This document shows positions 1-38,209 of a DNA stretch of 38,209 bases, in pieces. Position 1 is the first letter of the stretch, and every line of letters starts with the position of its first letter. The DNA lies in the NCBI GenBank assembly GCA_021295755.1, contig JAGWBT010000007.1, forward strand, positions 1 through 38,209, given 5' to 3'. A program made the position numbers and the translations under genes. This DNA comes from Candidatus Poribacteria bacterium. Its GTDB lineage: Bacteria; Poribacteria; WGA-4E; PCPOR2b. Under the pieces are notes generated by a model. That model made no database searches. It saw only the letters and a program-made list of their open reading frames with translations, and was not told the origin of the DNA.

Positions 1-3000
1 GGATGACTGTCGGCGGATTGGTGTTTGCCATTACAGAGACGATAGTTGGGATAAACGTATCGTAGACAAATGTGTACTCGACATCTGCACTGTTGCCGAC
101 TTTATCGAAAAGTGACAACTGGATGGTGTATTCGCCATCCGCTGAACCGTCTCGTGATAGCGGCTGGTTCAGTTCCCAAGTGATTGATGATTGTGCTTCC
201 TCTACCGTTTGATGCCCGGGAATTAGTGATTGGTCTGGAGTTTTTAAGAAAATCGTCGTGCGATCAAAATCAATACCTTCACCGCTGTGGTCACCCAATA
301 TCGCACTGACCTCGGTGAGTTGGGTGACGGAGGCAAATTTAGCCGGTGTTGTGGAGATAACTTCCGGTTTGCGCGTACCGTAGAAAAATTGGAACTCAAC
401 TGGATTGGTGAGCGTGTTGCCTGCTAAATCTGTGGGAGTTACTTGAACCCGGTAGAACCCATCGTCGGATCCATCAGCACGTAACGGATTGAAGGAAAGA
501 AAAACTGTATCTACCCCATTATCAGTCTGGTTTGCGCCAACCGGCGTCCCTTCCGGTCCGATGAGGCTTACGGTCGTCCGCAAAACATCCATACCGCTGC
601 CCTCTCCATCAGAAAATCCTACGGTAATCTGATTGATTGGGGACGTAATCAATTGGGTCTCGACTCCGGATAGTTCTATAAGTGTCCCATCGTTCTGTGT
701 GACGAGAGCGGTATGAATAGTGGGCACCTGCGTGTCGTAGCGTAGCGCAAAGGTTTCTTCTTCCACGTACCCAGCTTTATCGACAGCACTGACACGGAGC
801 GAGTACAGACCATCAAAGTTACCTTCGCCGGTGAGAGGGGTTTCCAGCTCCCATCCGATTATCGCTTCATCATCATGATATGGCGAACCGGGGACAACCT
901 CCCCCAAAGCATTTAACAACTGAATGGTTGACCGATTGAAATCAATGCCGGTCCCAGCATCGCTAACAGTCGCTTCTACCCGCGTCAGAAATTCACTCAC
1001 GTTGGAGACAGAAAGCGTCCGTTCAATGTGACTGACCGCTTGGATGGTCGGCTCCTCGGCATCGTAAATAAATCGCTGCGGAATACTGTAGTTGCCCGCC
1101 TGATCCACCAACGTAACAATAAGGGTATATGTGCCATCCTCTGGAAGCACACTAGAGCGAAACGCAAATCTACTTGTACCATCGCTCGTTTGCGCACCGT
1201 TAACCATAGCACCGTTTACATCAAACAACTCAAAGGTTGATGCGGCAGCATCAAATCCACTTCCCTGCACACCTGCAAAATCGTCGGTCACTTCAAGTTG
1301 AACTTCAATTCGCTCTGTGGTAAGCGGATTTGCGATCTGAGGACGGGAGCCAACGGTGATTGTTGGAGGCTGACTGTCAAAAGTCAGCATGAAATCCTCT
1401 TTGAACGTTTTGCCGATGAGATCGGTATATTGAACGTTGACAGTGTATTCGCCATCCGCTGACCCATCCCGAGAAAGAGATCTGTCAATTGTCCAGACAA
1501 GACGAGCGCTCTGTTCATCAATTATCACGGGTTTTGCTTCTATCACTGTCCTATTCCTGCTGACTGTTACCGTCGATTTTGATTCAGCAAAGTCAAGCCC
1601 CGGCCCTATGTAGTTGAACAGTTGTGCATCAATTGTTGTCAGATTGCTGATTCGGGTATCAGTGGGGGTATTCAGACGAATTTCCGGCAGTCTTGATGCA
1701 ATGAAAAATTGGCGCCGAACGGTTGCTCCAGCATTGTTCGCGCCGTCTACAGGAGTGATTTCGATGGTGTATTCGCCATCCTCAGATCCGTCAATTGCCA
1801 GTGCTTGTGCCAATGTCAGAGAAACTATGTCCCTGCCGTTGTCGTGCCTCCCGGTACTCACTTCACTTCCGTCCGTACGGAGTAACCTCACGCCGGTGGC
1901 GGAAAAATTAACTCCACTGTTGGCATTTAGGACAACTGATACCTGTGAAAGGGAAGAAACGGTTTCATTTTCGGCCGGAGTCGTTGAGATAATAGCAGGA
2001 ACTTGTGTATCATAAGCGATTTCAAAGTTTTTTGTTTCAGTATTACCAGCTTTGTCTACCAATGCCACTCGAATGCGATAAGTGCCGTCCTGACTCCCGT
2101 TGCGACGTTCAAGCGGTTGGTTCAGTCGAAATTCCAGCGTGTCATCATCCTCATCAGGTGTTAGTGTTCCCTGAACTGGGACTGGCACTATCCCTGCTCG
2201 GGGAAGACGAACCATTCCAATGGCTGTTTTACTGAAATCAACGCCACCGCCACTTTCATCGTCAAAAGTTGCAGTCACCACGGATAGGGAACTGTTAAGG
2301 AACGCTTTCGTGCCCACTGAAGGGTTCAGGTGAACCCCACCCTCTGATGTCAGTGAAACTAGCTCAGGGGCTTGGGTATCGTAGCTGAAAGTGATTTGGG
2401 CTTCAGCCACATTTCCTGACCGGTCCTGAGATTGTACCGTTATGGTATAATCCCCGTCGTCAGAACCATCTGTTGCCAGAGAAAATCCCGGTGTCCAGCG
2501 GATGCCATGCTCTCCAAATTGACGTTGATTCCCAGCCACTGAGACTCCTTCAGGAGTATTCAAGCGAATCATCGAATTACTAAAGTTGACACTAGTGTCA
2601 ATGTTGTCCACCAAGGTTACATCTACGAAAGTGAATTTTGTGGTGGTACTTGCATTGGAAGTCAACTTACCAGCATCGGTCGCAATGCTTGTTATTGTCG
2701 GAGCAACGTTATCAAAGGTGAAATTGATACTATCCCGGACGATATTGCCGGCTTTATCTCCGCCAGAAACATCAATTGTGTAAACGCCGTTCTCCTCACT
2801 GGAATCAAGTGGCTGATCAAGCATCAGCGTGAGACGGCTTGCATTTTCATTATGACTGAGAACTCCATTAACTTGTGCGCCGTTTGCATTCTTTAGGATA
2901 ATCGTCGTCAAGTTTGAACGAAAATCGATTAGACTCCCATCACCAATGTCGAATATTGCCTCAATCTGTTCAACGGAGGTGTTCTGAAACAAATTCCGAC

Positions 3001-3949
3001 TCGGCGTTATCTCGGAAATGGTCGGAGGCTCTGTATCAATTTGGATAGAGCCAATTCCATAAGTCCCCACGTTACCACCCTTGTCACTGCCATACAGTTG
3101 GAGGGCGTAGGCGTTGTCCCTTAGCGGCGTACCCAAACCATCACTCCCCGCCCAAGTAAATGAGTGATTACCTTCCGTAAGGCGTGTCAGAACAAGTGCC
3201 GGTTGATCTGACGGATCGATAAATTTCAACTCAAGCTCCGTTAAATCCTCGGAAAGTCCGTAGCGGATCTGTGTTGCCTCCCTGATGGAGTCTCCATTCG
3301 GTGACAAATCCCGTTGGGAAACTGTGGCGGATAGTTGCGGCGGTGTATTGTCAATTACCGCTACAAATTCACGTGTAGCGTATCCTGTCTCCGCACTATT
3401 GACGCTATCATTGGGGATCCCATCAATTTCAATTTTAATCCGATATCTGCCATCGCCGAGCGGTACTGGAGTTTTCCCTTCTTGTTCTTGATCACTTGAA
3501 AAATCGTTTCCGTCCCATACCTTGCGGATGGCTCTTGGATCGTCCTCCGGATGAATGCCAGCACCGAGTTCCCCTTTTACGACCCAATCCTCTTCAGGAA
3601 AAAATCGACCATCAGGTGCACCAACCCCACTTGGGCCATGTGTATCAATGATAATCCGATAGTCACCGAGTCCACCATCGGTAACGAAACTAATAAGGAA
3701 TAGATCTTGTACATCATCTCCATTTGGACTAAAAACAGTATCCTCATTAATCTCATCAATCACCTGCGGTGGGGTTTGAAAGCGTATCGCCCAAACGAGC
3801 GATTCTCCACCCATAAAGAAAAGGGACGGGAAGAGTTGGAATACAAAAATAAGGATGAATAAACAGCACCCGTTTTTAGAAAACAGCGTAGAAAGCGCTT
3901 GTTTTTTCGGGCACGGATGGTGTTGTTTTGCAGTTTTGATAATTCGCAC
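1..3949 (-). CDS. Large secreted FlgD-like/Ig-like repeat protein, C-terminus beyond the window
   Basis: One open frame runs from a GTG at 3949 to the left edge (about 1316 codons) and is not closed here. The GTG is preceded by an AGGGGG Shine-Dalgarno, and the first 50 residues form a signal peptide (basic start, hydrophobic stretch CCLFILIFVFQLFPSLFF). Residues about 55-180 and 195-290 each resemble FlgD-type Ig domains, with FSPNGDDVQD and LSPNGDSIRE at their starts. From about residue 300 there are nine repeats of roughly 110 residues, each starting near D(T)xxPxI and ending in a DGSxDGxYT-type strand followed by DxxGN. Such proteins are usually exported adhesins, or carriers whose anchor or sorting signal is C-terminal; that part is missing here. 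I checked the frame at several points and found no break. Apparent smaller open frames in this region are shadows. Confidence 0.85.
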   Translation of the reverse strand, partial: MRIIKTAKQHHPCPKKQALSTLFSKNGCCLFILIFVFQLFPSLFFMGGESLVWAIRFQTPPQVIDEINEDTVFSPNGDDVQDLFLISFVTDGGLGDYRIIIDTHGPSGVGAPDGRFFPEEDWVVKGELGAGIHPEDDPRAIRKVWDGNDFSSDQEQEGKTPVPLGDGRYRIKIEIDGIPNDSVNSAETGYATREFVAVIDNTPPQLSATVSQRDLSPNGDSIREATQIRYGLSEDLTELELKFIDPSDQPALVLTRLTEGNHSFTWAGSDGLGTPLRDNAYALQLYGSDKGGNVGTYGIGSIQIDTEPPTISEITPSRNLFQNTSVEQIEAIFDIGDGSLIDFRSNLTTIILKNANGAQVNGVLSHNENASRLTLMLDQPLDSSEENGVYTIDVSGGDKAGNIVRDSINFTFDNVAPTITSIATDAGKLTSNASTTTKFTFVDVTLVDNIDTSVNFSNSMIRLNTPEGVSVAGNQRQFGEHGIRWTPGFSLATDGSDDGDYTITVQSQDRSGNVAEAQITFSYDTQAPELVSLTSEGGVHLNPSVGTKAFLNSSLSVVTATFDDESGGGVDFSKTAIGMVRLPRAGIVPVPVQGTLTPDEDDDTLEFRLNQPLERRNGSQDGTYRIRVALVDKAGNTETKNFEIAYDTQVPAIISTTPAENETVSSLSQVSVVLNANSGVNFSATGVRLLRTDGSEVSTGRHDNGRDIVSLTLAQALAIDGSEDGEYTIEITPVDGANNAGATVRRQFFIASRLPEIRLNTPTDTRISNLTTIDAQLFNYIGPGLDFAESKSTVTVSRNRTVIEAKPVIIDEQSARLVWTIDRSLSRDGSADGEYTVNVQYTDLIGKTFKEDFMLTFDSQPPTITVGSRPQIANPLTTERIEVQLEVTDDFAGVQGSGFDAAASTFELFDVNGAMVNGAQTSDGTSRFAFRSSVLPEDGTYTLIVTLVDQAGNYSIPQRFIYDAEEPTIQAVSHIERTLSVSNVSEFLTRVEATVSDAGTGIDFNRSTIQLLNALGEVVPGSPYHDDEAIIGWELETPLTGEGNFDGLYSLRVSAVDKAGYVEEETFALRYDTQVPTIHTALVTQNDGTLIELSGVETQLITSPINQITVGFSDGEGSGMDVLRTTVSLIGPEGTPVGANQTDNGVDTVFLSFNPLRADGSDDGFYRVQVTPTDLAGNTLTNPVEFQFFYGTRKPEVISTTPAKFASVTQLTEVSAILGDHSGEGIDFDRTTIFLKTPDQSLIPGHQTVEEAQSSITWELNQPLSRDGSADGEYTIQLSLFDKVGNSADVEYTFVYDTFIPTIVSVMANTNPPTVI

Positions 3950-4205
3950 GCATTTCCCCCTACGATTGCTTAAAAACTACTTTGGATTTCTTTACATTCT
4001 TAGATAAATGATGATTAACCGGTCAGGTTATTAACAACGGGACTCAAATTAATTCATTGGACTCGATTTGTGTTAGACGCAAAAATATCAGTTTGGTTGA
4101 GATGTGACTAGGCTGTGAAAAGGTGATTTTTTCAGGGTGGACAATTGGGTTGTATTTGATAACATTCAAGAATAGACAAGTTCGTTTTTGACGTCCTTGG
4201 TGGTG

Positions 4206-4457
4206 TTAATTTTCTTCTCGTGCTGTTTGATATTGCTTTTCAGTTAGCGATTTAAGACGCAGATTGCGCGTTTCCAGACACTGCGGACACCTCAATGCGA
4301 CATAATACTCTTCACTAAACATTTCATCGAGCCAATCGTCTCCGATTACCGGTTCATCCTTCTTCGCTAGAAATTCATCCATCACTTCATATTCTTGGTC
4401 GCAGTCGGGACACACTTTCAGATCGTGTCCAATTCGGATAACATCTAGCCAACTCAT
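4206..4457 (-). CDS. Small zinc-ribbon protein of unknown function
   Basis: An 83-residue protein with two CxxC knuckles, C16-P-D-C19 and C57-P-Q-C60, a typical spacing for one four-cysteine zinc ribbon. The region between them is acidic (DEFLAKKDEPVIGDDWLDEMFSEE). The ATG has AAAGGA about six bases upstream. It lacks a signal peptide and membrane segments, so it is probably cytoplasmic. The next gene on the same strand starts only 44 bp upstream, so the two could be co-transcribed. I do not recognise a named family; a small nucleic-acid-binding or protein-partner role is only a guess. Confidence 0.7.
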   Translation of the reverse strand: MSWLDVIRIGHDLKVCPDCDQEYEVMDEFLAKKDEPVIGDDWLDEMFSEEYYVALRCPQCLETRNLRLKSLTEKQYQTAREEN

Positions 4458-4501
4458 ACTTATCCTTTCAAAGAGGTGTCAGCACCATATCTATGAAACT
4501 T

Positions 4502-5423
4502 TCATTCAGCCTCCGCACAAAGTTGTGCAGCGTGTTGGATACGGCGCATCACCTCGACATTTGCACGGGGACCATCTCCTCCATAGATGGTATCAAAGAA
4601 CTCTTGTAGACTTTCGCGCATACCCACGAATCCGTAAGCGGGCGTCGAGGCGGGCGTGTGCTCAAGATGCCAATCGCCTGCTTGACCGCGCCATCGCCAC
4701 TGTCCCGTCTGTAAATCAGCGATAATCTCTCCGGTTCGACAGGCAACAGTCAACTCAATGGCGGTCTCCTGTGGTATCACCAAGTTGAATTCAAGCTGAC
4801 CGATATAAACCAGCGACGCCCAACCGGCATCCATCAGCGTCCCGTTACTGTGGCGACCTCCCACAACAGACGCTTGAGCCGCGGCTCGTCTGAAGATACA
4901 ATCCAGAGCATCGAGATACCAACAACCCAGCCACAGGAAGAAACTCTGCCCCTGAACTTCGTCATACCACGCGCCACCTTCATATCCCCAGTTACACCAC
5001 AGACGGATCTTCGCCATCAACGGTTCGCCCAGCCTACCGGACTGGATACACGCTAATACATTGTCCATAACCGGCAGGTATCGGAGTTCTAAATCGGCTT
5101 GCACGACGCATTCACTTGCTGCCAGCGCGTCCAGTACATGCGTGGCTATCCCCGAGTCCTCCGCAACAGGCGGTTCAAAAAACAGATGCTTCTTTGACTT
5201 CGCTGCTGATTGAAGGACCGGCGCGTGTAGAAAATTGGGGAGCGCAATTAGGACCGCCTCAACAGTTGAATCGTTCAACAGGTCGTGGTAGTTCTCAAAC
5301 GTCTTTGTCCCCGTGCCGAATGTTTGCTTTGCGAGTGTTCTTGACCTGAGGCATCTCGCCAAGCAAGGGTGCGTAGGCTTGGCGGGCCCATTGACCAAAA
5401 CCGATGAGTCCAACATTTGTCAT
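4502..5423 (-). pseudogene. Gfo/Idh/MocA-family oxidoreductase with frameshifted N-terminus
   Basis: The body (open frame from 5416, 304 codons) is a Gfo/Idh/MocA NAD(P)-dependent dehydrogenase: VEAVLIALPNFLHAP, then FFEPPVAED, then the alpha/beta C-terminal domain with GCWYLD. The proper N-terminus lies in another frame, starting at the ATG at 5423: MTNVGLIGFGQWARQAY has the Rossmann glycine motif and continues through GEMPQVK before ending at a TGA at 5297-5295. The two frames would join near SRTLAKQTFG, but the second Rossmann strand (normally about 6-8 residues after PQVK) is missing. This implies a small deletion whose length is not a multiple of three. The usual E-K-P triad is also E-P-P, so the family's conserved lysine is absent. 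A sequencing or assembly error could explain the frameshift but not the lost lysine. Confidence 0.7.
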
Positions 5424-5476
5424 GGTATCATTCTACTTTGCACTTTTCTGCAATTAATCGCTGATAGGTTTAACCC

Positions 5477-5794
5477 CTACTGCATCGGTGAGAAGGAGGT
5501 GGGAATGAGGGTGTCCGAGAGGACTTCTGCAACGATTGGCCCATTCGCTTCGGTTTCTTCTTTGGCTTTGAGCCATTCGGGATCTGCACGGAAAGCCTCC
5601 CATGCGGCTTCCATCGCCGCTTCACTTTCATATCTACAGATATACACCAATTCATTGGCATCTGATCGTGTCCAGAATCCGACGACCTCTATGCCATACT
5701 TTTTGAAGATACCAAAGGTGATATTTTCAAATCGGCTGAGGATGTTCGGCATTTTGCCTTCAGGAATTCTATAGGTGCGAAGTTCATAAACCAT
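5477..5794 (-). CDS. NIPSNAP-family protein
   Basis: A 105-residue protein starting MVYELRTYRIPEGKMPNIL, typical of NIPSNAP proteins, which adopt a small ferredoxin-like dimeric alpha/beta-barrel fold. The middle, GIEVVGFWTRSDANELVYI, and the AWEAFRADPEW segment also fit the family. I chose the ATG at 5794 rather than the one at 5848 because AAGGAG lies eight bases upstream and the family begins exactly here. It is soluble with no signal peptide. It sits between a broken Gfo/Idh/MocA gene and a lactonase-like gene on the same strand, so it may belong to that catabolic run. The biochemical role of bacterial NIPSNAP proteins is not settled. Confidence 0.85.
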   Translation of the reverse strand: MVYELRTYRIPEGKMPNILSRFENITFGIFKKYGIEVVGFWTRSDANELVYICRYESEAAMEAAWEAFRADPEWLKAKEETEANGPIVAEVLSDTLIPTSFSPMQ

Positions 5795-5908
5795 TGTTAT
5801 TCTCCTTGTATAATATGTTGGTTGTTTGGCGGTGTGAAAATTGAACACCGCTGATCAAAGAGTTTCTCGTGATGCAAAGAGTACATAGGGCAAAAAGCCC
5901 AATAAAAT

Positions 5909-6937
5909 CTAGCCTAGTGGCGTTACCATAACCCAGAACGGTTGGCTTCCAACGGCATAGTCTTGAAGCGGCTGCAATTCGCCGGTTGCTGCATCTACAC
6001 GATAGCAGGTCATCGTGTCTGCAGCCTCGCCTGCCCCGTACAGATAGGTGCCTGTCGGGTCAATATTGAATGACCGTGGACTTGACGAGATTGGAAAATG
6101 CCCGAACACACTGAGCGATCCGTCGGTGTCAACATTAAATCCAACGATGCTCTCGTGTCCCCGATTGGATGCATACGCCCACTTTCCATTCGGATGCACC
6201 TCCACATGAGCGGTCGCGCCACCTTCTGTGTAGCCTTCTGGTAAAGTCGAAATATTCTGGAAGATTTGGAGCGTCCCCTTTTCGGAATCGTAGTGGTGAG
6301 CGGTCACTGTGTTGCCCTGTTCGTTGACGATATAGGCAACATCTCCTTCGGGTCGAAAACAGATATGGCGGGGACCCGTTTCATCGTCAGGTGGTGTGAG
6401 CTCGGCGGGATCATTGGGTGTGAGTTGACCCGACTCGCTATCAAAACGAAATTGGTAGGTCCTGTTATTCGGACAGACGTGTGGCACAAAGACGAACTGA
6501 TCGTCGGTCACTGCGATGATTGCGTGAGCCTTCTCACCGGTATCTACATATTGCACCAGTTCTCCGATTGCACCATCGTCCCCTAGTCGGTGCACGGTAA
6601 CGCCACCGCCACCATAGTAGGCGGTGAGTAGGAAGCGACTATTTCTGTCTGTGGTGAGGTGGGCGGGAATATCAATGCCGGTGTCCACCTTGTTGATGAG
6701 GGTAAGTTCGCCTGAGTCGGTGTCAAGATGAAAACTTGCCAACGTGGTTGATCCCACATGACCATCGTACATTATCTCTCCAGACGGGTGCAGACAGAGG
6801 GCACCTGAAGGTCCGTGGGCGTTACTGGTCGACCGTAACTGTAATGCGCCTGAATCGGGATCCATATCGTAGCATTTTATCTGTTCATCCCCAGTGAGGG
6901 AAACAAATACGACACATCGGTTTTTATCGGTTTGCAT
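5909..6937 (-). CDS. Lactonase-family seven-bladed beta-propeller protein
   Basis: About 342 residues with the repeated pattern of the lactonase/6-phosphogluconolactonase propeller family: each blade has a D-x-x-S/T-G-x-L turn (DPDSGALQL, DTDSGELTL, DSESGQLTP, DSEKGTLQI, DAATGELQP). The motif GPRHICFRPEGDVAYIVNE and the HVEVHPNGKWAYASNRGHESI block are characteristic. Family members hydrolyse sugar lactones or cyclic muconates in the cytoplasm; the substrate here is unknown. The ATG at 6937 has AGGAG eleven bases upstream. An earlier ATG at 6970 would add eleven residues but lacks a ribosome-binding site. Its neighbours (dehydrogenase remnant, NIPSNAP, glycosidase-like protein) make a role in sugar-lactone turnover plausible. 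Confidence 0.85.
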   Translation of the reverse strand: MQTDKNRCVVFVSLTGDEQIKCYDMDPDSGALQLRSTSNAHGPSGALCLHPSGEIMYDGHVGSTTLASFHLDTDSGELTLINKVDTGIDIPAHLTTDRNSRFLLTAYYGGGGVTVHRLGDDGAIGELVQYVDTGEKAHAIIAVTDDQFVFVPHVCPNNRTYQFRFDSESGQLTPNDPAELTPPDDETGPRHICFRPEGDVAYIVNEQGNTVTAHHYDSEKGTLQIFQNISTLPEGYTEGGATAHVEVHPNGKWAYASNRGHESIVGFNVDTDGSLSVFGHFPISSSPRSFNIDPTGTYLYGAGEAADTMTCYRVDAATGELQPLQDYAVGSQPFWVMVTPLG

Positions 6938-7181
6938 TGTATAATAGGCTCCTATCTCGTAACAGTTCATTAAAATCTATAAAATCCATGCAGGCGAGGA
7001 AAATTCAGCGTAAAGATGACTGATACATCATTTTAGACACCGACCCTCCTTTCACACGACCCAATTTCGCACCCGAATGGCTCAAATTCTACCATTTTAG
7101 CCCCACTGATGCCAATCGAATTTTATGCGAACCTAGTGCGCCCGCAGCAGTGACTTGAGCCCCGCACAATCGCAGATAGGT

Positions 7182-8711
7182 CTATTCAGGAACTGATTGT
7201 GAACGAACCTGCCACATCGTAACCTCCGGCGGGTCTAGCGTCAAGGAGTAGAGTTTGGTCCCCGGAGAGATATAAAATCGCAACTTGATGTAGAATTCCC
7301 TTTCAGGAAGATTGGGGTAGCTCGATTGGCGTTCCTCACTAACGCCGGGCCATCTGGAAATACCATTCCATGATAACACGCTGTCAAGGGTATCACCACG
7401 GATAGGATTGCAATCGGCAACGGTGAAACCGGGGATAGGCGCGCCGGTGTCTTCTAACACTTCATATCGTAGTTCGCCTGCTGTGGCGTCCACGTTAACC
7501 GTCACCCTTCCCCCTGACTCCTGGCGGAAACGATGCGAGGTCAGGATCCCCGGCGCATACGAATCCGCTTCCACACTGACATAACCATCGGGCCGGAGTT
7601 GCGCAACCCCAATACCTGTCTGATGTTCTTTTGGGTTAAGCGCATGGTGCAATCGTGGGGTACGGTTGTTGTGGGTTACACCGACCCCGTTGTAGTAGAA
7701 CCAAAGCTTCTCATTGTGGTGAATAGGACCAGAGACGTACATAGATCCCCAATCCCATGCGCCGGGTTTGCCACGACGAATAAATGGCTCACGGTATCGC
7801 TTCCATGAGACCGTGTCACGGCTTACTGCCAATTGCGGTTCAACGACTCCATCCACCCGTGCTGGCAATGCTGGCGCCCCCACCTCGTTTCCCCAATAAA
7901 GATCCGGTTGTTCGATGGCGTATGGTTCGGTCAAATCAGTAAAAAAAACATTGAGCATGATGATATGTAATCCACCGTCTGTACGGTTTGCCATATCATG
8001 CCCTGCAGCGTAAAACTCCGTTCCCGGCGGATCATCAAGGTCTTGATCAATGACGGTGCGCAAGCCCGACCAATTGAGGCAGTCTTGACTGTCACGCCGT
8101 CCGAGAACACGGGTTCGACGGCTTGAGCCACGCTGGCTATAGAGTATATAAGGCGCGTCGGGGTCCATGGTCCCGCCGAAGGTTTCTGCGGGAGAGCCGA
8201 AGGCGAAAAACTGTTTCTGATGATTGTGGGGACCCGAGGGATAGTGGCACCAATTGTATCCATCCGCCGAATAGAGCGCCTGCCAGACATCGTTATGCGG
8301 CATAGTGGTTATCCGCTTCCACCGATAGGTTTCATCCGTTTCGTAAGGGTCGTAGAGGATATTCCCAAGCGATGGGCATTCACTGGGCCAACTGATGATG
8401 TTGTTGGCTTTGGAACCTTCAAACGCGACGATGCCCAAATTAGGACGTTCCCAATGAACCCCATCGATGGACTCAAGGACACACATCAAAGAGTTTACAC
8501 CTGTATAGTACATCCGAAAGGTGTGATTTTTCTCATCGTAGATGATCGGTCCGTGGGCGACTACACTTTCCCACGACCGATCTGGGTTGACCGTGTGAAG
8601 CGGTTCGTCAACAGTAATCTTCTTTGGACAATTGAGTACGCGATGCGCTCCAACCATCGATTCGATGAAGAAATCGTCTATAAATAAATGCTTTCCTGGA
8701 TACAGTTCCAT
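7182..8711 (-). CDS. Five-bladed-propeller glycoside-hydrolase-like protein
   Basis: A 509-residue protein beginning MELYPGKHLFIDDFFIES, an opening I associate with large families of uncharacterised GH32/GH43-like proteins in planctomycete- and poribacteria-type genomes. Residues about 40-380 show propeller-like strands with acidic residues (NHTFRMYYTG, DPDAPYILYSQRG, HHNEKLWFYYNGVG). The last 120 residues (GGRVTVNVDATAGELRYEVLEDTGAPIPGF onward, interrupted here for length: about residues 390-505) look like a beta-sandwich, as in GH32/GH43 proteins. GAGGGG lies about ten bases before the ATG. I see no signal peptide, so it may act on imported oligosaccharides. The catalytic acids cannot be assigned by eye. 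It heads the minus-strand run and diverges from the PhyH gene at 8860. Confidence 0.7.
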   Translation of the reverse strand: MELYPGKHLFIDDFFIESMVGAHRVLNCPKKITVDEPLHTVNPDRSWESVVAHGPIIYDEKNHTFRMYYTGVNSLMCVLESIDGVHWERPNLGIVAFEGSKANNIISWPSECPSLGNILYDPYETDETYRWKRITTMPHNDVWQALYSADGYNWCHYPSGPHNHQKQFFAFGSPAETFGGTMDPDAPYILYSQRGSSRRTRVLGRRDSQDCLNWSGLRTVIDQDLDDPPGTEFYAAGHDMANRTDGGLHIIMLNVFFTDLTEPYAIEQPDLYWGNEVGAPALPARVDGVVEPQLAVSRDTVSWKRYREPFIRRGKPGAWDWGSMYVSGPIHHNEKLWFYYNGVGVTHNNRTPRLHHALNPKEHQTGIGVAQLRPDGYVSVEADSYAPGILTSHRFRQESGGRVTVNVDATAGELRYEVLEDTGAPIPGFTVADCNPIRGDTLDSVLSWNGISRWPGVSEERQSSYPNLPEREFYIKLRFYISPGTKLYSLTLDPPEVTMWQVRSQSVPE

Positions 8712-8761
8712 GCGGTTTTCCCCTCGGTCAATTGTATATACCGGCTGTCGTGTTAAATCCG

Positions 8762-8791
8762 TTGACAGGTTGTCAATTGCTGTGCTATGAT
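8762..8791 (+). promoter_or_regulatory. Sigma70-type promoter with an inverted repeat over the -35 box
   Basis: TTGACA at 8762-8767, an 18-base spacer and TATGAT at 8786-8791 make a good promoter reading towards the PhyH gene at 8860. TTGACA is also the left arm of a perfect inverted repeat, TTGACA-GGT-TGTCAA (8762-8776). That could be an operator, or could supply a -35 box for the divergent gene too. No transcription data can be inferred. Confidence 0.5.
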
Positions 8792-8859
8792 GATGACGTT
8801 TTTTGAGAAACTGTCCATTTTCCGTTTGTTAAGTATACAAAATTGAGGGACCAGAGACA

Positions 8860-9966
8860 ATGAAGAACTCAAGGGAACCGAAACAAGCAGCCTGCGTGGA
8901 CAATTTACTGCGCCCGGAAGTGCTGGCTGCCTTTGACCGCACGACCTTCGAGCAGGAAGGATTTTGGGTGTGGGAGGGCATACTGACCGACGAAGGTCAA
9001 AAGCAATTCACCGCTAGTCTACAGCAACTGCAGCACATGAACGATTGCATCCTTATGGATACCGACTGGACTGCCATCGACTTTGAGGCGCGTGGATTGG
9101 CGCCGCCGCCGCCCGAGCAAATTACCCCAAAGTTTTTGGAATCTTGCTGCGGCGGATCAGAGCAGATGCCCAGTTTCCTCAGATCAGAAGTACGTGCATA
9201 TATGCACGAACATGGACTTCTCGGTCCGGGACCTGCGTTAGTCACGCGCGGATACGAGTCGCAGGGAGTGATGCCGGAATATTTCCCAGCGGGATACGAT
9301 GACTTCATTATGGATGTCACCACAACCCATCCGCAGATGATGGAACTCTTCAAGAAACTCTTCGGCGACCGCTTTGTGCTTGACCACTGCTTAATGCTCA
9401 ACCGGGCGGCTGGTTCGCGAGGGAGACGCTGGCACGCTCACCAGTATCGAGATGGACAGTACGAAGTCGAAGACCCTATCGGCACCGGCAAGGCATTAAC
9501 CCCTGAGTTTCTGCAGCAGCAATGTATCCGAACGCTATGCTATCCAGAAGGGGCAGAGAGTGGAGACGGTGCGGAACTTGGGGTTATCCCGGGATCTCAC
9601 CTTTACCGGATCCCGTTCAAGTGGAACACAGAACGCCCCGATGAAGACGCGGACATGCAAGCCAATTGGCTAAAGGGAAAGACGCACGCCATCACAGGCA
9701 AGCCGTTGGAAATCGTACATCTATCACTACCGCCCGGAAGCATGGTTTCGTTTGTTCACCATATGCCGCATCACGTTCAACGCCGTCCGCCGGGGGCACC
9801 GACTCGGTGGGGACTGCTGATGGCGTATCGAACTCCTGACTCTGCAGCTTCTCCGGCCAAGTGGACAGGGGGTATTCCCACCCATTGGGTAGAGCGCACT
9901 GCAGCGGCAGGAAAACTCTCTGATGCAGAGCGCCGCGTGTTTGAAGCGGACAATCCCCTGAACTGA
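8860..9966 (+). CDS. PhyH-like (phytanoyl-CoA dioxygenase family) protein with WHxH motif
   Basis: A 368-residue protein related to the Fe(II)/2-oxoglutarate PhyH family. It has a GFWVWEGILTDEGQ opening helix region, a metal-site candidate W191-H192-A-H194, VIPGSHLYR after the core strand, a distal H304/H305 in MPHHVQRRP and R316 in TRWGLLM, which would bind 2-oxoglutarate. The family normally has HxD, so the second metal ligand here is a histidine, or lies elsewhere. The protein is longer than typical members (250-300) because of an insert of about 100 residues between the first helices and the core. It is paralogous to the next, convergent gene: EYFPAG, the HPQM helix, LCYPEG/LCYPQG, IxGSHLxR and the WL.G..H..T..PL.I block are shared. 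The ribosome-binding site is weak (GAGGGACC). The substrate is unknown. Confidence 0.8.
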   Translation: MKNSREPKQAACVDNLLRPEVLAAFDRTTFEQEGFWVWEGILTDEGQKQFTASLQQLQHMNDCILMDTDWTAIDFEARGLAPPPPEQITPKFLESCCGGSEQMPSFLRSEVRAYMHEHGLLGPGPALVTRGYESQGVMPEYFPAGYDDFIMDVTTTHPQMMELFKKLFGDRFVLDHCLMLNRAAGSRGRRWHAHQYRDGQYEVEDPIGTGKALTPEFLQQQCIRTLCYPEGAESGDGAELGVIPGSHLYRIPFKWNTERPDEDADMQANWLKGKTHAITGKPLEIVHLSLPPGSMVSFVHHMPHHVQRRPPGAPTRWGLLMAYRTPDSAASPAKWTGGIPTHWVERTAAAGKLSDAERRVFEADNPLN

Positions 9967-9970
9967 CCTA

Positions 9971-11200
9971 TCAAGCCTGTGAATCCACAGTCCGTCCGCC
10001 CGTCAACTCCCTGTCATAGCTTGGTCGAAACAGCTCGGTGAGCACAGCTGGCAACTCTCCCCGCTGCGCCTTCATTGCCCATACCGGTGGGATCGAATGA
10101 GACGGTTGGGCGTAACCGGTCACATCACTTGGTTTCTTGTAGCAGAAAAGCGAGCACCAGCGAGTCTTTCTGTCCAACGATTTGGGTGCCACTGCATGCG
10201 CAGCGTGCGACAGACAGCAGACGACCGTTCCCGGCGGAATTGAGAGATATTCAATTTGAAGCGGCTCAGAAGTCACGGGATGCACCCGTCCTGCCAACCA
10301 TTCCTTCTGCATCTCTTCGTCAGTGTCAGCCCAGCATCCGCCTGGATCCCGAAAGAGATGGCTTCCCCGAATGATTTTCAGTCCCCCGTCGTCCTCAGCT
10401 TCAAAACCTTGAGGGTAACAGAGCGTGAGATTGAAATTCGGTTGCGCCTGATACTCCGACAGGCTCGCGGCACCGCAGTTATCAGCGCCGCCGCCGATTT
10501 TATGGCTGTGCCACGCGCCACCGGGATAGCCTGGGGGTCTCGTCAATAGCTGGTTATGATCGAAATAGATGTCATCGCTGCCGAGACTCATCCGTTGGAG
10601 TTGGAGCATCTGGGGGTGCGTGAGGACATTCATTAAGTACGGAACATGGCCTGCCGGAAAATACTCAGCAAACACACTATGCTGTCGCAACGTCTTCACG
10701 CCAGCCCCATCGTCCGACTGTGGTGCCTTCTGGCTCCCTCCGAGGGCGTTATTAATCTCCTCAACGGTGAGAGATTTTGTTGGTGGTGTGCGGCCGAGGG
10801 TATCCCAGTCGATCTGGTTCCAGTCTGACTTCAGCAATCTGTCGTTGAGTTGCTGACCATATTTCAGCGCTGCTGTCCAGTCCTCGACAGTTTTCGGTGT
10901 CATAACTTCTCCCAGAACAGCGTATCCATCCCTCAAAAAACTAGCGTGGTCAAATTGTGCAGCAACCGCTGACATGTCGAATAGAGGTTCGCGATTCTCT
11001 TCTAACCGTTCCCAATCGCTATTAGCCCACTGCACAGGAGAGTGATTATTAACGAGAAAGCTAGGACGGGTGGCACTTGCAAGTTCGCCGGTTGGACGCA
11101 GCAGGAGCTGCGCTAGCGTTGGATCGGATACTTCGGGAACGAGAAGCGGATTTTGTGGCATTGTGGGGGCGGAATCAGGAGACGACACTTTTTTCTTCAT
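9971..11200 (-). CDS. PhyH-like protein with WHxH motif, paralogue of the convergent gene
   Basis: A 409-residue paralogue of the gene at 8860, with a longer disordered N-terminus (first 70 residues). The core has EYFPAGHVPYLMNVLTHPQM, W230-H231-S-H233, LCYPQGFEAEDDGG, IIRGSHLFRDPGG, the distal histidines H332/H335 (SHAAHAV) and R347 in TRWCSLF. As in its paralogue, the expected HxD aspartate is replaced by histidine. The ATG follows AGGAAGGTAGG. The two stop codons face each other across a four-base gap, so transcription from either side would run into the other unless a terminator or antisense effect intervenes; I see no hairpin there. Its promoter must lie in 11201-11479, shared with the divergent gene at 11480. 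Confidence 0.8.
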   Translation of the reverse strand: MKKKVSSPDSAPTMPQNPLLVPEVSDPTLAQLLLRPTGELASATRPSFLVNNHSPVQWANSDWERLEENREPLFDMSAVAAQFDHASFLRDGYAVLGEVMTPKTVEDWTAALKYGQQLNDRLLKSDWNQIDWDTLGRTPPTKSLTVEEINNALGGSQKAPQSDDGAGVKTLRQHSVFAEYFPAGHVPYLMNVLTHPQMLQLQRMSLGSDDIYFDHNQLLTRPPGYPGGAWHSHKIGGGADNCGAASLSEYQAQPNFNLTLCYPQGFEAEDDGGLKIIRGSHLFRDPGGCWADTDEEMQKEWLAGRVHPVTSEPLQIEYLSIPPGTVVCCLSHAAHAVAPKSLDRKTRWCSLFCYKKPSDVTGYAQPSHSIPPVWAMKAQRGELPAVLTELFRPSYDRELTGGRTVDSQA

Positions 11201-11479
11201 GGTTAACCTACCTTCCTAGACGCTGCGAAGGGATTTCTGAGAAAATTCAATAGTTGAGATCTGGACTTTACCGGTTTACAACACCGAACTTTTTCTTGAT
11301 TTGTCGGACCGATAATGATAGTATCTCATTGCAGTTTAGCACCTTGGGGGTCGGCTGTCAAGCGGAAAAAGCTGCGCGATATAACGGGCACCGGAGTTCG
11401 TAAAACTTATCTATCCAAGGTCTGAATAACTCCCTGAAGTCTCACAAATTCAGTTACACCCAAATCAAAAAAGGATTCG

Positions 11480-12472
11480 ATGATGCTAAATATTATAATG
11501 GCTGGTGCTGGAGGGATTGCCAAAATACACATCAGTTCGCTGATGCGTATCCCTAGCGCAAATATCGTTGGCATCGTTGACCCGAATAAGGAGCGCGCTG
11601 AAATCCTTGCAAGTACGGTTGGGACAACGGCTTATAAGAACTTAGAAGATTGTGTGGATGGAGCCGATGTGGTATATATCCTCACGCCCCCTTCTACTCA
11701 TCGGGAATTGGCGCTGACGGCGATTGAGGCTGGAAAGCACGTTGTCTGTGAAAAGCCAATCTCTATCTCCTTGGATGATGCGGAGGCCATGGTACAAGCC
11801 GCCGAACAAGCCGATGTGAAACTGATGGTTGCCTTCAACAATCGGTTTAGAATGGGGTTTAATCGTCTCAAGGAGATGGTTCACGCCGGTACATTGGGCA
11901 AGCTTGTCAATATGTGGAGTCAACGGATTGGTCCCGGAATTCCTCAAGGGTACAATTGGCGGACAGATCCGCAACTGATGTGCGGTATGAGCATTGAATC
12001 CCTTTCGCACGATATTGATCTTATCCGATGGGTAGCAGGAGAAATCGTCGATGTGCGCGCAAATATCGTTGTGTCCAATCCGGATCTAAAGGGTTTCGAT
12101 GACAATGCACATGTGGTTATGACCCTCTCCAGTGGAGGTACAGCCGTAATTCATGCTAGTTGGTCCTCTCACCTCGGCATGAACGCCCGCGGGGTGATTG
12201 GAACTCAAGGCACAGCGGTTGTGGATGGTCCGGGACTCTGGCATGGAAAACATTTCCGTTGGCAGACCTGTGAGATGGAAAACGAGCACATTGAAGTGAT
12301 CGATGATTCCTATGCCACCTCAGATTGCTACGAGATGGAAAGTCGGCATTTTATTAATTGTATAGCCAATGATCTACCTCCAACAATCACGGGCGTCGAC
12401 GGCTTGGAGGCTCTCAAGGTCTCGCACGCCATACTCGATTCTCATCAGAAAAAAGAGGTGATTTTTTTGTGA
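11480..12472 (+). CDS. Gfo/Idh/MocA-family NAD(P)-dependent oxidoreductase
   Basis: A complete 330-residue member of the glucose-fructose oxidoreductase/inositol dehydrogenase family. The N-terminal Rossmann fold begins LNIIMAGAGGIAKIHI (glycine motif at residues 8-14), followed by IVGIVDPNKERA. The conserved E91-K92-P93 is intact. The C-terminal domain carries SHDIDLIRWVAGE, where H177 and D180 correspond to the family's conserved active-site residues. Family enzymes oxidise or reduce sugars, inositols and related cyclic compounds. AAAGGA lies before a double ATG (11480 and 11483); either could start. The next gene begins about 50 bp downstream, so this dehydrogenase and the PhyH protein are probably one transcript. 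It is the intact counterpart of the broken copy at 4502-5423, though not a close copy. Confidence 0.92.
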   Translation: MMLNIIMAGAGGIAKIHISSLMRIPSANIVGIVDPNKERAEILASTVGTTAYKNLEDCVDGADVVYILTPPSTHRELALTAIEAGKHVVCEKPISISLDDAEAMVQAAEQADVKLMVAFNNRFRMGFNRLKEMVHAGTLGKLVNMWSQRIGPGIPQGYNWRTDPQLMCGMSIESLSHDIDLIRWVAGEIVDVRANIVVSNPDLKGFDDNAHVVMTLSSGGTAVIHASWSSHLGMNARGVIGTQGTAVVDGPGLWHGKHFRWQTCEMENEHIEVIDDSYATSDCYEMESRHFINCIANDLPPTITGVDGLEALKVSHAILDSHQKKEVIFL

Positions 12473-12526
12473 TTATGCAGAACATGACGTCAACCATTTT
12501 GTGGGAAGGTATATGTGGAGGAAAAT

Positions 12527-13342
12527 ATGCTCACCAAACCACAGCGACAGCATTTTGAGGTGTTCGGATTTCTCGTGCTTCGGCAACTGTTCTCCCCTGA
12601 CGAGATGGCTACCATCCTCCGTGACTTTGAGGCGGCGATGCTCGAAGACCGAGATGGTAAACCCTTCGATGGCAAGATACGCCAGCAGGTGAACGACTGG
12701 TATCTTGGGCGACCTTGTGCCGAGTTGTTGATTGATAGCGAGCGCATTTGCGTACCAATTGAGCGACTGTTGGGCCCCGGTTATACATTCAAGCAGGGAA
12801 ACGATGGCAACTTCTATGTGGGAGATACCGGTTGGCATCCGGATCTTGGGTGGGATCCGCACATCCCGGAGGGAGAGAGTGATCCCAACCGAAATGTCGC
12901 CCAGTGGCAGTATCATTATCGTCCAAGTATCAAGGTTGCGTTTTATCTGGATTCGGTCAGCAAGGACACCGGCTGCCTTCGCGTCATTCCGGGCGCACAT
13001 CGGAATCCGTACCATGATCGGTTGTGGTCGCTCCACCTGAATGTCCCTTCCGCTGCTTCGGAAGATGACACCTACAAATTCGAGAATGTGCGTCCAAAAC
13101 TCCTTGAAATGTGGGAACATGCGACCGGTGATAAGGAAGGTAGGGAACGATTCCTGTCAGATCCTGACATGAATCATTTTGGACTAGCGCCGTGCGACAT
13201 TCCAAGTTTCCCCATTGAGTCTGAGCCGGGCGATGTCGTATTCTTCAGCCATCAACTTTGGCATGCGTCGTTCGGGGGGCGTGTGGGGAGACGGATGTTC
13301 ACGCTAAACTTCCGAAGTGCACCAACTGATGATGATCAGTAG
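12527..13342 (+). CDS. PhyH-family Fe(II)/2-oxoglutarate-dependent dioxygenase
   Basis: A 271-residue protein of normal PhyH length. From MLTKPQRQHFEVFGFLVLRQ the N-terminal helix pair is typical. The facial triad is H103-P-D105 (TGWHPDLGWD) with the distal histidine in SHQLWHASFGG (H246, possibly H242), and R255/R256 for 2-oxoglutarate. CLRVIPGAHR is the usual strand-loop. I chose the ATG at 12527 because GGAGG lies five bases upstream; a GTG at 12515 with GGAAGG would add four residues and is also possible. It follows the Gfo/Idh/MocA gene closely, a pairing that suggests oxidation and dehydrogenation of the same compound. The substrate is unknown. Confidence 0.88.
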   Translation: MLTKPQRQHFEVFGFLVLRQLFSPDEMATILRDFEAAMLEDRDGKPFDGKIRQQVNDWYLGRPCAELLIDSERICVPIERLLGPGYTFKQGNDGNFYVGDTGWHPDLGWDPHIPEGESDPNRNVAQWQYHYRPSIKVAFYLDSVSKDTGCLRVIPGAHRNPYHDRLWSLHLNVPSAASEDDTYKFENVRPKLLEMWEHATGDKEGRERFLSDPDMNHFGLAPCDIPSFPIESEPGDVVFFSHQLWHASFGGRVGRRMFTLNFRSAPTDDDQ

Positions 13343-13361
13343 GGCATAGTATCTTATTTAG

Positions 13362-13570
13362 ATAGGACTTACGCAGCTGAACGTTCAATGCCTTGTAGTT
13401 CGGCGATTTATCGGGGCCCCGATAAATCGGGATTCAAAGTAACTGGACACCGTTCCCAACCCTAGTCTCGGAACGGACGCCCGATGAATCGGGCAACTAC
13501 AGCAGAGACTCCATAAGGAGTCCGTAGGGAACAACGACCGTTGTTCCCTACTGAAATGCGTAAGTCCTAT
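13362..13570. mobile_element. MITE-like element of 209 bp with 14-bp perfect terminal inverted repeats
   Basis: The ends are ATAGGACTTACGCA (13362-13375) and its exact reverse complement (13557-13570), flanked on both sides by TAG, a possible 3-bp target duplication. The interior is mostly palindromes: a perfect 26-bp palindrome at 13404-13429, GCCCGAT-GA-ATCGGGC at 13479-13494, and a 13-bp stem with a two-base loop at 13524-13551. It has no open frame, so it would need a transposase in trans; none is in this window. It separates two plus-strand genes and, if transcribed, would fold strongly. I cannot name its family from sequence alone. Confidence 0.75.
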
Positions 13571-13597
13571 TAGAAAAATTTTGTAGAAAGGTCTGTT

Positions 13598-14458
13598 ATG
13601 GAATATCGTGAATTTGGAAGGACAGGAATGCGACTGAGTGTCATAGGGACTGGCGGTCTCCTTGCGCACTATTGGGAGGGAGAGTCCGGTCATCCGCCAC
13701 CCGAAGAGAAGCGGCGGATTTATCTGCGAGCAGCCGAAGCCGGGATAAATCTATTTGACATGGGCTACGGGGATGAGATCCATATCCCGGAAGAGTTGAA
13801 GGGTAATACGGACGAACGTCACTTTTCTCTGAAAGTTGGCGCACCCGCAGCAGCAGACTTAGAGAGCATAATTGATAAGCATCTCGTGAATCTACGCAGA
13901 GACGCGATTGACATCCTCCGGGTGCACTATTACGCGTATATGAAGGATGTCCAGTTGAGGAAACGAATCGCCGATCTCAAACAGATGGGTAAGGTGCGAT
14001 CGCTTTGTACAATACGCCACTTTGAGGAAGACCAAGATGCCTATGTAACACGAGGACCAGAAAAGGGGGCAGACGCAGACTTGGTTATCTACAACTATGT
14101 TTGCCGTGGTCAGGCAGCGGGTATTCGGGCATCGTCCAAAGCGGGAAAGGGAGTCTTGGTGATGAAGGCGCTCGGCGGACAGTACCTAAGTTGGGGACAT
14201 AAAACTGGGACGGACTGGACTAAAGCGACAGAGGAAACTCTGGTACAACTCTCGCCTCTCGGTGAGAGTATGCGCAGCGAACTATCGCTTGTCTATTCTT
14301 TTACCGCTGGCCCGTGGAGTGAATTGGCTGAATCAAGGGAAGATATTTCACCAACCGGTAAGGCGTTGTCATGGGTGCTCGAGAACCAAGGCGTATGCAC
14401 TGCTCTGGTGGCGGTTGCCAGTGTCGCGGAACTTGAGGCTGTTTTGGAGGGTGTATAG
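13598..14458 (+). CDS. Aldo/keto reductase family protein
   Basis: A 286-residue NADP-dependent aldo/keto reductase beginning MEYREFGRTGMRLSVIGTGG, the standard start of the family. The catalytic tetrad can be assigned as D54, Y57, K79 (HFSLKVG) and H110 (ILRVHYYAY). The D-to-Y spacing (three) is shorter than the usual five. The region after strand 6 is compact, and the C-terminus ends in an ALVAVASVAELEAVL helix resembling the family's cofactor-binding end. AAAGG precedes the ATG by seven bases. It follows the MITE and precedes another PhyH gene by 43 bp, so these two are probably co-transcribed. It likely reduces or oxidises a carbonyl/hydroxyl group in the same route as the dioxygenases, which is inference from location. 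Confidence 0.88.
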   Translation: MEYREFGRTGMRLSVIGTGGLLAHYWEGESGHPPPEEKRRIYLRAAEAGINLFDMGYGDEIHIPEELKGNTDERHFSLKVGAPAAADLESIIDKHLVNLRRDAIDILRVHYYAYMKDVQLRKRIADLKQMGKVRSLCTIRHFEEDQDAYVTRGPEKGADADLVIYNYVCRGQAAGIRASSKAGKGVLVMKALGGQYLSWGHKTGTDWTKATEETLVQLSPLGESMRSELSLVYSFTAGPWSELAESREDISPTGKALSWVLENQGVCTALVAVASVAELEAVLEGV

Positions 14459-14501
14459 AAGATCCCTCCTACCGATTAGGGGATTGTTGAGTGAGGTTTT
14501 T

Positions 14502-15257
14502 ATGGATATACAATTAACATCTGTTCAAGAAGAAGAATATCAGCGCAATGGTTATACTATCGCCAAAAGTGCCTTCGATCCAGATGAGTGCGATCGGTTT
14601 ATCGAGTATATGATGGACCTACACGCCGGGCGCAAGACTGTCGAAGGCTACCCCCCGCGTGAGCCGGACGACTGGCAGCGGACGCATAATCGCTCCCTGC
14701 ACGAACCTGTGGGGCTAGAGTGGATGCTGGACAGTAGACTGTACCAGCCGTTGCGGACACTCCTCGGCGATGAACCGGATGCGGTACAGAGTATGTATTT
14801 CTATGTCGGTTCGGAGCAGCGTCGGCATCAGGATGCATACCATCTTCCGGGCTGCATGTCGGCATGGATTGCCCTGCAGGAGGTTGGCGCGTGGAACGGG
14901 AGCATCCACGTTCAACTCGGTTCGCACAAAGGACCAGTTATTGATAAGAAGGATTTTAGAACTGACGAAGACGGCAAACCGGGACCTTGGTATGGTTGGC
15001 AGCACGAAGACGCATTCGAGGTACTGTTTGAACGCAATGGGCTTCCAGAAGTCGCCGTCGAAGCCTCAAAAGGGGACGTGGTATTCTTCCACGGTAGGCT
15101 TATCCATCGGGGCGGTCCCATTCTAGAGCCGGGGGCATTTCGCCACAGTTTCGCGTGCCACTATATTCCCCAGTCTTTTAATCCTTGGCCCTATGAAGCG
15201 CTGCCGCGGTTGCGGATCTCATTCGATAGGGTTTGTCGATTCACACCGACCCACTGA
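14502..15257 (+). CDS. PhyH-family Fe(II)/2-oxoglutarate-dependent dioxygenase
   Basis: A 251-residue member of the family with a canonical site: H109-Q-D111 (RRHQDAYHL), distal H202 (LIHRGGP) and R214 (FRHSFACHY). The opening LTSVQEEEYQRNGYTIAK is the usual N-terminal helix. The frame continues upstream to 14262, but that part overlaps the aldo/keto reductase and does not look like protein from this family. The ATG at 14502 has GAGG at the right distance and is the natural start. It ends 20 bp from the convergent DUF1611 gene. Similar proteins include ectoine and other hydroxylases, so the reaction is probably hydroxylation of a small molecule, but no substrate can be given. Confidence 0.9.
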   Translation: MDIQLTSVQEEEYQRNGYTIAKSAFDPDECDRFIEYMMDLHAGRKTVEGYPPREPDDWQRTHNRSLHEPVGLEWMLDSRLYQPLRTLLGDEPDAVQSMYFYVGSEQRRHQDAYHLPGCMSAWIALQEVGAWNGSIHVQLGSHKGPVIDKKDFRTDEDGKPGPWYGWQHEDAFEVLFERNGLPEVAVEASKGDVVFFHGRLIHRGGPILEPGAFRHSFACHYIPQSFNPWPYEALPRLRISFDRVCRFTPTH

Positions 15258-15277
15258 TAGACGAAATATTGTCGATT

Positions 15278-16339
15278 CTACATTGATTGAAGTTTCTGGA
15301 TCGCATCAACCAGCTTATCCGCTCCAAAACGGATAACATCCGTGGCGGGTAAACCTGTCTCTCGCTCTGTGTCTTCAACGGCTTGATGGGCTTCTTCTTC
15401 GGTGAGATCAAAACAGTTGAGACCAATCCCAATAACTTTGGCAGGTTTAATGGGATTGGCGAGCATCTCATATTGACGGATCAATTCCGGCACAGGCGGA
15501 AGTGGTACAGTGTACCGGGCGACAATTTTTCGTGAGGGTTGATGGCAGAAGATTATTGCATCGGGCATCGAGCCGTGCAGGAGACTCAACGTAACGCCCG
15601 AATAGCCGGGGTGCACCAGCGATCCCTGTCCCTCGACAATCAGGAGGTCACGCGCCTTCGTTGCCCCTTCAAGGACGATTTCCTCCGACGCACCCGCTGT
15701 GAAATCCGACACCACCGCGTCAATGGCGATCCCCCAACCAGAGATCATGATGCCGTTCTGGCCGGTCGCACAAAATTCGGCGTCTACACCCCGATTTCTC
15801 GCTGTCTCTGCAAGTTCGATCGCTGTCACCATCTTGCCGATTCGACAATCTGATCCGACGGTCAGGATAACCGTTTGATCTACTTCGTCCGCTTTACAAG
15901 TAGCAATAGGAAGGTCTGCTGGCGGTTTACGCACATCCCACAGCGTGACGTTGTTACGTTTGGCGAGGTCGGCAAGTTGTGGATCATCACTCAGGAACCA
16001 GTGGAGTCCACTCATGATATGCAGCCCATGTCCGATAGCTTCTTTCAGAATCGTTATCCACGGTTCAGGCAATTCACCCCCCGGCGGCGCGATTCCGATG
16101 GCGAGCATCGTTGGGTTCAATTCCATCGCTTCCGCAAGGCTGCTAAGTACCGGAATCCCTTCTCCAATTTCAATGACTTCGCTGACATCTTTCCCGGCTT
16201 GTTCACTGTCAATAACAGCAACGACGTTCTCGGTATGGTAGCGCACCAATACTGTCGCAGCTTTTGATTCAAGGATACCGAAGGAACCTTCGGCGAGAAT
16301 GACCATTTTATGTTCTTTGGGATTGAGTTGTTGTGCCAT
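15278..16339 (-). CDS. DUF1611 (DgcN-like) P-loop protein
   Basis: A 353-residue protein of the DUF1611 family. The N-terminal domain (1-145) is Rossmann-like with AIGIAPPGGELPEPW and GLHIMSGLHWFLSDDP. The C-terminal P-loop domain starts TVGSDCRIGKM (residues 161-170), followed by DAEFCATGQNGIMISG, DFTAGASEEIV and LIVEGQGSLVHPGYSG, all typical. One member, DgcN, works in D-glutamate metabolism by making N-acetyl-D-glutamate; the partner DgcA (epimerase/racemase-like) is not in this window. AAGGAC lies before the ATG at 16339, better than the upstream ATG at 16375. It is convergent with the PhyH gene. Family assignment is firm; the exact substrate is not. Confidence 0.88.
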   Translation of the reverse strand: MAQQLNPKEHKMVILAEGSFGILESKAATVLVRYHTENVVAVIDSEQAGKDVSEVIEIGEGIPVLSSLAEAMELNPTMLAIGIAPPGGELPEPWITILKEAIGHGLHIMSGLHWFLSDDPQLADLAKRNNVTLWDVRKPPADLPIATCKADEVDQTVILTVGSDCRIGKMVTAIELAETARNRGVDAEFCATGQNGIMISGWGIAIDAVVSDFTAGASEEIVLEGATKARDLLIVEGQGSLVHPGYSGVTLSLLHGSMPDAIIFCHQPSRKIVARYTVPLPPVPELIRQYEMLANPIKPAKVIGIGLNCFDLTEEEAHQAVEDTERETGLPATDVIRFGADKLVDAIQKLQSM

Positions 16340-16463
16340 ATAACTTGTCCTTATGTTTCTAACAGGTTTTGTCATTGTTCCGCTAATCGCGCTGATCTAC
16401 ACTCAATAATACTCTCACCATCAGCGACGGTTTCGCACAAATTCACGGAGATTCATGGATTCA

Positions 16464-17420
16464 TTAATGCGACCTGTCTTGGGCAGTAAGTTCGGCTTTT
16501 AGTTGCAAGAGTTGTGCTTGGGGAAGCCCTGTAATTTCAGCGATGAGGTCAATCCCCATTTCCTTGGTAAGCATCGCTTGTGCGGCCTCAATTTTGCCTT
16601 CGACGCGTCCTTCTCTCTTGCCTTCGACGTGTCCTTCTCTTTTGCCTTTGATACGACCGTTATGATAGATTTGTTGCTTCTCTTTTTTTAACGCCGTGAT
16701 TAACATGGTCTTTACCTCCTCTTCGTTTCGATAGATGGTTTCTAGTGACTCATAATCCTCAGTCGCAATCCGTCCGTGGAGTGCCAACTGCTTGAACCAG
16801 TTTAAGAATAGACTGACTGCCCCCTTGTCTGCCCCCGATGAGAACAGATTCAGCAATTCTGTCTCCAGTACATCCACATCATAATGCGATTCTGCCAAAA
16901 ACAGTGTGGAGACGATGTTTCGGATTTTTAGTAGAGCTTGTTGGCTATATTGGTTTTCAGCAATTAAGAAGTATCGAAAAGCTAACGTAAACGCACCCAA
17001 TGACGGCGTTTGTTCAATTAAATCGGAAAGGTTAATTGGTGCTGTCCAGCGGTCCTCTCCATTGTATAGCACGATAGGAAAGACCGCGGGTAGTTTTCTG
17101 ACCTGTTTGTGATTGGCAATATAGTCCATGTAGAAGTTGGTGATGTAGTTGAGTACCCGTAACGCCATGAACGGATCAACGGTAGATTGAAACTCAATGA
17201 GGATATAAATATAAACCTCATGGTTAAGCAACTGGACTTTGTAAATCAAGTCACTCTCGGTTTCTTGGTAGTGTTGAGAGATGAATGATTTATCAAGCGT
17301 TTCACAAGTCGAAAAATCGAGTTGATTGACCCATTCTTGGTTGACGAAGGTTTCAAGCAGTTGCCGAAATATGGTCTGATTGGAAAAGAGTTATTTATAT
17401 CCGCTATCGTGAATGTTCAC
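16464..17420 (-). pseudogene. Rpn-family (PD-(D/E)XK, Transposase_31) nuclease gene with in-frame ochre codon
   Basis: From a GTG at 17420 (GAGGGG upstream) the frame reads NIHDSGYK, then TAA at 17391-17393, then LFSNQTIFRQLLETFV and on to the end at 16464 without further breaks. HDSGYKxLFS is the conserved start of the family, so the TAA replaces one residue. The rest is intact: ESDLIYKV and ILIEFQSTVD carry the D and ExQ of the PD-(D/E)XK site, followed by LPAVFPIVLYNG and a C-terminal tail with KGKREGHVEGKREGRVEGK. Family members promote recA-independent recombination and cut DNA. Translation could still restart at a later codon, such as TTG at 17249, but would lose the start of the nuclease core. 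A point mutation from GAA or another sense codon is the simplest explanation. Confidence 0.75.
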
Positions 17421-17489
17421 CCTTCGCCCCTCTCAAGTTGCTTTGAACCCTCAGTGAAGCATCAGGGGAACTTGCGTCAGATGATTCGT

Positions 17490-19967
17490 CTATTCGCCCA
17501 CCTGCTGATTGGTGGATTTGTTGCGGCGATTCCCCTGCATCTCATTCTGAACTTGTCGGGCGATGATTCTTACCGGTGTCGCTTTGGGTGGCACAATATC
17601 TGTATTGACGCGGTAGGTTCGGTCGTCTGTGCCACCGGGCAGCGGATGGTTGAAGATTGAGTCTGGATCGCGATAAACAGCAATAATATTGTGGAACAGT
17701 TGAGAAGTGAACTGATTACGGAGCAAGCGTCCGCCTGTGAAAACCCAGTGGGTTTGCTGCATCGGCTGCTTCGTCATCGCATTCCAAACCAGCTCTTCGG
17801 CGCGATGGCGAATAACTTCCTCACCACGTTCCCACTCAACCCATAGCTCGACCGGATCGCCTTTCGGGAGATGGGGGTCACCTTCCACAGTGAGGTTCAT
17901 GCCCGGATTCAGGTTCAAGCGGAGCAGCGCAAGTTGGATGTGTATCGGCTCTGCGTCAAGCATAATGAGGCTCTCATGTGTTTTACCCAGTTCACCGACC
18001 GCAAAAAATTCGAGGATGGTCTCTGGACTGATAAGGTTGATTTCACCGTTCATGACCACTTCATGTTTATTGGCATCCACAGTGACAGTTCCAATTTGGT
18101 AGATGCCATCACTGATTTTCCGAATACTAGAAGTTGGATCAATCGCCTCTGCGGACTCCGGGCGGATGGTTAATTGCTGCGAGGTAGTATTGTTGCCGCG
18201 ATTCAGATCCGCAATATCTTCATTTGGGTCAATAACGGCATAGAGCGTGAGATCTCCGTCCTCACTTGGGATCCAATTAATTTCGGTGGTTGTTTCATCA
18301 AGACTTTTATTAAAGAGAACCTCTTGAGAATCGATTTTTCTTCCGCCTTGCGTCGGAGGGCCGTCGTAAAAATCCACCGGAACTGTTGCCTCAATCGGTG
18401 CACCGGTATTTGTCAGTGTGACACTAATCCGCACAGGGTCGCCGACGCGCGGCGAAGGTGGAGAATAGCGTAGGCTACGGTTTACGGCACCGAGATCTGG
18501 TTGCATCGACTTCGGTAAGGAACGGGTCAGGAACATCAGCGCGAAGCAAGTTGTTGGGAAATAGTCCTCGTGATCGATCCAGCGTCCGTCGGGTTGCTGC
18601 TCAGCAACGAACATACTAGCGATGTCCTGATACCAATCATGTCCGACAAGTGTATCCTGTTTCGGGGGAATGTCGCAGAAACGTTGTAATGTCACAAAAT
18701 AGTAGTGATGCCAAGAATTTGCGCCGGGATTTCGGGTGAGAGACCAATGCTTTTTGATCCACTCTAACCCCTTCTGCACCTGTGGATCCTCAACAGGAAC
18801 ACCAAACGCACGGAGCGTCCAAAGCCCTGTCGCCGTCATGCTTCCGTAGACGCCTTCCGCCCAAGGCGAGCCGTGCTCTACCCGATTATAGAGCCATCCG
18901 CCGGTCTCTGTCTGATTGCTGCGAATCCATTCCTCGGCGCGTTGCCAGGTCTCTTCAGGAACGTCAAGCCCCCATTGCTTTGCAGCGTAGAGGGCGTAGA
19001 TAACCCAGTTAAAATGCGCCCCATCGGCTGTTGCACCGTAGCCCCAACCGCCAAAATCTCTTGGATCTGAAAACTCCTCGCCCCCAAATGGCAACTGAAG
19101 CTTAACGAGCTGATTCACTGAAAACTGGGCACGCTTGCGATATTCTGGCAGGTCGGCAGCAACGAGCGTTGGTAACACAATAGAGTGAACATAGGCATCA
19201 AAGGAATTCCAGTCTTGCTGCATAAGAAAATCGAGCCCCTGTTGTATGGCAGGATCCGAGGCAGGAACCCCCGCCGACACTAAAGCAAGCATCGCGAGCG
19301 CCGTCTCTTGTTTGCTGTCTTCTCCTAGATCCCATGCTGGACCTGGTATAAGGTCTTCAGGCAACCCTTTTAGGGTCGCGCCACAGATGACACAGATTGA
19401 GATAAGCTGATTCTCGGAACCGCATTGTAAGCAGGTGCGGTTATGTTTACCCTGTTGGGCTCTTACCCATTCTACCCCTCTTTGGATTGCGTTTTGGATC
19501 TGTTCAGGAGTCGCCTTGGGAAACATTCGTTGCGTTGCAGTAATCGAAGTGTGAGCGATGTTATTGCTGCGGTTCGCTTCCTGAATCTCTTTATCGTCCC
19601 CAACGGGATTAACGACAGCATACACTTCCGTTGTTCCGGGCGGTGGCCGCCATTGTGTTTTAACGCTTTTTGATTCACCCACTCCCAACCCCAAGATCAC
19701 ATCTCTACACATGATCTGTAGGGGCGTTGTATCCGGGGCACCTTCGTAAAGATTGACGATCAGATCTTCATTCATTGTTGGAGCAACCTGTCCCACGTTT
19801 TTAACGATGACGGAAATCGTGATCTCCTCTCCCTCAAGCGGAGACGGGTTGGAAAACACAAAACTTGTGCTGTCCACTTCAAAGTCCGGTAGCGGTGCCT
19901 GTTGTGCCTGCGTATGAAATGCAATGAAGCACAACATCAGAGTAAAGAGGAAGCGAAATTTGTTCAT
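17490..19967 (-). CDS. Secreted CARDB - alpha-toroid - CARDB - YdjY multidomain protein
   Basis: An 825-residue protein with a signal peptide (residues 1-22, cleaved after HTQAQ). Residues about 28-145 are a CARDB Ig-like domain (ISVIVKNVGQ, EANRSNNI). A four-cysteine knuckle, C179/C182/C192/C195, interrupts the start of the next domain. Residues 150-490 form an alpha/alpha toroid of the prenyltransferase/squalene-cyclase type (GGWGYG, GGWLYN, GRWIDHEDYFPTTCFALMFL). I see no DxDD catalytic motif, so it is probably a binding scaffold. Residues 505-610 are a second CARDB. Residues 620-770 match the YdjY domain (VTVDANKHEVVMNGEI, GKTHESLIMLDAEPIHIQLALL). The start follows AAGGGG. It is probably in the periplasm or on the cell surface. 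Confidence 0.82.
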   Translation of the reverse strand: MNKFRFLFTLMLCFIAFHTQAQQAPLPDFEVDSTSFVFSNPSPLEGEEITISVIVKNVGQVAPTMNEDLIVNLYEGAPDTTPLQIMCRDVILGLGVGESKSVKTQWRPPPGTTEVYAVVNPVGDDKEIQEANRSNNIAHTSITATQRMFPKATPEQIQNAIQRGVEWVRAQQGKHNRTCLQCGSENQLISICVICGATLKGLPEDLIPGPAWDLGEDSKQETALAMLALVSAGVPASDPAIQQGLDFLMQQDWNSFDAYVHSIVLPTLVAADLPEYRKRAQFSVNQLVKLQLPFGGEEFSDPRDFGGWGYGATADGAHFNWVIYALYAAKQWGLDVPEETWQRAEEWIRSNQTETGGWLYNRVEHGSPWAEGVYGSMTATGLWTLRAFGVPVEDPQVQKGLEWIKKHWSLTRNPGANSWHHYYFVTLQRFCDIPPKQDTLVGHDWYQDIASMFVAEQQPDGRWIDHEDYFPTTCFALMFLTRSLPKSMQPDLGAVNRSLRYSPPSPRVGDPVRISVTLTNTGAPIEATVPVDFYDGPPTQGGRKIDSQEVLFNKSLDETTTEINWIPSEDGDLTLYAVIDPNEDIADLNRGNNTTSQQLTIRPESAEAIDPTSSIRKISDGIYQIGTVTVDANKHEVVMNGEINLISPETILEFFAVGELGKTHESLIMLDAEPIHIQLALLRLNLNPGMNLTVEGDPHLPKGDPVELWVEWERGEEVIRHRAEELVWNAMTKQPMQQTHWVFTGGRLLRNQFTSQLFHNIIAVYRDPDSIFNHPLPGGTDDRTYRVNTDIVPPKATPVRIIARQVQNEMQGNRRNKSTNQQVGE

Positions 19968-19984
19968 ACGAACACCCCTTTTTT

Positions 19985-20002
19985 ATCCCGATGAATCGGG
20001 AT
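19985..20002. repeat. Palindromic repeat ATCCCGAT-GA-ATCGGGAT
   Basis: An 18-bp palindrome with 8-bp perfect arms lies just upstream of the gene starting at 19967, between it and the downstream end of the propeller gene at 20101. The core CCCGAT-GA-ATCGGG recurs inside the MITE-like element (13479-13494) and, with one more base in the loop, inside the coding region at 26506-26520. It could be a small dispersed palindrome or a relic of a larger element. A terminator role is possible, but no T-run follows on either strand. Confidence 0.55.
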
Positions 20003-20100
20003 CAGTTGGAAAATAAGTTGAGAGAGAATCAACGATTATGGATTAAATGTGAGACAGTAAGCAGGCAGGCAGCGCTAGTACCCATGCTCCCCTACATATG

Positions 20101-21075
20101 TTATTGCCCCGCCCAATTTCCAACGGAGACGAAAGAGGGCTGTGGTATCGGATTTTCAAACAACTGCTGTCCATCCGCAGAAAATTTACTGACGCCACCT
20201 TGAAAAGTTGATCCAAACTGATCTGCGACCCAAACGCTGCCATCTTGGGAACTAACACAAATAGAAAGAACCGCCATCCCAGCGGGTACCTGCATCAGTT
20301 GTTGACCGGCCGTAGAGAGTTTTACGAGGGTATTACCATCGGCAACAACCCAAAGCGTACCATCCTTCTGGTTGACGCTCGGAGAACTTGGCAGCTTGAG
20401 GTCGGCAACTCTGAGCAATTCTTGGCCGCTTGGACTCAATTTGACAATGACATTGCCGTGTGGATCTGTCACCCACGCATTGCCAGATTGGGAATTGACA
20501 GCGACATATTTAGGTTCTCTCAGTTTTACCGGGGAGGTCGCAGCGGCTGCGCCGGCTGCACTATACCGAGCAATCGTTCCGCGAGAATCCGTGACCCAGC
20601 AACTACCGTCAGTGCTATTGACTGCAACTGTTGGTTCGTGCACACCAGTCACCGTTGCAAGGACCTGAGTGCCATCGGCTGAAAACTTCTGGACCGTATT
20701 AATTCCACCAATCCAAACAGTACCGTCGGTTGGGTTGACCGAAACAGCATGTGGCCGCTCAATCGGCGGAAGTGTGATGAATTGTAGGTTGGGATCTTGC
20801 TCTGCAGGGTCAAATCTGAAGACCGCATTCGCAGCAGAGACGGCGATCCAAACAACACCGTTTTGAGGATTAACCACGGCAGCTTGTGCCTGAGTGAGGC
20901 CGGGTATGATCGTTGGATCTGCCAGACCATCCGCATTAAGTTTATAGACCGTATCCCCGCCGCTGACGACCCAGCATTCACCGTTGTAACTCGCATGAAG
21001 GGGGTTAAGTGAAACCACAATGAGAACAAGCATCGCTGATAGTATCTGTAGTGTCCAAGAAACACTCTTTTTCAT
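20101..21075 (-). CDS. Secreted NHL/Vgb-like beta-propeller protein
   Basis: About 324 residues with a signal peptide (MKKSVSWTLQILSAMLVLIV, cleaved near LHA). The mature protein is a run of about six similar blades, each with the core VN..G..WV.D....V.K.S..G (for instance VAVNSTDGSCWVTDSRGTI and VAVNSQSGNAWVTDPHGNV). This resembles NHL or virginiamycin-B-lyase-type propellers. I chose the ATG at 21075 (AGGAG ten bases upstream); the earlier ATG at 21141 would put the signal peptide in the wrong place. It is exported and may bind a glycan or protein partner. No catalytic residues are visible. It lies in the same orientation as the toroid/YdjY gene, 133 bp further on. Confidence 0.8.
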   Translation of the reverse strand: MKKSVSWTLQILSAMLVLIVVSLNPLHASYNGECWVVSGGDTVYKLNADGLADPTIIPGLTQAQAAVVNPQNGVVWIAVSAANAVFRFDPAEQDPNLQFITLPPIERPHAVSVNPTDGTVWIGGINTVQKFSADGTQVLATVTGVHEPTVAVNSTDGSCWVTDSRGTIARYSAAGAAAATSPVKLREPKYVAVNSQSGNAWVTDPHGNVIVKLSPSGQELLRVADLKLPSSPSVNQKDGTLWVVADGNTLVKLSTAGQQLMQVPAGMAVLSICVSSQDGSVWVADQFGSTFQGGVSKFSADGQQLFENPIPQPSFVSVGNWAGQ

Positions 21076-21208
21076 CTGACTTAATCTCCTATAATTTTTT
21101 GGGCGTAGTCGTTGTGAGAACAAGTTGCGCCAAGGCAACAAGATGTCAATAGATTAACACATCTAGTCGTAATGTTCAAGCATTTTTGGATGACTCGACC
21201 GCTTAGTC

Positions 21209-21237
21209 TTGCTCATAGGATGTGAATCGGTTATAAT
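21209..21237 (+). promoter_or_regulatory. Sigma70-type promoter for the permease gene
   Basis: TTGCTC at 21209-21214, a 17-base spacer and a perfect TATAAT at 21232-21237, followed about 70 bases later by the start of the permease gene. The -10 box and spacing are ideal; the -35 box matches at three or four positions. Confidence 0.5.
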
Positions 21238-21306
21238 TGATATTGTTAGCTAAACTGTGATGAGGATACAGCCCTATGGACGCTCCGTAAAATCTGCAAT
21301 AAAGAC

Positions 21307-22092
21307 ATGATTGCTCTAATCCTTAAAGAGTTGCGTTTTTACGCGCATCAACCAAAGTATCGCCGTATACAATTTATTATTTTATCTACTCTGGCTTTCG
21401 CCCTGTTTGCCACAGCATTTGAGCTATTTGCGTTAAGCCGTGGGCGACCACAGATTCTGGTCGGCGAAAGTATTTACGCCCTCCTGATACCCCTCTTTTT
21501 TTGCCTCTTACTTGGCTTGGTTGTCCCGTTGCAAGTCGTTGAATCCTTTCAGATTGAACGACGCGGTGCTAACTGGGATTTACTCAATCTCACACCCATC
21601 GGTCATCGGAAGTTTCTGCTTGGCAAACTGATGGGGGCGGTTTTAGCGCTATTCTGGTGTATTGGGTTGACGATTCCACTCTTGGGGATTTCGGTTTACA
21701 CGGGCGGATTGGAGATGCGTCAACTCCTTCAGTGCGGATTGGTATTTACCGTCGGCTTTATCGCTTGTTTCTTGATTGGAGCATGTTTTACCTTGCTTGG
21801 GTCCCCGAATCGTGCAATGGGGCGGAGTTACGCCGTTGTGCTGTTATTGAGTTTTATTCCACTTATCGCTCCTGCATTGACACCGCTGGTGGATATCCCA
21901 ACTATCTTACTAGAATTGCTGCGGGTGTTGAGTCCCTTGTGTGTGCTAGTTGCGATCGTCAAGTCTGATACCGACATTGCCCTCGGCATTGCACCGATTT
22001 GGGTGTGGATGGTACTCTATCATATAATTCTATCTACAGCTCTTTTTGGAGTTTTGAATTGGCGACTTGAAAAACAGGTGCTGCCATCATAA
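21307..22092 (+). CDS. ABC-2-type transporter permease-like membrane protein
   Basis: A 261-residue membrane protein with six or seven hydrophobic segments (residues about 20-42, 54-77, 108-131, 139-165, 175-218 and 231-251). The loop after the second segment, ESFQIERRGANWDLLNLTPIGHRKFLLGKL, spans about 80-108 and has the E-R-x-x-x-x-x-x-L-L-x-x-P pattern common to ABC-2 permeases of the CcmB/NatB type. No ATP-binding gene lies next to it, so the partner must be elsewhere. The start ATG has only a poor ribosome-binding site (AATAAAGAC). A promoter is predicted at 21209-21237. The cargo cannot be predicted. Confidence 0.7.
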   Translation: MIALILKELRFYAHQPKYRRIQFIILSTLAFALFATAFELFALSRGRPQILVGESIYALLIPLFFCLLLGLVVPLQVVESFQIERRGANWDLLNLTPIGHRKFLLGKLMGAVLALFWCIGLTIPLLGISVYTGGLEMRQLLQCGLVFTVGFIACFLIGACFTLLGSPNRAMGRSYAVVLLLSFIPLIAPALTPLVDIPTILLELLRVLSPLCVLVAIVKSDTDIALGIAPIWVWMVLYHIILSTALFGVLNWRLEKQVLPS

Positions 22093-22139
22093 AACAGTTT
22101 GATTTTATCTTAACGCTCACCTTTGTTGGGACAAACGTA

Positions 22140-22156
22140 AGTCGGTTTTTCCGACT
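22140..22156 (+). terminator. Short hairpin after the permease gene, weak terminator candidate
   Basis: AGTCGG-TTTTT-CCGACT makes a perfect 6-bp stem with a five-base loop, 48 bases after the permease stop codon. Only GAATTT follows rather than a T-run, so it may simply be a hairpin in the lysA leader. Confidence 0.3.
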
Positions 22157-22174
22157 GAATTTGATGTCGCTTAA

Positions 22175-23452
<1,278 letters not shown>

Positions 23453-23464
23453 TTTGCATGAGGG

Positions 23465-23483
23465 CCCCGGTAAAATTTCGGGG
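23465..23483 (+). terminator. Possible hairpin after lysA
   Basis: CCCCGG and TCGGGG pair around an AT-rich loop 13 bases after the lysA stop. No strong T-run follows (GTTTAGG), so termination is only a suggestion. The 251 bases up to clpB hold no gene I can support. Confidence 0.3.
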
Positions 23484-23703
23484 TTTAGGAATGTTGTCTT
23501 GGCAAAAAATGAACGATTAATGTGTCAATTTGGCATAGTGCAGATGGGCAAACCTTCGTTTATATCGACCGAAAATTTGCTTAAAAGATGCCTGATGTAC
23601 GTTTGTAGCGGAATTAGAGCGAAAGAGAATTGCTTTGGCATGTCATTTGCTGATTCTCAATTGCGATTAAATTTTCACACAATATACATCAGGAGGAATT
23701 ATT

Positions 23704-26316
23704 ATGCGCATTGACAAATTTACACAAAAGGGTCAAGAGGCACTTCTAGAGGCGCAGAATTTGGCACAGAAGTACAATCACCCGGCGGTCAAACCGGAGC
23801 ATCTGCTCAAAGTGCTAGTTGAGCAAGAGGGCGGAGTCGTGCCATCTGTTCTCAAACAGATTGGCGTGGATACCGATACGCTGGGACAGCGGATTGATGA
23901 GACGTTGGATCGTATGCCACGTGCCACGGGTGCATCGGTTCAAGTTGGAATGGCTCAGGACATCGTCAGTATTCTCGACGCGGCAGAAACAATCGTCGAT
24001 AAGATGAAGGACGATTACACGTCTACCGAACATATTCTGCTGGCGATGGTGCAGGCGAGGGCATCTACAGTCCGCGAACTGTTAGCCACCTTCGGCGTGA
24101 ACGAACAGAGCATCATGGACGCCCTGATGGGTATCCGTGGCTCTCAACGGGTCAGCAGCCCAACACCCGAAGACCAGTATGAAGCGTTGGTCAAATACGG
24201 TCGTGACCTGACACAGGAGGCTCGTAAAGGGAAACTCGATCCCGTGATTGGGCGGGACGAAGAGATTCGACGCACGATTCAGATTCTGAACCGGCGCACG
24301 AAAAACAACCCGGTACTTATTGGTGAGCCGGGCGTGGGTAAAACTGCTGTCGTTGAGGGGCTTGCACAACGAATCGTGCGAGGCGATGTACCGCTCGGGC
24401 TTAAAGACAAACGGCTTGTTGTGCTTGACCTGGGTGCATTGGTCGCCGGCGCAAAATATCGTGGTGAGTTTGAGGAGCGTCTGAAGGCGGTGCTGCAAGA
24501 AATTCAGAATGCTGAAGGACAGATTCTCCTCTTTATCGACGAGATGCACACCCTTGTCGGCGCAGGGGCAGCCGAAGGTGCGATGGATGCGTCCAACATG
24601 CTCAAGCCGATGCTAGCGCGCGGTGAACTCCACGCCATCGGTGCAACCACGCTCGACGAATACCGCAAACATATCGAAAAAGATGCTGCGCTCGAACGTC
24701 GTTTCCAGCCGGTCTACGTCGATGAACCTTCCGTTGAGGATACCATCAGCATCTTGCGCGGTCTCAAGGAGCGATACGAAGTCCATCACGGTGTCCGTAT
24801 CACTGATAGCGCAGCGATCTCCGCTGCGACCTTGAGCCACCGCTATATCAGCGATCGTTTTCTGCCGGACAAAGCGATCGACCTTGTGGACGAGGCTGCG
24901 AGCCGACTCCGCACCGAGATTGATAGCAAACCGGCGGAATTGGACACAGTTGACCGAGAGGTCATGCAGCTGCAGATCGAACGGGAAGCCTTAAAAAAAG
25001 AGAAGGATGCAGGCAGCAAAGAACGGTTGACAAAAATCGAAGAACAACTCGCCAACCTCGAAGAGAAAAGCACACAGCTGTCCGTCCGTTGGCAGGCTGA
25101 GACGAGTGCTATTGAGAAGGTACGCGGTATTCGTGAGCAGATTGACCAAGTCAACCAGCAAATCGAGGAAGCGGAGCGTCAGACAGATCTGCAGCGAGCC
25201 GCCGAACTCCGCTACGGTCATCTCCGTCAGTTAGAGAATGATCTTGCTAACGCCGAAGCAGCACTCGTACAACTTCAGGGTGATGGTGCCCTGCTAAAGG
25301 AAGAGGTAGATTCCGAAGACATCGCCGCCATTATCAGTAAGTGGACAGGAATTCCGGCGAGTAAACTGCTAGAAGGTGAGATCGAAAAACTGGTGCAGAT
25401 GGAGAAACGGCTGCATAACAGAATCGTCGGGCAGGACGGTCCTGTCGATGCGGTGGCGCGGGCGATCAGGCGCAGTCGTTCTGGCTTACAAGACCCAAAT
25501 CGTCCGATTGGTTCGTTTATCTTCTTGGGACCGACGGGTGTGGGTAAAACTGAACTCGCCCGTGCGTTAGCCGAATTCCTATTCGATGACGAGCAGAACC
25601 TGGTGCGGATCGACATGAGCGAGTATCAGGAACAACACACCGTGGCACGCTTAATCGGCGCACCGCCAGGCTATGTGGGGTACGACGAGGGCGGTCAGTT
25701 GACCGAAGCTATCCGACGCCGTCCCTACAGTGTTGTGCTGTTCGACGAAATTGAGAAGGCACACCCGGAGGTGTTCAACGTCTTGCTACAGGTGCTTGAT
25801 GATGGTCGGCTCACCGACGGTCAAGGTCGTACCGTTGATTTCCGCAATACGGTCATCATCATGACCAGCAACATCGGCAGCGATTCGATCCTCAACATTA
25901 CGGATGATAAAGCGATGCGTGAGCGGGTGACCTTTGCGCTTCGTGAGCATTTCCGTCCGGAGTTTCTGAACCGGATTGACGAGGTGGTGTTTTTCCATCG
26001 CCTGGAAAGCGAACACATCCGTCAAATTGCAGAAATTCAACTTGGCAACGTTCGTGAGTTGCTAGCCAAACGAGACATCTCGATCGAGATGACAGATGCT
26101 GCGGCAGATCTCCTTATTCAAGAGGGCTACGACCCCGCTTACGGCGCACGTCCCCTCAAGCGTGTGATTCAGCAGCGCGTCATTGATCCGCTAGCGATGC
26201 AGGTTATCCAGAACGAGGTGCGTGATGATGACTATCTGTTCGTTGATGCGAAGGAGGATGAACTGACATTCACGGTGACTGAACCGGCTGCGGTAAATAA
26301 GATCGCTGCGGATTGA
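23704..26316 (+). CDS. clpB: ATP-dependent disaggregase chaperone ClpB
   Basis: An 870-residue, full-length Hsp100 chaperone that rescues aggregated proteins with DnaK. The N-terminal Clp repeats (1-145) are followed by nucleotide-binding domain 1 with Walker A GEPGVGKT (207-214), Walker [10 protein letters not shown] and the [12 protein letters not shown] pore loop. A long coiled-coil middle domain (about 400-530) distinguishes ClpB from ClpA and ClpC. Domain 2 has Walker A GPTGVGKT (about 609-616), GYVGYDEGG pore loop and [12 protein letters not shown]. The C-terminal arginine-rich [11 protein letters not shown] region is complete. AGGAGGAATTATT gives a strong ribosome-binding site. I found no CIRCE operator in front, so heat-shock control of that kind is not supported. 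Confidence 0.97.
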
Positions 26317-26346
26317 AAATAAGACGAGCAAATACACGGAATCGAT

Positions 26347-28428
26347 GTGAAAACTACCATTTCAAACATGGAGATTGCTGCAAATATGTTCTTGAAAAAT
26401 CTGCTACCTAATGCCAGTTTTGAACTCGACTTCGGTGACACTGTACCGACGAACTGGGGAGACACCCAAAATGAGTTGGCGTTGCAGTTGCACCTCGATC
26501 TGAACCCCGATGAAATCGGGATAACTCAGGTACCGCAAGTATCGCCGCGCAGTGAAGCAACGGACGAGACGGTTGATGGCAAACGTGCAGCGCGGGTTGA
26601 GACAGAGCCCGCCCTAAACTCCGATGAAACAGGGGAAAGTGGCAGCGCCGTGGGACATCTGCTCTCGCCGATGGTGGGTGTCGCGCCTTGTAAGCCGTAT
26701 ACCATTTCAGTTTATGCGCGGAGCGATGACGCATCGGCAAAACTGGAGATCGGTTTGTGGACGCGTCCAGTGGACTTTACACAGTCCCCCGATTCGCTCA
26801 GCTATGCCGTGTTACTCTCAACGGAGTGGCAGCGTTTCACATTTACGTGCTGCACGGACGAACTGGAAGAACGCGCTGTTGTTGACTTCAAGGTCACAAC
26901 GGCCAAAGCGGGAGCAGTCGTTTGGTTTGATGCCGTACAGTTGGAGCCGGGCTCTAAGGCAACGGAGTTCCAAACACACAGGAACGTCGAGGTAGCGATC
27001 GCTAGCAGTCCCGAATCTCGCCCTAGTCAAGGACGGCGGGATAGCTCGCTAATTCACCTCAATGACGGACCACTCAAATTGTCTCTGACGACATACAACC
27101 ATACAGACGAAGCGGTCAACCAACCGATCACGCTGGAGATCCGAGAGCTTGTTGGAAAACGCGTAATCTATACCCACACATTTGTCGCCCCAATTCTCCC
27201 CGGCAGAAATGAGCGGCAACTCTCGCTTGACTTTCCGTTCATCGGTGAGTTCTACGCCCGGCTTATCGCTGGGGATGGCGAGCAGATTAGTCCGGAGGAT
27301 TACATTTTCGTCAACTACCCGGCCTTCGAGGAAACGTATCAGGGAGTGATGTACACAAAACATAGCGCCGTACATGAAATACCGGCGGAGCGGAGCGTGC
27401 TGCCGTGGACCAATGATCGGAACTGGTATGCTGACACGCAAGCGACGCTAGTCGTTACCAACAATGACACAATCCACGCGCAGATGAGCGATAGTCACAC
27501 GGTGATGCACACCCGCGACGGCGGTCGAACTTGGGACAATCTACAGGTAACCAAGACAGTGAACACTGTGTTACACGACGGGACGTTTCTAGCGGTGGAA
27601 CCGGAGGATGGGAGGTTGCGCGTGTCGCAGTCCAGCGATCAGGGGAGGACATGGCACCCGCTCGGACAAATTGAGGCCTCCGAACACCCGCAGGTCGGGG
27701 GTATTGAACAGTTACGCGATGGATCGTTGATTATACCGGTCGGTATTATCAGCTCCGAGACGGCAGCGGGTCCACTTACCGTACATGCGTTTCGCTCAAC
27801 CGATGGGGGCAGGACATGGTCGGCTGGTTCACCAATCTGTCCGGGCGGTGAGCCACAAATTCTTGAATTACAATCGGGAAAGCTGCTCGCTTTCTGCCGT
27901 AACAATCCGCGGGTTCCACCTAACGATCTACAACGGCCGTTTCGTAACGAAGGTCCATGGCGGTTGTGGCAGCGGTTTCAGGGTGCTCGCAATCTCTCTT
28001 CCTACACGAAGCGTGTCACGTTGGCTGATTCGGATGACGACGGACAGACATGGCATAGTCAGCGTCCGGCGACATTTCTGCTGGAAGAGATGCACGGCGG
28101 GGGTGTACAGTTGCCGGACGGACGGGTGGTCTTTCTTTATACGCACCGTGGACCGACGTATCGTGGCGGCGAACGGGCGAAAGTGAGCTGCGATGAAGGA
28201 CAAACTTGGCGCGATGAGTTATACTTCATGACCGCAACGCCTTCGTATCCGGGTTACTCTGGTAGCTGCGTTTTACCACCCCATCTGGCAGATGGCAAAC
28301 CGGGGATGATTCTGACGCTTGTCGGTGAGCGATCGGAGCGCAACTGGGGCAGCGAAGGGCCCGCAACACCGGAGGGCTTTCAGTATATGCCGCGCGTCCA
28401 AGCAATTCGTTGGCGCCCCATAGAATGA
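26347..28428 (+). CDS. Sialidase-fold (Asp-box) protein with N-terminal carbohydrate-binding-like domain
   Basis: About 693 residues. After a short start, NLLPNASFELDF opens a CenC-like carbohydrate-binding sandwich (about 20-210, ending FDAVQLEPGSKATEF). A linker domain (220-340) precedes a six-bladed sialidase-type propeller with five Asp boxes: HTRDGGRTW, SSDQGRTW, STDGGRTW, DSDDDGQTW and SCDEGQTW. The family includes exo-sialidases, but the arginine triad cannot be assigned by eye. There is no signal peptide. The start is uncertain: GTG at 26347 has no ribosome-binding site, and ATG at 26368 or 26386 may be used. The linker codons around 26506-26520 coincide with a palindrome seen elsewhere in the window. 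It may be co-transcribed with clpB, which ends only 30 bases upstream. Confidence 0.78.
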   Translation: MKTTISNMEIAANMFLKNLLPNASFELDFGDTVPTNWGDTQNELALQLHLDLNPDEIGITQVPQVSPRSEATDETVDGKRAARVETEPALNSDETGESGSAVGHLLSPMVGVAPCKPYTISVYARSDDASAKLEIGLWTRPVDFTQSPDSLSYAVLLSTEWQRFTFTCCTDELEERAVVDFKVTTAKAGAVVWFDAVQLEPGSKATEFQTHRNVEVAIASSPESRPSQGRRDSSLIHLNDGPLKLSLTTYNHTDEAVNQPITLEIRELVGKRVIYTHTFVAPILPGRNERQLSLDFPFIGEFYARLIAGDGEQISPEDYIFVNYPAFEETYQGVMYTKHSAVHEIPAERSVLPWTNDRNWYADTQATLVVTNNDTIHAQMSDSHTVMHTRDGGRTWDNLQVTKTVNTVLHDGTFLAVEPEDGRLRVSQSSDQGRTWHPLGQIEASEHPQVGGIEQLRDGSLIIPVGIISSETAAGPLTVHAFRSTDGGRTWSAGSPICPGGEPQILELQSGKLLAFCRNNPRVPPNDLQRPFRNEGPWRLWQRFQGARNLSSYTKRVTLADSDDDGQTWHSQRPATFLLEEMHGGGVQLPDGRVVFLYTHRGPTYRGGERAKVSCDEGQTWRDELYFMTATPSYPGYSGSCVLPPHLADGKPGMILTLVGERSERNWGSEGPATPEGFQYMPRVQAIRWRPIE
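26506..26520. repeat. Copy of the CCCGAT/ATCGGG palindrome inside a coding region
   Basis: CCCGAT-GAA-ATCGGG lies in frame in the Asp-box protein, coding for part of NPDEIGI. A degenerate relative (CCGATGAAACAGGGG, near 26620-26634) lies a hundred bases on and codes for a similar NSDETG. The core matches the repeats at 13479 and 19985. Confidence 0.4.
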
Positions 28429-28458
28429 AGAAAAGGTAGTGAGTATGTGAGGAAGCGT

Positions 28459-28492
28459 GTGAGCGTGTATTTTCACTCACCTCCACGCTCAC
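28459..28492. repeat. Inverted repeat GTGAGCGTG / CACGCTCAC in a GTGAG-rich spacer
   Basis: Perfect 9-bp arms at 28459-28467 and 28484-28492 enclose a 16-base loop, in a 277-bp gap rich in GTGAG and its complement. It lies just after the Asp-box gene and may end its transcript. No T-run follows. The rest of the gap has a TATAAT at 28641-28646 without a clear -35 box, which may serve the next gene. Confidence 0.4.
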
Positions 28493-28705
28493 TCGCTCCC
28501 TTCCCTCCTCGTTCACCGGACTGGGTTGATGATACCCCAATTGATTTTTCTTCAAAAAAACTGCGAACTTAATCCAAACTCATCTGCCCAAAGGAGCAGA
28601 GACACAAGTTTATAGCCGAAACCCAAATATATTTTTTATTTATAATAACTCTGTGGTTCGGCACTATTCCAACATTCATTTGATAAGAAAAAAGGAGATT
28701 CTACC

Positions 28706-29194
28706 ATGAAACGCAGATGGTTCGTACTCACAGCGATTCTCGCAATGGCAGCAGTTACCGTTTTCCTGACCAATCAAGTCACCCAAGCCCAACGTCCAGA
28801 CCGCGGCGGGATGCGCGGTGGTGGTGGAGGCGAAAGACGTGGTGGGGGCGGAATGCGTGCATTCAATCCCACCTCAATTATTGACAATTCGTGGACAGAC
28901 CTCACATTCTCACTAAAGGTCGATAATGACACGCTCATCAAAGCCCGTCCAGTTTATCAGAAACATCGTGATGGTCTTGAAACAGCTGTCAAAGAAGCCA
29001 GTAGCTCCGGCGATTTCAGAGCAGTACGCGAAGCCATGGGGAAAATTCGCGATGGGTTTCAAACAGATTTGAAATCAGTTCTGACTGAAGAGCAGGTAGC
29101 CAAACTCGACGCACTCCAACAGGAGCGGATGCAGCAGATGATGAATCGCGGTGGAGGTGGAGGCCGAGGAGGTGGCGGCGGCAGAGGCCGCTAA
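28706..29194 (+). CDS. Small secreted Gly/Arg-rich Spy-like protein
   Basis: A 162-residue exported protein. The signal peptide covers about 1-28 (hydrophobic LTAILAMAAVTVFL, cleaved after VTQA). A Gly/Arg-rich stretch (residues about 31-51) is followed by a mostly helical region with the Spy/CpxP-type signature LTEEQVAKLDALQQERMQQM, cut here at the family-like LTxxQ motif around residue 126, and then a GGGGGRGGGGGRGR tail. Spy-type proteins are periplasmic chaperones or stress sensors, but the tail is not part of the known family. AAAGGAG lies eight bases before the ATG. A strong terminator follows, so this gene can be transcribed alone. The Gly/Arg-rich pattern recurs in the next gene. Confidence 0.7.
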   Translation: MKRRWFVLTAILAMAAVTVFLTNQVTQAQRPDRGGMRGGGGGERRGGGGMRAFNPTSIIDNSWTDLTFSLKVDNDTLIKARPVYQKHRDGLETAVKEASSSGDFRAVREAMGKIRDGFQTDLKSVLTEEQVAKLDALQQERMQQMMNRGGGGGRGGGGGRGR

Positions 29195-29207
29195 GCCATA
29201 ACATAGG

Positions 29208-29250
29208 AACAAGGGGAGATATGGATTCGTCCATTCTTCCCTTGTTTTTT
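29208..29250 (+). terminator. Rho-independent terminator after the Spy-like gene
   Basis: A long stem (AACAAGGGGAGATATGGA with TCCATTCTTCCCTTGTT, one bulge and one wobble) closes on a TTCG tetraloop at 29226-29229 and runs straight into TTTTTT at 29245-29250. It lies between the Spy-like gene and the adaptor gene, so the adaptor either has its own promoter or depends on read-through. Confidence 0.85.
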
Positions 29251-29276
29251 GTCTCGCCAACGAAGGGGAATAGCCG

Positions 29277-31340
29277 ATGCAAAAAAAATGGATCATTATC
29301 ATAGTGATTGCCGTCGTGATTCTCGTGTCCGGCGGCTTGTTGCTGCGCGGACAATTTGCTAAGGCAACCAAGGAGGAAGCCAGCAATGCGCCTGCAATCA
29401 AGACCGCCACGGTTGAGCGGGGCAATATTGAAGTGACAATTGACGCCACCGGGACCATTGAGCCGCTTAACATTGTTGAAGTGAGCTCCAAAGCCAGCGG
29501 TAAAATTTTAGAAATCACCGTTGAAGAAGGGGATTATGTGGAACAGGACGCTGTGATTGCGCGTATCGAAACCACCTATGTTTCAGCGGATCTGGAGCAG
29601 GCAAAGGCGGACTTTAACGCCGCCGAAGCACGCCTTGAGCAATCGAAGATTAATATCGAGTTGCAAAAGGAACAAACCGCGATTCAGATTCAACAAGCGG
29701 AAGAAAAGTTAGCCGAGGCAAACAAACAGTTGGAACAACTCAAAGAACAGATATACATAGAAAAAATAACCAATCAACGCCAGTTAGACGATGCGGAAAA
29801 TAGCCACGAGATGGCAAGGTTGCGATACGATCTCCTAACATCTAAAACGGTGCGAGAGGAGGAAAAGAAGCGTGCAGAAGCTAGTGTAGCTCAGGCAAAA
29901 GCCAACTTTGACCTTGCCAAAAAGGAATATGAGCGAAAGCAGAAACTTTTCGAGGGAAAATATATCTCAAAATCAGATCTTGACGCCGCTGAAACGCAGC
30001 GTAACTCCGCACGAGCGCAATACAACTCGGCTGTGGAGCAAGCCAAGCTAGTGGTACAACCGGCAAGCGAAGCGGAGTTAAAACTCTCAGAGGCTGAGAT
30101 TAAGAGAGCGGCGTACGCGGTTGATGCAGCAAAAGAACAGATCCAGAAAGAGAAGTATCGGGACATGGAGATAGAGATTCAGCAGCATCGTGTTACACAA
30201 GCCGAGGACGCTTTGGAGTTGGCACTTGCTAACAAGAAACAGATCAATCTGAAGGAAGAAGAACTGAAAAGTTCCACTGCGCAACGGATGCGTAGTGAGA
30301 GTGCTTTGCGACTCGCACAAGAAAGTTACGACGATACGGTTATCCGCGCCCCCATCTCCGGGACGGTTCTCGAAAAAAGAGTGGAGGAAGGACAGGTAAT
30401 AGTCTCTAGCTTTAGCAGTGGGGGAAGTAGGGGCGGTGCTGCTTCGTCCGAAGGGCAGGTGCTAGTAACGATGGCAGATCTCGAAAAGGTTTATGTGGCA
30501 ACGGAGGTTGACGAAACCGATATCGGCAAGGTGAAGGTCGGGCAGTCTGTGACCATCACCGTCGAAGCCTACCCGGACCAGCCGCTGCAAGGGCAGGTGC
30601 TTCGCATTGCGCCGCAAGGGCAGGTGGTTCAAAACGTAACGACATTTAAGGTCATCACCGAAATTACGAATACGCGTCCAAGGGGACGAGGGCGTTGGGG
30701 GAGAGGCGGTGGATTCACAGATCGCGGTGATAGCGGTTTCCCCCAAGGTGAGAGCAGGGGCGAATTTACGCCGGAGCAGCGAGAACGTTTTCGACAGATG
30801 CGTCAGCAGCGACAGGAAGAGGCGGCAGCGTCAGAGAGCACCGAAACGTCCAACGAAAATTTAGCGGAGGCTACCCCCACAGAAACACCCGATCCGTGGA
30901 TGGCGATGGCGGATAACTTCTTCGGCGGTCAAGGAGGGGGAGATTGGAATCGTGAAGAAACCCCATCGGAAGATACGGATACGCCATTCTTGAAGCCGGG
31001 AATGAATGCGACTGTTGAGATTGCTGCCACGAACAAGCGAAATATATTGGTTCTCCCGAATGAGGCGATTCTATCTTTCGGGAGCCGAAAAATGGTCCGT
31101 GTCGTCGGCGAAGATGGTCAGCCGGGGCGTCCACAGCCTATTGAGGCAGGCGTGAGTAGTTTCGACAGGACAGAGATCATCTCCGGCTTGAACGAAGGGC
31201 AAGCTGTCGCCGTAGGCGGTTTCGAGCGCAGAGGTGGCGGGGACATGGAGCGGTTCAGGCGTATGATGGGAAATCCGGCTTCTACAATGAGACGGATGCA
31301 GCGGAACGCCGGCGGCGGTGGCGGAAGAGGAGGCCGGTGA
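29277..31340 (+). CDS. MacA/HlyD-type periplasmic adaptor with Gly/Arg-rich insert
   Basis: A 687-residue membrane-fusion protein, much longer than usual (about 370-400). Residues 5-25 are a membrane anchor. A lipoyl half-domain starts VEVSSKASGKILEITVEEGDYV; a very long alpha-helical hairpin (about 105-350) with heptads follows, then the second half (VIRAPISGTVLEKRVEEGQV). The beta-barrel domain is split by an insert (about 465-570) that is Gly/Arg-rich and contains FTPEQRERFRQMRQQRQ. LKPGMNATVEI then resumes the normal fold. The C-terminus ends in a Met/Arg-rich helix and GGGGGRGGR. AAGGGG precedes the ATG. With the MacB-type permease 22 bases downstream it should form part of an export complex. 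Confidence 0.88.
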   Translation: MQKKWIIIIVIAVVILVSGGLLLRGQFAKATKEEASNAPAIKTATVERGNIEVTIDATGTIEPLNIVEVSSKASGKILEITVEEGDYVEQDAVIARIETTYVSADLEQAKADFNAAEARLEQSKINIELQKEQTAIQIQQAEEKLAEANKQLEQLKEQIYIEKITNQRQLDDAENSHEMARLRYDLLTSKTVREEEKKRAEASVAQAKANFDLAKKEYERKQKLFEGKYISKSDLDAAETQRNSARAQYNSAVEQAKLVVQPASEAELKLSEAEIKRAAYAVDAAKEQIQKEKYRDMEIEIQQHRVTQAEDALELALANKKQINLKEEELKSSTAQRMRSESALRLAQESYDDTVIRAPISGTVLEKRVEEGQVIVSSFSSGGSRGGAASSEGQVLVTMADLEKVYVATEVDETDIGKVKVGQSVTITVEAYPDQPLQGQVLRIAPQGQVVQNVTTFKVITEITNTRPRGRGRWGRGGGFTDRGDSGFPQGESRGEFTPEQRERFRQMRQQRQEEAAASESTETSNENLAEATPTETPDPWMAMADNFFGGQGGGDWNREETPSEDTDTPFLKPGMNATVEIAATNKRNILVLPNEAILSFGSRKMVRVVGEDGQPGRPQPIEAGVSSFDRTEIISGLNEGQAVAVGGFERRGGGDMERFRRMMGNPASTMRRMQRNAGGGGGRGGR

Positions 31341-31362
31341 TAATAAGGGAGGAATCGTATAG

Positions 31363-32577
31363 ATGGGAATGCTCGAAAGTTTAGCGAATGCGCTACGCAG
31401 TTTATTAGCAAACAAGCTTCGATCGGCGTTGACGATGCTTGGTGTTATTATCGGCGTGGGAGCGATTATGACCACGACCTCAATCGGCGAAGGGGCAAAA
31501 GCGGATATCACTGAGCGTATCCAGACACTCGGGGCGAACATCCTCGCGGTACGTCCGGGCCAAAGCCGTTTTCGTGGACGGAGTTCGGGGCAGGACCGTC
31601 AGAGTTTGAAGTATGAAGACGCTATGGTGTTGAGGGAACGCGCCCAAAATATTCTCTTAGTCACACCGGAAGTATCTTCACGCACTCAGGTCAAGCATGG
31701 AAACAAAAACCACAATACGACGGTTGTCGGTACAACGCCGGAGTATCAGGTTACAGCGAACTTCCCGGTTGAGAAAGGCGCGTTTTTTACCGAGAACGAT
31801 GTGCGGACTCGGCGTCGGGTGTGCACGTTGGGAAAAACAGTTGTTGATGAACTGTTCGATGAACGGGAAGATCCGATCGGTAAGACGGTCAAAATTCGGG
31901 GACTTAACTTCCGGGTGCTTGGCATCATGAAGGAAAAAGGGGCGAGCGGTTGGCGAAATCCGGACGATCAAATATTTATTCCGGTATCAACGGCGATGAA
32001 ACGGGTTTTTGGCAGGGATCATCTATCAAGTATCAACGCACAAGCAATCAGTAGTGAAGCGATGGAGCCAGCCCAAACCGAAATTGAGAATCTCTTGCGG
32101 AAACAGCACAAACTCCCTGCTAACAAGCAACTCGATTTTAATGTACGGAATCAAACGGAGTTCCTCGAAACACTTGAAGAATCAGGGCAGACGTTTACCT
32201 ACATGATTATGGGTATTGCAATCGTATCGCTGATCGTTGGTGGGATTGGGATTATGAATATCATGTTGGTGTCGGTGACAGAGCGCACAAGAGAGATAGG
32301 TTTACGGAAGGCAGTAGGTGCCAAACGTCATGACATCCTAATCCAGTTCCTAATCGAGGCGATGACGCTGTCGATTCTTGGCGGTCTGATTGGGATTGGG
32401 GTAGGGGTATTCGGGTCGAAAATGGTGCCATCACTCTGGGGGTGGCGGACAATTATTTCACCGATGTATACAGCGGTGGCGTTTTTCGTTGCAGCGTGGA
32501 TTGGTGTCTTCTTTGGGGCGTATCCGGCATGGAAAGCAGCAAAGTTGTCTCCGATTGAAGCTCTAAGACACGAATAA
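31363..32577 (+). CDS. MacB/FtsX-type ABC transporter permease
   Basis: A 404-residue permease with the MacB architecture: one N-terminal membrane helix preceded by LRSLLANKLRSALTMLGVIIG, a periplasmic domain (about 45-265), and three C-terminal helices (about 275-300, 325-350 and 362-385). VTERTREIGLRKAVGAKRHDI is the signature loop after helix 2, and the protein ends SPIEALRHE. The ATP-binding domain fused to true MacB is missing and there is no separate ATPase gene beside it in this window. GGAGG lies ten bases before the ATG. Family members act as mechanotransmission proteins that drive periplasmic cargo across the outer membrane. Confidence 0.92.
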   Translation: MGMLESLANALRSLLANKLRSALTMLGVIIGVGAIMTTTSIGEGAKADITERIQTLGANILAVRPGQSRFRGRSSGQDRQSLKYEDAMVLRERAQNILLVTPEVSSRTQVKHGNKNHNTTVVGTTPEYQVTANFPVEKGAFFTENDVRTRRRVCTLGKTVVDELFDEREDPIGKTVKIRGLNFRVLGIMKEKGASGWRNPDDQIFIPVSTAMKRVFGRDHLSSINAQAISSEAMEPAQTEIENLLRKQHKLPANKQLDFNVRNQTEFLETLEESGQTFTYMIMGIAIVSLIVGGIGIMNIMLVSVTERTREIGLRKAVGAKRHDILIQFLIEAMTLSILGGLIGIGVGVFGSKMVPSLWGWRTIISPMYTAVAFFVAAWIGVFFGAYPAWKAAKLSPIEALRHE

Positions 32578-32691
32578 ACAAATTCAGCACAAATGCGTCA
32601 AAAAAGCATCTTTAGGCGTTTGGGTTCAATATCATCCTCAATCTCACTTTAACCACCTCTTCAGAGGAAGGAGGCAAAGCAGACGATCTCT

Positions 32692-32731
32692 CGTTTTACG
32701 CATTACGCATCACGCATCACGTTTCACGCAC
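32692..32731. repeat. Short imperfect tandem repeat of ACGCAT(T/C)
   Basis: The stretch is made of repeated CGCATTACGCATCACGCATCACG-like units (written here as variants of a seven-base unit). It lies directly upstream of the lipoprotein start. Read in the gene's frame it codes for RFTHYASRITFHA, a basic segment that would suit the n-region of a signal peptide. Confidence 0.5.
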
Positions 32732-32742
32732 TATGTTGCACG

Positions 32743-34095
32743 TTGCTACCCCTCCTATTCGTCATCGGCTGCGCTGGAACAGACGAATCCCTCCGGCAGA
32801 GTGAGGAGCTAATCCGTTCAGGCAGACATGATGAAGCGGTCTCCTTGCTAGCGCAGGTCATTGCCGCCGACGATAGGAACCCGAAAGCCCGGATTTTGAT
32901 GGCACAGGCACATGAAGCACTGGAAAACTACGATCGCGCGATTCCCCAGTTCAAAGCTGCAATTCGATTGTACGTTGCCCAACCCGAAGACCGCGCGATG
33001 GCACGACTCCAGCTAGCGAAGATTTATCTGAGATTGGGGGTTCGCAAGGAGGGGGTTAATCAACTGCGCGCGATTGTCCATTCTACATCGGATAGCGCGG
33101 TGATACAACAGGTCGCAGGACTGGTCAGTGATGCTTACCAAGTGGTGCAGATTACAAAGGGAAATCCAGCTAACTACTCGCCGAGCTTTTCTCCCGATGG
33201 CGAACAGATTGCCTTTGCATCATCCCGGTTAGGTAATGGCGAAATCTATCTGATGGATGTGAATGGAAGCAATCTCCAACAGGTAACGTTCACACCGGAT
33301 TTCAATGACGATTCGCCGCGCTTTCTGGGCGATTCACGGTATATAGTGCACAGCCGCGAACCAAAAAGTGCCGGCGAAATCCATATTGTTCTCCAGAGCG
33401 ATGGAACAACGCCGGTCTACGCGGGTATTTATGTCACTCGCCTCGATAGAGAAGTAACACACGAACTGTTACCACTTGGACTGGGTGTCCGTGCACCGTG
33501 TTTATCGCCCGATTGGAAGCGTGTGGTTTATGAGGCAAGCAGGGATAGAACCTTAGACCTATACACCCTAGATTTGAACGACGTTGATCTGGAAAACGTG
33601 GGTGAAGGAATAATCATTCCTACACCCATCACCGATAGCGAGGCAGATGAGGGCAGCCCAACTTTCTTCCCGGATGGAAAACGGATTGCGTTTGTATCTG
33701 CAGGTCCAGAAGGTACGGGCCCGCGTCGTGTCGCCCCCGGTCGTAGCAAGCCGCTGCATCAGATCTATACCATCAATATTGATGGCACCGATGAAACACA
33801 TCTGAACCCCAACCCCTATGACTGCTACAGCCCGGTGATTGCGCCCGATGGGAAAACCATGGCTTTCGTCTCCGGACGGATGGATGACATTGAGATCTAT
33901 CTGATGGATATAGATGGGACGAATGAACGACGCATCACCAACGGCATCGGTGTCTCAGTACAACCCGCCTTTTCGCCAGACGGGCAAAAACTCGCATTTG
34001 TCTCTGACCGGAGCGGCACTCTCCAAATCTACCTGATGTCTTTTGACCAACCAGTAACACGAGATATATTGATCCAACACCTGCAAGGGGAGTAA
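32743..34095 (+). CDS. TPR and TolB-like PD40 propeller lipoprotein
   Basis: About 450 residues from a TTG at 32743. LLFVIGC is a lipobox, so the protein is probably a lipoprotein anchored at C10. TPR-type helices fill residues about 15-125 (RHDEAVSLLAQVIAADDRNP, NYDRAIPQFKAAIRL). From about 140 to 440 there are six PD40/TolB-like blades, each with SP.FSPDG..IAF.S....EIYLMD.DG. The start is doubtful: the frame stays open upstream to a TAA at 32650, and a strong AGGAAGGAGG at 32665-32674 is followed by ISRFTHYASRITFHALCC in the same frame, which would give a normal basic signal peptide. No ATG, GTG or TTG is present there; ATC at 32686 would be needed. Confidence 0.85.
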   Translation: MLPLLFVIGCAGTDESLRQSEELIRSGRHDEAVSLLAQVIAADDRNPKARILMAQAHEALENYDRAIPQFKAAIRLYVAQPEDRAMARLQLAKIYLRLGVRKEGVNQLRAIVHSTSDSAVIQQVAGLVSDAYQVVQITKGNPANYSPSFSPDGEQIAFASSRLGNGEIYLMDVNGSNLQQVTFTPDFNDDSPRFLGDSRYIVHSREPKSAGEIHIVLQSDGTTPVYAGIYVTRLDREVTHELLPLGLGVRAPCLSPDWKRVVYEASRDRTLDLYTLDLNDVDLENVGEGIIIPTPITDSEADEGSPTFFPDGKRIAFVSAGPEGTGPRRVAPGRSKPLHQIYTINIDGTDETHLNPNPYDCYSPVIAPDGKTMAFVSGRMDDIEIYLMDIDGTNERRITNGIGVSVQPAFSPDGQKLAFVSDRSGTLQIYLMSFDQPVTRDILIQHLQGE

Positions 34096-34162
34096 TTTCT
34101 TCACCAGAACCATCATCGAATATTTGACCACATATTCGAGCTATCCGAAAACGAAAGGAAAG

Positions 34163-36424
34163 ATGTCCATGGATTGTGAATTACAGAGATGTTCTCCCTC
34201 TCAAGGGAAAGCCCCCTACAAAACTTATTCGCTCGTTTGTTTATTTGCATATTTGCTCGCTTTAACGCCCCTTATGGTCAATGCATCCCAAAACGCCATT
34301 GAGTATCAGGCGGCGGCGTACCGGGCTTTTGGTAGTATTGAGATTGACGGCGATTTCAATGAATCAGACTGGCAGGAAGCCAAACCTGTTGGGCAATTTA
34401 GCCAAGTCGAACCGGATGCGGGTCAGTCTATGAGCCTACCGACCGAAGTCCGCATTCTCTATGATCAAGAGAATATCTATTTCGGTTTTACCTGTTTTGA
34501 TTCAGATATTTCCAAGCTAGTCGCCAACGATATGCGACGCGATGCTCGTCAGTTGCATGAAAACGACAACGTTTTCCTCATCCTCGACACCTACAACGAC
34601 AAACGAAGTGGGTTTGCGTTTCGCATTAATGCGTTGGGAGCGGTTCAGGATACCGCAGTAACCAACAGCGGCGATAGCTTTAACCGGGATTGGGATGCGG
34701 TGGTGGATTGCCAGAGCCAAATTCATTCTGACCGTTGGACCTCAGAAATTTCTATCCCCTTCGGTCAACTCCGTTTCAAGGAGAATGAACAGATGACATG
34801 GGGCCTGAATTTGTCGCGTGGCATCCGCCGAACCAATGAGGAAGGGACATGGGCACCGGTCCCCTCATCGTATGGTGGCCGCGCGAAATACCGTACCGCC
34901 TACATGGGCAGTCTAGTAGGCTTAGAAGGGATTAAACCGAAAAAACAGATTGAATTGCTGCCTTACGTTTTGCCCGGTGTGAGTCGAACCGAAGAGGATG
35001 ATAAGACGGATGGGGAGTTCGAGGTTGGATTAGACCTCAAGTACGGAGTGACCACGAATCTCATCGCTGATTTGACATTTAACACGGATTTCGCCCAGGT
35101 TGAAGCCGATGAGGAACAGGTCAATCTCACCCGCTACAGCCTGTTCTTTCCCGAGAAACGTCCGTTCTTCTTGGAGGGCGCCGGACTTTTCGATTTCGGT
35201 GTTCCGCGCCCTAGCTTTCGTCGTCCACCTCCGTTCCTCCTCTTCTACAGTCGTCGTATTGGCATCGAAGGCGGACATCCCGTTCCAATCATGGGAGGTG
35301 GCAAGATTACGGGAAAAATGGGGCCCTACGGCGTAGGCCTGCTCAACGTGTTTACCAATGAATTTCACACGGATGAATCGGTCACTGATCCCGACGAAAT
35401 TGTCGATGTGCCACGCACTAACTACTCTGTGCTAAGGATGACGCGTGACCTTTTCAGCGGTTCTCGTGTCGGTTTAATCGCCATTAACAAGCAGGATTCA
35501 GATGATTACAATCGTGCCGGTGGACTTGACTTCTCATATCGCCCAGCCGACAGATTAGAGATTCGTGGGTTGTGGGCACGGACAGCGGATTCAGAGGCGG
35601 ATGTCGGAGGTGATAATGCGTGGTACATCGGTTCAAATTGGCGGAATGATCTCTTTGACTTGTCAGCTGGATACACCGATATCGGTGACAATTTCAACCC
35701 AGAGGTTGGATATATCCGACACCAAGGAAGTCGTCGATTCCATAGTGAAACGCAGTACACACCCCGCCCCCGTAAATTTGGGATTCGCGAAATTCAGGTA
35801 GGACCGGAGATAGACTATATTCTCACTCAGGAAAATGAGTTGGAAACTCGTGATCTCACACTCGATAGTCGGATTGAACTTAACAATGGTGAGCGGATTA
35901 CGTTTCAAGTCAGACGTACAGCAGAGCACCTCGACGAAGATTTCGATATATATGATGATGTTATTATTCCCGTTGGTGAGTACGAATTTAATTGGTTCCG
36001 CGTAATGGTCGAAACCGATGAAAGCAAGATGTTCGCCGGACAGTTTGGGGTGAATGTTGGGAATTTCTTCGATGGCACGCGACGGGGTTTCGAGATGGAC
36101 GCCAACTTCAAACCGAGCGGACGACTTGTAGTCGAAACACAGTATCAATTTGACCGGGTCGAACTTCCCACAGGATCTTTCAATGCAAACGTGGTAGCAA
36201 GCCGGGTTGTCTACTCTTTCTCTACCCGTCTCTTTGCAAAGCTGTTCGCACAGTGGAATAGCGCAGACGATATCGTTTCAACTAACTTCCTGCTCAACTA
36301 TATCTACCGCCCAGGTAGCGACTTTTACTTCGTGTTTAACCAAGTTTATGACGAGGATAGCGGGAGTATTGGCCTCTCGGAATCAACAGTTGTCGGAAAG
36401 ATGACATATTGGTGGAACCCGTAA
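34163..36424 (+). CDS. DUF5916 outer-membrane protein with carbohydrate-binding-like N-terminus
   Basis: About 753 residues. A signal peptide (YSLVCLFAYLLALTPLMVNA) precedes a CBM9-like domain (about 40-225: IDGDFNESDWQEA, FGFTCFDSD, WTSEISIPFGQLRF). The rest is a beta-barrel of alternating strands with the DUF5916 signature TDFAQVEADEEQVNLTRYSLFF and PEKRPFFLEGAGLF. It ends in aromatic strand MTYWWNP, typical for outer-membrane insertion. Start: ATG at 34163 or 34169, with AGGAAAG giving better spacing to 34169; the frame is open further up to a TTG at 34124. It lies in the same direction as the TPR/PD40 gene, about 70 bases after it. A role in surface glycan binding or uptake is inferred. 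Confidence 0.88.
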   Translation: MSMDCELQRCSPSQGKAPYKTYSLVCLFAYLLALTPLMVNASQNAIEYQAAAYRAFGSIEIDGDFNESDWQEAKPVGQFSQVEPDAGQSMSLPTEVRILYDQENIYFGFTCFDSDISKLVANDMRRDARQLHENDNVFLILDTYNDKRSGFAFRINALGAVQDTAVTNSGDSFNRDWDAVVDCQSQIHSDRWTSEISIPFGQLRFKENEQMTWGLNLSRGIRRTNEEGTWAPVPSSYGGRAKYRTAYMGSLVGLEGIKPKKQIELLPYVLPGVSRTEEDDKTDGEFEVGLDLKYGVTTNLIADLTFNTDFAQVEADEEQVNLTRYSLFFPEKRPFFLEGAGLFDFGVPRPSFRRPPPFLLFYSRRIGIEGGHPVPIMGGGKITGKMGPYGVGLLNVFTNEFHTDESVTDPDEIVDVPRTNYSVLRMTRDLFSGSRVGLIAINKQDSDDYNRAGGLDFSYRPADRLEIRGLWARTADSEADVGGDNAWYIGSNWRNDLFDLSAGYTDIGDNFNPEVGYIRHQGSRRFHSETQYTPRPRKFGIREIQVGPEIDYILTQENELETRDLTLDSRIELNNGERITFQVRRTAEHLDEDFDIYDDVIIPVGEYEFNWFRVMVETDESKMFAGQFGVNVGNFFDGTRRGFEMDANFKPSGRLVVETQYQFDRVELPTGSFNANVVASRVVYSFSTRLFAKLFAQWNSADDIVSTNFLLNYIYRPGSDFYFVFNQVYDEDSGSIGLSESTVVGKMTYWWNP

Positions 36425-36473
36425 CATAATCGAGGCGTGATGAGGAACGGGTAAAAAATGAAGGAGTTTCTTG

Positions 36474-37496
36474 ATGAAATGGTTTTTGGGTTGGGCACTT
36501 GGACTTGGATTAGTACTAAGTGGACTGTTGGTTATCTCTCCGATTAGTCTTGCGGCAGAGGGGAACTGGTCAAAAAAAACCGACATGCCTTTTCCAAGAC
36601 TCTTTTTCTCGGTAAATGCAGCTGGTGAGTTGGTTTACGTTATTGGTGGTATGCTCGCCGAACCCATTGCCAGAGTCGATGTCTACAACCCCACGACTGA
36701 CACATGGGCGCAGAAAGCAGATATGCCAGCCGCACGCGCGGGAATCGTGACTGCTGTCGTCAATGAAAAGATATATGCCCTCGGTGGTTGGAACAACCAA
36801 GCGCCTGCGCTTTCGACCGTTGAGGAATATGATCCGGCAACCAATGTTTGGACACAGAAAGCCGACATGCCAACGGCAAGGGTGTTTTTTGCAACTGCTG
36901 TCGTGAATGGAAAAATCTACGCCATTGGTGGCATAGCGACAAACTTCGGTCCGGTGCTACCGGTTGTCGAAGTATACGATCCAGCGACTGACAAGTGGGA
37001 TCAAAAAGTTGACATGCCAAATCCTCGATCGGGAATGTCTGCTGCAACTGTGAATGGAAAAATCTACCTGTTCGGTGGCACGTCTAACGTGCAAGGCCCC
37101 GTGCTTGCGACCGTTGAGGAATACGACCCCACAGCGGAAGCTTGGACACCAAAAACAGATATGCCAAGCAAAAGGAGTGCCCTAGCAACCGGTGTTGTTG
37201 GAAAACAGATCTACGCAGTCGGTGGTGCTGCTGTCGTGCAAGGTCCGGGTTTGTCTACAGTTGAGAGGTATGATCCCGCGAGTGATACATGGTCGCAGGA
37301 AACGGACATGCCAACAGCAAGGGTGTTCTTGGGAGCGGGTATTGTGGGGAATAAGATCTACGCTGCTGGTGGGGTTGCAGAGGGATTAGGACCAGCCATT
37401 CTCCCTGCTATGGAGGAATTTGATACCGGCACGTTGCATGTCGAAGGAAAAGAAAAGTTGCCAGCACTCTGGGGGCAAATCAAGAGAAGGGATTAA
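36474..37496 (+). CDS. Secreted six-kelch beta-propeller protein
   Basis: A 340-residue exported protein. The signal peptide (hydrophobic LGWALGLGLVLSGLLVI, cut near SLAA) is followed by six kelch repeats, each with W..K.DMP..R, a double-strand segment, IYA.GG and V..YDPATD. The repeats are very alike and span almost the whole mature protein, closing a six-bladed propeller. AAGGAG lies seven bases before the ATG; the TTG three bases upstream is a less likely start. No enzyme motif is visible, so it is probably a binding protein. The C-terminal tail contains the ribosome-binding site of the next gene. Confidence 0.88.
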   Translation: MKWFLGWALGLGLVLSGLLVISPISLAAEGNWSKKTDMPFPRLFFSVNAAGELVYVIGGMLAEPIARVDVYNPTTDTWAQKADMPAARAGIVTAVVNEKIYALGGWNNQAPALSTVEEYDPATNVWTQKADMPTARVFFATAVVNGKIYAIGGIATNFGPVLPVVEVYDPATDKWDQKVDMPNPRSGMSAATVNGKIYLFGGTSNVQGPVLATVEEYDPTAEAWTPKTDMPSKRSALATGVVGKQIYAVGGAAVVQGPGLSTVERYDPASDTWSQETDMPTARVFLGAGIVGNKIYAAGGVAEGLGPAILPAMEEFDTGTLHVEGKEKLPALWGQIKRRD

Positions 37497-37500
37497 AACA

Positions 37501-38115
37501 GTGACGTTGAATCAGACAGTAGAGAAAACCCACATTTCCACAAAACGGATGAAGGATCTCTTTGTCGCCCAGTTTGCAAAACCGTCGGATTTAGAGGAAA
37601 TGAACCTGAGTCAATTGACGCCGTTTCAGCGGGCCCTATTGGTCATTGATGGAACAGTGACACAGTTCATCGAAGCCTATACATTCTCTCCGGTCGAAGT
37701 TGTGTTGCTCCATCAAGAGACACAAACTCTACCGACGGATCATGTTTGGCTCGACGCTGAGAAAGGAACAGAAATAATTGACCGTCAAGTAGTGCTGCAA
37801 ACGGAGCAAAAGGACGCTCAGCAGCCGACCATCCACGCTTACGCGACCTCAATCGTTGTGCTGGACAGAATCCCACAGATTATCAGAGAGGGTTTGACGC
37901 TCAGAGGTCGAGGTTTAGGGCAACTCTTACAGCGCAGCGGTTTAGAAAGCCGACGCGATCTGCTGTGGTGGGGACTGAAACGCCCGAAAGATTTGCCAGA
38001 GGCACTCCTTCATTTGGAAGGGAAACCGTTTCTCAGTCGCACCTATCGTATCGTTGCTGACGGACAATCTATCATGTTGATCAACGAACAGTCGCCGCTT
38101 GACAGATACGCCTGA
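37501..38115 (+). CDS. Chorismate-lyase-like (DUF98/UbiC-related) protein
   Basis: A 204-residue protein of the DUF98 family, which includes chorismate pyruvate-lyases that release 4-hydroxybenzoate. Recognisable blocks are LTPFQRALLVIDGTVTQFIEAYTF (about 37-62, cut here at its core), PVEVVLLHQE, ATSIVVLDRIPQIIREGL and RRDLLWWGLKRPKDLPEAL, ending in FLSRTYRI. I chose GTG at 37501: AGAAGGGA lies nine bases upstream inside the kelch gene, whose stop is just four bases before. That supports coupled translation. No other quinone or hydroxybenzoate gene is in this window, so the pathway is open. Confidence 0.82.
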   Translation: MTLNQTVEKTHISTKRMKDLFVAQFAKPSDLEEMNLSQLTPFQRALLVIDGTVTQFIEAYTFSPVEVVLLHQETQTLPTDHVWLDAEKGTEIIDRQVVLQTEQKDAQQPTIHAYATSIVVLDRIPQIIREGLTLRGRGLGQLLQRSGLESRRDLLWWGLKRPKDLPEALLHLEGKPFLSRTYRIVADGQSIMLINEQSPLDRYA

Positions 38116-38130
38116 GAAAACGATCTTTTG

Positions 38131-38209
38131 TTGACATACTCCGCAATCCTAAAGGATTGGGATTCTTGCGAGTCCTTTTCCGCTAGGAGAGCTAATTGTG
38201 CGGTCAAAC
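38131..38209 (-). mobile_element. Right end of an IS200/IS605-type (TnpB) element, body outside the window
   Basis: TTGACATACTCC at 38131-38142, a 7-bp stem CAATCCT-AA-AGGATTG at 38144-38159, and GGGATTCTTGCGAG after it match the general layout of right ends of IS200/IS605 elements carrying tnpB: on the minus strand the element reads ...GAATCCC, hairpin, GGAGTATGTCAA and stops. The transposase/TnpB gene would lie beyond 38209 on the minus strand. No end of tnpB can be fixed in the 50 bases available. It lies 16 bases after the chorismate-lyase-like gene. Confidence 0.6.
38131..38209 (-). ncRNA. Probable 3' part of the TnpB right-end RNA (reRNA/omega RNA)
   Basis: In known TnpB elements the right end is transcribed as a guide RNA whose scaffold ends at the element boundary in ...TCAA and is followed by host sequence as the guide. 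Here the minus-strand scaffold would end GGAGTATGTCAA, and the guide would begin CAAAAGATCGTTTTCTCAGG. Only the last 79 bases of the scaffold are visible, and expression is inferred. Confidence 0.35.

Follow-up and report, generated by a model that had tools for sequence, protein, structure and literature searches.

A small Spy-like protein gene upstream of genes for a MacA-type adaptor and an ATPase-less MacB-type permease in Candidatus Poribacteria

To our knowledge, the way in which MacAB-type pumps collect their substrates from the periplasm is not settled. In Spy and CpxP, as is predicted for the small protein described here, LTxxQ motifs begin helices. The RxxxLxxxxxxS motif at the hairpin tip docks the adaptors MacA, AcrA, and MexA to TolC (PMC3391258). 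According to a review of the MacB superfamily, the NBD is not always fused in its members (PMC5985334), and YknWXYZ is cited there as a transporter of four components: a MacB-type permease, an ATPase that is separate from it, an adaptor, and one further component. The adaptor SilB ends in a C-terminal domain with homology to CusF, a metal chaperone that exists as a protein of its own (PMC4446572).

We analyzed a window of 38,209 nucleotides on contig 7 of a 5.03-Mb Candidatus Poribacteria assembly, which encodes a small, probably exported Spy-like protein, a MacA-type adaptor, and a MacB-type permease (Table 1). An ORF check and a motif scan confirmed the coordinates, reading frames, and quoted motifs of the first-pass annotation of this DNA. 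Our searches of open-licence papers turned up neither a Spy-like protein encoded alongside MacAB nor a MacA-type adaptor of this kind in Poribacteria. A full-length gene for a ClpB-type disaggregase, identified by eye, lies on the same strand about 2.4 kb upstream (positions 23704-26316).

Table 1. Positions in the window of the three genes, their notable segments, and the intergenic hairpin
Feature	Residues	Position	Strand	Basis
Small exported Spy-like protein gene	162 aa	28706..29194	+	ORF
Probable signal peptide (...VTQA)	1-28	28706..28789	+	Hydrophobic helix 8-28 in model, sequence inspection
Last helix of small protein, starts LTEEQ	126-148	29081..29149	+	Conservation; model helix 128-149
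Gly/Arg (RGG) tail of small protein	149-162	29150..29191	+	Sequence; predicted disordered; pattern rare in genome
Intergenic hairpin followed by T6 (small gene to adaptor gene)		29205..29252	+	Fold energy, conservation in genus
MacA-type periplasmic adaptor gene	687 aa	29277..31340	+	ORF; Pfam and MacA structure matches
RxxxLxxxxxxS hairpin-tip motif (RKQKLFEGKYIS), TolC-docking signature	220-231	29934..29969	+	Motif scan
Insert in beta-barrel-domain loop	466-569	30672..30983	+	Alignment; directly before conserved FLKPGM strand
Conserved helix within insert, FTPEQRERFRQMRQQRQEE	497-515	30765..30821	+	Model, conservation
Second conserved insert spot, D-[PD]-W...F-F (DPW...FF)	538-549	30888..30923	+	Alignment
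C-terminal motif MMxNPASTxRRM and flank	656-675	31242..31301	+	Alignment
Gly/Arg tail of adaptor (GGGGGRGGR)	676-687	31302..31337	+	Sequence; one of four GGG[R/S]GG codon-pattern sites
MacB-type permease gene without ATPase domain	404 aa	31363..32577	+	ORF; Pfam

Besides its probable signal segment, the small protein has a Gly/Arg-rich N-terminal part. Using AlphaFold with six near relatives, we obtained a model in which the body (residues 57 to 149) is predicted to form helices at 57-69, 74-101, 104-125, and 128-149, with moderate confidence (pLDDT about 70 to 90), and in which both Gly/Arg ends are predicted to be disordered. In an alignment of 33 sequences of the family, residues L126 and L134 were invariant and Q130 was nearly so. 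LTEEQ (residues 126 to 130) is the only LTxxQ motif of the protein; the earlier long helix begins with KVDxxTL instead. No Pfam or NCBIfam match above cut-off was obtained, and the weak matches were to CpxP (NCBIfam, 17.7 bits against a cut-off of 148) and to the Pfam LTXXQ family, the latter in 3 of the 33 members. Searching the family against solved structures by sequence gave no match. The best Foldseek matches of the model were a Salmonella VirG-like protein, CpxP (3itf, ranked third, E 0.63), and CnrX (E 1.9 to 3.6), none of which was significant. "Spy-like" is therefore used here as a fair description of the small protein; kinship with the Spy/CpxP family is not established by sequence.

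Several observations concern the surroundings of this gene family. In genome G001, the small gene sits after genes for an ECF sigma factor, a zinc-finger (zf-HC2) anti-sigma factor, and a MucB/RseB-like protein (L088 1420-4338), a context that fits the one typical of envelope-stress genes. Downstream of a small-protein gene lies one for a predicted protein in which a sigma-70 region 2 domain is joined to WD40 repeats (L078 3867-5501). At another place in the window's own genome, a neighbouring pair of LTxxQ-like proteins was seen that look exported and have Gly/Arg tails (L129 19249-19821; L002 1480-2696).

The hairpin between the small gene and the adaptor gene, where the first-pass annotation had placed a terminator, proved to be real, folding at -26.6 kcal/mol (z -6.1), and it was not listed by a consensus terminator scan. 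It is kept in the six members of the genus; the T6 that follows it in the window is not present in all relatives. The hairpin is a likely attenuating terminator, and such a terminator might allow the small protein to be made in excess.

The adaptor matched HlyD_D23, HlyD_3, and Biotin_lipoyl_2 above the Pfam cut-offs. A profile of 34 relatives retrieved MacA structures first (E 1e-38 to 6e-29), and the top five, 4dk1, 4dk0, 9qgy, 5nik, and 3fpp, are all MacA proteins. Within the tip motif, R220 and L224 were invariant and S231 nearly so across the 34 adaptors. At the N terminus, where a MacA adaptor would have its transmembrane helix, residues 4 to 30 form a helix in a low-confidence region of the model and are hydrophobic by inspection. 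Outside the coiled coil, the adaptor model, built from an alignment of six near relatives, was poor; a fold search with it returned coiled coils alone, because this alignment gave a usable model for the hairpin only. The coiled-coil hairpin itself is very long (residues 98 to 355, window positions 29568-30341), and adaptors from deep lineages of the phylum align along it as well.

We compared adaptors of the window's family (f1) with those of its sister family (f4). The insert was present in all 31 aligned adaptors of the two families, including all 22 aligned from f4, and in none of the four from deep lineages. Its core, FTPEQRERFRQMRQQRQ, is predicted to be helical (residues 499 to 517) at low model confidence. 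Identity between f1 and f4 was 61% in the insert helix, as against about 15% in the loop around it. Two conserved segments had been overlooked in the first-pass annotation: the DPW...FF spot of the insert, whose identity was 0.67 within each family and 0.28 between them, and the strongly conserved MMxNPASTxRRM region, with an identity of 0.69 between f1 and f4, which was also recognisable in the deep lineages (for example, RMKNPMSNFQRM). The Gly/Arg tail that follows had an identity of 0.48 between the two families.

The permease matched MacB_PCD (1.2e-50) and FtsX (1.6e-22). No ABC_tran domain was detected in it by Pfam, and no ATPase was found beside it. In the window's genome, the closest relative of the ATPase found in the deep lineages adjoins another MacA-like adaptor (contig C183, L101); in relatives, this second cluster of an ATPase and the other MacA-like adaptor also has a TolC-type channel. 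By eye, we also noted that, in one relative, an inserted TnpB/OrfB-like gene separates the adaptor gene from the permease gene (L019 8163-9419).

We then surveyed 85 genomes of the phylum, counting as orthologous those adaptors that scored over 300 bits. The small-protein family was found in 78 of these genomes and orthologous adaptors in 66. In the window's family, the small gene lies directly upstream of the adaptor gene in eight of nine genomes; in the ninth, G001, the two are on different contigs. The deep lineages G009, G010, and G012 also have a small gene close to, or directly beside, a cluster that encodes an adaptor, an ATPase, and a permease, with a TolC-type channel. The small gene and this adaptor gene are thus long-standing neighbours. 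The adaptors near the small gene in these lineages are without the insert. In f4, the adaptor was present in 52 genomes and the small gene was beside it in none of them; where f4 genomes are complete or nearly complete, the genes are far apart (in G028, for example, at 2.05 versus 4.75 and 1.78 Mb). Two genomes with an insert-bearing adaptor, G030 and G031 (90% and 95% complete), contained no small gene, even by profile search. Conversely, families f2 and f3, as well as five genomes of f4, have a small gene but no orthologous adaptor. Since the small gene can be distant from the adaptor gene, as in f4, or present without it, the two are not an obligate pair.

The first-pass annotation had taken shared modules in adjacent genes as a sign that the two proteins interact or that one had been copied into the other. 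The survey does not bear out this link: the insert occurs without adjacency in f4, and adjacency occurs without the insert in the deep lineages. This decoupling makes copying from the neighbour unlikely, and we rejected the copied module as our main reading on this ground. For the same reason, the association of the small gene with the adaptor appears to be older than the insert, which survives without adjacency. Free variation of the inserts in adaptors without a Spy-like neighbour had been named as an observation that would count against the idea; inserts without such a neighbour do occur, but their helix is conserved rather than freely varying (61% against about 15%).

We also measured the resemblance between the two proteins directly. 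At the level of profiles, the insert helix scored 20.0 against the small-protein family, whereas column shuffles gave 9.8 +/- 1.8 and none of 80 reached 20.0. HHalign assigned the match a probability of just 4 to 13% over 19 columns, and shuffle tests with single sequences were borderline (P 0.01 to 0.46, depending on the segments compared). The likeness is real but minimal and limited to the LTxEQ helix start, which is too little for a copied domain; convergence on this common start is more likely than a copied module. The tails fared differently. As single sequences, the adaptor tail and the small-protein tail scored above shuffles (P 0.0045 to 0.02) because of their Gly/Arg run, but at the family level the comparison was not significant, as 8.7% of shuffles reached the score, and we rejected tail homology for this reason. 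A relation between the Met/Arg part of the adaptor tail and the helix of the small protein, which the first-pass annotation had also proposed, was not detectable (P 0.25). The exact GGG[R/S]GG codon pattern occurs at four sites in the 5.03-Mb genome, two of which are in the small gene and the adaptor gene. Background rates were taken from 626 kb of sampled genome stretches with 504 ORFs; a Gly/Arg C terminus was seen in 1 of these 504, on a contig that had been included because the match was already known there. A second insert-like site in the genome (C45, E 0.006) falls in a PEP-synthase-like protein and was dismissed as chance.

Our preferred reading, held tentatively at a probability of about 0.45, is that the locus encodes a reduced MacAB-type export module, with the predicted Spy-like protein as its ancestral accessory and an adaptor to which flexible segments were added later. 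It draws on the adjacency in eight of the nine f1 genomes and in the deep lineages G009, G010, and G012, where an ATPase, a permease, and an outer-membrane channel are clustered as well, and on the conservation of the insert helix and the tail motif above their surroundings. The MacA profile match, the tip motif, the four predicted helices with LTEEQ opening the last, and the envelope-stress-like context in G001 also speak for it. Against it count the distance between the genes in f4, the small genes that lack this adaptor, the two adaptor-bearing genomes in which no small gene was detected, the insufficient sequence evidence for Spy kinship, and the poor adaptor model outside the coiled coil. 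A possible but somewhat doubtful alternative is that the genes are independent: the small protein would act in periplasmic stress generally and only happen to be encoded upstream of an exporter in some lineages, the insert and tail would act within the pump, in adaptor-permease or adaptor-adaptor contacts, and the Gly/Arg tails would have arisen separately. The separate locations throughout f4, the occurrence of small genes in f2 and f3, where this adaptor is missing, and the sigma/anti-sigma/RseB-like neighbourhood in G001 all agree with such independence, as do the lack of significant tail similarity between the two protein families and the fact that the window's genome encodes a further protein that looks exported and has a Gly/Arg tail. 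However, the adjacency is seen in four separate families of the phylum, more often than chance would be expected to produce in genomes about 5 Mb in size, and tails of this Gly/Arg type are rare in the window's genome.

The view of the first-pass annotation, that the helix and tail of the small protein were copied into the adaptor and that the proteins dock through these shared modules, would explain both the profile score above all 80 shuffles and the occurrence of rare Gly/Arg tails in both genes; given the CusF-homologous domain of SilB, a copied partner is also of a known type. We nevertheless consider it unlikely, with an insert that is missing beside the small gene in the deep lineages and present without the neighbour in f4, and with at most one helix in common at the low HHalign probability given above. 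The small protein could instead sense or chaperone metals, as a relative of CnrX or ZraP in kind, with the exporter acting as a metal pump; CnrX and CpxP among the weak structural matches and Met-rich stretches in both proteins would speak for this. The residue content led us to reject this highly improbable alternative: the mature small protein has no Cys and one His, the insert has no His, and the adaptor has no Cys; moreover, the transporter is MacB-type and not RND.

Under the preferred reading of an ancestral accessory to a reduced exporter, the small protein and the adaptor may work together. The small protein would be a Spy-like periplasmic holdase or sensor serving the exporter; it could bind an unfolded or peptide-like periplasmic substrate and either keep it export-competent or report on its export. 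From the alignment, we infer that the insert and the C-terminal tail project from the beta-barrel and membrane-proximal ends of the adaptor, the side that would correspond to the MacB contact in the solved pump, where substrate enters. With the insert lengthening a loop of the beta-barrel and the tail coming after the MP domain, both would hang at the pump entrance. Their flexible Gly/Arg linkers with short conserved helices could act as docking or substrate-holding arms, and these arms may hold the substrate, the permease, or the partner. ATP hydrolysis would have to come from an ATPase encoded elsewhere. A more specific version, chaperone-coupled MacAB-type export, in which the predicted Spy-like chaperone hands a protein-like substrate to an adaptor with chaperone-like helices on its arms, strikes us as rather improbable. 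A Spy-like protein as an old companion of the pump, together with conserved flexible adaptor segments facing the transporter, would offer a testable case of a periplasmic chaperone feeding a MacAB-type pump, and would extend the functions attributed to a phylum that is known chiefly through genome assemblies.

Compared with MacAB-TolC, the locus has the same adaptor domain order, lipoyl and barrel domains, the RLS tip motif, and a MacB_PCD/FtsX permease. Unlike MacAB-TolC, it has no ATPase in or beside the permease and a Spy-like gene upstream. At the site of the adaptor's loop insert of about 104 residues, the matched segments of E. coli MacA are separated by about 15. The stretch that links the first lipoyl half with the tip motif is an estimated 120 or so residues long (about 39 in the E. 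coli protein), and the C terminus is extended by about 39 residues, unlike that of MacA. The small protein resembles Spy and CpxP, with their fold relatives CnrX and ZraP, in being small and exported-looking, with four predicted helices and LTEEQ opening the last one; it differs from them in the lack of a significant sequence or fold match, in KVDxxTL replacing the first LTxxQ, and in long Gly/Arg regions at both ends. As in CusCFBA/SilB, an exporter adaptor goes together with a small partner protein of the periplasm; SilB carries the fold of that partner as part of its own chain, whereas here a short helix alone resembles the partner, with no folded domain, and nothing indicates metal binding. 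YknWXYZ likewise combines a MacB-type permease and a separate ATPase with an adaptor and an additional component, although it is Gram-positive and has no outer-membrane channel, and we know of no resemblance between its fourth component and Spy.
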